Positions 1-64,000 of a stretch of DNA of 64,000 bases are shown here, in pieces. The notes under the pieces were generated by a model. That model searched no databases. It worked only from the letters and a program-made list of their open reading frames with translations, and was not told the origin of the DNA. Made by a program: the position numbers and the translations under genes. Source of the stretch: Nocardioides sp. B-3 (GTDB taxonomy: Bacteria; Actinomycetota; Actinomycetes; Propionibacteriales; Nocardioidaceae); NCBI RefSeq assembly GCF_024703895.1, contig NZ_CP087968.1, positions 2,542,001 through 2,606,000 of the forward strand, given 5' to 3'. Numbering within the stretch: position 1 is the stretch's first letter; each line of letters opens with the position of its first letter.

Positions 1-185
1 GCAGTGGGCGCTCCGCGACAACCGCGTCACGAGCGCCGTGATCGGTGCCAGCAGTGTCGAGCAGCTCGACACCAACCTCGGCGCGCCTCGACGGGCCGCC
101 GCTCACCGACGCGGAGCTGGCCGAGATCGACACGTTCGCGGTCGAGTCCGGCATCAACCTGTGGGCGAAGGCGACCGAGGAGTAA
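1..185 (+). CDS. Aldo/keto reductase, C-terminal end (partial)
   Basis: This is the last ~60 codons of an aldo/keto reductase whose 5' part lies outside the window. The frame reads WALRD..VTSAVIGASSVEQLDTNL and ends GINLWAKATEE before TAA at 183-185. The IGASSVEQL segment is the C-terminal NADPH-binding motif of the family, and the GINLWA ending resembles the L-glyceraldehyde-3-phosphate reductase (YghZ) subgroup. An extra C near position 88 breaks the frame after NLGA; removing it restores LDGPPLTDAELAEID. The likely role is cytosolic NADPH-dependent reduction of small aldehydes or ketones; the substrate cannot be told from this fragment. Confidence 0.75.
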
Positions 186-228
186 AGCCATTCGCCTCCG
201 TCGGTCGCAGCGGGGATGATGGCTCGTT

Positions 229-1918
229 GTGGGTCACGTTGATGTCGCCGGAGTGCGTTACGAGCTGCCAGACGGGCGGGTGCTGCTCGACGACGTCAGC
301 TTCCGGGTCGGGGACGGCGCGAAGGTCGCGCTCGTCGGCGCCAACGGGGGCCGGCAAGACGACGTTGCTGCGGATCATCACGGGCGACCTCACACCGCAC
401 GCCGGTGCGGTGACCCGCAGCGGCGGGCTCGGCGTGATGCGCCAGTTCGTCGGCCACGGTGGCGGTGACGAGACCGTCGCCGACCTGCTGCTCAGCGTCG
501 CGCCCGAGGCGGTCCCGCGCCGCGGCCGCCAAGGTCGACGCCTGCGAGCTGACGCTGATGGACACCGACGACGAGAAGGCGCAGATGGCCTACGCCGTCG
601 CGCTCTCCGACTATGCCGACGCGGGCGGCTACGAGGTCGAGGTGACGTGGGACGTGTGCACCACCGTCGCGATGGCGATGCCGTTCGACCGCGCGAAGCA
701 CCGCCTCCTCACCACGCTCTCCGGCGGCGAGCAGAAGCGACTCGTCTCGGAATACCTCCTGCGCGGTCCGGACCAGGTGCTGCTGCTCGACGAGCCCGAC
801 AACTACCTCGACGTGCCCGGCAAGATCTGGCTCGAGGAACGCATCCGCGAGTCGACGAAGACCATCCTGTTCATCAGCCACGACCGCGAGCTGCTCAACA
901 ACACCGCGACCCGCATCGTGACCGTCGAGCTGGGCAGCGCCGGCAACCGGGTGTGGACCCACCCCGGCAACTTCGCCAGCTACCACGAGGCCCGCACCGA
1001 CCGGTTCGCCCGCTTCGAGGAGCTGCGCCGCCGCTGGGACGAGGAGCACGCCAAGCTCAAGGCGCTGGTGCTGCGGCTCAAGATCAAGGCGGAGTACAAC
1101 GACGGCATGTCCTCGCAGTACCGCGCGTCCCAGACCCGACTGCGCAAGTTCGAGGAGGCCGGCCCGCCGACCGAGCAGCCGCGCGAGCAGCAGGTCACGA
1201 TGCGGCTCAAGGGCGGTCGCACCGGCAAGCGCGCGGTGGTGTGCGAGGACCTCGAGCTCACCGGACTGATGAAGCCCTTCGACCTCGAGGTCTGGTACGG
1301 CGAACGCGTGGCCGTCCTCGGCAGCAACGGCTCCGGCAAGTCGCACTTCCTGCGGCTGCTGGCCGCCGGTGGCTCCGACCCCGACGTGGAGCACCGTCCC
1401 GTCGGCGATCCGCCCAACGCCGTACCCCACACGGGGCGGGCGAAGCTCGGCGCGCGCGTGCGACCGGGCTGGTTCGTGCAGACGCACGAGCACCCCGAGC
1501 TGGTGGGTCGCACCCTGCTGGAGATCCTGCATCGCGGCGACGGATCGCCCGACGGTCGCAGGGGCATGGGCCGGGAACAGGCGGCGCGCGTGCTCGACCG
1601 CTACGAGCTCGCGCACGCGGGGAGCAGACCTTCGAGTCGCTCAGCGGTGGCCAGCAGGCCCGCTTCCAGATCCTGCTGCTCGAGCTGTCCGGCGCGACGC
1701 TGCTCCTGCTGGACGAGCCGACCGACAACCTCGACGTACAAAGTGCGGAGGCGCTGGAGGCCGGGCTCGAGGCCTTCGACGGGACCGTCCCGGCGGTCAC
1801 CCACGACCGATGGTTCGCCCGCGGCTTCGACCGATTCCTCGTGTACGGCGCCGACGGTGCCGTCTACGAGTCCGACGGTCCGGTCTGGGACGAGGGGCGT
1901 GTGGTGCGGTCGCGCTGA
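229..1918 (+). CDS. ABC-F family ATP-binding protein (frameshifted)
   Basis: A soluble protein with two ATPase modules and no membrane segment, about 563 residues, as in ABC-F proteins that act on the ribosome (translation factors or antibiotic-resistance proteins). The first module has Walker A (about 340-360), signature LSGGEQKRL (about 718-745) and Walker B LLLDEPDNYLDV. A charged inter-domain linker follows, then a second module with GSNGSGKS (about 1318), LSGGQQARF (about 1638) and LLLLDEPTDNLDV. Three indels break the frame: an extra G in the first Walker A near 350, an extra C near 512, and a lost G near 1620. The GTG start at 229 gives a normal N-terminus. Whether it is a housekeeping or resistance ABC-F is not decidable here. 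Confidence 0.85.
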
Positions 1919-1931
1919 GGTCGGGGGAGGC

Positions 1932-2828
1932 TCAGCCTGCTTCGCGCGCCCGGCCACTCTCCGGGGCCGTCAGGAGCTCGAGTGCGACTCGCTCATCGAG
2001 CTCACACGACTTCCTGTGAGACCTCACGAGGCGGACGGCCTTCATGTCGGGCGAGACGAGGAAGACGTCCGGGGAGATCGGGTAGGGCTCCTCGCTCCGG
2101 GTCTTGTGAGCCAACCACGACATCGTGACCGCGGTGTGGATGACATCCTCATCGACCGGCACGTGCACCCAGAGCTCGAACTTGGTCGGAACCGCAACCA
2201 GCACTCCGTGGATCGGGAAGTCGGTGCCCGGGACGCGTCGCAGCACCTCGGGCAGCACCACCACCCGGGCGGCGCCGTGTGCGTCGGGGCTGTCGAGGAA
2301 CTCGACCCATGAGCCCCTCACGCGTGGATCGACTCGGCGTCGGGTGTGGCGTGGCAGGGGCAGCGCGGCAAGGTTGGTGAGCGCTGTTTCATAGGCCTCG
2401 TCCCGGTCGCCGACGAGGTCGAGCTCGCCGAACTCATGGCTGGCCCCTTTGCCCTGCGCTGCAAGCACGGCAAAGAGCCCGGGCAGTGGCTCGAGGGCGT
2501 CGTAGGTGAGGAGCTGATCTGCACGCTCCGTGGGCCACAGCTTCACGCGGAGGTCGGCGGTCGCTGGTCGCTGGTCCGGCCGCATGGCGAGGAGGGTGGA
2601 GAGCTGGTCCCGCACCGCCCGTGGCCATCGCCTGCGCGGCATCAGGCTCAGCGTGCGCGCCGGGTTGTCGAGCCCCAGCTCACGACCGTCCGCAAGGGCG
2701 AGCGCGACGCCGTCCAGCACGCTCGAGCTGTGACCGAGCTCGGTGAGGACGCGTTGGGCCTCGTTGAGCAGCCAGCGGGTGTCAGTGGCGTTGAGGCCGG
2801 GGAGCTTCGGTTCGTCGATGTGTGTCAT
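1932..2828 (-). CDS. Hypothetical protein
   Basis: An intact reading frame of about 298 residues starting at ATG 2828 (MTHIDEPKLPGLN); a TTG four codons upstream is an alternative start. No signal peptide or membrane segment is seen. The N-terminal half is basic and Arg-rich. The C-terminal half alternates short hydrophobic strands (VLVAVPTKFELWVHVPV, DVFLVSPDMKAVRLV), suggesting a mixed alpha/beta fold. It faintly recalls YtpQ/DUF1444 proteins, but this is not established. Its stop lies 14 bp from that of the ABC-F gene, so the two converge. It sits beside a small toxin-antitoxin-like pair and may be accessory. Confidence 0.6.
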   Translation of the reverse strand: MTHIDEPKLPGLNATDTRWLLNEAQRVLTELGHSSSVLDGVALALADGRELGLDNPARTLSLMPRRRWPRAVRDQLSTLLAMRPDQRPATADLRVKLWPTERADQLLTYDALEPLPGLFAVLAAQGKGASHEFGELDLVGDRDEAYETALTNLAALPLPRHTRRRVDPRVRGSWVEFLDSPDAHGAARVVVLPEVLRRVPGTDFPIHGVLVAVPTKFELWVHVPVDEDVIHTAVTMSWLAHKTRSEEPYPISPDVFLVSPDMKAVRLVRSHRKSCELDERVALELLTAPESGRAREAG

Positions 2829-3046
2829 GTCCCGATGCAAACAGGATTCGGGGCGCGGTGTCGGGGGTCATCCACAGGCTGCGCATTGCGAGCCACTCTC
2901 CGTCCACAGCCCACCCGAAACTGGGGCTTGTCCCCGGTGGTGATGGGTTCGACAAGGAGTGTCCGAGGGCGCTCGTAACTTCGGTGCATGACCTCAACCA
3001 CCACGGCATTGATCAAAGCAGCGATGCAAGTTACCTTGGAAGGGCG

Positions 3047-3274
3047 ATGAGCGGTCCGATCATCGTGGTGTCTGCGCTCAAGCACGGACTGACCAAGGAG
3101 GAGATCCTTCATGCCTATCGCCACCCTGTCCGTGTCTGGGACCTCGGCGATGGTTTCACCATGATCGTCGGGCCGAATCAGGCCGCGATCTTCCCGGAGG
3201 TCGGGTATGTCGACGGCGGAGAGACCTTCGTCATCGTTCACGCCATGAAGGCCCGCGAGAAGTTCCTGAGGTGA
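3047..3274 (+). CDS. Small BrnT-like putative toxin of a TA pair
   Basis: Encodes 75 residues. The start at ATG 3047 is supported by GGAAGG about 7 nt upstream. The order of elements resembles small BrnT/DUF4258-type RNase toxins: an early HG, helix KEEILHAYRHP, strands VRVWDLGDGFTMIVGP, then a terminal VIVHAMKAREKF with conserved His, Arg and Lys. It has no signal peptide. The next gene starts at or within a few bases of its stop and encodes a helix-turn-helix-like protein, the usual layout of a type II toxin-antitoxin operon. Base composition is visibly less GC-rich than the neighbours, consistent with acquisition. The toxin role is inferred from size, order and weak similarity. Confidence 0.6.
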   Translation: MSGPIIVVSALKHGLTKEEILHAYRHPVRVWDLGDGFTMIVGPNQAAIFPEVGYVDGGETFVIVHAMKAREKFLR

Positions 3275-3279
3275 CGAAC

Positions 3280-3549
3280 ATGCCGCGCACAGTTGACGAG
3301 ATCCTGAAGCACGCCGAAGAGCTGACGCTTCGGTTCGAGTCCTATGAGCCAGATCCCGATCACGAGCTCGATGCCAAGGCCGTGGCCTTGCTGCGAGATG
3401 CGGTGGTCGAACGCTCCAAGGCGGAGCGCCACCTTGTTGAGGCGGTGCGCATCGCACGCGAGGCCGGAATGACTCGGTCTGCGATCGGGTCGCTGGTCGG
3501 CACCAGCGGTGAGGCTGCTCGGCAGCGATACGGCAGCAAGGTCGCCTGA
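3280..3549 (+). CDS. Putative antitoxin with HTH-like C-terminus
   Basis: About 89 residues from ATG 3280, chosen because GAGG lies 8 nt upstream; GTG 3271, overlapping the previous stop, is an alternative start. The N-terminal half is acidic and helical (DEILKHAEELTLRFESYEPDPDHE). The C-terminal half, HLVEAVRIAREAGMTRSAIG followed by SLVGTSGEAARQRYG, resembles the short HTH of many actinobacterial regulators. Partner gene order and translational coupling fit an antitoxin that neutralises the upstream toxin and represses the operon. Note that the toxin-like gene comes first, as in brnTA/higBA-type loci. Confidence 0.6.
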   Translation: MPRTVDEILKHAEELTLRFESYEPDPDHELDAKAVALLRDAVVERSKAERHLVEAVRIAREAGMTRSAIGSLVGTSGEAARQRYGSKVA

Positions 3550-3593
3550 CGGGCGGCTCGAGTGACGAGCGCGCTGGCCCCTAGGGTCCCGCG

Positions 3594-3975
3594 TCAGGCA
3601 CCGCTGCCGTAGGGGCGGGTGATGATCTCGAGACTGTGCCCGTCGGGGTCCTCCCAGTAGACGCCGCGCCCGCCGTCACCGTGGTTGATCGCGTCGGGGT
3701 GCTGGTGGAAGGGGTCGGCCCAGTAGGCGATCCCGCGCTGCTGGATGCGCCCGAAGATCTCGTCGAACTCGTCCTCGCTGACGAGGAAGGCGTAGTGCTG
3801 CGGGTGCGGTGCCGGGTCCTCCAGCACGTCGAGGCTCACGCCGTTGGCCAGCTGGACCACCGGGGAAGGGGCCGTAGCGTGCCGGCTCCGCCAGACCGAG
3901 CACCTCGACGAGGTGCCGCGCGGTCTCGTGCTGGTCGCGGGCGTGGACGATCGTGTGGTTGAGGTCGATGGCCAT
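3594..3975 (-). CDS. VOC family protein (frameshifted)
   Basis: A single vicinal-oxygen-chelate (glyoxalase/bleomycin-resistance fold) protein of about 126 residues. It opens MAIDLNHTIVHARD, with the metal-ligand-type His, and closes GRGVYWEDPDGHSLEIITRPYG, where YWEDPDGHxLEI is the family's C-terminal metal-binding strand with the Glu ligand. AGGAGG lies about 8 nt upstream of the ATG at 3975. One extra base in a C run near 3860 shifts the frame after YGPFP; removing it restores VVQLANGVSLDVLED. The substrate is unknown. It precedes, on the opposite side, the acyl-CoA dehydrogenase cluster on the same strand. Confidence 0.8.
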
Positions 3976-4008
3976 GGCTTTGTCCTCCTGCGACCCAGCC
4001 TGCCACAG

Positions 4009-5160
4009 TCACACGAAGGCGCTGATGCCCGTTTCCGCACGGCCGATCAACAGCTTCTGGATCTGCGACGTGCCCTCGTAGAGCGTCATCACCCGGGCGT
4101 CGCGGAGGTACTTCGCGGCGGGGTAGTCGTCGACGTAGCCCGAACCGCCGTGGATCTGGATGGCGAGGTTGGCGGCGCGGACGGCAGCCTCGGACGCGAA
4201 CAGCTTCGCCTTGGAGGCGGCCGTTCCGAAGGGTTCGCCGCGGTCGACGAGGTCGGCGCAGCGCCACACGAGGAGCCTCGCGGCGTCGGCGTCGAGGGAG
4301 ATGTCGGCGATCATGTCCTGCACCAGCTGGAAGGCGGCGATCGGCTTGCCGAACTGGGTGCGGCTGGTGGCGTAGTCGACCGACGTCTCGAGACAGCCCT
4401 GCACGATGCCGACGCAGCCGGCGGCCACCGCGAGGCGCCCCTTGTCCAGCGTGCTCATCGCGATATTGAACCCGCGACCGACCTCGCCGAGCACGGCCGA
4501 GGAGGGCACCCGCACGTCGGAGAGGAACAGCTCCGCGGTGGCCCGGCCGCGCAGGCCGAGCTTGCCCTTGATCTCGCGCGCCTCGAAGCCGGGGGTGTCC
4601 GTCGGCACCGGGAACGCCGTGACGCCGCGCGGGCCGTCGTCGCTGGTGCGCGCGAAGATCAGCGCGACGTCGGCCCAGGTGCCGTTGGTGATGAAGAGCT
4701 TCTGCCCGTTGAGCACCCAGTCGTCACCGTCGCGGGTCGCGCGCGACGTCAGGTTGCCCGCGTCCGATCCGGTGTCCGGCTCGGTCAGCCCGAAGCAGCC
4801 GAGCTTGCTGGCCGTCGCGAGCTGCGGCAGCCACTCCTGCTTCTGCTCCTCGGAGCCGTTGAACAGGATCGACTTCCCGACGAGGCCGCTGCTGACCGAC
4901 ACGATCCCGCGCAGCGCCGAGTCGGCCCGCCCGAGCTCCTCCATCGCCAGCGCATAGGTGACGTAGTCGCCGCCGAGACCGCCGTACTCCTCCGGGATGG
5001 TGAGCCCGAAGAACCCGATCTCGGCCATCTTCGGCACGATCGCCGGGTCGACCGACTCGTCGCGGTCCCACTGCGTGCGGTGCGGCACGGCTTCCCGGTC
5101 GAGGAAGTCGCGGGCCAGCGTCCGGAAGGCCTGCTGCTCGTCGCTCAGCGAGAGGTCCAT
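4009..5160 (-). CDS. Acyl-CoA dehydrogenase
   Basis: An intact 383-residue flavoenzyme that oxidises acyl-CoA thioesters to trans-2-enoyl-CoA, passing electrons to ETF. FAD-binding and active-site motifs are seen in order: GLTEPDTGSDAG (about residues 125-136), FITNGTWADV, and the C-terminal MTLYEGTSQIQKLLIGR, whose Glu is the catalytic base in short/medium-chain enzymes. The length is normal. The ATG at 5160 overlaps the upstream stop (TGATG), so it is translationally coupled to the preceding acyl-CoA dehydrogenase. Three such genes in a row suggest a dedicated acyl-CoA or branched/sterol side-chain degradation module; the substrate is not determinable. Confidence 0.92.
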   Translation of the reverse strand: MDLSLSDEQQAFRTLARDFLDREAVPHRTQWDRDESVDPAIVPKMAEIGFFGLTIPEEYGGLGGDYVTYALAMEELGRADSALRGIVSVSSGLVGKSILFNGSEEQKQEWLPQLATASKLGCFGLTEPDTGSDAGNLTSRATRDGDDWVLNGQKLFITNGTWADVALIFARTSDDGPRGVTAFPVPTDTPGFEAREIKGKLGLRGRATAELFLSDVRVPSSAVLGEVGRGFNIAMSTLDKGRLAVAAGCVGIVQGCLETSVDYATSRTQFGKPIAAFQLVQDMIADISLDADAARLLVWRCADLVDRGEPFGTAASKAKLFASEAAVRAANLAIQIHGGSGYVDDYPAAKYLRDARVMTLYEGTSQIQKLLIGRAETGISAFV

Positions 5161-6300
5161 CAGGCGAGCGCGTCGATCTCGCCGTGGTCGGCCACCCGGG
5201 CGGCCAGCCCGGTGAGGTGATGCTGCGCCCCACCGAGCCATTGCTCGAGTACGGCGAGGTGAGCCGTCCCGACGCCGACGGAGTATTCCGCCGTCATGGC
5301 GATCCCGCCGTGGAGCTGGATCGCGTCCTGCCCGATGTGCTTGCCGGCCCGGGCGATCTGCAGCCCGACCCGGTCGGCGGCGTCGGCGATGTCCGCCCGG
5401 CTGCCTGAGGCGACCACCATCGTCGCCCAGTCGACCGGGCTGTGGGCGAGCTCGAGCGAGACGTACATGTCGGCGGCCCGGAAGGTGAGGGCCCGGAAGG
5501 TGTTGAGGGTGACGCCGAACTGCTTGCGGCTCATGAGGTAGTTGTTGGTGGCGGCCACCCGGGCCTGCATCACGCCGAGCGCCCGGTTGGCGCCCATGAT
5601 CCGGGTGATGTCGCTGATGGTCGCGATGGTCGACGACAGGTCGAGCCCGGGCTCGCCCAGTGGCACCGCGGGTGTTTCGGCGAGCTCGACGCGCGCCGCG
5701 CGACTGCCGTCGAAGACGGCGTAGTCAGTGCGAGTCGCGTCCGCTCCGTCGACCACGAAGAGCCCCGTCCCGCCGGACGGCAGGGACGCGCTCACCACGA
5801 TGTGGTCGGCCCGGGCGCCGTTGGGCACCGGGTCGCGGACGCCGGTGAGCGTCCACGCATCACCATCCGAGGCGGCCGTCACGCCCTCCGCCGCCGAGGA
5901 CCAGCGACCGCCGGGGGAGGTGTCGGCGGCAGCCAGCACGATCTCGCCGGCCGCGAGCCGGCCCAGCAGGTCGGCACGCTGCTCGGATGATCCCGCGACG
6001 GCAACCAGTCCGCCGGCATGCACCACGGAGGCGAGGAACGGCTCTGGCGCCAGCACCCGGCCGAGCTCCCGGCAGACCAGCCCGATCTCCACCGGGCCGG
6101 CCTCGACGCCGCCGTCGTCCTCGGTGAACGGCAGACCGAGCACCCCCATCTCGGCCGGGGCGGGCCCACTGCGTCTCGTCGAACCCGGGAGCGTCGGCCA
6201 CGGCCCGGCGCCGGTTCTCGAACTCGCCGTACGCCTTGGTCGCGAGTCCGCGGACGGCCTCGCGCAGTGCCTTCTGCTCGTCGTCGTAGGTGAAGTCCAT
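5160..6300 (-). CDS. Acyl-CoA dehydrogenase, partner subunit type (frameshifted)
   Basis: About 380 residues starting MDFTYDDEQKALREAV at ATG 6300. It has an acyl-CoA dehydrogenase fold but divergent flavin motifs; the C-terminal catalytic segment reads QLHGGIAMTAEYSVG instead of the usual YEGTxQIQ, so the canonical catalytic Glu is absent. Such proteins in Actinobacteria often pair with an adjacent larger dehydrogenase to make alpha2beta2 enzymes (FadE pairs in steroid catabolism). An extra base near 6165 breaks the frame after DETQWAR; the frame resumes at EMGVLGLPF. It lies 1 bp from the upstream dehydrogenase gene and overlaps the downstream one, supporting co-translation. Confidence 0.85.
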
Positions 6301-6301
6301 G

Positions 6302-7455
<1,154 letters not shown>

Positions 7456-7482
7456 GCTGCTCCTCGGCGTCGAAGGTTCAAG

Positions 7483-8670
7483 TCACTCGCCGTCGGAGTC
7501 AAGCACGAATTCGGCACTTTGCGTCTCGTCGTCCCGAACCCGGGTGACCTCGACGCTGTCGCCGGGCCGGTAGGAACGGATCGTGGCGACGAGGGAGTCG
7601 GCGTCGGTGATCCGCTGGTCGTCGACCTGCGCGATCACGTCACCGGCCTCCAGCCCTCCCTCGTCGGCGGTGGAGCCGGGAGTGACACGGGTGACCGGAG
7701 CGCCCTCGGTCCCGCCGTCCCGGGGGCCGCCCACTCGGGAGCCCGAGCCGCGCGTGGGTCGGCGTCTCGCCGGCGCTCATCTGGTCGACGATCGGCATGA
7801 CCTCGTCGATGGGGATGGCGAAGCCGAGCCCGATCGAGCCGGACGCGGACTGCTCCCCGAAGCCCGACTGGGATGCCGCCGTACGGATCGAGGAGTTGAT
7901 GCCGACGACCGCACCCGTCATGTCGACCAGCGGGCCGCCGCTGTTGCCGGGGTTGATCGCCGCGTCGGTCTGGATGGCGGGGTACGTCGTGGAGTTGCCG
8001 CTCTCGTCACGGTCGACGTTCACCGGGCGGTCCAGGGGCGCTGACGATGCCGCTGGTCACCGTGGCGTCGAGGCCGAAGGGCGAGCCCCACCGCGACGAC
8101 CTGCTGGCCGACGTTGAGGTTGGCGGACTTGCCGATCGTGGCGGCCGTCAGGTTGCTCACGCCCTCGGCCTTGATCACGGCCGTGTCTGTCAGCGGATCG
8201 GTGCCCGGGATGGTCGCCTCGGCCGTGCTGCCGTCGGCGAAGTCGACGGTGATGGTGCCGCCGTCGCCCGCGACCTCGACCACGTGGTTGTTGGTCAGGA
8301 TGGTGCCGTCGGAGGTCAGGATGATGCCCGAGCCCGAGCCGGACCCCTCGGCGCCGGTGACGTCGATCTTCACGACGCTCGGCAACACCCGGGCCGCGAC
8401 GTCCTCGACCGATCCCTCCGGCGCCGGCGCGTCGCTCTGGGCGATGGGGGCGGTGTCGCCCGACGGCTCCGCGGACGCGTTCGGCGCGTCGGTGTGGGTG
8501 GAGTCCCACACCGCCGCGCCGCCCAGCCCGGCGCCGCCGCCGACGATCAGCGAGGTCGCGACCACGGCCGCGAGACCGGCCCGTCGTTTCCGCGGCGGCT
8601 CCGGAGGGGGCTCGGTCGGGAGCGTGGCGGTGTCGTAGGGCGTCCAGTCGGAGGGAGGCGTTGTGCTCAT
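7483..8670 (-). CDS. HtrA/DegP-like trypsin-like serine protease with PDZ (frameshifted)
   Basis: A membrane-anchored extracytoplasmic protease of about 395 residues. Start [13 protein letters not shown] at ATG 8670; a Pro-rich cytosolic tail and RKRR precede a single membrane helix (about residues 38-60). The S1 domain follows with catalytic His in NNHVVEV, Asp in [10 protein letters not shown] and Ser in [13 protein letters not shown], then one PDZ domain (about 7490-7730, [15 protein letters not shown]). Three indels (near 8085, 8037 and 7745) interrupt it. The expected role is quality control or signalling proteolysis at the envelope. It is divergent from the amylopullulanase gene. Confidence 0.88.
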
Positions 8671-8742
8671 GTCGACCAGCGTGCGTCGGGCTGCTGTGAA
8701 CCACCTGAGAGCGACCTTGGGGACGTCGAAGAAGGTCGCCGC

Positions 8743-8801
8743 TGCAAGATCTGCCATCCTCCGCGCAGGCGCGATCTGAAAGATCTTGCACGCCTTGCAA
8801 G
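8743..8801. promoter_or_regulatory. Cluster of TGCAAG/CTTGCA operator-like boxes
   Basis: A perfect 10-bp inverted repeat, TGCAAGATCT at 8743-8752 and AGATCTTGCA at 8781-8790, is followed three bases later by the palindrome CTTGCAAG (8794-8801). CTTGCA also repeats directly at 8785 and 8794, 9 bp apart. It lies 56 bp before the amylopullulanase start and just upstream of the divergent protease gene. CTTGCA-type half-sites resemble those recalled for LacI-family MalR/Reg1 maltose repressors of Streptomyces; the assignment is inference. Confidence 0.6.
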
Positions 8802-8856
8802 AGGTTGTCAGGGACTCCTAGTGTGACTGCCGCCACATCAACCTCGGGAGACCATC

Positions 8857-11800
8857 GTGCGCACACCCCTGCTCGTCGCCGCCACCCTCGTGTCCGGGTC
8901 CGTCCTGTTGGGGCCCGTCTCCGCGTCGGCGGACCACACGGCCACACCGACAGCCGTCACGCTCGTCGGCAGCCTCCAGGACGAGCTCGGCTGCGCCGGG
9001 GACTGGGCGCCGGCGTGTGCGGAGACCCACCTCGTGGCGGTGCCGGGCACGTCGGCGTACGCCGCCACCGTCAAGGTCCCCGCGGGCACCTACGAGTTCA
9101 AGGTGGCGCTCAACGACTCCCGGGACGAGTCGTACAGCGCCGACGCTGGCGGCGCCAACATCCCGCTCGTGCTCAGCGAGGAGGCGGCGCTGACCTTCTC
9201 CTACGACCACACCTCCCACCGGGTCGCGGTCGCCCCCGCAGAGCTGCCGCCCGGCGAGGTGACGGCCGACGACCGCGCCATGGCCGGCAGCTCGTTGCGC
9301 GCGCCGCTCACGCGCGAGCAGTTCTACTTCGTGATGGCCGACCGCTTCGCCAACGGCGACCCGACCAACGACGCGGGCGGGCTCGACGGCGGACCGCTCG
9401 AGACCGGTCTCGACCCCACGCACAAGGGCTTCTTCCACGGTGGTGACATCGCCGGCCTCTCCGAGAGGCTCGACTACATCGAGGGGATGGGCACGACGGC
9501 GATCTGGCTGACGCCCAGCTTCAAGAACCGTCCGGTCCGGGGCAGTGGCGAGAACGCCAGTGCCGGCTACCACGGCTACTGGGTCACGGACTTCACGCAG
9601 ATCGACCCGCACTTCGGCACCAACGCGGAGCTCAAGGCCTTCATCGACAACGCGCACGCGCGGCATCAAGGTCTTCTTCGACATCATCACCAACCACACG
9701 GCCGACGTCATCGACTACGCCGAAGGGCAGCACACCTACGTCGACAAGGCGACCGAGCCCTACCGCGACTCCAGCGGGCAGGTCTTCGACGACCGCACCT
9801 ACGCCGGTGGGGAGACGTTCCCGGCGCTGGACGCCGCGACGTCCTTCCCCTACACGCCGGTCTTCGCGTCCGAGGCCGACAGCACGCTCAAGGTGCCGGC
9901 GTGGCTCAACGACCCGACCAACTACCACAACCGCGGCGACTCGACCTTCGCCGGAGAGTCCTCGACGTGCAGCGACTTCGTCGGTCTCGACGACCTGTTC
10001 ACCGAGCAGCCCGATGTCGTGGACGGGATGGTCGACATCTACGAGAAGTGGGTCGAGTTCGGCATCGACGGGTTCCGCATCGACACCGTCAAGCACGTCA
10101 ACATGGAGTTCTGGCAGGAGTTCGCGCCGGCGATGCGGGCGGAGGCGCAGCGGGTCGGCAATGACGACTTCTTCGCGTTCGGGGAGGTGTACGACGCCAA
10201 CCCGGCGTACCTCTCGACCTTCACGACCGAGGGTCGGCTCGACGCAACCCTCGACTTCGGCTTCCGGGGTGCGGGCACCGGCTTCGCCAAGGGAGCGGCG
10301 ACAACCGGGCTGCGCGACTTCTACGCGGGCGACGACTACTACACCGACACCGACTCCAATGCCTACGAGATCCCGACCTTCCTCGGCAACCACGACATGG
10401 GCCGGATCGGCATGTTCCTCGCCGACGGCGACCGGGCGCTCGAGCGGGATCGGCTGGCCCACTCGTTGATGTACCTCACCCGGGGCCAGCCGGTCGTCTA
10501 CTACGGCGACGAGCAGGGCTTCACCGGTGACGGGGAGACCGGGCTGCTCGCCGGGACATGTTCCCGAGCGCCGTGGCCTCCTACAACGACGACGACCTGC
10601 TCGGCACCGACGCCACCACCGCCGAGGCCAACTTCGACACCTCGCACCCGCTCTATCGCACCATCGGCGACCTCGCGCGTTTGCGATCGACGTACCCCCG
10701 CGCTCGCCGACGGCGCGCAGCTTCACCGGTATGCCTCCCATGACGCCGGGGTGTTTGCGTTCAGCCGCATCGACGCCGACGAGCGTCGGGAGTTCGTCGT
10801 TGCGCTCAACAACGCGACTGCGCCGAGGACCGTCACCCTCGGCACGGAGATGAAGCAGGGCACGTTCAAGCAGGTGTGGCCGGCGTCGAGCGCGTCGGTC
10901 AGGAGCGATGCGGAGCAGCGGATCCAGCTGACCGTGCCGGCCTTGTCGGCCGTGGTGTGGCGTGCGGCCGGCACCCTCGCCGAACGAGAGCAGGCGCCTG
11001 CGCTGCACTTCGAGAAGCCCTCGGCAGGCGGCGTCGTCGGTGGGCGTGCCCCGATCGCCGTGGCCGTCCCCGACGGCGGCTTCAACCAGGTCACGCTCGC
11101 ATGGCGACCGGTCGGCGCGACGGACTGGACCCCGCTCGGGACCGACGACAACGCGCCGTACCGCGTCTTCCACGACGTCTCGGGACTCGCCAAGGGCACG
11201 CTGCTGGAGTACAGGGCGGTCCTGCGCGACTCGTCGGGCAACTTCTCGGTCAGCTCGACCCATGGTGTCGTCGGTGACCCGACGACCGAGCCGCCGCCCG
11301 GCGGTGGCGGTGGTGGCGGACCGGTCACGCAGCCCGCAGCCGTGTCGATGCCCGGCAGCCACAACTCCGAGATCCAGTGCCCCGGTGACTGGATGCCCGA
11401 CTGCGAGCAGGCACAGATGGCGCTGGACGCCAACGACCCGGGTCTGGAAGAAGACCGTGACCCTGCCCGCCGGCGGCTACGAGTACAAGGCGGCCATCGA
11501 CCGGTCGTGGGACGAGAACTACGGAGCCGGGGGAGCCCCCAACGGCTCGAACCTCGCGCTGGACCTGTCCGCCGAGGACCGGGTGACCTTCTACTACGAG
11601 CACGGCTCGCACTGGATCACCACCGACGCCAGCGATCCGATCATCACCCCCGGCCGGCAGCATGCAGTCCGAGCTCGGCTGCTCGAGCGACTGGGCACCC
11701 GACTGCATGCGCGGCTGGCTCAAGGATCCCGACGCCGACGGCACCTACACGTTCGCAACCACATCGCTGCCGGCCGGCAGCTACGAGACCAAGGTGACCC

Positions 11801-14542
11801 ACGGGTTGTCGTGGTCGGAGAACTACGGCGCGGGTGGGGCCCGCGACGGCGCCAACGTCGCCTTCGACGTCCCCGCGGCAGGAGTGGAAGTGGTCTTCAC
11901 CTATGACTCGGGCAGCCACGTGCTGACGATCAGCACCCGGTCGGCGGGTGCGTCACCGGACCTCGCGGCGGCGACCGCTCACTGGGTGCGTGGCGATCTC
12001 GTCGCCCGGGACGTCCCCGATGCCGAGTCGCGCCGCTACCGCCTGCACTGGTCGGAAGCCGGCGACCTCGCCGTCGACGCCGAGGCCGTCACCGGCGGCT
12101 CCAGCGCGGCCCTGACCCATGACCCCCGAGGGACTGCCCGCGGACGTGCTGGCCGACTTCCCGCACCTCGAGGGCTACGAGGCCTTCCGGTTGGGCCGCG
12201 ACACCGTCAAGCAGGTGCCGCAGATCCTCACGGGCCAGGGTCGCCGTCGCGTCCTACAACCGGGACGGCACCCTCCACGACGCCGCCGGGCTGCAGCTCC
12301 CGGGCGTGCTCGACGACGTGTACGCCGCCGACGCGACCGACCGCCAGCTCGGTGTCTCGTGGAGCAGCGGCCGTCCAACGCTCGCGGTCTGGGCCCCCAC
12401 TGCCCAGCACGTCGCGGCAGTCGTCCGGGGCGAGGAGTTTGCGATGCGGCGTCAGGACGACGGTGCCCGGACGGTCACGGGGCCGGCCTCGTGGAAGGGC
12501 GCGACCTACGCGTACGACGTGCGCGTCTGGGCGCCGTCGGAGCAGCAGGTCGTCACCAACACGGTGACCGACCCCTACTCCGTCGCCCTCACTGCCAACT
12601 CGCGGCGGTCGGTGGTCGTGGACCTCTCCGACCCGGCCCCGGCGCCGGCAGGCTGGGCAACCACGACCCCGCCTGCGATCGCGCAGCCGGAGGACCGCAA
12701 CGTCTACGAGCTGCACGTCCGCGACTTCTCGATCGGCGACGAGACCGTCCCGGCGGGGGAGCGGGGCACCTATCTCGCGTTCACCCACGACGACACCGCC
12801 GGCATGCGCCACCCGGGTCGACTTGCCGACGCCGGGCTCAACACGGTGCACCTGCTGCCAGCGTTCGACATCGCGACCATCGAGGAGCAGCGCGCCGCGC
12901 AGCGGACGCCCGCATGTGATCTCGCGGCGATGGCGCCGGACTCGACCGAGCAGCAGGAGTGCGTCGAGGACGTCCGACCCCACGATGGCTTCAACTGGGG
13001 CTACGACCCACTGCACTACACGACGCCCGAGGGCTCCTACGCCACCGATCCGGACGGCCCCGGGCCGCACCGTGGAGTTCCGCCGGATGGTGCAGGGCCT
13101 CAACGCCACCGGGCTGCAGGTGGTCATGGACGTCGTCTACAACCACACGGCGGCTCACGGTCAGGCAGCCACCTCGGTGCTCGACAAGGTCGTGCCCGGC
13201 TACTACCAGCGACTCAGCGCCACGGGAGCGGTCGAGAGCTCCACGTGCTGCTCCAACACCGCCACCGAGCACGCGATGATGGAGAAGCTGATGATCGACT
13301 CCGTGCTCACCCGGGCGCGCGACTACAAGGTCAACGGCTTCCGCTTCGACCTGATGGGCCACCACAGCCTCGAGAACATGCAGCGGCTGCGATCGGCGCT
13401 CGACGCGCTGACCGTGAGTCGCGACGGCGTCGACGGGCGTTCGATCTACCTGTACGGCGAGGGCTGGAACTTCGGGGAGGTCGCCAACGACGCCCGCTTC
13501 GTGCAGGCCACCCAGCTCAATCTCGCCGGCACCGGAATCGGGTCCTTCTCCGACCGGCTGCGAGACGCCGTACGCGGTGGCGGACCGTTCGACGACAACC
13601 CCCGTGTGCAGGGGTTCGGTTCCGGGCTCTTCACCGATGCCAACGGCGACGCGGTCAACGGCACCGTCGAGGAGCAGCGGACCCGCCTGCTGCACCTGCA
13701 GGACCCGGGTCAAGCTCGGCCCGGCGGGCAACCTCCGCGACTTCTCGTTCCGCGACTCCAGCGGAGAGACCGTGGTCGGCAATGACGTCGACTACAACGG
13801 GCAACCGGCGGGGTATGCCGCCGATCCGGGCGAGACGGTGACCTACGTCGATGCCCACGACAACGAGACACTGTTCGACTCCCTCGCCTTCAAGCTCCCT
13901 CAGGGCACCTCGATGGCGGACCGGGTGCGGATGAACACCGTGTCGCTGTCCACCGTCGCGCTCTCCCGGGGCGTGGTGTTCTGGCACGCCGGCACCGACC
14001 TGCTGCGCTCGAAGTCGCTGGATCGCAACTCCTACGACTCGGGGGACTGGTTCAACCGCGTCGACTGGGAGCGGCGCGACAACACCTTCGGGTCGGGGCT
14101 GCCGTTGCGAGCCGACAACGAGGCCAAGTGGGAGTTCATGCGGCCGCTGCTGGCCGACCCGGCACTCAAGCCGGGCGCGGTGGCCATGGACGCAGCGCAT
14201 GAGCGCGCCCGGGAGCTGTTGCGGATCCGGATGTCGTCGCGGCTGTTCCGACTCGGCTCGGCCGACGCGATCCGAGCCAAGGTGAGGTTCCTCGACGCGG
14301 CGCCCGGCGTCATCGCGATGCTCATCGACGACACCGCCGGCGCCGATGCCGACGCTGATCGCGACGGAGTGCTCGTCGTCTTCAACGCGACCCCGGACGA
14401 ACAGTCCGTCGGCGGCGCGGGCGAAGGCTGGACGCTGCACGACGTGCAGGCCACCGGTGGGGACGAGGTCGTGAAGGGCTCGTCGGTGACCGGGGAGCGG
14501 GTCAGCGTGCCGGCACGGACGACGGCTGTCTTCGACCGCTGA
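8857..14542 (+). CDS. Secreted amylopullulanase: GH13 amylase plus type I pullulanase (heavily frameshifted)
   Basis: A ~1,895-residue extracellular starch/glycogen debranching enzyme. Order: signal peptide (about 1-27); X25-like module with [16 protein letters not shown] (about 8930-9230); GH13 alpha-amylase domain (about 9310-10560) with nucleophile Asp in [10 protein letters not shown], acid Glu in FAFGEVYD and Asp in FLGNHDMG; beta domain; Ig-like domain; Gly-rich linker; two more X25 modules (about 11340-11640 and 11660-11935); pullulanase N-domain and CBM48-like domain; second GH13 domain with FNWGYDP (YNWGYDP in most pullulanases), [19 protein letters not shown] and VDAHDNE; C-terminal beta domain. 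At least ten indels break it. Architecture matches large Streptomyces-type pullulanases and Bifidobacterium amylopullulanases. Probable maltodextrin-type control is suggested by the upstream boxes. Confidence 0.88.
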
Positions 14543-14546
14543 ACGG

Positions 14547-14582
14547 GCGAAGCCCACCACGATTGCTCGTGGTGGGCTTCGC
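14547..14582. terminator. Bidirectional terminator between amylopullulanase and gltA
   Basis: A perfect 16-bp stem (14547-14562 with 14567-14582) with a TTGC loop, lying between the converging amylopullulanase and citrate synthase genes. There is no long T-run, as is common in high-GC Actinobacteria. Confidence 0.9.
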
Positions 14583-14596
14583 TCGGAAACTTGGGA

Positions 14597-15908
<1,312 letters not shown>

Positions 15909-15947
15909 GTCGGCTCCTCGATACGGGATGTGAGATGTCCGTCCAAC

Positions 15948-16460
15948 CTAGCCGCGTCTCGCGCACGCGTGCCAACCGCACCCCGGATCGTGGACGCCAG
16001 AGGTGTGGCCTACCGGGTGCAGCTTGCCCCGGATCGCTCCGGCGGGGTACGGCGCAGTGTGGACGTTGACGTAGTAGCGCCCCGGCCTCGCGACGATCGC
16101 CCGGACGAGGCTGCGTCTGACGCCGCGGGTGCACCTCGCTCCTCCGGTCGCCGCACCGGTGAGGTCGACGACGACGCTGCCGTCGGACACCTTGTGGACG
16201 TGGGCGAAGGTCGGGTCGGCGATCCCGGACCAGTGGATCGTGGCGCACACCTTGCGCCCGGCCTCGTTCAGCGTGAGCATCGCGTGCCCGGAGCCGTCGG
16301 CGTCACCGCTGGGACGCAGCGTGGCGCTGAGAGCGACGGGCGCGGCGACGTGGGCAACCGCGGGGGCGGCGCTCTGCGCGGGGCTGGCCGGCAGCGCGGC
16401 ATACGCAAGAGGCAGTGCGAGAACGGCGGCGGCGAGGCGCCGTGCGGGGCGGTGGGTCAT
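15948..16460 (-). CDS. Secreted CHRD-domain protein
   Basis: An intact 170-residue protein starting MTHRPARRLAAAVLALPL at ATG 16460, with GAGGAGA upstream. A clear signal peptide is followed by one CHRD domain: SGHAMLTLNEAGRKVCATIHW, FAHVHKVSDGSVVVDL and GRYYVNVHTAPYPAGAIRGKL carry the conserved His/Asn pattern of the domain. CHRD proteins are extracytoplasmic with poorly defined functions; the HVH and NVH motifs could bind metal. It is a lone gene, divergent from rplM. Confidence 0.85.
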   Translation of the reverse strand: MTHRPARRLAAAVLALPLAYAALPASPAQSAAPAVAHVAAPVALSATLRPSGDADGSGHAMLTLNEAGRKVCATIHWSGIADPTFAHVHKVSDGSVVVDLTGAATGGARCTRGVRRSLVRAIVARPGRYYVNVHTAPYPAGAIRGKLHPVGHTSGVHDPGCGWHACARRG

Positions 16461-16669
16461 CGGGCATCTCCTCTGAGCGGGTCGCTCCATTCAAGACCCG
16501 CGGCCCGCCGAGGGGAAGGGCCGCTCCTGCGCCGTTTTGACCCCCTCGGGACGACGCGCGTAATCTGACTGGTCGCGACTCCTGCCGCGCCCCGGTCCCG
16601 CACGGATCGAGGGTGCAGACCCGGACGAAGATGAGCCGGGCAGTGTTCGTCAGAAGCCGCAGCACCACA

Positions 16670-16693
16670 CCGGTTGGGACACCTCCCAGCTGG
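16670..16693 (+). promoter_or_regulatory. Hairpin in the rplM leader
   Basis: CCGGTTGGGA and TCCCAGCTGG pair as a 10-bp stem (two G-U pairs) around a CACC loop, ending 26 nt before the rplM start. A role in ribosomal-protein autoregulation is possible but unproven. Confidence 0.45.
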
Positions 16694-16719
16694 CACTACG
16701 AACGGAACGGGATACAGCC

Positions 16720-17163
16720 GTGCGCACGTACAGCCCCAAGCCCGCTGACATCCAGCGAGAGTGGCTCGTCATCGACGCCACCGACGTGGTCCCGGGACGC
16801 CTCGCCGTCCAGACCGCCAACCTTCTCCGCGGCAAGCACAAGCCGACCTTTGCTCCGCACATGGACATGGGCGACTTCGTGATCATCATCAACGCCGACA
16901 AGGTCGCCCTCTCGGGCAACAAGAAGGTCACCAAGCTTGCCTACCGCCACTCAGGTTACCCCGGTGGCCTCTCCTCGACGCCGTTCGGTGAGCTCCTCGA
17001 GAAGGACGCCCGCAAGGCCATCGAGAACGCTGTCTGGGGCATGCTCCCCAAGAACAAGCTCGGTCGCCGGGTCTTGAAGAAGCTCAAGGTCTACGCCGGC
17101 GCGGACCACCCGCACGCCGCGCAGCAGGCCATCCCGTTCGAGATCTCGCAGATCTCCCAGTAA
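16720..17163 (+). CDS. rplM: 50S ribosomal protein L13
   Basis: An intact 147-residue ribosomal protein of the large subunit, from GTG 16720 ([19 protein letters not shown]). The family motifs [28 protein letters not shown] and [12 protein letters not shown] are all present and the length is the actinobacterial norm. It is followed after 15 bp by rpsI, the near-universal L13-S9 operon, and then glmM. A stem-loop in the leader may take part in control. Confidence 0.98.
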
Positions 17164-17178
17164 GCACTAGGACTGACA

Positions 17179-17688
17179 GTGACTGAGAACATCGAGAACA
17201 CCGCAGAGGTCGAGGAGACCTACGAGACCGACGCCGACGGCGTCGCCTACAGCTCCGAGAGCGCCCCGTCCGCCGACGCCCCGCTGCGTCCCGCGACGAT
17301 CGCCCCCGGCGCGGCCACCGGCCGTCGCAAGGAAGCCGTCGCTCGCGTCCGGATCGTCCCGGGCACCGGCGAGTGGACCGTCAACGGCCGCACGCTCGAC
17401 AGCTACTTCCCCAACAAGCTGCACCAGCAGATCGTCAACGAGCCCTTCGTTGCGCTGCAGCTCGAGGGTCGTTTCGACGTGCTCGCCCGCATCCACGGTG
17501 GCGGCATCGCCGGTCAGGCCGGCGCCCTGCGCCTCGGCGTGGCCCGCTCGCTCAACGGCATCGACGTCGAGGCCAACCGCGCCGAGCTCAAGAAGCTCGG
17601 GCTGCTCACGCGTGACGCCCGCGCCGTCGAGCGCAAGAAGGCCGGGCTCAAGAAGGCCCGCAAGGCCTCGCAGTTCAGCAAGCGCTGA
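17179..17688 (+). CDS. rpsI: 30S ribosomal protein S9
   Basis: An intact 169-residue small-subunit protein from GTG 17179. The first ~45 residues are an acidic actinobacterial extension ([20 protein letters not shown]). The conserved core follows: [38 protein letters not shown], and the basic [17 protein letters not shown] tail whose terminal KR reaches the P-site tRNA. It is co-transcribed with rplM, with glmM 9 bp downstream. Confidence 0.98.
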
Positions 17689-17697
17689 CCTGCCTGC

Positions 17698-19043
17698 ATG
17701 ACACGCCTTTTCGGCACGGACGGGGTCCGGGGTCTGGCAAACGTCGCACTGACGGCGGAGCTGGCCCCGGACCTTTCCGTTGCCGCGGCACACGTCCCGG
17801 CCGACCGCGGTGACTTCGCGGGGCATCGCCCCGTCGCCGTGGTGGGCCGGGACACGCGCATTTCCGGGCAGTTCCTCGAGGCCGCCGTCGTGGCGGGGCT
17901 CGCGTCGGCAGGTGTCGACGTGCTCCTCCTCGGCGTCCTGCCCACCCCCGGCGTCGCCTACCTCACCGGCTCGCTCGGCGCCGACCTCGGCGTGATGCTG
18001 TCGGCCTCGCACAACCCGATGCCTGACAACGGCATCAAGTTCCTCGCCCGGGGCGGACACAAGCTCGACGACGCGATCGAGGTCGCGATCGAGCGCCGCA
18101 TGCGTGAGGAGTGGCAGCGACCGACCGGCGGTGCCGTCGGTCGCGTGTCGCCGTACGCCGATGCGGTGAGCGACTATGCCGCCCACCTCGTCGCCTCCAC
18201 GACCCTGCCCCCGGCCGGCCTCAAGGTCGTGCTGGATTGCGCGGCCGGGGGCGGCCTTCGAGGCCGGTCCGAAGGCGCTGCGCGACGCGGGCGCCGAGGT
18301 GATCGCGATCCATGCCGAGCCCGACGGTCTGAACATCAACGACGACTGCGGGTCGACCCACCCGGAGTCCCTGCAGAAGGCCGTCGTCGAGCACGGCGCC
18401 GACGCGGGCTTCGGCCTCGACGGCGACTCCGACCGCTGCCCGGCCGTCGACCACGAGGGCAACGTCGTCGACGGCGACCAGATCCTCGCCGTGCTCGCCC
18501 TCGCTGCGCGACCGGGGCCTGCTCGTCAAGGACACCGTCGTGGCCACCGTGATGAGCAACCTCGGCTTCGTCCGCGCCATGAAGGCCGCGGGCGTCGGCG
18601 TCCGCCAGACCAAGGTCGGCGACCGCTACGTCCTCGAGGCGATGAAGGTCTCCGGCTACTCCCTCGGCGGCGAGCAGTCCGGCCACGTGATCCTCTCCGA
18701 CTACGCCACCACGGGCGACGGCATCCTCACCGCGCTGAAGGTGCTGGAGCGGATGGCCGCCACCGGTCAGTCCCTCCGGGAGCTCGCCGGTGTGATGACC
18801 CGCCTGCCGCAGGTGCTCGTCAACGTCAAGGACGTGGACAAGGCGCGCACCGACGAGGACGCCGTCCTTGCCGCAGCGGTGGCCGAGGAGGAAGCCGCTC
18901 TCGGCGAGACCGGCCGCATCCTGCTCCGCCCCTCCGGCACCGAGGCACTCGTGCGCGTGATGGTCGAGGCGCCGACGTCCGAGATCGCCAACGACGTCGC
19001 CAACCGCCTCGCCGGTGTGGTCAAGGCCCAGCTCGCACTCTGA
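17698..19043 (+). CDS. glmM: Phosphoglucosamine mutase (frameshifted)
   Basis: Interconverts glucosamine-6-P and glucosamine-1-P for UDP-GlcNAc and peptidoglycan synthesis. About 447 residues from ATG 17698 ([16 protein letters not shown]). The phosphoserine loop [13 protein letters not shown], metal loop [13 protein letters not shown], sugar loop [13 protein letters not shown] and phosphate loop [14 protein letters not shown] are all present. Indels near 18247 (after LDCAAG) and 18503 (before [10 protein letters not shown]) split it into three frames. It follows rpsI closely, and with glmS at 21.3 kb gives two consecutive steps of the hexosamine pathway. Confidence 0.95.
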
Positions 19044-19062
19044 GGTCGCCGGGGCCGACCCG

Positions 19063-19109
19063 GACGTCATGAGGTCTGATTGTTCGAGACAGGCAGCCTC
19101 CATGACGTC
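19063..19109. repeat. Inverted repeat, left flank of DUF559-like gene
   Basis: GACGTCATGAGG and its near-complement CCTCCATGACGTC bound a short loop containing GTTCGAGACAG. A related palindrome lies at 20181-20222, on the other side of the intervening gene. It may also act as the glmM terminator, 20 bp past that stop. Confidence 0.6.
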
Positions 19110-19198
19110 AGCACGGGGGCTCGGGCCGGGAACCGTGCACATGGCACCGGAGGCCCGGCCCATCCACAGGTGAGAGGCACAGGCGCTCGCGTGCGGTC

Positions 19199-20188
19199 GT
19201 GCGAGCAGCCAGCCTCAGCGCATGGCAAGGAAGGGCAAGCACCCACGAAGTCGGTCGGCGCGTGAGGCGAACCTCGGCGCCGCACGGTCTCGCGCCGAGG
19301 GCCGGGGGCGGCATCGTGTCTCGACGTCAGGTGTACGCCGCCGGCCTCACGCGATCCGAGGTGACCGCCCACCGTCGGGGCGGACGATGGCAGCGCGTCC
19401 ACACGCAGAGCTCGGCCGTCCACACCGGACCGATCTCGCACTCGGGTCTGCTGTGGGCGGCGGTCTTCGAGGCCGGTGATCGTGCCTGCCCGGACGGAGC
19501 GTCGGCGCTGATCGCCGCCGGGTTGGAGCACTACACGGAGGAGGTCGTCCGGGTCTCGGTGCCTCGTGGTGTTCTCGTACGGCGGGGACCCGGCATCAAC
19601 GTGAGGCAGACGCGGCGGCTGGCGGACGCTGACAAGGTCGGAGTCGGGGTGCCGCGGACCAAGGCCCACGTCGCCGCGATCCGGGCGGCACTCTGGGCGC
19701 GGTCCGACAAGCAGGCCACGCTGCTGCTGACGATGGCCGTGCAGCAGCGACTGACCACGCCTGAGCAGCTGGTCAAGGAGTTGCTGCGCATCAAGAGGGA
19801 TCGGCGACGCGCGCTGATCACGTCGGTCATCACCGATCTGCTCGACGGAGTTCGATCCCTCGGCGAGCAGGAGTTCGCCCGGCTGTGCCACGAGCGCGGC
19901 CTTCCTGAGCCGACCCGCCAAGTCGTCCGCAAGGGGAGGAGCGGCCGCTACTACCTCGATGTGATCTGGGAGGAATGGGGTGTGGTCGTCGAGATCGACG
20001 GGATCCAGCACTCCCGGGCCACCAACGTCGTCGCGGACGCGCTGCGACACAACGACGTGGCACTCGGCAACGCGCTGGTGCTCCGGCTGCCGCTCCTCGG
20101 GCTCCGCGTCGCCCCCGACGAGTTCTTCGAGCAGATCGAGGCGGCGCTCGCAGGCCGGGGCTGGCGCCGCTGCGACCTTGCGTCATGA
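19199..20188 (+). CDS. DUF559/Vsr-like endonuclease-domain protein with AbiEi-type N-terminus
   Basis: A ~330-residue protein, intact, with an uncertain start: GTG 19199, 19262 and 19316 are all possible. An N-terminal winged-helix-like segment (GGIVSRRQVYAAGLTRSEV, then GGRWQRVHTQ) resembles the AbiEi antitoxin-like domain. The C-terminal ~100 residues carry a PD-(D/E)XK-type core: FARLCHERGLPEP, RYYLDVIWEEWGVVVEIDG, then IQHSR and a terminal FFEQIEAAL helix, as in DUF559/Vsr-related nucleases. This combination is frequent and multicopy in Nocardioides-type genomes, but its function is unknown. It is bracketed by two related palindromes and interrupts the conserved glmM-coaA region, so it may be an insertion. 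Confidence 0.75.
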   Translation: MRAASLSAWQGRASTHEVGRRVRRTSAPHGLAPRAGGGIVSRRQVYAAGLTRSEVTAHRRGGRWQRVHTQSSAVHTGPISHSGLLWAAVFEAGDRACPDGASALIAAGLEHYTEEVVRVSVPRGVLVRRGPGINVRQTRRLADADKVGVGVPRTKAHVAAIRAALWARSDKQATLLLTMAVQQRLTTPEQLVKELLRIKRDRRRALITSVITDLLDGVRSLGEQEFARLCHERGLPEPTRQVVRKGRSGRYYLDVIWEEWGVVVEIDGIQHSRATNVVADALRHNDVALGNALVLRLPLLGLRVAPDEFFEQIEAALAGRGWRRCDLAS

Positions 20189-20222
20189 GGATTGCCCGTT
20201 CGAACAGTCATTCCTCATGACG
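20181..20222. terminator. Palindrome/terminator between DUF559-like gene and coaA
   Basis: A perfect 11-bp inverted repeat, CGTCATGAGGA (20181-20191) and TCCTCATGACG (20212-20222); its loop holds GTTCGAAC and CGAACAGTCA. The left arm contains the TGA stop of the upstream gene. It lies between converging genes and is related to the repeat at 19063-19109. Confidence 0.65.
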
Positions 20223-20240
20223 TCCGCTGCGGGTCGGGGC

Positions 20241-21209
20241 TCAGAGCTTGCGCAGCCGCACGTAACGCACGGAGTGGTCGGCGTCCTTGCGCAGCACCGG
20301 GGTCGCGCGACCGCGCGTCGGCGCGACGTTCTCGGTCAGGTTGGGGCCGTTGATGGTGTCCCAGATGTGCGTCGCCACCTCGGTTGCCCGGTCCCGGCTG
20401 AGGGCGGCGTACTTCGAGAAGTAGGACGCGGGGTCGACGAACGCTGTCTCGCGCAGCCGCAGGAACCGCTCGATGTACCACTTGCGGATGTCGGAGAGCG
20501 CGGCATCGACGTACACGGAGAAGTCGAAGAAGTCGCTGACCGCGAGGCCGGCGCGACCGTCGTCGCGAACGCGCGGGCTGGAGGACGTTGAGGCCCTCGA
20601 TGATCACGATGTCGGGTCGCTTGATGACGACCTTCTCGTCGGGCACGACGTCGTAGACGAGGTGGGAGTACGTCGGCGCCTCGACCTCGTCGCGCCCCGA
20701 CTTGATGTCGATGACGAATCGCAACAACGCCTTGCGGTCGTAGGACTCGGGGAACCCCTTGCGGTGCAGGATCCCGCGGCGTTCGAGCTCGGCGTTGGGG
20801 TAGAGGAAGCCGTCGGTGGTGACCAGCGCGACGTTGGGGTGCTCGGGCCAGTGCGCGAGCATCTGCTGCAGCACGCGGGCCGTCGTCGACTTGCCGACGG
20901 CCACCGATCCGGCCGGAGCCGATCACGAAGGGCGTGCGCGGCGGCTGCTGGCGGTGCAGGAACTCCTCCTGCTTGCGGTGCAGCCGGCTCGCGGACGCGA
21001 CGTACATCGAGAGCAGCCGCGACAGCGGGAGGTAGACCTGCTCGACCTCGCGAAGGTCCAGCTCGTCTCCCGGGCCCGCGCAGCTGCCGCACCTCGTCGG
21101 GCGTGAGCGGGCTCTTGGTCTCCCGGGCCAGCGCGGCCCATGCCCCGCGATCGAGCTCCACATAGGGGGAGGACTCGCTCGCGATGGCCAACCCTGTGGC
21201 GTCCGACAT
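20241..21209 (-). CDS. coaA: Type I pantothenate kinase (frameshifted)
   Basis: Phosphorylates pantothenate, the first and controlling step of coenzyme A synthesis. About 320 residues from ATG 21209 ([19 protein letters not shown]). The family features are [12 protein letters not shown], the P-loop [48 protein letters not shown] and the C-terminal [17 protein letters not shown] segment. Indels near 21080, 20918 and 20577 break the frame. An AACAAT box 7 nt upstream of the start suggests leaderless transcription. It is divergent from glmS. Confidence 0.94.
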
Positions 21210-21216
21210 GTCGAGG

Positions 21217-21222
21217 ATTGTT
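21217..21222 (-). promoter_or_regulatory. Putative -10 box of coaA (leaderless)
   Basis: AACAAT on the minus strand ends 7 nt before the coaA ATG, a spacing that would put the transcription start at the start codon. Confidence 0.35.
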
Positions 21223-21260
21223 GCACCGGCTGCGCGTCAGGGCGGCGGTGGTGCGTTGCG

Positions 21261-21266
21261 TAGACT
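21261..21266 (+). promoter_or_regulatory. Putative -10 box of glmS (leaderless)
   Basis: TAGACT ends 7 nt before the glmS ATG, with no Shine-Dalgarno between. The same hexamer at the same distance occurs before guaB2 and guaA. Confidence 0.5.
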
Positions 21267-21273
21267 CCCGCGC

Positions 21274-23121
<1,848 letters not shown>

Positions 23122-23123
23122 CT

Positions 23124-23477
23124 GTGCCCGTCATCGGCGTCGGCATCGACGTGGTCGATGTCGCCCGGTTCGGCGAATCGCTCGAGCGCACGCCCGCGCT
23201 GCGGGAGCGACTGTTCACGCCGGACGAGGCGGGCCGACCCCTCGCGTCGCTCGCCGCACGCTTTGCCGCCAAGGAGGCGATCGCCAAGGCGCTCGGTGCG
23301 CCGGCCGGACTGGCCCGGCACGACGCGGAGATCGTGTCGGAGGAGACCGGGCGACCACGCTTCGAGCTACGCGGCACGGTGGCCGCTCGCGCGGAGGTGC
23401 TGGGTGCGCACCACGTGCACGTCTCGCTGTCCCACGACGCAGGCATCGCGTCGGCCGTCGTGGTGCTCGAAGGGTGA
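23124..23477 (+). CDS. acpS: Holo-[acyl-carrier-protein] synthase
   Basis: An intact 117-residue phosphopantetheinyl transferase that loads the acyl carrier protein of fatty acid synthesis. Mg-binding Asp in [10 protein letters not shown] and Glu in [13 protein letters not shown] are present, and the C-terminal HVSLSHD is conserved. GTG 23124 is 2 bp after the glmS stop, so the two are co-translated, as in other Actinobacteria. Confidence 0.95.
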
Positions 23478-23556
23478 CTGGGCTAGCGTTGGCTCGCCGT
23501 CGACGACGGTCCCGAATGGAGTCACTCGGGTGACGATCACACAGTGAGGTAGTGAC

Positions 23557-24100
23557 ATGGGGTTCCCGGACAACGTCAAGGACGCACTCAAGGACGCCGT
23601 CTCGACGCAGGCGTCGAAGGACGAAGAGGTCAAGGACGAGTCGGTCGACAAGGCCGACACCACGACCGCCGACGACTCGGCCACGCCTGCGCCGCCGACC
23701 ATCCCGGTCGACAAGGACAGCGCTGACACGGAGACGGCCGAGCCGACCACCGAGCCGACCACCGGCCCGGTCCAGCCCGCCGACTCCGTCGAGCCGGCGC
23801 CCACCACCCCGGCCGCGACGGCCGAGGAGAAGGCCGAGCGCAAGGAGGCCCGCGAGGACCGCCGGGGGCGCAAGGAGGACCGCCGGGGAGGCCCGCGAGG
23901 ACCGCCGGGAGGCTCGTGAGGACGCCCGCGAGAAGCGCGATGACGCCAAGCTCGAGACCTACACGGTCAAGTCCGGCGACACGCTCTCCGAGATCGGCGC
24001 CCGCTTCGGCGTCTCCTACCGGGAGATCGCCAAGCTGAACAACATCGAGAACCCCGACCTGATCTTCCCGGGCCAGGTCTTCCGGATCCCGAAGAACTGA
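23557..24100 (+). CDS. LysM-domain protein with charged repeat region (frameshifted)
   Basis: About 180 residues from ATG 23557, with GAGGT upstream. The N-terminus (MGFPDNVKDALKDAVS) is amphipathic, without a signal peptide or membrane helix. A Thr/Pro/Asp/Glu-rich stretch follows, then a highly charged run built of repeated EDRR/EAREDRR units (about 23820-23945). One LysM domain ends the protein: YTVKSGDTLSEIGARFGV, then IAKLNNIENPDLIFPGQVFRI. The charged repeats hold two frame breaks in G runs. LysM normally binds peptidoglycan or chitin, so the lack of an export signal is odd. It ends at a strong terminator. Confidence 0.8.
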
Positions 24101-24111
24101 TTCACCGTCGA

Positions 24112-24141
24112 CGACGCCCCGGCCGCTCGGCCGGGGCGTCG
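24112..24141 (+). terminator. Rho-independent terminator after the LysM gene
   Basis: A 13-bp perfect GC-rich stem (24112-24124 with 24129-24141), GCTC loop, 11 bp after the LysM stop. Confidence 0.88.
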
Positions 24142-24156
24142 CCGGCATTTGATGGG

Positions 24157-24162
24157 TAGCGT
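24157..24162 (+). promoter_or_regulatory. Putative -10 box of nnrD (leaderless)
   Basis: TAGCGT ends 7 nt before the ATG at 24170, matching the leaderless spacing seen elsewhere in the window. Confidence 0.4.
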
Positions 24163-24169
24163 GCTGGCC

Positions 24170-25538
24170 ATGCGCTCCGCCCACACCGTCGCCCGGTGCG
24201 CGCCGCCGAGGCCGCCGCGATGCGCGGCCTGCCCGAGGGCGTCCTGATGCAGCGAGCCTCAGCCGGGCTCGCCCACGCGGTGCTCGACCTCCTCGGCGGC
24301 GGCTACGGGCGCCGGGTCGTGCTGCTCGTGGGCTCCGGCGACAACGGCGGTGACGCGTTGTACGCCGCAGCGCTGCTGTGCCGCCGCGGAGTGGCCGTCG
24401 ACGCGCTGCTGGTGGGGTCTCGCCACCACGAGGCCGGACTCGACGCGATGCTGGCCGCCGGTGGGCGGTTGGTCGACTCCGTGGTCGGCCTCGCACCCGA
24501 CGTCGTGGTCGACGCCGTCGTCGGCATCGGCGGCCGGCCGGGGCTGCGTCCCGATGCCGCTGCGGCACTGGCTGCCCTCGACGGCGTCCCGGTCGTCGCC
24601 GTTGACGTGCCGTCCGGGGTCGGCGTCGACACCGGTGAGCTCGACGGCCCCCACGTGCGCGCCGACCTCACCGTCGCGTTCGGCACCCACAAGGTGGCGC
24701 ACCTCGTCGACCCGGCCGCCAGCGCCTGCGGTGTCGTGCACCTCGTCGACATCGGGCTCTCACCACCCCCGGCCGGGGTCCAGTCGCTGCAGCCGGCGGA
24801 CGTCGCGAGGCTCTTGCCGAGGCCGACGCAGCACGCCCACAAGTACACCCGCGGCGTCGTCGGGGTGCGCGCCGGCAGCGAGACCTATCCGGGGGCCGCA
24901 CTGCTGTGCGTGGCCGGTGCGTCGTCCGGGCTGGCCGGCATGGTGCGCTACGTCGGGCACGCGGCGGACGTCGTGCGACAGCGCCACCCCGAGGTCGTGG
25001 GGAGGGGCGGGTCCAGCCCGGGGTCGTCGGTCCCGGCAGCGGCGACGACGCGGCCGGCGCGCTCGACGCGGCGCTCGCCGACGCCGTCCCGGTCGTGGTG
25101 GACGCCGATGCGCTCGCCCTCGTCGACGGGCCGTTCGCCGTACCGACTGTGCTGACGCCGCACGCCGGCGAGCTGGCCGCGATGCTCGGGGTGGACCGCG
25201 CCGACGTGGAGGCACGGCCGCTGGCACACGTCCGCTCGGCGGCGGAGCGCTTCGACGCCGTCGTGCTGCTGAAGGGCCGCCACACGCTCGTCGCCCGGCC
25301 CGACGGACGGGTCCGGGTGACGACGACCGGGCTCCCGTGGCTGGCGACCGCCGGCGCCGGCGACGTGCTCGCGGGACTGATCGGCGCCCTGCTCGCTGCC
25401 GGCCTCGACCCCCGGGACGCGGCCGCCGTCGGGTCCCGGGTGCACGGCGCCGCGGCCACCGCGGCCTCCGGTGGCGGGCCGATCGTCGCGGGAGACGTGG
25501 CCCACGCCCCGGGTGGCGTGCTGCGGTCCCTGCTCTGA
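24170..25538 (+). CDS. nnrD: Bifunctional NAD(P)H-hydrate epimerase/dehydratase (frameshifted)
   Basis: Repairs hydrated NAD(P)H: the N-terminal YjeF_N domain epimerises the hydrate and the C-terminal domain dehydrates it with ATP or ADP. About 455 residues. The N-domain shows VRAAEAAAMRGLPEGVLMQRA and LLVGSGDNGGDALYAAALL; the C-domain shows the KYTRG start, TVLTPHAGELAAMLG, VLLKGRHTLVA and TAGAGDVLAGLIGALLAAG. Indels near 24193 and 25008 break the frame; ATG 24170 is restored by correcting the first. alr follows after 20 bp. Confidence 0.93.
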
Positions 25539-25558
25539 GTGGTGAAAGAATCGACGAC

Positions 25559-26691
25559 ATGACGTCGACCGGTCCCGCGCGCGCCGAGATCGTGGTGGAC
25601 CCGGCGGCCATCCGGCACAACGTGCGCCGCCTGCGCGAGATCGTCGGGCCGGGCGTCGCGATGATGACCGTCGTCAAGGCCGACGGCTACGGCCACGGCA
25701 GGAACGAGGTGGCGCGAGCCGCCCGGCAGGCGGGTGCCGACTGGCTCGGTGTCGCCACCATCGACGAGGCGCTGGCCCTGCGTGAGGCCGGCGACACCGG
25801 CCCGGTGCTGTGCTGGCTGGGGGTCCCGGGGGAGCAGTACGCCGACGCGATCGCCGCCGACATCGACGTGACCGCCTACTCACGAGCCGAGCTCGACGAG
25901 ATCGTCGCGACCGGCCCCCGGGCGCGGGTCCAGCTCAAGGTGGACACCGGCCTGTCACGTGGCGGTGCCGCGCGGCCGGACTGGCAGGACCTGTTCGCCC
26001 ATGCGGCCGAGCTCGAGCGCGCCGGACGGCTGGACATCACCGGCATCTGGACCCACCTCGCCGCAGGTGACGAGCCCGACCACCCTGCCAACGACGCGCA
26101 GGAGGCCGCCTTCCGTGAGGCCGTCGAGCTCGCCGAGTCGCTCGGCGTGAGACCCGAGCTCAAGCACATCGCCAACTCCGCCGCGGCGGTGCTGCGACCT
26201 TCGGCCCGCTTCAACCTCGTCCGGTGCGGCATCGCGACCTATGGCCTCGACCCGGCGCCGGGCCACACGTCCGACCTCGGCCTCATCCCGGCGATGACCG
26301 TGCGGGCCAGCCTCGCTCTGAGCAAGCCGGTGGCGGCCGGCGACGGTGTCTCCTACGGCCACACGTGGATCGCGGACCGCGACACCACCGTCGGTCTGGT
26401 GCCTGCCGGGTACGGCGAGGGCGTCCCCCGCGCCGCCGGCAACGTTGCCTCGGTGCTGGTCGAGGGCCGCCGTCGCTCGATCCGCGGGCGCGTCTGCATG
26501 GACCAGTTCATGGTCGACCTCGACGGCGACCTGCCGCCCCCCGGCACCGACGTGGTGCTCTTCGGCCCGGGCACGCACGGCGAACCCACCGCGCAGGACT
26601 GGGCCGAGGCCCTCGACACCATCAACTACGAGATCGTCACCCGGGTCGGCGGGCGCTTCGTCCGCCGGCACGTGAACCAGAGCCCGCATGA
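25559..26691 (+). CDS. alr: Alanine racemase (probable frameshift at 3' end)
   Basis: A PLP enzyme making D-alanine for peptidoglycan, about 377 residues from ATG 25559. The PLP lysine lies in MTVVKADGYGHG, a conserved pocket in KVDTGLSRGG, the catalytic Tyr in GVSYGHTW, and RGRVCMDQFMVD follows. The frame as given runs past GGRFVRRHVN into the next gene with no stop. A one-base change near 26678 gives an ending of about RRHVNPEPA and a TGA at 26689-26691 that overlaps the next ATG (ATGA), the junction style used throughout this operon; that end is adopted here. Confidence 0.93.
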
Positions 26692-27742
26692 GTCTGACTC
26701 GCAAGCTGCTCGCCAGCGCCGCCGGGCTGGCGGCCGCCGGCATGGCCGTCGGCGTTGCCGGCGTCGCCCAGCGCAGCCGGGTGATCGCTCGCCGCGGGGC
26801 GGGCGAGGACACGCCGTTCGGCTCGTTGCAGGAGCACGCCGTTGCACGTCATCACCGGCGACGGCATCGACCTGCACGCCGAGATCGACCTCAGTGACGA
26901 GCCGGCCGAGGACGAGCTGACGATCATCTTCGCCCACGGCTACTCCCTCAACCTCGACTGCTGGCACTTCCAGCGTGCGGGCTACCGCGGCCAGATCCGC
27001 ACCGTCTTCTACGACCAGCGTTCGCACGGGGCGCTCGGCCCGGTCATCGGAGGACCACAGCACCATCGAGCAGCTGGGCGACGACCTGCGCCGAGTGATC
27101 GAGCAGGCGTCGCCGGGGCCGTGCGTCCCGGTCGGCCACTCGATGGGCGGCATGAGCATCGTCTCCCCGGCCGAGCAGCACCCCGACCTCTTCGGGGACA
27201 AGGTCGTCGGCGTGGCCCTGATCTCGACCACCGCCGGCGGTCTGGACCCGGGCCGGATCCTGTTCCCGATGCTGCCGCTCGGGCTCGGTGGCCGGGTGAT
27301 GGCGCCGGCCGTCCGCACGCTCTACCGCGGACACAAGGCCGTCGACCTCGCGCGCAAGTGGGGGCACGCGCTCGCCGACGTGGTCACCGAGCAGTACGCC
27401 TTCGGCGACGAGGTGCCCGGGCACTACGTCGAGTTCGTCTACGACATGCTCAACGACACCCCGTTCGCGGTCGTCGTGGACTTCTACCCCGCCTTCGCGA
27501 GCCTCGACAAGTTCGATCACGTCGAGGTGCTGGGCCGGGTGCCGACCGCGGTCATCTGCGGCACCGACGACAAGATCACCAGCATCGGTCACGCGCGCAA
27601 GCTGCACTCGCGCATCCCCGGTTCCAGCCTGCTCGAGTGCGGGGGTGCCGGGCACATGGTCATCCTCGAACGGCACGTCGACGTCAACGCCGAGCTCGAC
27701 GACCTGATCTCGCTGGCCCAGACCCGCCTCGAGGCGCGGTGA
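26688..27742 (+). CDS. Alpha/beta hydrolase (frameshifted)
   Basis: About 350 residues starting MSLTRKLLASAAGLAAAGM at ATG 26688; an N-terminal hydrophobic helix suggests a membrane anchor or export. The fold is shown by IIFAHGYSLNLDCWHFQ (oxyanion HG), RTVFYDQRSHG, the nucleophile elbow VGHSMGGMS, and the catalytic His in CGGAGHMVILERH. Indels near 26842 and 27040 break the N-terminal third. It lies between alr and the tsaE gene, the position of a conserved hydrolase in mycobacteria, and is coupled to both by ATGA/GTGA overlaps. The substrate is unknown. Confidence 0.88.
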
Positions 27743-28626
27743 GTCTCGAGGTACGCCGGGTCGGCGCCACCGCGGCCACCGAGGTCCTCGGCGTGATCCG
27801 GACGGCCTTCGAGGCGCGCCCCACCTTGGACCCGCCGGCCGACGCGTTGGCCGAGACCGAGGAGTCGGTGGCTGCCGAGCTGCGTGCGTACGGCGGACTG
27901 CTGGCCATCCTCGACGGCGAGCCGGTCGGTGCGCTGCTCTTCCGGCCTCGCGACGACGTGATGGTGCTGCGCAGGTTCGGCGTGGTCCCGTCGGCGCAGG
28001 GCAAGGGCGTGGCTCAGCGACTCGTCCGGGGCGCGGTGGATGCGACGCTCGGCTGTTCCCAGCTCGTCGTGCTGGCCCGCGAGGAGCTCCCCGCCACCGT
28101 GGGCTTCTGGGCGCGGCGGGGCTTCGTGCAGACCGACCGCCGTTCGCCGTACGTCGAGATGCGACGCGACCTGCCCACCTCCCCGGAGGCCCGCGACGCC
28201 GACGACATGCGCGCGCTGGGCGAGCGACTGGGGCGTTCGGTGCACGCCGGGGACGTGGTGGTGCTCACCGGTGAGCTGGGGGCCGGGAAGACGACCCTGA
28301 CGCAGGGCATGGGCCTCGGGCTGGGCGTGCGCGGTGGCGTCACCTCGCCGACCTTCGTCATCGCGCGCGTGCACCCGTCGCTGGTCGGCGGACCGGACCC
28401 GGTGCACGTCGACGCCTACCGCCTCGGTGGGATCGCCGAGCTGGACGACCTCGACCTCGACACGTCCCTCGACGACGCCGTCACGGTCGTGGAGTGGGGC
28501 GCCGGCCCGGTCGAGGGTCTCGCCGAGTCCGGGCTGGAGGTCACCATCACCCGGGCGATCGGCGACGAGGCGGTCGACGCGGAGCTGGATCCGAGGGTGG
28601 TCCACGCCCGCCGTGTGCGTGGCTGA
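27739..28626 (+). CDS. tsaE: GNAT acetyltransferase fused to TsaE (t6A synthesis ATPase)
   Basis: An intact 295-residue two-domain protein; GTG 27739 overlaps the previous stop. Residues ~1-150 form a GNAT domain (LRRFGVVPSAQGKGVAQRLVRG, LPATVGFWARRGFVQTDR). Residues ~155-295 are TsaE, the P-loop ATPase of the threonylcarbamoyl-adenosine (t6A37) tRNA complex: GDVVVLTGELGAGKTTLTQG, SPTFVIARVHPS, HVDAYRLGG and VVEWGAG. The fusion is in one unbroken frame. tsaB, rimI and tsaD follow, so the whole t6A transferase set except tsaC lies here. The acetyl acceptor of the GNAT part is unknown. Confidence 0.92.
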   Translation: MSLEVRRVGATAATEVLGVIRTAFEARPTLDPPADALAETEESVAAELRAYGGLLAILDGEPVGALLFRPRDDVMVLRRFGVVPSAQGKGVAQRLVRGAVDATLGCSQLVVLAREELPATVGFWARRGFVQTDRRSPYVEMRRDLPTSPEARDADDMRALGERLGRSVHAGDVVVLTGELGAGKTTLTQGMGLGLGVRGGVTSPTFVIARVHPSLVGGPDPVHVDAYRLGGIAELDDLDLDTSLDDAVTVVEWGAGPVEGLAESGLEVTITRAIGDEAVDAELDPRVVHARRVRG

Positions 28627-28627
28627 G

Positions 28628-28633
28628 TAACCT
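28628..28633 (+). promoter_or_regulatory. Putative internal -10 box before tsaB
   Basis: TAACCT ends 7 nt before the tsaB GTG, just after the tsaE stop; a possible internal leaderless promoter of the operon. Confidence 0.35.
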
Positions 28634-28640
28634 CACCACC

Positions 28641-29290
28641 GTGCTCCTCTCGTTCGACACCGCCACCTCCTTGGTGACCGTTGCGCTCCACGACGGCGAG
28701 GACGTCGTGGCCGAGCGGCTCTCCGAGCTCCCCATGAAGCACGGCGAACACCTCGCGCCACTGATCGAAGCACTGCTCACCGACAACGGCCCGGTGCGCC
28801 GGGACCTGACTGCGATCGCGGTGGGCGTCGGCCCCGGCCCGTTCACGGGCCTGCGCGTCGGCTCCGGTCACCGCCCGCACGCTGGGCTACGTCCCGGAGA
28901 TCCCGGTCTACGGCGTGTGCACGCTGGACGTCCTCGCGATCGAGGCGATCGACACCGGGGCCGTCACCGGTGACTTCCTCGTGGCCACGGACGCTCGCCG
29001 CAAGGAGGTCTACCTTGCGGCGTACGACGACCCGGGCCGCCGCATCCACGGCCCCGTGGTCTCCAAGCCGGCCGAGGTCGCGAGCGAGCTCCCGGTGGCA
29101 GGCGAAGGCGGGCTGCTGTATCCCGAGCACTTCCCGAACGCCGTGACGCCGACCCGTCCCAGCGCGGGCTGGCTGGCCCGCGTCGTCGCCGAGGAGCGCG
29201 CAGAGCTGCTCGACCCCGAACTCGTTGTACCTGCGACGGCCGGACGCGGTGGCCAACGCCCCCCGCAAGACCGTCACACCCGGCGCATGA
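28641..29290 (+). CDS. tsaB: tRNA t6A synthesis protein TsaB (frameshifted)
   Basis: An inactive ASKHA-fold paralogue of TsaD that scaffolds the t6A transferase complex; about 216 residues from GTG 28641. It starts LLSFDTATSLVTVALHDG, has KHGEHLAPLIEALL and the typical GVGPGPFTGLRVG, and ends with PLYLRRPDAVANA. Indels near 28863 and 29222 break the frame. The end TGA at 29288-29290 overlaps the rimI ATG. Position between tsaE and rimI is as in M. tuberculosis. Confidence 0.93.
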
Positions 29291-29731
29291 TCCGACTCGC
29301 GACAGGAGCCGACCCGGCCGCGGTGGCCGTCCCGGGAGGCCGAGCTCTTCGGACCTGACGCCCGGGACGAGGCCGCGCTCCTTGCCGAGCTGGCCGGCCC
29401 GGGCCGCCGATTCGTCGTGGCTGACGACGACGGCGTCGCCGGCTACGCCGTGTCGCGTTCGATCGGCGACGTCGTCGATCTCCAACGGATCGGTGTCTCG
29501 CCGGCCCATCAGCGCACCGGTGTGGCCACGGTCCTGCTCGACGAGCTGCTGGCCCACCCGGGAGAGGCGGATCGGATGATGCTCGAGGTCAGCGCGGCCA
29601 ACGTTGCCGCCATTGCCTTCTACCGGCGCAGCGGTTTCGCCGAGCTCGCGACCCGGCCTCGCTACTACCGCGACGGCTCGGACGCACTGGTGATGAGTCG
29701 CGATCTCGGATCGGGGAGGATGGTCAGATGA
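29287..29731 (+). CDS. rimI: Ribosomal-protein-alanine N-acetyltransferase (frameshifted)
   Basis: A GNAT enzyme of about 148 residues, N-terminally acetylating S18 or other proteins. Acetyl-CoA motif A is [24 protein letters not shown], followed by [19 protein letters not shown] and ending [15 protein letters not shown]. One extra base in a G run near 29333 breaks the frame before [12 protein letters not shown]. It overlaps tsaB upstream and tsaD downstream by ATGA, the usual tsaB-rimI-tsaD order. Confidence 0.92.
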
Positions 29732-30774
29732 GCGACGAACCCCTCGTGCTCGGCATCGAGACCTCCTGCGACGAGACCGGCGTCGGCATCGTGCGCAGGC
29801 ACACCCTGCTGGCCGACGCCGTCGCCAGCAGCGTCGAGGAGCACGCCCGCTTCGGCGGAGTCGTGCCCGAGGTCGCCAGTCGCGCGCACCTCGAAGCGAT
29901 GGTGCCCACGATCGAGCGCGCCTGCGAGACCGCCGGCATCAAGCTCGACGACATCGATGCGATCGCCGTGACCTCCGGACCGGGACTCGCCGGCGCGCTG
30001 CTGGTGGGCGTCGCGAGCGCGAAGGCACTCTCCATCGGCCCGGGCAAGCCGCTGTACGGCGTCAACCACCTCGCCGCCCATGTCGCGGTCGACCAGCTGG
30101 AGCACGGTCCGTTGCCGGAGCCGTGCCCGGCGATGCTCGTCTCAGGCGGCCACTCGAGCCTGCTCAAGGTGGAGGACGTGACCGTTGGCGTCGACCCCCT
30201 CGGAGCCACCATCGACGATGCCGCGGGGGAGGCCTTCGACAAGGTCGCCCGGTTGCTCGGCCTGCCGTTCCCCGGCGGTCCGCACATCGACCGGGCGGCG
30301 GCCAGCGGGAACAGCGTCGCGATCGACTTCCCGCGTGGCCTCACGGCCCGCAAGGACCTCGAGCGACACCGCTTCGACTTCTCGTTCTCCGGGCTCAAGA
30401 CGGCCGTTGCTCGCTGGGTGGAGGCCCAGCAGCGCGACGGGATCACCATCGACGTCGCCGACGTGGCCGCGTCCTTCCGGGAGGCCGTGTGCGACGTCCT
30501 CACCCGCAAGGCGCTCGATGCCGCCACGACCTACGGCATCGAGGACATCCTGATCGGCGGCGGTGTGGCCGCGAACAGCCGGCTGAGGGCGATGGCGACC
30601 GAGCGCGCCGAGGCCCGCGGGATCAGGGTGCGGGTCCCACGGCCCGGCCTGTGCACCGACAACGGCGCGATGGTCGCTGCCCCGGGGGCTGAGCTCGTGA
30701 AGAGAGGTCGAGCGCCGTCGGCGCTCGACCTCCCAGCCGATTCATCCCAGCCCATCACCACCGTGGTGGCGTGA
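29728..30774 (+). CDS. tsaD: tRNA N6-adenosine threonylcarbamoyltransferase
   Basis: An intact 348-residue catalytic subunit of t6A37 synthesis (Kae1/Gcp family), transferring the threonylcarbamoyl group to A37 of ANN-decoding tRNAs. It shows [14 protein letters not shown], the metal-binding His pair in [22 protein letters not shown], the nucleotide loop [28 protein letters not shown] and [12 protein letters not shown]. It is the only long gene of the operon without an indel. It ends the operon, converging on the type VII-like pair. Confidence 0.97.
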
Positions 30775-30786
30775 GGGCGGTCTGCG

Positions 30787-32288
30787 TCAGTCCAGCACGC
30801 CCGGTGCGGCCGTGTCGTCGCCGAGCCAGTCCTGCTCGTAGACCAGCGCGTCGCGCTGGGTCGAGCGGTCGTCGTCCTTCTTGTTGCCGCGCCCACCGGC
30901 CGTGGAGCCGTTGGATCCGCGGCGGAACAGGCCCTTGCCCTTGCCCTTGCCCTTTCCGGCGCCCTTCGAGCCGTTGGCTCCGGCTGCACCCGTGCGACCG
31001 GACGCCCCCGTGCCAGCACCCCTCGACGAAGAGCCCTTGGCGGCGGAGCCGGCCCCGGCCGCCCCGGCACGGCCACCAGCACCGGCGGATCGTGACGAGC
31101 CGGCCGCACCGGCGGCGCTGCGACCCGCCCCCGTCGCGGCACCGCGCGCACCGGTGGAAGCGCCCCGAGCGGAACCCGATGCGGCGCCGCGAGCAGAGCC
31201 GGCCGCGGTGGTGCCACGCGTCAACGAGCTCGAGGCACCCGCTCGACCGCCGGCACCGATGTTGCGCACGGACCCGCCTGTCGGCGCCTTGGCGCCACTG
31301 ATGGCACCGCCCTTCAGCGCGCCCGCACCCAGACCGGCGCCGGCGACGCCCGCGGCGCCGCCGATCGTGCCGGAGCCCGAGCCGCCTGCGCCACCGCCGG
31401 ATGACCCGCCGCCGGGATTGATGCCCGAATAGCTGGCGCCGCCGTCGGTGCCGCCCCGGACGTTGTTGGTGGGCACGTCGATCGGGTGCAGGGGCGGCGG
31501 GACCGGCGTCGTCGGGGTGGGCGTCGGTGTGGGGGTGGGAGTGGGAGTCGGCGTCGGCGTCGGCGTCGGGGTGGGCGTCGGCGTCGGCGTCGGGGTGGGC
31601 GTCGGCGTTGGAGTCGGCGTCGGGGTGGGAGTCGGCGTCGGGGTGGGAGTCGGCGTCGGCTGTCCCGGGACGTTGGGGACCTGACCCGGACCGCTGGGCA
31701 CCCCCGGCGTGCTGGGGTTGGTCGGACCAGCGGGCTGCTCGGGGTCGGGCTCCCCGTGGATCTCCTTCATGGTCTGGGCAGCTTCGGCATAGTCCCGGTC
31801 CATCCGGAGCAGCGCCTGTCGGGCCTTTTCCTCGGCCGCCGCCTCAGTCGCCTCGTACTGCGTGACGTCGGTGTTGTATTTGGCCAGCGCCTCGGTCTGC
31901 TGCTCTGTGGGCTGTGCGCCGGGCAGGGGACCTTCGGGCTTGGTCGGCATCTGGTTCATGGGACCGGAGAGCTGGATCCCGTTGCGGGGTCTTGATGGCG
32001 TCCAACGCAGCGGTGTGCGCCGGGCTCAATGCCTCCGACCCCTTCTGCATGTCGATCGAATCGGTTTCGAGGTTGTCGCTGATGGTCTTGAACTTGACGA
32101 CCATCGCTCGGCCTGCGTCGCCCTCGATCTCGCTGGCCAGCGTCTTCCGAGCTGGTGCGAATGCTCTCGGCGACTCCCTTGAGCAGGGTGGCGTTGTTGC
32201 TCCAGTCGGTTGCCGACGAGGCGATGGACTCTTCGTTGGCACTGGTCAGGGCGGCCTGCAACCGGTCCCGGTAGTAGCGGCTGGCCAT
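30787..32288 (-). CDS. Large putative type VII secretion substrate with PT-repeat linker (frameshifted)
   Basis: About 500 residues from ATG 32288 (MASRYYRDRLQAALTSANEE). The first ~190 residues are helical and WXG/PPE-like: SSATDWSNNATLLKGVAESI, then KFKTISDNLETDSIDM and a later YEATEAAAEEKARQALLRMD with a YxxxE sequence like the type VII signal. Next come ~24 Pro-Thr repeats, then a Gly/Ala/Ser-rich tail with basic KGKGKGKGLFRRG and an acidic end. Indels near 32150 and 31988 split the helical part. It has no Sec signal. It is co-directional with the small WXG-like gene 6 bp upstream, a typical paired-substrate layout; no secretion machinery lies in the window. Confidence 0.65.
31510..31660 (-). 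repeat. Hexanucleotide repeat coding Pro-Thr dipeptides
   Basis: About 150 bp of imperfect GGCGTC/GGGGTG/GGAGTC hexamers, each coding PT on the minus strand. This is a slippage-prone array inside the large type VII-like gene; the copy number given by the assembly may be unreliable. Confidence 0.85.
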
Positions 32289-32294
32289 CAGTGG

Positions 32295-32726
32295 TCACTC
32301 CCTGATCCCCTGGTTGGGCGTTACCGGTGGGGTGTACCGGTCGTCGTCCATGCTGTCGACTGCATGCTGTGTGCGGCGGAGCAGCGCACGCGTCACGTCC
32401 TCGGAGTTGGCGTCCGCGGACGACATCTCGTGTTCGAACGTCTCCATGGCCGCACCGGTGGCCCGGAGGGCCGAGACTGCCTCCGGGACGGAGTTGGAGA
32501 GCTTCTGGTGAGCCTTGGACGTGTGCAGGCCGAGATTCTCGGCGCTGTAGGTGCCGCCGAACCACGTCCCGCTCGGCTCGCTGAACTGGTCGCGGCCCCC
32601 CTCGAGGTAGAAGGAGTTGTCCTGAAGGATGCTGACGATGTTGTTGATCACGTCTGGCGGGACAGAGACGGACTGCAGTGTCTGCTTGACGCCTGACACG
32701 CCGCCGACATCGGACAGTAGGACCAT
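32295..32726 (-). CDS. Small WXG100-like putative type VII substrate
   Basis: An intact 143-residue helical protein from ATG 32726, with GGGGAGG 7 nt upstream. A central GTWFGGTYSAENLG carries a W-x-G turn between two predicted helices, the hallmark of WXG100-type proteins. The C-terminal half, HQKLSNSVPEAVSALRATG and EHEMSSADANSEDVTRALL, is amphipathic. There is no signal peptide. It precedes the larger PT-repeat protein by 6 bp, so the pair may form a heterodimer for ESX-type export. Length exceeds the ~100 of classical EsxA, so the family call is tentative. Confidence 0.6.
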   Translation of the reverse strand: MVLLSDVGGVSGVKQTLQSVSVPPDVINNIVSILQDNSFYLEGGRDQFSEPSGTWFGGTYSAENLGLHTSKAHQKLSNSVPEAVSALRATGAAMETFEHEMSSADANSEDVTRALLRRTQHAVDSMDDDRYTPPVTPNQGIRE

Positions 32727-32895
32727 CGTGGTGCCTCCCCTGTGGCAGTGAGTATCCGGAATGTGAGTGTGTGGGCAGCCCAAAAACGGCTGCGAACGCG
32801 CTCCTTCCCCCGTTGTGAGCGGGCTAAACACGTAATTGCAGGACCTCTAGGCTGCTGGTCAGAGTTTTCGTCACGCCCTCGGGAGGCAACGCGTC

Positions 32896-33507
32896 ATGAA
32901 CCCTTTCAACAAGTCGGTCGGCCCGGTGCTGGCCGGACTCCTTCTCTCAGGATGCTCCGAACGGGCGGACCCCGCCTCCGGCTCGTCCGACCCGGATCCG
33001 AACGCGACGCAGTCCGATTCGCCCACCCCGGGTGAGACGGCGTCGCAGACTCCTGTGGAGACAGAGACCACTCAGGCCGTCGCACCCGCAGCGGGGCCCC
33101 GGCTCTCGGTCAAGGGGCTGAGCGTCAATGCGCCCGAGGGGTGGGAGGCCAAGGCCGCCTACTCCGTCATGGCGGCGGCCGTGCCGAAGGGGTTGATCGG
33201 GACCACTGTCTACGTTTTCAGGTTTCCCAACAGCGGGTTGGTGGACTCGGATCAGCTCGCCCGGGCATCGCGCAGGGAGACGGGCTGGAAGTCCGCGCTC
33301 GAGCGACTCGACGACGTGGAGCTGGACGGCCAGCCGGCCTTCCACCCGGCGGGCAACGTCAACCCCGGGGAGTACATCGAGAAGTTCGGCGCCATCGTCA
33401 ACGATGACCGCCTCACCGTGACGTTCGAGTTTCGCAACAACGAGAGCGACGAGGTCAAGGACCAGATCATCGCCAGCGTCCCGGCCACCGCCGAGTACGG
33501 CAGTTGA
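32896..33507 (+). CDS. Putative lipoprotein
   Basis: An intact 203-residue protein from ATG 32896, with GGGAGG upstream. A short signal (VGPVLAGLLLSGC) ends in a lipobox LSGC, followed by a Ser/Thr/Pro/Asp-rich linker and a globular domain (LSVKGLSVNAPEGWEAKAAY, LTVTFEFRNNESDEVKDQII) like small secreted domains that bind the envelope. A TAGGCT box at 32848-32853 could be its -10. The frame ends abruptly at IIASVPATAEYGS; similar C-terminal sequence continues in another frame just downstream, so the gene may be truncated or recombined. Confidence 0.72.
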   Translation: MNPFNKSVGPVLAGLLLSGCSERADPASGSSDPDPNATQSDSPTPGETASQTPVETETTQAVAPAAGPRLSVKGLSVNAPEGWEAKAAYSVMAAAVPKGLIGTTVYVFRFPNSGLVDSDQLARASRRETGWKSALERLDDVELDGQPAFHPAGNVNPGEYIEKFGAIVNDDRLTVTFEFRNNESDEVKDQIIASVPATAEYGS

Positions 33508-33662
33508 GTGTCAACTCGGTCACCTACGACGAGACGTACGGATCGCTGATCGGCAACATCGAGTACACCCTGTCGTTCTCGTTCACCACCGAGTACGGCA
33601 CGATCAAGGAAGCCCGAGAAATCATCGAGTCGATGCTGGTCACGTGGGACTTCAACCCCTGA
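33504..33662 (+). pseudogene. Remnant resembling the C-terminus of the preceding lipoprotein
   Basis: An open stretch in a different frame coding SVNSVTYDETYGSLIGNIEY and then TLSFSFTTEYGTIKEAREIIESMLVTWDFNP. Its strand-helix end (TLSFSF, then EAREIIESM) parallels LTVTFEF and VKDQIIASV of the preceding lipoprotein. It could be the tail of a second paralogue fused by deletion, or the true C-terminus displaced by an indel. It ends with TGA 15 bp before the mscR gene. Confidence 0.45.
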
Positions 33663-33677
33663 TCCAGAGGAGCACGC

Positions 33678-34766
33678 ATGCAGCAGGTCAAGGCCGTCGT
33701 CGCCCGCGCAAAGGGCCAGCCGGTCACCATCGAGACGATCAACATCCCCGACCCCGGTCCGGGTGAGGCGGTCGTCAAGGTCCGGGCGTGCGGGGTCTGC
33801 CACACCGACCTGCACTACCGCGAGGGCGGGATCAACGACGACTTCCCGTTCCTGCTGGGGCACGAGGCGGCCGGCGTCGTCGAGTCCGTCGGCGACGGCG
33901 TCACGGGCCTCGAGCCGGGGGACTTCGTCGTGCTCAACTGGCGTGCCGTCTGCGGCAACTGCCGTGCCTGCCACCGCGGCGAGCCGTGGTACTGCTTCGC
34001 GACGCACAACGCGACCCAGAAGATGACCCTCGAGGACGGGACCGAGCTGAGCCCCGCGCTCGGCATCGGCTCGTTCGCCGAGAAGACGCTCGTCGCCGCA
34101 GGCCAGTGCACGAAGGTCGACCCGTCCGCCCGAGCGGCGGCCGTCGGACTCCTCGGCTGCGGCGTGATGGCCGGCCTCGGTGCGGCCATCAACACCGGCA
34201 ACGTGAGCCGCGGCAAGTCCGTCGCGGTGATCGGCTGCGGTGGTGTCAGGGATGGCCGCCATCGCGGGATCCGCGCTCGCGGGCGCCTCGAAGATCATCG
34301 CCGTCGACATCGACGACCAGAAGCTCGAGCTGGCCCGCGGCATGGGTGCCACCGACACCATCAACTCGAAGGACAACGACCCGGTCGCTGCGATCCAGGC
34401 GCTGACCGACGGCAACGGCGCCGACGTCGTGATCGACGCGGTCGGTCGCCCGGAGACGTGGAAGCAGGCGTTCTACGCGCGACCCGGCGGGCACCGTCGT
34501 CCTCGTCGGCGTGCCGACACCGGACATGAAGATCCCCGACATCCCGCTCATCGACGTGTTCGGCCGCGGAGGGGCGCTCAAGTCCAGCTGGTACGGCGAC
34601 TGCCTCCCGTCCGGGGGACTTCCCGATGCTCGTCGACCTCTACCAGCAGGGGCGGCTCGACCTCGATGCGTTCGTCAGCGAGGAGATCGGGCTCGGCGAC
34701 GTCGAGGCGGCGTTCGAGAAGATGCACCACGGCGGCGTGCTCCGCTCGGTGGTGGTGTTCCAGTGA
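33678..34766 (+). CDS. mscR: S-(hydroxymethyl)mycothiol dehydrogenase (frameshifted)
   Basis: A zinc-dependent, NAD-linked alcohol dehydrogenase that oxidises the formaldehyde-mycothiol adduct. About 362 residues from ATG 33678 with GAGGAG upstream. Catalytic zinc ligands lie in [15 protein letters not shown] and [11 protein letters not shown]; the structural-zinc loop is [17 protein letters not shown]; Rossmann motif VIGCGGVGMAA is restored after the indel. Indels near 34247, 34487 and 34617 break it; the first inserts an A, turning GTCGGG into GTCAGGG. It overlaps the following metallo-hydrolase gene, a pairing known from mycobacteria, and indicates a mycothiol-producing actinomycete. Confidence 0.93.
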
Positions 34767-35369
34767 CCGCGCGGGTCGACCACGCCGTCTCCTCCGGCAC
34801 GTTCTCGCTCGACGGCGAGACGCACCAGTCGAGAACAACATCTGGGTCGTCGGTGACGACAACGACTGCATCGTCATCGATGCGCCGCACTCCGTCGACG
34901 ACATCCTCGCGGTGGTGGCGGGGCGCAACGTCAAGGCGATCCTGTGCACGCACGCCCACGACGACCACGTGCGCGTGGCGCCCGAGCTGCGCGTGGCGAC
35001 GGGTGCGCCGATCCTGCTGCACCCCGACGACCGGCCGTTGTGGGAGCTCACGCACCCCGACGAGCTGTGGGACGTCGACCTCACCGACGGCCAGTCGATC
35101 AAGATCGGCGGCGCCGCGCTGACGATCCTGCACACGCCCGGCCACGCACCGGGTGCGGTCTGCGTCTACGTCCACGACCTCGGGTGCGTCTTCACCGGCG
35201 ACACCCTCTTCCCGGGGCGGCCCGGGCGCGACCGGGCGGTCCTTCAGCGACGCGCGTGATCGAGCAGTCCATCCGGCGCAGGCTCTTCGACCTGCCCGGC
35301 GACACCGTCGTCCACACCGGCCACGGCTCCGACACCACGATCAGCGCCGAGCGGAACAACCTCGGCTGA
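34763..35369 (+). CDS. MBL-fold hydrolase paired with mscR (frameshifted)
   Basis: About 205 residues from GTG 34763, overlapping the mscR stop (GTGA). The metallo-beta-lactamase zinc motif is [13 protein letters not shown] (THAHxDH), with further ligands in [22 protein letters not shown] and [12 protein letters not shown]. This follows the glyoxalase II-like pattern. With MscR it probably finishes formaldehyde detoxification by hydrolysing a mycothiol thioester. Indels near 34833 and 35225 break the frame. Confidence 0.9.
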
Positions 35370-35375
35370 GAGGAT
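35370..35375 (+). promoter_or_regulatory. Putative -10 box of the GH3 gene (leaderless)
   Basis: GAGGAT ends 6 nt before GTG 35382; weak match but the recurrent leaderless spacing. Confidence 0.3.
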
Positions 35376-35381
35376 GGGCCG

Positions 35382-37160
35382 GTGCGCCGGTTCGTCCCCC
35401 TGATCGTTGCGCTGAGCCTGCTCGGCTCGGCGTGCTCCGGCGACCCGGAAGCCGACCGGCCCGCGCCCACGGACGAACCTTCGGCAACGGCCGAGGCGAG
35501 CGCACCACCGACTCCGGCCGAGGCGCTCGGGCTGGTCGAGGGCTGGGGCCCGACGACCGCCGAGCTCGAGCGCGCCGCCACGATCGTCGGACGGATGCGG
35601 CTGCCGGACCCGGCCGGGCAGGTGATCGTCGCCGAGTGGCGCGGCACCGCACCGCCGGTCGCCATGGTGCGCCGTCTCCATCTCGGCGGGGTCATCGCGT
35701 TCGCCGACAACGTCTCGTCCACCCAGCAGATCCGCGGCGTCCATGCGACGCTCGAGCGCGCCGTACGCCGAAAGTGGCCGCTGTTCCTCGCCGTCGACCG
35801 GGAGGGCGGCATCGTGGAGCGGGTCAAGGGCGACGCGACGCGCTTCCCGACGTTCATGAGCGCGGGCGCCGCGGGCGACGTGCGGCTGACCCGCAACGCA
35901 GCGCGTGCCAGCGGGGCCGAGCTGCGTGGGCTGGGCTTCGACGTGGTGTTCGCCCCAGACGCTGACGTCACCAGCGGGCCCGGCGACCCGACGATCGGCT
36001 CGCGGTCGGCAGGCTCCGACGTCGAGACCGTGATCGCCCGTGGGGGGGCCGCGGTCGAGGGCTACACCGCGGCCGCCGTCGTGCCCGTGCTCAAGCACTT
36101 CCCGGGCCACGGCTCGGTGCCGCAGGACAGCCACCTGACGCTGCCCGTGCAGCTGCGCACGCGCAAGCAGCTGACCGCGGTGGACCTCGCGCCGTTCGCC
36201 GCTGCCGTCGAGCAGGGCGTGCCCGCGATCATGGCGGGCCACATCGACGTACGCGCCATCGACCCGCGGGGTGCCGGCGTCCATGTCGAAGGCCCTTGTC
36301 ACGGACGTGCTCCGCACCCAGCTGGGCTTCAACGGCCTCGTCGTCACCGACTCGCTCTCGATGGCAGGGGTGCGGGCGACGTACGACGCGGCCCGCTCGG
36401 CCGTGCAGGGCCTGCGCGCCGGCAACGACGTCCTGCTGATGCCGCCCGACCCCGCCGCCGCGCGGTCCGGGATCGTTGCCGCGGTGAAGGCCGGTCGGCT
36501 CAAGCGGAGCCGCCCGGAGCAGGCCGCGGCGCGCCAGATCGCGCTGCTCCTGCACCGGGCCGGGGGCAAGCAGGCAGGTCGCGCGCCGGGGTCCGGCCGG
36601 GCGGCGTCGCGTGCCCTGAGCGCCGCGGCGCTGACCGTGGTGGCGGGCAGCTGCCGTGGCCGGCCTCGTCGGGGAGCACGGTGACGCCGGCCGGTGACCC
36701 GGTCGCGGTCGCGAACTTCTCGGGGGCGGCTCGCGCGGCCGGCCTGACGGTGCTGACGCGGCAGGCGCCTCCCGCGTCGCTGGTCAAGGCTGAGCCGCCG
36801 CCGAAACGCAAGAAGAAGGAGAGCCGCAAGGCCTTCTCGCGCCGGACGAAGGCGTGGCGCACCCGTGAGCGGAAGCGGAGTGCCGCGCTGAACAGCTTCC
36901 CGGCAGCCGAGGACGCCCGCCTCGCTCGCGGGACCAACATCGGGTTCTCCGGCTACCGGGACGCCGCTCACGACGGCGAGATCGCGGTCGCCACGAACAC
37001 GCCCTACGTGCTCGGCTCCGTGAGTGCGCCGGTGCGGATTGCGGCGTACGGCGACACACCGGGAGCCATGTCAGCCCCGGTCGACGTGCTGCTCGGGAAG
37101 GCCAAGGCCCCCGGTTCCTTGCCGGTGAAGGTCGCGGGCGTCGAGAAGACCGGTTGCTAG
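35382..37160 (+). CDS. NagZ-like GH3 beta-N-acetylhexosaminidase lipoprotein (frameshifted)
   Basis: About 590 residues, exported: MRRFVPLIVALSLLGSAC is a signal with a Cys that may be lipidated, then a Pro/Thr-rich linker. The GH3 catalytic domain shows FLAVDREGGIVERVKG, FAPDADVTSGPGDPTIGSR, KHFPGHGSVPQDSH with the NagZ-type His/Asp pair, and the nucleophile Asp in LVVTDSLSMAGV. A C-terminal domain ends VDVLLGKAKAPGSLPVKV. A basic insert (PPPKRKKKESRKAF, then RTKAWRTRERKR) lies near 36790-36885. Indels near 36268 and 36655 break it. Expected role: removing GlcNAc in peptidoglycan turnover. Its stop overlaps that of the convergent gene. Confidence 0.87.
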   Translation: MRRFVPLIVALSLLGSACSGDPEADRPAPTDEPSATAEASAPPTPAEALGLVEGWGPTTAELERAATIVGRMRLPDPAGQVIVAEWRGTAPPVAMVRRLHLGGVIAFADNVSSTQQIRGVHATLERAVRRKWPLFLAVDREGGIVERVKGDATRFPTFMSAGAAGDVRLTRNAARASGAELRGLGFDVVFAPDADVTSGPGDPTIGSRSAGSDVETVIARGGAAVEGYTAAAVVPVLKHFPGHGSVPQDSHLTLPVQLRTRKQLTAVDLAPFAAAVEQGVPAIMAGHIDVRAIDPRGAGVHVEGPCHGRAPHPAGLQRPRRHRLALDGRGAGDVRRGPLGRAGPARRQRRPADAARPRRRAVRDRCRGEGRSAQAEPPGAGRGAPDRAAPAPGRGQAGRSRAGVRPGGVACPERRGADRGGGQLPWPASSGSTVTPAGDPVAVANFSGAARAAGLTVLTRQAPPASLVKAEPPPKRKKKESRKAFSRRTKAWRTRERKRSAALNSFPAAEDARLARGTNIGFSGYRDAAHDGEIAVATNTPYVLGSVSAPVRIAAYGDTPGAMSAPVDVLLGKAKAPGSLPVKVAGVEKTGC

Positions 37161-38343
37161 AAGGGTTCGACGAGCAGGGCGGTGCCGGCGCCGGCGACGC
37201 GCGTCATCACCAACGTTGCGGTGTTGTCGCCGCGCAGGTCGAGCCGCTTGCGCAGCTGCTCCGGCACGATCTCGACGCCGCGCTTCTTGATCGTCAGCGA
37301 CCCGATGCTGCGCTCGCGCAGGGCCGCCTTGAGCGGCTTCTCGCAGTAGGGCACCTCCTCGGAGCACGCGGTAGGAGCGGGCGAAGGGGGTGCGGAAGGA
37401 CGAGTCGCTGGTGACGTAGGCGATGTGCTCGTCGAGCAGTCCACCGTCGACCCCGGCCGCGACCGCGGTCACCGGGCCGGCGCGGATGACCGCGCCGTCG
37501 GGCTCGTAGAGGAAGGCGCCGAGCTCACGCACGGGCCGGGACTGGCCGATGAACGGGTCGTCCTCGTCGGTGATCGTGGCGAGCCCGCCGTCACCGATGA
37601 CGGTGGCGCGGCGGTCGGTGGTCGCGAACACCGGCGCCCACAGCACCGCCTCCTTCACGTCGCCGGCATCGCTGACCCACTCGGCCTCCACGCCGTCGGG
37701 GATGGCGTCGTGGGGGATGCCGGGAGCCACCTTCACGACGCCACGACCGGCCAGCAGGTCGAGGACGAACGGCCACGGGGGAGTCCAGCCGTCGATGTCG
37801 AAGACCCGGCCCCGGGCGCCGCGTCGGGCCGGGTCGGCGAAGGCCGCGCCGAAGCCGTTCCGGGTCGATGCTGGTCACGTCGGCGACCCGGACGGCGCCG
37901 GGCAGGCCGAGGGCCGCCGGGTTGGCCCGGGCCGCGACGACGCGGACCGGATCGAGGTCAACGCCGGCGGCGGTGAGCCCGGCCCGCGCGAAGGCGATGA
38001 GGTCACCGCCGATGCCACAGCCCGGGTCGACCACGCTGCTCGGCTGGGCGGCGGCGAGCCGAGCCGCCCGGTGCTCGGCGACTCGCAGCCGGGTCGCCTG
38101 CTCGAGCGCGTCCGGGGTGAAGAACATGTGCGGTGCCAGCGCCCCGAACTTGGCGACCGCGCGGGTGCGCAGCTCAGCCTGCGTCAGCGCCGCGGCGGCC
38201 CGTTCGGCGTCGCGCTCCGCCTTCCGCACCTGTGTGGCCGCGCGGACGGGGTCGCCCGCCGCATCGACGTACGCCGCCATCGCCACCTCGAGCAGGTCGC
38301 GGCCGGGATCGGTCAGCAGCCATTCGAGGGTGGGGACGTCCAT
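37157..38343 (-). CDS. THUMP-like domain class I SAM methyltransferase (frameshifted)
   Basis: About 395 residues from ATG 38343. An N-terminal helical part (MDVPTLEWLLTDPGRDLLEV, then KAERDAERAAAAL) precedes a Rossmann methyltransferase with motif I SSVVDPGCGIGGDLIAFA and motif II AGVDLDPVRVVAARANP. The C-terminus (SIGSLTIKKRGVEIVPEQLR, then LDLRGDNTATLVMTRV) is the THUMP-like domain of actinobacterial methyltransferases. A nucleic-acid substrate is likely but unproven. Indels near 37860 and 37365 split it. A CAGGAT box 6 nt upstream suggests leaderless expression. Confidence 0.87.
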
Positions 38344-38349
38344 TGGCGC

Positions 38350-38398
38350 ATCCTGTCAGGTGGTTGATGCGTGGCCGGCACCGACGAGATGGCAGGCT
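38350..38398. promoter_or_regulatory. Divergent leaderless promoter boxes
   Basis: CAGGAT (minus strand, 38350-38355) ends 6 nt before the methyltransferase ATG, and CAGGCT (plus strand, 38393-38398) ends 7 nt before GTG 38406. Confidence 0.35.
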
Positions 38399-38405
38399 CT
38401 GCGTC

Positions 38406-39446
38406 GTGCGCAAGCTGATCTGGCCGCTGGCCCTCGTCCTCGTCATCGCTGCCCTCGCCGGAGGCGGGGTGTGGCTGTCCCAGCGGGGTCCTGCCGGACT
38501 GAAGCCCGGGACGCTCATCGCCGAGGCGGCCTCCGAGGCGATGGTGGGTCGCACCGCGGAGGTACGCGTCCCGTGGGGAGCCTGCAGGTGACGGTGTCGG
38601 AGCCGATCGAGCGCACGGCAGAGGGCAAGGACGCGGGCCACGGGGCAAGCCTCGTCGGCGTCCGTGGTGGCCCCTGGACGGGCCGGAAGACCTGTTGGTG
38701 GCCGACCGGCTGCCCGACGCAGCGCTGCAGGACCCGACGTTCACGCTGGTCGCGGACGACCAGGGAGTACGCGCTCGACGGCCTCACCGGCTGGGTCGAG
38801 GAGGACGGGATCGCGCAGGTTGCACGCCGTCAGTACGTCGCCCTCAAGGGTGAGCCTGCGGAGCTGAGCCTGCGCGTGGGCTACGACGGTGTGGACCAGG
38901 TCGTCGACGGTCTGACCGGAGGTGTGGATCGGGGCGCGGCGGGAGGCGCTCTACCAGCTCGGCTTCGCTGGTGGGGCCCAGCCGTGCGGTGACCCGCTGT
39001 GGAGCCCGGACGCATCGGACACCGGCGATGCAGTGACCAAGTGCGTGGTCACCTCGTCGGCGCAGCGGCCGCACGTCGCCGGGCTGGGCTGGGCACCGGA
39101 GGGCAGGAGCTGGATGGTGGTCACCGTGCTGACCGGGACCCCGACCGAGTTCGATGGCCCCGACGGCACCTATGAGGTGGCCGAGGCCGAGTCGACGTTC
39201 CTCCTTGACGCCCGGGGTCCGGAGGAGTCCTTCGCGCTCAACGACGCGCTGCCCGAGGGGGCGGTCGAGGACGCCAACGACCCGCAGGTCGCGATCTTCG
39301 AGGTGGCCCCGGATCGACCGACCGGCCAGTTCGAGGTGCGCACTGCCCTGACCGGCGAGACCAAGGTGCGCACGGGCAAGAAGGGCAAGGGGAAGCCCAG
39401 GACGAAGACGTTCGAGGCGCTCGTCGCGCAGGGCGCCTTCGTCTGA
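38406..39446 (+). CDS. Membrane-anchored hypothetical protein (frameshifted)
   Basis: About 345 residues from GTG 38406. One N-terminal membrane helix (KLIWPLALVLVIAALAGGGVW) is followed by an extracytoplasmic region of beta-strands (LQVTVSEPIERTAEG, YALDGLTGWVEEDG) and a domain with Cys in AQPCGDPLW and TKCVVTSS that could form a disulfide. The C-terminus is basic (TGKKGKGKPRTKTF). At least four indels occur between 38570 and 38940; one turns CAGGAG into CAGGGAG. No family is recognised. It ends 7 bp before the first CIRCE element. Confidence 0.65.
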
Positions 39447-39453
39447 GGCACTG

Positions 39454-39480
39454 CTGGCACTCGACCCGGGGGAGTGCTAA
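39454..39480 (+). promoter_or_regulatory. CIRCE element 1 (HrcA operator)
   Basis: CTGGCACTC, a 9-nt spacer, then GAGTGCTAA; the right half is identical to the CIRCE consensus TTAGCACTC-N9-GAGTGCTAA and the left half matches at 7 of 9. It marks HrcA repression of groES-groEL. Confidence 0.92.
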
Positions 39481-39488
39481 CGTCTGAA

Positions 39489-39515
39489 CTGGCACTCTCG
39501 CCATGAGGGTGCCAG
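39489..39515 (+). promoter_or_regulatory. CIRCE element 2 (HrcA operator)
   Basis: CTGGCACTC, N9, GGGTGCCAG: a second inverted repeat with the exact CIRCE geometry, 35 bp (centre to centre) from the first. Confidence 0.85.
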
Positions 39516-39572
39516 CGCTTGCCGAGACGTGCGACCCCAGCGACGGCGCTCATCACGGCAAGCCCAAGCGTG

Positions 39573-39618
39573 CGAGAAACATCCGTTTCTCGGTCCCTGT
39601 TCAGCCCAACGTTGGGCC
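39573..39618 (+). promoter_or_regulatory. Hairpins in the groES 5' leader
   Basis: CGAGAAAC-ATCC-GTTTCTCG (39573-39592) forms an 8-bp stem, and GCCCAACGTTGGGC (39605-39618) is a perfect palindrome. Both lie between the CIRCE boxes and the groES start and may affect mRNA stability. Confidence 0.5.
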
Positions 39619-39664
39619 CAGTTCGATTTGGGCTCCGTTCAATTCCGAAAGTGGAGGTCGACAA

Positions 39665-39958
39665 GTGTCGGTCAACATCAAGCCCCTCGAGGACCGCATC
39701 GTCGTCAAGCCGCTCGACGCCGAGCAGACCACGGCCTCCGGCCCGGTCATCCCGGACACCGCCAAGGAGAAGCCCCGGGAGGGCGAGGTCATGGCGATCG
39801 GTCCCGGTCGCGTCGACGACAACGGCAACCGCGTGCCCCTCGACGTCGCTGTCGGTGACAAGGTCATCTACAGCAAGTACGGCGGCACCGAGGTCAAGTA
39901 CGCCGGTGGCGAGTACCTGATTCTCTCGGCTCGCGACGTCCTCGCAGTCGTTTCCTGA
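39665..39958 (+). CDS. groES: Co-chaperonin GroES
   Basis: An intact 97-residue co-chaperonin that caps GroEL. GTG 39665 has GGAGGTCGACAA before it. It starts [20 protein letters not shown], contains the mobile loop [15 protein letters not shown] and the [16 protein letters not shown] roof strands. It lies behind two CIRCE operators and before groEL1, so heat-shock induction through HrcA is expected. Confidence 0.97.
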
Positions 39959-39967
39959 TTTCTCCGG

Positions 39968-40029
39968 ATAGTCCGTGACGGACGGACCCTCAATCCAGCT
40001 GTTCGGGGGGTCCGTTTGTCACGGACTAT
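39968..40029 (+). promoter_or_regulatory. Long stem-loop between groES and groEL1
   Basis: Arms 39968-39989 and 40008-40029 pair over 22 positions, 20 Watson-Crick and two G-U, around an 18-nt loop. It lies 9 bp after groES and 27 bp before groEL. There is no T-run, so mRNA processing or partial attenuation is likelier than full termination. Confidence 0.8.
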
Positions 40030-40056
40030 CTCGCTTTTCATCCCAAGGAGCATTGA

Positions 40057-41681
<1,625 letters not shown>

Positions 41682-41698
41682 CCGACAGGTTCATCGAG

Positions 41699-41730
41699 GG
41701 GCCGGTTCCACCGCGAGGTGGGGCCGGCCC
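41699..41730 (+). terminator. Terminator after groEL1
   Basis: A 14-bp stem (two G-U pairs), arms 41699-41712 and 41717-41730 with loop GCGA, followed by TT; 18 bp past the groEL stop. Confidence 0.85.
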
Positions 41731-41780
41731 TTCGCCGTACCCGAGGACAACGGACGGGTGACCTCGCGCGTCCTACCGTC

Positions 41781-42675
41781 ATGAGAACCGTGGTCGTCGC
41801 GGCCTGCCCGGCCGCCCTGCTCGGCTGCTCCGGCCCGCCTGAGGCGGTGCCCGAACCGACACCCGAGCCGAGGGTCGTGGTCACAGCCACGGCGTCTCCC
41901 GAGGAGCCGCTCCCGACCTCCCGGCCTCCGCGCACCGCAGTGGTGGCGGGTCACACGCTGACCTACCCGGACGGCCGGACGGTGCGACTGCCTCGCGACC
42001 GGGGAGTCACCGGCATCGCGGCGTACGGCGACGGCTACCTCGTCGCCGACAACCGCTTCTTCGAAGGCACGCTCGCGATGTCTCGTCTCGACTCCGCGGG
42101 CAGGGTCCTCGACACTGGACCAGCACCGGGCCGGCGCTCGTGGCGCCGGACGGCCGTGGCCCGGGTCAGCCCGGTCGCGCCCGAATCGGGGGAGACCGGC
42201 CCGACCCTCATCCACGTGGGCGAGCGGACGCAGGAACTGTCAGGCATCTTCTCGCCATACCTCCCGGGCTTCGACGGGGAGACGGTCACTTTCGTGGCCC
42301 ACGCCAACGTCCACGGACGATGGATCACAGCTGACTATGCGACCGACCTCGTCGACCCACCGCGACGGACCGGCACGTCCCCGCGGCTCGCGAGGTACCA
42401 CAGTCCGAGCGGGGAGAACTGGTACGGCTATCGACGACGGTCGCTGCGGCTGGTGACGCCCGACGGCTTCATGGAGATCAGGGCCGGCCGGCTCGTGCGC
42501 ACCATGGGGGGCCTGTTCTGGGAGGACGACCGACACCTGCTCGGCACCTACGTGCGCGACGGACGGATGGCGATCGCCCGGATCGACATGCGCGGCAGGA
42601 TCTCGATCGCCAGCCCCCTGGCGCCGCAAGGACATCGACGGGTTCGCGTTCCCCGGGCTGAGGTCTACGAGATGA
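41781..42675 (+). CDS. Putative lipoprotein, hypothetical (probable 3' frameshift)
   Basis: About 298 residues from ATG 41781. MRTVVVAACPAALLGC gives a signal with lipobox LLGC, then a Pro/Thr/Glu-rich linker. The rest is repeated short strands (VTGIAAYGDGYLVADNRFF, TLIHVGERTQELSG, LLGTYVRDGRMAIARIDMRG), suggesting a beta-propeller-like sensor or scaffold. The frame as given runs on to 42749 inside the convergent gene. A one-base change near 42615 would end it at TGA 42673 after DIDGFAFPGLRSTR, which is preferred because it leaves only an 11-bp overlap. Function unknown. Confidence 0.65.
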
Positions 42676-44225
42676 CGGGCACGAAGCTGTCGAACGGCTC
42701 GTTGCAGTCGATCCGGAACTGGGGCCGCTCGATGTCGACGTGGAGATAGACGCGGTAGGAGCGGCAGGCGATGGCGACGAGACGGTAGTCCTCGAGCAGC
42801 TCGCCGCGGATCTCGTCGGTGCCCGCCTCCGACCACTCGTCGAGGCGGGTGACCTGCACAACCCGAGTCGGCGCCCGGGGTGAGTCCAGCACTGCCTCGA
42901 GGCCGTCAAGGTCCGGGTCGAGCGTCCGCATGGGCAGCGACCACAGGTGTTCGTACGGCGAAGGCAGCCCGCTCGCCCATTGGACGTCCGCTCGCCCGCC
43001 GTACACGAGAAGGGTGTCGCCGGGCTCGGCGACAGCCACGATGGCGCGGCCGGTGAGGTATTCCGTCGGCAGGTAGGTGTCGATCGTGCGCTCCCACTCG
43101 ACGACGGACAGCACCGCGCTCAGCACGGTGAAGCCCACCAGCGCGCGGGTGGTCAGGCCGACCCAGTGCCGCCAGTGCCGGCTCAACAGCTGCTCGTCGA
43201 TGATGAGCAGTCCCGTGCACAGCACGATGGGCGCGATCGGCACGAGGAGGTAGGTGCGCCAGTAGCTGCCGCTGAGGAACACGCCGGCCGTGTCGACGAC
43301 GAGCATGGCGACGACCGCGAGGGTCGGAGCCGTCGCGCGAGCGCAGCAGCCGGGGGAGGCGGAGGGCGAACCAGAGCGCCAGTGCCGCCGGGCCGGAGAC
43401 GAGGGTGATGAGGAGCAGCGTGTGGATCCGGGCGTCGATGGTGCTCGAGGGCTGGGAAGCCGGGACCTCACTGGCGTCGAGGCGGAAGCCGAGGGTGACG
43501 TAGGCCAGCGTCGAGAGCCGTACGCCCGCGGCCGGGCACCACACGATCGTCGCCAGCACGGGAATCAGGGCACCGGCGATGGCCGCGGTCGCGAGCCGGC
43601 CGAAGTCGCGGCGGTCCAGGGCGCGAGGTCGCCAGCGCCGCCACCAGCAGGACGCCGCCGAAGACCCGGGCCGCCGAACAGGTTCTGCTTGAGCCCGATC
43701 GCGAGCGTGGCCAGCGCACCGGCGGCGGCCGCCTGCCCGCCGGAGCGGCGGACCGGGGCGGTGGTGGCGAACCAGCACGACGCCATCACCACTGGAAGGC
43801 CGAGTATCTCGCCCTTCGCGGCGACGGAGTCGATCGCGGCGTGCGAGGTCAGGGCGGCGGTCGCGACGGCGACCCACGCGCCGATCCGATCGGCGTCGCG
43901 TGCCCCGGCGTACTCACCGAGACGTCGCGCCGTGCCCGCGGCGGCGAGGACGAACAGGGCTGCCGCGAGGGCGGCGATGACGCGGATGAAGTAGGGCCCG
44001 CCGATCCAGTCGCTGAGCTTGAAGAGCGCGATGATCGGCGGCGGCCGGTCCACCCAGTAGGTGCCGAACATGCTGTCCGGCTCGGGGTGCCACCCGCGGG
44101 CCACCAGCAGGAAACCGGCCTCATCGGGACGCAGCGGCCACTGGAGCGAGGGGATCCGGCCCAGCACGGCCGCGACCATCGCCATCGCGACCACGACGCG
44201 AGGGGTCGGTCGAGGCAGCGGCACC
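42665..44225 (-). CDS. GT-C (ArnT/PMT-like) glycosyltransferase (frameshifted)
   Basis: A ~520-residue polytopic membrane protein, start GTG 44225. The first periplasmic loop has RPDEAGFLLVARGWHPEPD and YWVDRPPPIIALF, the acidic catalytic-loop pattern of GT39/GT83 enzymes that use polyprenyl-phosphate sugars. Further membrane helices include RVIAALAAALFVLAAAG and TLLLITLVSGPAALALWFAL. A soluble C-terminal domain ends the protein. Indels near 43665 and 43350 break it. The likely role is transfer of a sugar to a protein or envelope glycan at the outer face of the membrane; donor and acceptor are unknown. Confidence 0.8.
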
Positions 44226-44231
44226 GGGCCA

Positions 44232-44237
44232 TTGTGC
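44232..44237 (-). promoter_or_regulatory. Putative -10 box of the GT-C gene (leaderless)
   Basis: CACAAT on the minus strand ends 6 nt before GTG 44225, and no Shine-Dalgarno is seen. Confidence 0.4.
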
Positions 44238-44396
44238 AGGTTGGGGCCGGGAGGTTTTCGCGGGCGAAACATCCGCGGACCCGGTTGGCAACATCGTCGG
44301 TGGAGAGTGGTCGCATGTTGTGGAGAGTGCGAACGACCATGCCGGACCGACCGGGCGCCCCGGCGACCCCGGGCGCAGGAGTGCGGTGCCGCGGGC

Positions 44397-45218
44397 GTGA
44401 ACATCCCGGCGATGCAGGTGTTCCCGGGCGTGGAAGCGGTGACCGACGAGCTGGTGCTGGAGGTGCCCTCCTCCCGGGACCCGTCGGACGTGGCGGCTCT
44501 CGTGGAACGGGCCGGTGCGCGCGCCGTCGTCTCGCACCCGTGCACGGAGCAGGCCCCGGTCGACCAGCCCTCACGCTACGTCGAGGCGGCGCGCACGATC
44601 CTCGGCCAGCCGGCCCGCTTCCCGGAGGTGGTGGCGGCGCTGTTCGATGCGGAGGCGGAGACCGGCGTGGGCCCTGCCGAGCACGACTCGATGGAGATGA
44701 CCGTCGGCGATGTCTCGGTGCAGATCCACCGCGAGGCGCCGTTCACCGCGACCGAGCACGCGCGCGGCACGACGATGGCCGGGCTGGTCAGCGACGTGCT
44801 GGCGCGCGGCAAGGAGATGTTCGCAACTCCCGGTCCGGGTCGGCGTCTGGGCACCGGCACGGTTCCCGACTACGTCGCCACCAGTCACGGGGTCACGGCA
44901 GAGGTGGAGGGTACGGCGGTCGCGCGGGCCGTGCTCGCCGATCACGCTGCTCCCGGGTGCCGTCGACTGGTGCTCGAGGTCGATCCCGCGTGGCGGCGAC
45001 GCGGCATCGGGTCGCGGCTGCTGCTCGAGGCGGCGCGGGCCGCCGCCCGCCCGGGCGACGAGGAGCTGGTGCTGGTGACCAGCGCCGACAACCGAGCCGT
45101 GCTGCCGATGGTGCTGGGGTCGGGGCTGCGCGGCCGGATCCGGATGTCGGGCGACGAGCTCAGCGTCCGCGTCCCGCTGCGAGACACTGGAAGTCACGCG
45201 TCACTGAGTGGCCGTTAG
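44397..45218 (+). CDS. GNAT family N-acetyltransferase
   Basis: An intact ~273-residue protein; GTG 44397 or ATG 44412 may be the start. The C-terminal GNAT domain shows [37 protein letters not shown] with the acetyl-CoA R-R-x-G-I-G loop, and [19 protein letters not shown]. The N-terminal half ([39 protein letters not shown]) is not recognised. A TAGACT promoter box for guaB2 overlaps its stop. Acceptor unknown. Confidence 0.75.
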
Positions 45219-45221
45219 ACT
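45216..45221 (+). promoter_or_regulatory. Putative -10 box of guaB (leaderless)
   Basis: TAGACT ends 7 nt before the guaB GTG, identical to the glmS box in sequence and spacing. Confidence 0.5.
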
Positions 45222-45228
45222 CTGGGGG

Positions 45229-47537
<2,309 letters not shown>

Positions 47538-47541
<4 letters not shown>

Positions 47542-48663
47542 CGCAGCCCGGCCCGGATCTCGCCGTACGAGATGCCGCCGTGGCAGAAGGTCGGCACGAC
47601 CGGCCAGAACCGCTTCCACGGGACCAGCTCGGTCGAGGGGAGGATCTGCAACCAGCGCGGGTCTGCCCGGCAGGGGTCGGCCATCGTCTTCTCCTTGATC
47701 ATGGAGTCGTACTGGTCGAGCGAGTCCTCGAGCGTGTTGGCGTTGGGACAGATCTCGCGGCCGAGCTGCTCGTGGTACTTCCGCACGCCGGGGATCTTCG
47801 AGAGCTCGGGCTGCCAGTTGTCCAGCGAGATGCCGTTCTCCGACGACACCCACACGCCGTCGGGGGTGTTGAGCACCAGCGAGTGGTTGCCGTCGGTGTG
47901 CCCCGGCGTCCACAGCAGCGCGATGCCGGGACCGAGCTCGATGTCGCCGTCGAAGGTCGCGAACTTCGACGGGTCCACGCCCCCGAGCCCGCCGTCGACG
48001 TACCACGCCCACTGCATCGGGTGCAGCGACCTCAAGGTGGCGAGCTCGCGGCTGTGCACCAGCATCTTCGCGTCGCCGAACAGCGGCTGGCGCGGCTCGC
48101 TCTCACCCTCGATGACCTCGGTCGAGCCGAGGATCATCCGCGGGTCCTGCACGTGCAGGTGGTCGAAGGTGCAGAAGTCGATGTCCTCGGGGCGCAGGCC
48201 GAGCTGGTCGAGCACGTCGCCGGGCTCGTTGTAGTACTTCAGCATCACCGTCTCGGCGACCTTCGTGGCGCCGGGGACCTTGGCCATCAGCGCCTGCAGG
48301 TTGGCGTAGAACGGCGCCTCGGCCGAGCCTGCGGGCACGGTGGGCTCGAAGACCAGCGTGCGTGCGCGACCGTCGAAGTCGTCGTACTGCACCACGATCA
48401 TCCGGTTGATCATCGAGATGAGCGGCAGCGTCGGCACCGAGACGGCGTCGTGGAAGGCGTAGTGGACCGGATAGGGCGCCGCGGCGATGTCGACCGACTT
48501 CACCGCGCGGATCTGGCCCCCGGGCCTTGAAGCGCACCTTGTACGCCGCTGCGGCCTCGCGCACGGCCCGGAGCCGGTCCCCGCGCGGCCACACGTCGTG
48601 GACGCCGTCGAATCTGGGGATCGCTCGGGCGCCGATGTCGGACAGGGAGTTGGTCAGCGTCAT
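47538..48663 (-). CDS. Metallo-hydrolase-like protein with degenerate zinc motif (frameshifted)
   Basis: About 375 residues from ATG 48663 (MTLTNSLSDIGARAIPRFDG). It has a beta-lactamase-like arrangement: CTFDHLHVQDPRMILG in place of the usual HxHxDH, then LLWTPGHTDGNHSLVL with conserved His/Asp, and a C-terminal VVPTFCHGGISYGEI. The second motif is canonical, the first lacks the final His. The extra base near 48523 breaks the frame after YKVRFKA. Its stop overlaps the SDR start, and an AraC regulator gene ends 39 bp upstream. Function not known. Confidence 0.75.
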
Positions 48664-48702
48664 GGCGACAAGGGTGCGACGCGCACCCCGGAAAGACTTG
48701 TC

Positions 48703-49711
48703 TCAGCGCGACAATCTGAGCTGGCGGGGACTGACGCCGTGCCAGCGGCGCACCGCGTGGGCCGGGGGTCGACTGCTCGGTGAAGCCGAGGAGGGCCGCG
48801 ACCCGGCTGAGCGGGAGGTCGGTGGTCGTGATGAGGCGGTGGGCGGCGTCGCGGCGGACGGAGTCGAGGGTCGCCTCGAAGGAGGTGCCCTCGGCAGCCG
48901 GGCGTCGCTGGAGGGTGCGCGGGTGCAGGGAGAACAGCCTCGCGACGTGCGCCGGGCTCGGCGTGCGCAGGCCCGGGCTCTCCGCCAGCGCGCGGCGGAC
49001 CCGGACGGCGACGCGCGAGGTCGGCTCGGGGTAGTGGCGTGCGAGGTAGTCGAGTGCCACCTCACGGATCGTGTCGTCGGCGCCGGCGAATCGCGCGTCG
49101 AGCACGCGCCGCTCGATCCGCAGCGCGGCGGTGGGCGCGCCGAACCTGACGTCGACGCCGAAGAAGTCGGTGTAGCGACGGATCGGGGAGAGCGGCTGGT
49201 GCGGGAACTCCACGGACCTGAGCCCGGTGATCCCGTCCATCATCTGGTCGGCCACGTGGTGGAACAGCCCGAGACCCAGCTCCATCGCCTGCGGCGAGTA
49301 GGGCGACTCCGGGAGGTCCTTGCGATAGGTCAGCGCGACCACACCGCGGGCCCCGCGCGGATCCGGCTCGAGGCCCACGGTCAGCGCCGGGCTGTGCACG
49401 AACATGAACCGCGAGGCGCACTGGACCGCGTCGGCCACCGTCGGCGACGACTCGATCGCGAGGGCGAGCGGCCCGAGGATGGTGAGGTCCCGGGACCCGG
49501 CCAGCCGCAGGCCGAGGTCGCGGCAGCCGAGGTCCACCGCAGCGGCATCGAGCATCAGGTCGTGCTCGGTGATGCCGATCAGGCCGTCGTCGGAGTCCGG
49601 GGCGTCGGCCGGGAGGTGGAACCCGGCGAGGAACGCTGCGGGGTCGCCTCCCAGCTCGCGGACCAGCGGAGCGAAGCCGCGCAGGCTCGCGGTCCGGATC
49701 ATCGGCCCCAT
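48703..49711 (-). CDS. AraC-family regulator, arabinose-binding-domain type (frameshifted)
   Basis: About 335 residues. Residues 1-190 form the PF12625-like sensory domain (SLRGFAPLVRELGGDPAAFL, ALAIESSPTVADAVQCASRF). The C-terminal AraC HTH follows: SPAHVARLFSLHPRTLQRR, RRDAAHRLITTTDLPLSRVA, ALLGFTEQSTAHAVRRWHG. An indel near 48770 breaks the last helix. ATG 49711 is chosen because TATCGT ends 7 nt upstream. It probably controls the two genes downstream on the same strand; regulators of this type often bind lipid or quorum ligands. Confidence 0.86.
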
Positions 49712-49718
49712 GCCACAC

Positions 49719-49747
49719 ACGATAGGTGCCTCTTCTGCCGATAGGCT
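49719..49747. promoter_or_regulatory. Divergent leaderless promoters, AraC gene and guaB3
   Basis: TATCGT (minus strand, 49719-49724) ends 7 nt before ATG 49711; TAGGCT (plus strand, 49742-49747) ends 6 nt before GTG 49754. Both fit leaderless initiation. Confidence 0.45.
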
Positions 49748-49753
49748 GCCGCA

Positions 49754-50864
49754 GTGACTGAGATCGAGATCGGCCGAGCCAAGCGCGCCCGTCGCGCCTA
49801 CTCCTTCGACGACATCGCGATCGTGCCCTCGCGGCGCACCCGCGATCCCGAAGAGGTCAGCACCGCCTCGGCAGATCGACGCCTACCGCTTCGAGCTCCC
49901 GGTCATGGCCGCGCCCATGGACTCGGTGATGTCGCCCGCGACCGCGATCGCCTTCGGCAAGCTGGGCGGCCCTGGGCGTCCTCAACCTCGAGGGCCTCTG
50001 GACGCGCTACGACGACCCGTCGGGCCTGCTGGAGGAAGTCGCCGGACTGCGGGGCAGCGACGCCACCCGCCGGATGCAGGAGATCTACACCGAGCCGATC
50101 AGGGCCGAGCTGATCACCGCCCGGCTCCAGCAGATGCGCGAGGCCGGCGTCACGGTGGCGGGGTCGCTCTCGCCCCAGCGCACCAAGGAGTTCGCCAAGG
50201 CGGTCGTGGATGCCGGGGTCGACATGTTCGTCATCCGCGGCACCACGGTCAGCGCCGAGCACGTCTCCTCGCAGGTCGAGCCGCTGAACCTCAAGGAGTT
50301 CATCTACGAGCTCGACGTGCCGGTGATCGTCGGCGGCTGCGCGACCTACCGGGCGTCGCTGCACCTCATGCGCACCGGCGCTGCCGGGGTGCTCGTCGGT
50401 TTCGGCGGGGGAGCGGCTCACACGACGAGGACGGTGCTGGGCGTCGCCGTACCCATGGCATCCGCGGTCGCGGACGTGGCTGCCGCTCGTCGTGACTACC
50501 TCGACGAGTCGGGCGGTCGCTACGTCCACGTCATCGCCGACGGCTCGATCGGCCGCTCGGGCGACATCGCGAAGGCCGTCGCGTGCGGCGCCGACGCGGT
50601 GATGGTCGGCTCACCGCTGGCACGCGCGACCGACGCGCCCGGTCACGGCTTCCACTGGGGCGGCGAGGCCCACCACCCCCGACCTGCCGCGCGGCGAGCG
50701 CGTCGAGTTCGGCCGGGTCGGCACGATGGCCGAGATCCTCTTCGGCCCCTCGCGCGTCGCCGACGGCACGATGAACCTGATCGGTGCGCTGCGTCGCTCG
50801 ATGGCCACGACGGGCTACACGGAGCTCAAGGAGTTCCAGCGTCGTCGAGGTCGTCATCGGTTGA
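49754..50864 (+). CDS. guaB3: GuaB3 family IMP dehydrogenase-related protein (frameshifted)
   Basis: About 370 residues from GTG 49754 (TEIEIGRAKRARRAYSFDDI). An IMPDH/GMPR fold without CBS domains: FELPVMAAPMDSVMSP, GLWTRYDDP and GSIGRSGDIAKAVACGADAV are present. The active-site loop reads FVIRGTTVSAEHVSS instead of GxGSICTT, so the catalytic Cys is missing. This is the known GuaB3 signature. Indels near 49872, 49972, 50683 and 50840 break it. It lies as in M. tuberculosis near guaB2 and choD. The reaction catalysed is unsettled. Confidence 0.92.
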
Positions 50865-52014
50865 ATGACGCCCGCCTGCTGACCCGGCCCTTCCTGCTGC
50901 TCGGCGTGGCAGAACTGGCCTACTTCGCGGCGGTCGGCGTCGCCGTACACACCCTGCCCCTCTACACGACCGGTCCGGTCGGCTCCGACGAAGCGGGTGC
51001 CGGGCTGGCGTTCGGCGCGTTCCGGTGTGACGGCGCTGCTGTGCCGGCCGTACGTCGGGCGGCTGTCCGACAGTCGCGGCCGGATCCCGCTCATGATCTT
51101 CGGGGCGGTGCTCGCCGGCGTCGGCATGCTGCTGATCCCGTTCGTCTCTTCGCTGGAGGCGCTGGTCGCAATCCGGTTGCTGCAGGGAGTCGCGGAGGCC
51201 GCGTTCTTCGTCGCCTCCTTCGCACTGCTGGCCGACATCGCGCCACCGGAGCGGATGGGCGAGGCGATCTCCTACAACTCACTCGGCTTCTACCTCGGCC
51301 TCGCGCTCGGCCCGCCGCTGGGCGAGGCACTCCTCTCCCACTGGTCGTACGGCGCCGCGTGGACCGGCGCCGCCATGCTCTGTGCGGTCACCGTCGGCCT
51401 GACGTTGCTGATCGTCGAGCCGCCGCGGGACCGCTCGATCGTCGGGCACGGGAAGCTGATCCACCGCCCGGGGATCCCTGCCTCGCTCGGCTTCTTCTCC
51501 TCGCTCGTGGCCGTCGGTGGCTTCCTCGCGTTCGCGTCGTTGCACAGTGCCGAGGTGGGGATGTCGAACACGTCGCTGGCACTGCTGGTCTACGGGCTGG
51601 TCGTGGTGGTGTGCCGGATCCTCTTCGCGCGGGTGCCGGACCGGGTGCCGTCGTTGCCGCTGGGCGCGGCGGCCTTGGTCGCGATGGCGCTCGGGCTGAC
51701 CGTGATGGCGCTCTGGCTCACCCCGGCCGGACTGATGGTCGGCGTCGTGGTGACCGCGGTCGGCGTGACCTTCTCGGCGCCGGCCTTCTTCTCCGCCATC
51801 TTTGCCACCGCCACACCGTCCGAGCGCGGCGCGGCTGCCGGCACGGCCTCGGCCTTCATCGACTCCGGGCCCGGGGTTCGGGCCGATCTGCCCGGGTCTC
51901 GTGGCTCGGTCGAACGGGATCCCGGCCGCGTTCCTTGCCGGTGCTGGCTTCGCCGTACTCGGTGCTGTGTGGGTGGGCTGGCTCAGCACCCGGCGTGCGG
52001 CCGTGGCGGCGTGA
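50861..52014 (+). CDS. MFS transporter (frameshifted)
   Basis: About 385 residues, start TTG 50861 overlapping the guaB3 stop (TTGA). Twelve hydrophobic helices are apparent, e.g. FLLLGVAELAYFAAVGVAV and LVAMALGLTVMALWLTP. The MFS motif A is RPYVGRLSDSRGRIPLMI, and motif C-like GFYLGLALGPPLGEAL follows in helix 5, typical of antiporters of the drug-efflux type. Indels near 51023 and 51872 break it. The substrate is unknown; coupling to guaB3 suggests co-expression. Confidence 0.85.
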
Positions 52015-52940
52015 TCACAGGACCTCGGCGCGCAACCGTCCGGCGAGGGCGACCGCGGCATCGATCTCGGCCTTGCGGATCGAGACGCTCTCGACGCTGA
52101 ACCCGAACGGGACCCCGAGCGAGCGGCAGAATCCCGCCGGGTCCCCGGCCGTTGCCGGAGCAGTGTTCCGAGGACGCCTCGAGGGTGTCGTCGCTGTGGC
52201 GGAGCGCGTTCTCCATCCACCGCGGGACGTCGACTCCCAGCCAGCGCAGGAACTCCAGCGTCTTGAGTGATCCGCAGACCGAGAGCGTGAAGATGATCGG
52301 CGCCGGCTCGGTCCCGCGGTCACGGCACGCGTAGTAGTAGTCGGAGACCGGGTTGCAGGGCCGCCTGTGCGTCGTAGACGACCTGCGTGATGAAGAAGGA
52401 ACAGCCGCGCTCCGCCTTGGCGAGCAGCCGGGCGTGCTCCTCTGCTCCGGCGGAGTGGCGCTCGGGGATCGCGACGCCGCCCGGGAGCACCTCCGGCCTC
52501 GCCAGGGCTCCGCAGCTCCCGGGCCCGGGTGAGGGTCGTCTCCACCGGCATGTCGCGCGAGGCCGCACCCACGAAGACCGTGGACACGCGCTCCGGATCC
52601 CGGTCGCGCAGCCAGCTCTCGAGCTGGGGCTGGGTGTACTTGCCGACGCAGCGATAGACGATGACCGATCTCTCCCGGGCACCGAGGTGGGTCGCGAGGA
52701 AGTCGGCTGGATCGATCGTCGGGAGATAGGGGAACGGGCGGTCCCGGTCGGTCCGGTCGCTCTCGTCGACGATGTCGTAGAGCAACAGCCCGTCCGGGTC
52801 GAGCCCGCGCAGGCGTTCGATGGTGAGGTCCGCGATCCGCTGTGCGTCCTCGGGACCGACGGACCGTCGTGGCGGGGTGAGGCCGAAGAGCAGGAAGCCG
52901 CTTTCACGGCGGGCGAGTCGGGCGGCCGGTGAGCGGGCAC
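52015..52940 (-). CDS. Methylenetetrahydrofolate reductase-like protein (frameshifted)
   Basis: About 300 residues, start most likely GTG 52940 (MPAHRPPDSPAV). After a frame change come GFLLFGLTPPRR, LLLYDIVDESDRTDRDRPFP, VIVYRCVGKYTQPQLESWL and CSFFITQVVYDAQAAL, the last being the MTHFR-family barrel strand. The family uses FAD to reduce methylene-THF, but this subgroup is divergent and may have another substrate. Indels occur near 52885, 52517, 52362 and 52147. It abuts the MFS gene's stop in a convergent arrangement. Confidence 0.75.
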
Positions 52941-52987
52941 GGCGGCAGCCTATGGGCGGTTGACCAAAGGCCTTCCGACGGGGGACG

Positions 52988-53048
52988 GAGCTACCGAACA
53001 GTCAGGGGGTCAGTCGGCACCCGGGACCCCCGCACGGTTCGGTAGCTC
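52988..53048. repeat. Dispersed palindromic repeat, copy 1
   Basis: A perfect 12-bp inverted repeat, GAGCTACCGAAC (52988-52999) and GTTCGGTAGCTC (53037-53048), with an inner GGGGGTC/GACCCCC pair. The 19-nt string at 52990-53008 is identical to 60938-60956. The right arm codes the last residues (ELPNRAGVPGAD) of the pseudouridine synthase. Confidence 0.75.
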
Positions 53049-53967
53049 GGCGGCGATCGGCATGCTCCGGTTGCTCACAAACCGACGCTTGGTCCCGTCG
53101 ACCGGGTCGGTGAACGCGAGCTCGCTCGCCAGCAGCTGGAGTGGCCGGGAGAAGTCGTCGATGTCGGTCTCGCGTACGGCGGGATAGAGCGGATCGTTCA
53201 CGATCGGGATGCCGAGCCCGTTCAGGTGGAGCCGCAGCTGGTGGGTGCGCCCGGTGCGAGGCGTGAGTCGGTAGACCGCGAGATCGGAGCCCACCCGCGA
53301 CTCGACCTCGATCAGCGTCTCCGCGTTGACCGGAGCACCCGGGACGACCGCGGCCTGCCACTCGCCACGCGTCTTGTGGATGTGGTTGCGGACGGTCAGA
53401 GGGAAGGAGAGGTCTGATCGGAACGGCGCGAGCGCGCGGTAGGTCTTGCGCACGGTCCCGTGCTCGAACATCACCCGGTAGGGCCCACGCCACTCCCGCG
53501 AGACGGCGAGCAGCAGCAAGCCCGACGTGATCCGGTCGAGGCGATGCAGCGTCGAGAGCTCGGGCAGCCCCAGCGAGTCCCGCAGCCTGACCACCACGCT
53601 CTGCCGGACGTGCTGGCCGCGCGGGATGGTGGAGAGGAAGGGCGGTTTGTCGACCACGATGATGCGCTCGTCGCGGTGCACGACGTCCAGCGAGCCGGGC
53701 ACCGGCTCTTCAAAGCGCAGGTCACGGTGGAACCACACGAAGGTGTGGTGGACGAACGGGTCGTCGGCGAGGACCGGGCGGCCGTCGCCGTACACAGAAG
53801 CGGCCGGAGGCCGGGAAGGCCGCGACGTCGAGGTGGCCGGGGAGCTTGTGCCGCAGCCACGCACCCATGGTGGTCCGGGGCGCCGACGGCTCAGCCACCC
53901 GGTCCGGAGTCCGCACCCGGGCCGCGCTGAGGCCGTGACGCGCGGGCAGCGGGGAACGAGGGGGCAC
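53010..53967 (-). CDS. RluA-family pseudouridine synthase (frameshifted)
   Basis: About 318 residues from GTG 53967. An N-terminal PPRSPLPARHGLSAARV and MGAWLRHKL precede the catalytic domain: IIVVDKPPFLSTIPRG, LSTLHRLDRITSGLLLLA with the catalytic Asp in HRLDR, and RLTPRTGRTHQLRLHLNGLG. It isomerises uridines in rRNA or tRNA. One break near 53805 separates the N-terminus from VYGDGRPV. The C-terminal dozen residues are encoded within the palindromic repeat, which also supplies the stop. It is divergent from glpD. Confidence 0.9.
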
Positions 53968-53973
53968 GGGGCA

Positions 53974-53986
53974 ACCCTGACAGGAT
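53974..53986. promoter_or_regulatory. Divergent leaderless promoters, RluA-type gene and glpD
   Basis: CAGGGT (minus strand, 53974-53979) ends 6 nt before GTG 53967, and CAGGAT (plus strand, 53981-53986) ends 6 nt before GTG 53993, one base apart. Simultaneous use is unlikely. Confidence 0.4.
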
Positions 53987-53992
53987 GAGGGC

Positions 53993-55725
53993 GTGACCTA
54001 CCAACTCAGTCCGGACCACCGCACCACCGCGATCTCGTCGATGATGACCTCCGAGCTCGACGTGCTGGTCGTCGGCGGCGGCATCGTCGGCGCGGGTGCC
54101 GCCCCGGGACGCCGTGACCCGCGGGCTGAGCGTCGGACTGCTCGAGCAGCGCGACCTCGCCTCGGGCACGTCGTCGCGCAGCTCCAAGCTGGTGCACGGT
54201 GGGCTTCGCTACCTCGAGATGTTCGACTTCGCGCTGGTCAAGGAGGCGCTCGAGGAGCGTGGGCTGCTGCTGACCCAGCTCGCGCCACACCCGGTGCGCC
54301 CGGTGCCCTTCCTCTACCCGCTCACCAAGGCGTGGGAGCGGCCCTACGTCGGCGCGGGCGTCGCCCTCTACGACGGTATGGCGATGACCGGCAAGTACGA
54401 CATGGGTGTGCCCAAGCACAAGCACATCTTCCGCAAGGAGCTCGCCCGGATCGCACCGGACATGAAGACCGACGAGCTGCACGGCGCGATCCGCTACTAC
54501 GACTGCCGGGTCGACGACGCCCGCCCGGGTCATGACGATCGCCCGCACCGCCGCCAACAACGGTGCCCAGATCGCGACGCGCTGCAAGGTCACAGGCTTC
54601 CTGCGCGACGGTGAGCGCGTGGTCAGTGCGACGGCGCTCGACCCGGAGAACGACGTCGAGTTCGAGGTCCGCGCCAAGGTCGTCATCAACGCTGCCGGCG
54701 TGTGGACCGACGAGGTCCAGGGCGCTGATCGGCGGCGACGCGACCCTCGACGTCGACGCCAGCAAGGGCGTCCACCCGGTCGTCCCGAAGGACCGGATCC
54801 GCTCCGACTGCGGCTTCATCACCAAGACCGAGAAGTCGGTGCTCTTCGTCATCCCGTGGGGCGCCTTCTGGATCATCGGCACCACCGACACTCCACAGGG
54901 ACCTCGATCTCGCGCACCCGTCGGCCAGCAAGACCGACATCGACTACGTCCTGCGCCACGTCAACGCGCTGCTCAAGGACCCGCTCGACCACCGCGACGT
55001 CGTCGGCGTCTATGCCGGCCTGCGCCCGTTGCTCAAGCCGGTCGTCAAGCGCCCCAAGGGCGACCTCGGCGAGACGACCAAGCTCTCGCGCGAGCACACC
55101 GTCGCCAACCCGGTCCCGGGCCTCGTGCTGATCGCCGGCGGCAAGCTCACGACCTACCGCGTGATGGCCAAGGACGCCGTCGACCACGCACTGCGTCCAC
55201 AGGGAGGGGGCGACTTCGCGGTCGCGCCGCCCAGCATCACCGAGCGGGTGCCGTTGCTGGGCGCGTGGGGCTACGAGGCGCGCACCAACCAGCGCGTCGC
55301 CCTGTCCCGCGAGTCGGGCATCGAGATCGGCATGATCGACCACCTGTTGGGCCGGTACGGCGGTCTCATCGACGAGGTCCTCGACCTGATCCGCGCCCGA
55401 CCCGAGCTGGCCGAGCCGCTCCCGGGGGCCCCGCTCTACCTCGCCGCCGAGGTCGTCTACGCCGTCTCGCACGAAGGTGCGCGCCACCTCGATGACGTGC
55501 TCACGCGGCGTACGCGCATCTCGATCGAGACCTTCGACCGGGGCATCGCCTGCGCCGGGCAGGCGGCCGACCTGATGGCAGGCGAGCTCGAGTGGACCGT
55601 CGAGCGGGCCGACGAGGAGGTCGACCACTACCTGCGACGCGTCGAGGCCGAGCGGCAGTCCCAGCTCAAGATCACCGACCGGGGAGGCCGACGAGGCCCG
55701 GGTGAAGGCTCCCGACATCGTCTGA
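53993..55725 (+). CDS. glpD: Glycerol-3-phosphate dehydrogenase (frameshifted)
   Basis: An FAD enzyme oxidising sn-glycerol-3-phosphate to dihydroxyacetone phosphate and feeding electrons to quinone; about 575 residues from GTG 53993. FAD motif LDVLVVGGGIVGAGAARDA, substrate loop GTSSRSSKLVHGGLRYLE, VINAAGVWTDEV, FVIPWGAFWIIGTTD and LIAGGKLTTYRVMAKDAV are seen. Five or more indels (near 54100, 54522, 54722, 54895, 55684) break it; correcting the last gives TDREADEARVKAPDIV and TGA at 55723. Peripheral membrane location is expected. Confidence 0.95.
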
Positions 55726-55804
55726 CGCCGTTTTACAAAGGTTCTCCTCATGTCGAATGGCGGGACAATGTGACTGACGGGTAGCAAGGCGTCCGAGGGC
55801 GGCC

Positions 55805-55810
55805 TACCCT
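55805..55810 (+). promoter_or_regulatory. Putative -10 box of gabD (leaderless)
   Basis: TACCCT ends 6 nt before ATG 55817; it lies in the right arm of a small GAGGGcGGCCTACCCTC hairpin-like repeat. Confidence 0.4.
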
Positions 55811-55816
55811 CGGGGC

Positions 55817-57435
55817 ATGAGCGAGCAGAATTCATCCTCCGGTCACCTCGTCGACGGCCCGGCTGATCCTGAGCACGACCCGCGGGCGTCCTACGCCCTC
55901 GAGCCTGACTACGTCGCCGGCCTGACCGCACGCGTCGTGACGTCGACGGGTGCCGTGACCCCGCTCGACTCTCCCCTCAACGGGCAGCCGCTCGCGGTGA
56001 TCCCGCAGTCGAGTGCTGACGACGTCGCCGAGGCGTTCGTCCGGGCTCGCAAGGCCCGGGCCGCCCGGGCGAGGACCTCGCTCGAGGAGCGCGCCGCCGT
56101 GCTGCTGCGCTACCACGACCTCCTGCTCGAGCGGCAGGACGAGCTGCTCGACCCGGTCGGACTGGAGTCCGCCAAGTCGCGCAAGGACGCCTTCCTCGAG
56201 CTCGCACACCTCGCACTGACCGCGCGCTACTACGCGCGCACCGCGCACGAGCACCTCGACACCCGGCGCGTGCCGGGCATGTTCCCGACGCTGACCCGAG
56301 CCGAGATCAACCGCGTGCCCAAGGGCGTTGTCGGGATCATCTCGCCGTGGAACTACCCGCTCACGATGGCGGTCTGTGACGGCCTGCCGGCGATCATGGC
56401 GGGCAACGCCGTCGTCTCCAAGCCCGACGCCCAGACCATGCTGACCGCGCTGCTGGCCGTCCAGCTGCTCGAGGAGGCCGGCATGCCGCGCGACCTGTGG
56501 CAGGTCGTCGCCGGGCCGGGTCGCGAGCTCAGGGACGCCGATCATCCAGCGCGCCGACTACATCTGCTTCACCGGCTCCACCGCGACCGGCAGGCTGATC
56601 GCGGCACAGTGTGCCGAGCGGCTCATCGGCTGCTCGCTCGAGCTGGGCGGCAAGAACCCGATGCTGGTCCTGCGCGACGCCTCCGTCGAGAAGGCGGCCG
56701 AGGGCGCCGTGCGCGCCGTGTTCTCCAATGCCGGACAGCTCTGTGTCTCGATGGAGCGCCTCTACGTCGCCGACCGGGTCTACGACCGGTTCGTCGACCG
56801 ATTCGTCGCCCGCACCCGGGCGATGAGCCCGGGCGCGAGCCTCGAGTGGACCGTGGACATGGGCTCGCTCATCTCCCGGGACCAGCTCGACACCGTCCGG
56901 GCACACGTCGACGACGCCGTCGCCAAGGGTGCGCGCGTGCTCGCCGGCGGCAAGGCGCGTCCCGACCTCGGCCCGTTCTACTTCGAGCCGACCATCCCGG
57001 AGGGCGTGACGCCCGACATGACGTGCTTCGGGCACGAGACCTTCAGGTCCCGTCGTGTCGCTCTACCGCTTCCACGACGAGGCCGACGCGGTCGCCCGCG
57101 CCAACGAGGGCAGCTACGGCCTCAACGCCGCGATCTACACCCGGGATGGCAACCGCGGCCGTGAGCTGGCCCGCCGGGTCAAGTGCGGCACGGTCAACAT
57201 CAACGAGGCTTACGGCGCGACCTTCGGCTCGCTCGCGGCGCCGATGGGCGGCATGCGCGAGTCCGGGATGGGCCGCCGTCAGGGCGCGGAGGGCATCCAC
57301 CGCTACACCGAGGCCCAGTCCGTCGCCACCCAGCGCGTCGTGCCGATCGCGCCGCTGTTCGGGATGTCGGAGAAGTCCAATGCGAAGGCTCTGACGATCG
57401 GCCTCAAGGTCCTCAAGAAGCTGGGCCGGGCGTGA
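55817..57435 (+). CDS. Succinate-semialdehyde dehydrogenase (frameshifted)
   Basis: An NAD(P)-dependent aldehyde dehydrogenase of about 538 residues, most like mycobacterial GabD2. GVVGIISPWNYPLTMAVCDG, FTGSTATGRLIAAQCAERL, the catalytic Glu in SLELGGKNPML, catalytic Cys in FSNAGQLCVSMERLYV, and the C-terminal MRESGMGRRQGAEGIHRYTE are present. Indels near 56530 and 57046 break it; each adds an A before GG (CTCGGG to CTCAGGG, TTCGGT to TTCAGGT). It is coupled by GTGA to the ChoD-like oxidoreductase gene. Confidence 0.9.
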
Positions 57436-59149
57436 GCACGGTGACCCACTACGACGTCCCGGTCATCGGCTCCAGGTTCGGCGGCTCGGTCACCGCGCTG
57501 CGGCTCACCGAGAAGGGCTACAAGGTCGGGGTGCTCGAGGCGGGCGCGCGCTTCACCGACGAGGACCTCCCGGAGAACGGTGGCGACGCGAAGCGATTCA
57601 TCTTCCAGCCGCAGCTCGGGATGTACGGCATCCAGCGCATCGACATCGTCAACGACTGCTTCATCCCGGCCGGCGCCGGCGTGGGCGGCGGCTCCCCCGG
57701 TCTACGCCAACACGCTCTACGAGCCGCTCGAGCCGTTCTACACGGATCCTGCGTGGTCGCACATCACGGACTGGAAGTCCGAGCTGTCGCCCTACTACGA
57801 CCGAGGCGAAGCGGATGCTCGGAGTGGTGGAATACGCCAAGACGACTCCGGCCGACGTGGCCATGAAGAAGGTCGCCGACGAGATGGGGGTCGGCGACAC
57901 GTTCCACCCGACCCCGGTCGGTGTCTTCTTCGGCGGGCCCGGGCAGGCCGAGGGCGAGCAGGTCGCCGATCCCTACTTCGGTGGGGCCGGACCCGAGCGC
58001 AACACCTGCATCAACTGTGGCTCCTGCATGACCGGCTGCAAGCACAACGCCAAGAACACCTTGGTGAAGAACTACCTCTATCTCGCGGAGCGCAACGGCG
58101 CCGTGGTGCACCCGTTGACGACCGTCACCGACGTGCGCCCCCGTGCCGAGGGCGGCTACGAGGTGACGGCCCGCTGGACGAAGGCGAAGCTGTCGCGCAA
58201 GAGCGCCGTCAAGACGTTCACCGCAGACCACGTCGTCTTCTCCGCTGCGTCGCTCGGCACCCAGAAGCTCCTCCACCGGCTCAAGGCCGAGGGGTCACTG
58301 CCGGCCGTGTCCGACCGGCTCGGTGTCCTCACGCGCACCAACTCCGAGGCGATCTTGTGGTCCACCGCCAACGACGACGACGTCGACTGGTCGGAGGGCG
58401 TCGCCATCACCTCGTCCTTCCACCCCGACCCGCACACGCACATCGAGCCGGTCCGCTACGGCCCCGGTCGCAACGTGATGCCGCTGATGGCGACGGTGCT
58501 CGTGGACGAGGTCGAGGGCGAGAAGCGCTGGAAGACCCGGGGCAAGGAGCTGTGGAAGCAGAAGAACGGCCTCAAGGACCTCTACTCGCTCAACACTGGT
58601 CGCGGCGCACGGTCGTCGCGCTGGTCATGCAGACGCTGGACAACTCGATCACGACCGTGTGGCGCCAGCGCGGGCCGGTCGGCTACATGTCCTCCGAGCA
58701 GGGCCACGGCGCCCCCAACCCGACCTACATCCCCGCGGCCTACGACGCCGTACGCCGCCCGGCCCCGCGTGATGAAGGCCAAGCAGGCCTACGGAGCGCT
58801 CGGCGAGCCGCTCGGCATGCCGCTCACGGCGCACTTCATCGGCGGCTGCGCCATCGGTGACTCGCCCGAGACCGGCGTGATCGACCCCTACCAGCGGATG
58901 TTCGGGCACCCCGGCCTGCACGTGGTCGACGGATCGGCGATCTCGGCCAACCCGGGCGTCAACCCATCCCTGACGATCACCGCCCGGGCGGAGCGGGCGA
59001 TGGCCTTCTGGCCCAACAAGGGCGAGCCCGACCCGAGGCCCGAGCTCGGGGCGACGTACCAGCAGATCGCGCCGGTCGAGCCCAAGAACCCGGTCGTGCC
59101 CGTCGACGCGCCGGCGGCCCTGCGGCTGCCGATCGTCGGAGTGAGCTGA
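57432..59149 (+). CDS. ChoD-like GMC oxidoreductase (frameshifted)
   Basis: A flavoprotein of about 570 residues from GTG 57432, like M. tuberculosis ChoD, a cholesterol oxidase-like GMC enzyme. N-terminal Rossmann YDVPVIGSRFGGSVTALRL is followed by LEAGARFTDEDLP, GAGVGGGS and a C-terminal FAD site FIGGCAIGDSPETGVIDP, LHVVDGSAISANPGVNPSLT. A cysteine-rich NTCINCGSCMTGCKHNAKNT follows the CxxCxxCxxxC spacing. The third position of GxGxxG is Arg (GSRFGGS), probably a base error. Indels near 57696, 57812, 58597 and 58762 break it. The true substrate is uncertain. Confidence 0.88.
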
Positions 59150-59203
59150 AGTTTCTTTTCAACGGCGTAACCCGCTGTGGTGGGGGTCGTTTGCACGGGT
59201 GAG

Positions 59204-59241
59204 AGACCCGGCGTAAACGCTCCCTCCCAGTGGCCGGGTCT
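59204..59241 (+). terminator. Terminator after the ChoD-like gene
   Basis: AGACCCGGC (59204-59212) pairs with GCCGGGTCT (59233-59241) over 9 bp, followed by TTCT. Confidence 0.75.
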
Positions 59242-59282
59242 TTCTGTCCGGGCGCTGTCCAGCAGTGGCTCAGGGCAATCCA

Positions 59283-59315
59283 GGGCCTGACCATCCTCCC
59301 TCCCCGGTCAGGCCC
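59283..59315 (+). promoter_or_regulatory. Second hairpin in the guaA upstream region
   Basis: GGGCCTGACC (59283-59292) and GGTCAGGCCC (59306-59315) form a perfect 10-bp stem with a 13-nt pyrimidine-rich loop, just upstream of the guaA promoter box. Confidence 0.6.
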
Positions 59316-59331
59316 CGGTGCTATTTCCGAA

Positions 59332-59337
59332 TAGACT
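59332..59337 (+). promoter_or_regulatory. Putative -10 box of guaA (leaderless)
   Basis: TAGACT ends 6 nt before GTG 59344, the same hexamer as upstream of glmS and guaB. Confidence 0.5.
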
Positions 59338-59343
59338 CCGCGG

Positions 59344-60918
59344 GTGACCGCGACTCCTGACCACGACCTCGTCCTCGTCGTCGACTTCGGTGCCCAGTAC
59401 GCCCAGCTGATCGCCCGTCGGGTCCGCGAGGCGAGGGTCTACTCCGAGATCGTTCCGCACTCGCTGCCGGTCGCGGACATGCTGGCGCGCAAGCCCAAGG
59501 CGATCATCCTGTCCGGCGGCCCGTCCTCTGTGTACGCCGATGGCGCACCCGGCATCGACACCGCGATCTTCACGTCGGGGGTCCCGGTCTTCGGCATGTG
59601 CTACGGATTCCAGCTGATGGCCAAGGGTCTCGGCGGCGAGGTCGCGCACACGGGTGCGCGTGAGTACGGCCGCACGCCCGTCTCCGTCACCACGCCGGGC
59701 ACGCTGCTGGCCGGCATCCCCCGAGCGCACAACGTGTGGATGTCGCACGGCGACTCGGTGGCCAGCGCCCCCGAGGGCTTCACCGTGCTCGCCTCCACCG
59801 ACGTCACCCCGGTCGCGGCGTTCGAGGACGTCGCCCGTGGCCCGGCCGGCGTCCAGTGGCACCCCGAGGTGCTGCACTCCGAGCACGGCCAGCAGGTGCT
59901 CGAGCACTTCCTGCACGAGATCGCCGGCTGCCGCCAGACGTGGACCATGGTCAACATCGTCGAGGAGCAGGTCGAGCGCATCCGCGAGCAGATCGGCGAG
60001 AACGGCCGGGCGATCTGTGCCCTGTCCGGTGGTGTCGACTCGGCCGTCGCCGCCGCGATCGTGCAGCGCGCGATCGGCGATCGCCTGACCTGCGTCTACG
60101 TCGACCACGGGATGATGCGCAAGGGCGAGACCGAGCAGGTCAAGCGTGACTTCGAGGAGGTCTTCGACGCCCTCGACGTGGTCGACGCCGCCGACCAGTT
60201 CCTCGACGCGCTGGCCGGTGTCCATGACCCGGAGGAGAAGCGCAAGATCATCGGGCGCGAGTTCATCCGCACCTTCGAGGCCGCCGAGGTCCGCGTCTTC
60301 GGCGGGCTGGCGGGCGGCGACGCCACCGCCCGGGCTGGTCCAGGGGCACGCTCTACCCCGACGTCGTCGAGTCCGGCGGAGGTGCGGGCACCTCCACGAT
60401 CAAGTCCCACCACAACGTTGGGGGCCTGCCCGATGACCTGCAGTTCGAGCTCGTCGAGCCCCTGCGCACGCTCTTCAAGGACGAGGTGCGCGCCGTCGGC
60501 GAGCAGCTCGGCCTGCCGTCCACGATGGTGTGGCGCCAGCCCTTCCCCGGCCCCGGCCCGGGGCATCCGGATCATCGGCGAGGTGACCCGCGAGCGGCTC
60601 GACCTGCTCCGCGAGGCCGACGCGATCGCCCGCGAAGAGCTCACCCGTGCCGGGCTCGACCGCGAGATCTGGCAGATGCCGGTCGTGCTCCCGGCGGACG
60701 TCCGCTCCGTCGGCGTACAAGGTGATGGTCGGACCTATGGCCACCCGGTGGTCCTGCGGCCCGTCACCTCCGAGGACGCGATGACCGCCGACTGGGCGCG
60801 GCTGCCCTACGACGTGATGGAGAAGATCTCCACGCGCATCACCAACGAGGTCGCCGACATCAACCGCGTCACCATCGACATCACCTCGAAGCCCCCGGGC
60901 ACGATCGAGTGGGAGTGA
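59344..60918 (+). CDS. guaA: GMP synthase (glutamine-hydrolysing), internal shifted segment
   Basis: Converts XMP to GMP, the last step after guaB. 524 residues from GTG 59344. Glutaminase domain: [16 protein letters not shown], catalytic Cys in [17 protein letters not shown] and His in [14 protein letters not shown]-pyrophosphatase: [17 protein letters not shown]. Dimerisation domain: [17 protein letters not shown] and the C-terminal [12 protein letters not shown]. The frame is open throughout, yet about 60300-60560 reads as non-homologous sequence because indels on both sides compensate; the true [15 protein letters not shown] and [17 protein letters not shown] lie in another frame. Do not use the translated middle as given. 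Confidence 0.96.
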
Positions 60919-60937
60919 GCCGGGCCACGACTCTCGC

Positions 60938-60991
60938 GCTACCGAACAGTCAGGGGCATCTGATTCGCCGGAACCCCGCGACTGGTCGGTA
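60938..60991. repeat. Dispersed palindromic repeat, copy 2
   Basis: TACCGAACAGTCAGGGG (60940-60956) pairs with CCCCGCGACTGGTCGGTA (60974-60991) with one mismatch and a bulge. The first 19 nt match copy 1 at 52990-53008 exactly. It lies 20 bp after the guaA stop and may act as its terminator. Confidence 0.7.
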
Positions 60992-61042
60992 ACTCCGGGA
61001 GTGGGGGCAGCGGATACCCGGGACTGGGCCCGCCTCGCGGAC

Positions 61043-61048
61043 TAGGGT
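61043..61048 (+). promoter_or_regulatory. Putative -10 box of the urate oxidase operon (leaderless)
   Basis: TAGGGT ends 6 nt before ATG 61055, with no Shine-Dalgarno. Confidence 0.4.
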
Positions 61049-61054
61049 CTGGCC

Positions 61055-61903
61055 ATGGGGATCGTGGTGGGGCCCAACCAGTACGGCAAGGCGGAGAACC
61101 GCGTCGTGCGGATCGTGCGCGACACGGCTCGCCACGAGATCCACGACCTGAACGTCTCGACGTCGCTGCGCAGTGACTTCGCGGCGGCACACACAGACGG
61201 CGACCAGTCGCAGGTGTTGCCGACGGACACCCAGAAGAACACCGCGTTCGCCTTCGCGAAGAAGCACGGCGTGACCTCGCCCGAGGACTACGCACTGGCG
61301 CTCGCGCGGCGGTTGGTCGAGGCGACCCCGGCAGCGACGGGTGCGCTGATCCACGTCGATGAGTTCGCCCGGGACCGGATCGTGGTCGACGGCGTCGGCC
61401 ACGACCATTCGTTCGTACGCCGCGGGGGTGAGGTCCGCACGACGGAGATCTCGCTCGAGGGTGGTGCCGCCACGGTCGTCTCCGGGCTCAAGGACCTGAC
61501 CGTGCTGAAGTCCACCGGGTCGGAGTTCAAGGGCTTCCTCAAGGACGAGTACACGACGCTCCCGGAGGCCGACGACCGGATCCTCGCGACCGCCCTCACG
61601 GCTCGTTGGCGCTACGCCGAGCGCGACTGGATCGAGTGGAATGCGGCGTACGACAGTGTGCGGGCGCTGCTGGCGACCTTCGCGACGACCTACAGCCGCG
61701 CCCTGCAGGAGACGCTCTATGCGATGGGCAAGGCAGTGCTGGAGGCGCACGCGGAGATCGCGGAGATCTCGTTCGCGGCCCCCAACAAGCACCACTTCCC
61801 GGTCGACCTGAGGCCCTTCGGGCTGGAGAACCCGGGTGAGGTGTTCATCGCCGCCGACCGGCCCTACGGCCTGATCGAGGCGACGGTGACCCGCGATGAC
61901 TGA
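61055..61903 (+). CDS. uox: Urate oxidase (factor-independent)
   Basis: An intact 282-residue cofactor-free uricase that oxidises urate to 5-hydroxyisourate. The catalytic Lys is in PNQYGKAENRVVRI, the catalytic Thr in PTDTQKNTAFAFAKKHG, and NKHHFPVDLRPFG is the conserved C-terminal His motif. Length is normal. It begins a purine catabolic operon: uox-uraD-uraH-xdhA, with overlapping starts and stops. The gene is in an exact frame, in contrast with its neighbours. Confidence 0.96.
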   Translation: MGIVVGPNQYGKAENRVVRIVRDTARHEIHDLNVSTSLRSDFAAAHTDGDQSQVLPTDTQKNTAFAFAKKHGVTSPEDYALALARRLVEATPAATGALIHVDEFARDRIVVDGVGHDHSFVRRGGEVRTTEISLEGGAATVVSGLKDLTVLKSTGSEFKGFLKDEYTTLPEADDRILATALTARWRYAERDWIEWNAAYDSVRALLATFATTYSRALQETLYAMGKAVLEAHAEIAEISFAAPNKHHFPVDLRPFGLENPGEVFIAADRPYGLIEATVTRDD

Positions 61904-62361
61904 GCGGGATCGCTTGTTGACGTGCCTCGACGTGCCGCGCTGGGCCGACGAGGTGCTGGCTCGCGGGCCCTACGCCACGCGGGAAGCGATGGAGGCGGTG
62001 ATGGTCGAGGCTGCCGCGTCGATGAGTGACGACGAGCTCAGAACAGGCGCTGGCCCGGCACCCGCGGATCGGCGAACGGGCGGACGCCGCGAAGCACGAC
62101 GCCGCGTTCTCGCGGAGCGAGCAGGCGGGTGTCGATCGCACGGATGTCGACGTGGCGAGGAGGCTGGCGGAGGGCAACCGGGCCTACGAGCAGCGCTTCG
62201 GTCGGGTCTTCATCATCCGCGCCGCCGGCCGCGATGCCCCCGAGATCCCGGCTGAGCTGCGCCGCCGGCTCGACCACAGCGATGAAGCCGAACGCGCCGA
62301 GACCATCGAGCAGCTGACCCAGATCGCAGTCCTTCGCAACCGTGAGGCGTTGAGCCGATGA
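61896..62361 (+). CDS. uraD: OHCU decarboxylase (frameshifted)
   Basis: Decarboxylates 2-oxo-4-hydroxy-4-carboxy-5-ureidoimidazoline to S-allantoin, the third step of urate breakdown. About 155 residues from ATG 61896, overlapping uox by 8 bp. The catalytic His lies in LARHPRIGERADA, with SRSEQAGVD, and Glu in YEQRFGRVFIIRAAGR; EIPAELRRRL is the family tail. An extra base near 62040 breaks the frame after MSDDEL. It ends overlapping uraH. Confidence 0.94.
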
Positions 62362-62675
62362 CCACCCTGAGCACCCACGTCCTCGACACCAGCCTCGGCC
62401 GTCCCGCCGGGGGAGTGACGATCACGCTGTCGCGCGGGGACGAACCCCTCGCCGAGGCCGTCACCGACATCGACGGCCGGGTCGCCGACCTCGGCGGCGA
62501 CCCGGCGCCCGGCACCTACAGCCTGCGCTTCGACTCCGACGACTACTTCGCCGAGCGTGGGATCGAGGGGTTCTACCCCGAGGTGGTGGTGACCTTCACG
62601 GTCTCGGGCGCGCGCCACGTGCACGTGCCGCTGCTGCTGAGCCCGTTCGGCTACTCGACGTACCGTGGCAGTTGA
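62358..62675 (+). CDS. uraH: 5-Hydroxyisourate hydrolase
   Basis: An intact 105-residue transthyretin-fold enzyme hydrolysing 5-hydroxyisourate, the second step of urate breakdown. STHVLDTSLGRPA carries the N-terminal active-site His, and the diagnostic C-terminal tetrapeptide YRGS is present. ATG 62358 overlaps the uraD stop (ATGA). xdhA follows after 7 bp. Confidence 0.96.
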   Translation: MTTLSTHVLDTSLGRPAGGVTITLSRGDEPLAEAVTDIDGRVADLGGDPAPGTYSLRFDSDDYFAERGIEGFYPEVVVTFTVSGARHVHVPLLLSPFGYSTYRGS

Positions 62676-62682
62676 GGTCACC

Positions 62683-64000
<1,318 letters not shown>

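What the first reader, a model, noticed from the sequence alone, without database searches (positions are those of the whole stretch)
3047..3549. Putative two-gene toxin-antitoxin module
A 75-residue BrnT/DUF4258-like protein is followed at once by an ~89-residue protein with an acidic N-terminus and HTH-like C-terminus. Both have ribosome-binding sites, both are intact, and the local GC is lower than around them. The pair is flanked by a hypothetical gene and a VOC gene, an accessory-looking patch. No named TA family is clearly matched, so this may be an undescribed or poorly studied type.
Basis: partly seen in the sequence, partly recalled or inferred. Interest (0 to 1): 0.6.

Follow-up and report, generated by a model that had tools for sequence, protein, structure and literature searches.

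The report
RelS-RelI toxin-antitoxin pair with operator
Two tiny neighbouring genes look like a poison-and-antidote pair of a kind first described in 2026, and comparing them with relatives suggests a DNA switch by which the antidote would control both genes.

Summary
The pair is real: a 75-residue toxin-like gene (3047-3274) overlaps by 4 bp an antitoxin-like gene (89 residues from ATG 3280). It is not an undescribed type. Each protein's best solved relative is one partner of the same complex, RelS-RelI (PDB 9SDC; PMC13284704, 2026), and the catalytic K, H, H, R are kept. RelI stands next to the toxin in 69 of 77 distinct loci (three others are cut by contig ends), on chromosomes, plasmids and Gordonia phages; both genes are under purifying selection.

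What looks new is regulatory. The RelSI paper saw no inverted repeats and no evidence of DNA binding. Across the family I find a palindrome on the -10 box near the toxin start. Its sequence follows the RelI recognition helix (CAAGn4CTTG in 40 of 42 loci of one type, 1 of 27 of the other) and is absent before 36 of 36 held-out toxin relatives lacking RelI. Toxin mRNA looks leaderless in 45 of 69 loci; relI has a strong Shine-Dalgarno. Inferred: RelI represses its own operon. Nothing was measured here: no toxicity, binding or start site. The window copy has two odd residues and a 9-nt spacing.

The parts
3009..3014 (+). -35-like hexamer TTGATC, 17 nt before the -10; aligned with TTGACC in most close relatives
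   Evidence: the generic sigma-70 scan called no promoter here
3027..3038 (+). Proposed RelI operator CAAGTTACCTTG (imperfect palindrome), overlapping the -10
   Evidence: only CAAGn4CTTG in the window (0.19 expected); CAAGNTANCTTGG occurs once in the whole genome, here; conserved in relatives
3032..3037 (+). -10-like TACCTT (TANNNT), 9 nt before the ATG
3047..3274 (+). relS-like toxin gene, 75 aa; K12, H13, H65, R70, K72 align with RelS K9, H10, H64, R69, K71
3268..3274 (+). Shine-Dalgarno GAGGTGA of the antitoxin gene, overlapping the toxin stop
3271..3549 (+). relI-like antitoxin gene, 92 aa from GTG 3271, most likely 89 aa from ATG 3280; C-terminal HTH-like part with TSGEAARQRYG

Best explanation
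A type II toxin-antitoxin operon of the RelS-RelI kind. Gene A is a RelE/BrnT-fold ribonuclease toxin that most likely stops translation by cutting the 3' end of 16S rRNA in the anti-Shine-Dalgarno region, as M. tuberculosis RelS does (inferred from homology). Gene B is the RelI antitoxin: its N-terminal helix covers the toxin's active site and its long helix dimerises (inferred). In addition, the RelI helix-turn-helix most likely binds the palindrome CAAGTTACCTTG on the -10 box and represses the operon (inferred from comparative sequence). In most relatives the toxin is probably made from a leaderless mRNA and the antitoxin from a strong Shine-Dalgarno, which would favour antitoxin excess. 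The module moves between actinobacteria, plasmids and temperate phages.
For: Best PDB relatives are the two partners of 9SDC: single proteins E 4.4e-5 and 3.3e-5; family profiles, built without that species, 9.6e-26 and 3.6e-25. Toxin H13, H65, R70 are invariant in 17 of 17 members and K12 is kept in 16 of 17. RelI sits next to the toxin in 69 of 77 distinct loci. dN/dS 0.23 and 0.20. AlphaFold of A: pLDDT 88.5, VIA-align Z 7.7 (2.9 A, 75 aligned) to a Salmonella toxin and Z 5.8 (2.6 A, 67 aligned) to BrnT. Operator: CAAGn4CTTG in 40 of 42 GEAARQ-type loci, 1 of 27 other-type loci, 5 of 6026 control windows; the second motif in 23 of 27 other-type, 0 of 42 GEAARQ-type, 34 of 6026 controls. Held-out loci: 4 of 4, 6 of 11, no swaps, 0 of 36 for toxin relatives without RelI. 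The RelI profile also hits the N-terminal domain of ClpC2 (8ADA, E 3.8e-4); ClpC2 represses its own gene through CGTCAAC-n5-GTTGACG, 1-2 nt before its ORF, shown by EMSA (PMC10030653, passages).
Against: No experiment on this copy. The toxin has P50 where the other 16 aligned members have L, I, V or F (the G705 ortholog has C), and the antitoxin R69 (92-aa numbering) where the other 18 aligned members have W: the copy could be weakened, or the base calls wrong. The RelSI authors saw no inverted repeats upstream of the M. tuberculosis operon and argue that the HTH region contacts the toxin (PMC13284704 Discussion, part 1). The ClpC2 authors place its DNA contact in the C-terminal domain, which RelI lacks, and give the RelI-like N-terminal domain a dimerisation role; yet R57A in that domain derepressed clpC2 4.6-fold against 2.0-fold for the C-terminal double mutant. 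A palindrome score that ignores shared sequence was weak: 19 of 69 loci at p<=0.05. Held-out other-type loci met the fixed motif in only 6 of 11. In the window the ATG is 9, not 6-7, nt after the -10. Foldseek had no hit at E<=0.001 for either model, and VIA-align also gives unrelated DDB1 chains Z 5.0-5.2.
Confidence: 0.77

Rival explanations
1. A BrnT-BrnA module proper, with an mRNA-cutting toxin and a ribbon-helix-helix antitoxin.
For: Same gene order and toxin superfamily; phage annotators call many relatives 'BrnT-like toxin'; at E<=1 Pfam BrnT matches 5 of 17 members.
Against: The partner matches RelI, not a ribbon-helix-helix protein. Three other BrnT-like genes exist in the same genome; the one opened (L153) has a different small gene just upstream.
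Confidence: 0.07
2. The window copy is a decaying remnant: the toxin is weakened and only the antitoxin matters.
For: P50 and R69 at positions otherwise conserved. Relatives show decay: L025 has a toxin without its N-terminus beside an intact RelI; L003/L026 and L027 are broken.
Against: Both frames open; dN/dS 0.23 and 0.20 against the G705 ortholog; operator and Shine-Dalgarno kept.
Confidence: 0.12
3. The palindrome is the site of another regulator, for example ClpC2 itself, not of RelI.
For: Other-type palindromes (GTCAA..TTGAC) look like the published ClpC2 operator, and the ClpC2 authors put DNA contact in a domain that RelI lacks.
Against: The palindrome sequence goes with the RelI helix type at 90, 70, 60 and 50% clustering (34 of 36 against 1 of 25 representatives at 90%; 7 of 7 against 0 of 7 at 50%) and is missing before 36 of 36 held-out toxin relatives without RelI. 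The GEAARQ-type site CAAGTTAnCTTG differs from the ClpC2 site, and CAAGNTANCTTGG occurs once per genome, at relS, in four genomes checked.
Confidence: 0.16
4. The conserved upstream block is only a promoter, its symmetry accidental.
For: It contains a -10 (TANNNT) in most loci; -35 TTGACC lies 17 nt upstream in close relatives.
Against: Conserved bases extend beyond the -10 on both sides. In 23 centre-aligned other-type sites four outer positions pair in 23 of 23 and a fifth in 22 of 23, with T-A/A-T and C-G/A-T variants, though the motif used to pick them demands most of this. A second copy stands 15, 27 or 28 bp away in 11 loci. In one family group the site is some 20 nt further upstream and still conserved.
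Confidence: 0.1

Closest known systems
RelS-RelI (Rv2663-Rv2664), PDB 9SDC, PMC13284704
   Same: Both partners homologous; toxin first; lengths 75/89 against 78/85 aa; catalytic K, H, H, R conserved; long central helix in the model of B.
   Different: Clearly divergent sequence; longer antitoxin N-terminus; a conserved palindromic operator here, reported not seen there; chemistry not measured here.
BrnT-BrnA (Brucella abortus; 3U97 toxin)
   Same: Toxin fold class and gene order.
   Different: Antitoxin unrelated by sequence search; BrnT cuts mRNA without the ribosome according to PMC13284704 (passages).
ClpC2 (Rv2667), autorepressor of actinobacteria
   Same: N-terminal dimer domain related to RelI (E 3.8e-4); palindromic operator next to a start described as leaderless, sometimes duplicated.
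   Different: Not an antitoxin; has a ClpC1-like C-terminal domain to which its authors assign DNA contact; operator bases differ from the window's.
PHROGs phrog_17063 (toxin) and phrog_18428 (unknown)
   Same: Window proteins match them at E 9.4e-16 and 1.4e-18.
   Different: Phage families; phrog_18428 has no assigned function, here proposed to be RelI.

Membership tests
RelS-RelI | Toxin homologous to RelS with catalytic K9, H10, H64, R69 | tested here: met
   alignment: K12, H13, H65, R70; profile E 9.6e-26
RelS-RelI | Adjacent downstream antitoxin homologous to RelI | tested here: met
   4-bp overlap
RelS-RelI | RelI fold: N-terminal helix, elongated central helix, short C-terminal helices | tested here: inconclusive
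   AlphaFold, pLDDT 78.4, pTM 0.48: helices 5-20, 26-29, 32-61, 66-85 in 89-aa numbering; the fold library stops at 8 April 2026 and did not return 9SDC
RelS-RelI | Acidic RelI residues D8 and D12 pairing with the toxin active site | tested here: inconclusive
   aligned residues are T19 and E23, 92-aa numbering; other acidic residues are nearby
RelS-RelI | Toxicity neutralised by the partner; 16S cleavage in the anti-SD | not testable with these tools
   GGATCACCTCCTTTCT is present at 2 places in the genome, which is no test
BrnT-BrnA | Curated BrnT model met by the toxin | tested here: not met
   window protein: no Pfam or NCBIfam match at E<=10; 5 of 17 relatives match Pfam BrnT at E<=1
BrnT-BrnA | Ribbon-helix-helix BrnA antitoxin | tested here: not met
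   no BrnA or RHH match for gene B; RelI match instead
ClpC2-type autorepressor operator | Palindrome on the -10, next to the ORF | tested here: met
   compared with passages of PMC10030653
ClpC2-type autorepressor operator | Direct binding of the protein to the palindrome | not testable with these tools

The most novel reading that the evidence does not exclude
RelSI is a self-locking translation switch. The toxin destroys the anti-Shine-Dalgarno, yet its own mRNA is leaderless and does not need it, whereas the antitoxin depends on a strong Shine-Dalgarno. Because the RelI HTH is used both to hold the toxin and to bind the -10 palindrome, free toxin would strip RelI from the operator, switch on the operon and then selectively starve the cell of new antitoxin.
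Probability: 0.18. Interest if true: 0.8.

Novelty: new member of a known kind. Interest (0 to 1): 0.5.

Why it matters
RelSI has one paper in the library searched, which left its transcriptional control open. A family-wide operator that goes with the RelI recognition helix gives a concrete, cheap test of autoregulation. If RelI, which has only the N-terminal part of ClpC2, binds a ClpC2-like site, the published placing of ClpC2's DNA contact would also need a second look. The leaderless-toxin, SD-antitoxin layout bears on the disputed idea that anti-SD-cutting toxins favour leaderless mRNAs. The pair on temperate Gordonia phages, within one gene of the integrase in the three opened with the closest toxins, suggests a role in lysogeny or superinfection defence.

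Tried and rejected
Palindrome search without a shared motif: weak, mean score 6.1 in 69 loci against 5.1 in 1375 control windows; replaced by motif tests. The motifs were defined on the discovery loci, so one search is partly circular. A held-out set was then announced in a note before fetching. It is not fully independent: it was drawn from the same hit lists and holds near copies of discovery loci (e.g. L110 and L111 of L052, L107 of L019). Five held-out other-type loci failed the fixed motif (L113, L114, L118, L129, L138); several show related palindromes by eye, not counted.

Of the 8 discovery loci without RelI, 3 do carry a palindrome (L048, L008, L080), but all three contigs end right after the toxin; the other 5 have none. 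The one other-type locus with CAAGn4CTTG, L092, has GTSGEAVRQRY, a GEAARQ-like helix missed by the pattern; it is left as counted.

In 97 order genomes CAAGTTANCTTGG matched 7; in four of these (G090, G120, G126, G141; forms with A or G) it lies elsewhere than at a listed relS.

The leaderless signature is not special to RelSI: 16 of 36 held-out toxin relatives without RelI, and 7 of 15 with it, have TANNNT 6-7 nt before a start.

Reading 'SYLG' before the toxin as an N-terminal extension: rejected, because variants such as L022 carry an in-frame TAA in the palindrome.

Foldseek against PDB gave no hit at E<=0.001 for either model; VIA-align for gene B listed ten chains, top Z 5.8, read as helical look-alikes.

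The viral-contig scan found no relatives. I did not follow up whether Waterfoul gp86, whose leaky expression kept M. smegmatis from being transformed (PMC9339283, passages), is of the RelS type; the two phage searches with toxin sequences did not return it.

Full report
What is there. Gene A (3047-3274, 75 aa) and gene B (GTG 3271 or ATG 3280 to 3549, 92 or 89 aa) are open, overlap by GTGA and lie in a dip of GC (0.628 against about 0.70). In the ten relatives L015-L024 the same 4-bp GTG overlap is present. Against the ortholog in genome G705, which matches window 184-3555 at 87.6% DNA identity, dN/dS (NG86) is about 0.23 (A) and 0.20 (B). Another same-genus genome, G735, has matches on both sides (2032-2909 and 4008-7022) but a different 3.3-kb stretch between them and no RelS or RelI profile hit in the 13 kb taken: the site is variable.

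Where it comes from. The genome (one 4.48-Mb contig, 61% complete) is in the same family as G068, whose contig C25 has the length and matched sequence of a contig of a named Nocardioidaceae MAG (L003 and L026), so Nocardioidaceae by inference. Full-length relatives of the toxin at 69-83% identity sit in Ornithinimicrobium, Tessaracoccus, Arachnia, Propionibacterium, Micrococcus, Brevibacterium and Propioniciclava. At E<=0.01, plasmid records with A number 8 and with B 6 of 72,556 (an Actinomyces oris plasmid and Rhodococcus plasmids among them); phage records with A 30 and with B 27 of 50,697, all Gordonia phages, some entered twice. In the three opened phages with the closest toxins (Attis, Madeline, Wrigley) the toxin is next to the integrase or one gene away; in AlumE, a more distant type, three genes lie between. 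Such identity across families, and phage and plasmid carriage, point to horizontal transfer.

What it is. Pfam, NCBIfam and PADLOC name neither window protein (one NCBIfam line at E 0.061 for B, far under its cut-off, is noise). PHROGs matches A to a 'toxin' family (9.4e-16) and B to an unknown family (1.4e-18). In the PDB the best match of A is RelS (9sdc_C, E 4.4e-5) and of B RelI (9sdc_A, E 3.3e-5). Profiles of 17 and 19 relatives raise these to 9.6e-26 and 3.6e-25; the toxin profile matches nothing else at E<=10, the antitoxin profile next matches ClpC2, Rv2667 (3.8e-4). RelS-RelI is described in PMC13284704; I read the outline with abstract, section 22, part 1 of sections 23 and 27, and found passages. 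There RelS cuts 16S rRNA between C1520 and U1521; K9A, H10A and H64A severely affect toxicity; RelI's first helix covers the active site. The corresponding K12, H13, H65 and R70 are present here; H13, H65 and R70 are invariant in 17 of 17 members. AlphaFold models agree in outline.

Pairing. Toxin profile searches hit 75 of 293 order genomes and 70 of 394 class genomes (these hits include other BrnT-like proteins). The best places plus earlier loci gave 93 loci and, after dropping identical duplicates and copies without a readable N-terminal catalytic motif, 77 distinct toxin loci; 69 of 77 have a RelI next door. Of the 8 without, L048, L008 and L080 end at a contig edge right after the toxin; L010 and L013 are followed by a gene of another kind; L005, L012 and L093 show none in the flank held. 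Among 58 mostly lower-scoring further loci (7 dropped), 15 have RelI and 36 do not; these 36 are probably other BrnT-like systems.

Operator. Aligning upstream DNA of the window and 12 close relatives, otherwise mostly unalike, shows TTGACC-17-TAnCTT inside CAAGTTAnCTTGG, with few deviations in the -35. In 69 loci with RelI, CAAGn4CTTG stands 12-100 nt before the toxin's catalytic codon in 40 of 42 loci whose RelI has GEAARQ in the recognition helix and in 1 of 27 others; the second form G(T/A)(C/A)A(A/G)-n5-9-(C/T)T(G/T)(T/A)C in 23 of 27 others and 0 of 42; controls 5 and 34 of 6026 windows. By representatives of toxin clusters at 50% identity: 7 of 7 and 7 of 7, no swap. Held-out loci, with the motif criteria fixed in a note beforehand, gave 4 of 4, 6 of 11, no swap, and 0 of 36 for toxin relatives without RelI (limits of that set under Tried and rejected). 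So the palindrome goes with the antitoxin rather than the toxin. In 97 order genomes the form CAAGTTACCTTGG occurred in three, each time just upstream of relS. ClpC2 represses its own gene through CGTCAAC-n5-GTTGACG next to its start (PMC10030653, passages). Against a simple transfer of that result, its authors place DNA contact in the C-terminal domain (helix 174-189), which RelI lacks, and describe the RelI-like N-terminal domain as the dimerisation domain; mutating that domain (R57A) nevertheless relieved repression more (4.6-fold against 2.0-fold). My reading, an inference, is that the shared domain also reads the DNA. It disagrees with the RelSI paper's statement that no inverted repeats were seen in M. 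tuberculosis, whose upstream DNA I did not examine.

Translation layout. TANNNT lies exactly 6 nt (36 loci) or 7 nt (9 loci) before an in-frame toxin start in 45 of 69 loci, against a null of 0.16 and 0.12 loci for these spacings. Cortes et al. (PMC3898074, passages) place TANNNT 7-12 bp upstream of start sites and report 32 of 37 toxin-antitoxin pairs leaderless in M. tuberculosis, so a leaderless first gene is usual; here the first gene is the toxin. relI has the stronger Shine-Dalgarno in 66 of 67 loci by best candidate start and 56 of 67 by first ATG; relS is near random (median -4.8 by its best candidate against -4.1 for random 18-mers), though the worst relI candidate is no better (-3.2). 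The window copy is an exception in spacing (9 nt) and has an SD-like GGAAGGG close to its ATG (-7.9); G705 shares the GCG-ATG form.

Caveats. All functional steps are inferred. P50 in the toxin and R69 in the antitoxin are unusual; the G705 ortholog has C50 and W. The assembly may be error-prone: the ABC transporter-like gene at 38-2312 is split over frames, while G705 has one 562-aa frame in that place.

Literature check. Searches for 'BrnT-like toxin'; 'BrnT', 'Gordonia phage', 'toxin'; 'BrnT', 'BrnA', 'toxin-antitoxin'; 'leaderless', 'toxin-antitoxin', 'anti-Shine-Dalgarno'; 'Rv2663', 'Rv2664'; five words on leaderless, palindrome and autoregulation; and 'RelS-RelI' showed no title or abstract about a RelI operator; three of these listings were capped (30 of 57, 15 of 33, 10 of 14 papers shown). 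The main text of the RelSI paper holds neither 'leaderless' nor 'operator'. PMC12274833 (passages) notes that the link from anti-SD removal to leaderless translation has not been supported by follow-up.

Noticed in passing
G000:C1 342244-342477, 345230-345463, 362067-362300 (L105, L106, L153): Three near-identical BrnT-like genes in the same genome within about 20 kb; the copy opened (L153) has a 94-aa gene ending in EAIRRALAGSAA that overlaps its start, probably a ribbon-helix-helix antitoxin encoded first.
   Followed up: partly
L133-L136, L139-L141: Seven BrnT-like toxins without RelI share another upstream palindrome, TTTCGTATTACGA, beside a start that is leaderless-like in most of them: probably the operator of a different antitoxin family.
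   Followed up: no
L028, L029, L035, L033: RelI of Gordonia phages and of a Rhodococcus plasmid carries a long Lys/Ala-rich C-terminal tail like those of DNA-binding proteins; the window copy lacks it.
   Followed up: no
L025, L022: One Arachnia isolate has an intact pair and a second copy whose toxin lost its catalytic N-terminus beside an intact RelI.
   Followed up: no
window 38-2312 and 3594-4040: An ABC transporter-like gene and the VOC-like gene are split over frames; G705 has one 562-aa frame where the former lies and no match to window 3556-4005. The assembly (61% complete) may have many indel errors.
   Followed up: partly
G090:C1 3769141-3769154 and 4069733-4069746: Perfect palindrome CCAAGTTAACTTGG at two places in a same-genus genome without a toxin hit; owner unknown.
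   Followed up: no
L165 (Mycobacterium phage prophi104-2): A RelS-like gene annotated BrnT-like toxin, with an annotated antitoxin next to it, in a prophage of M. abscessus (49% identity to the Rhodococcus ruber plasmid toxin).
   Followed up: no
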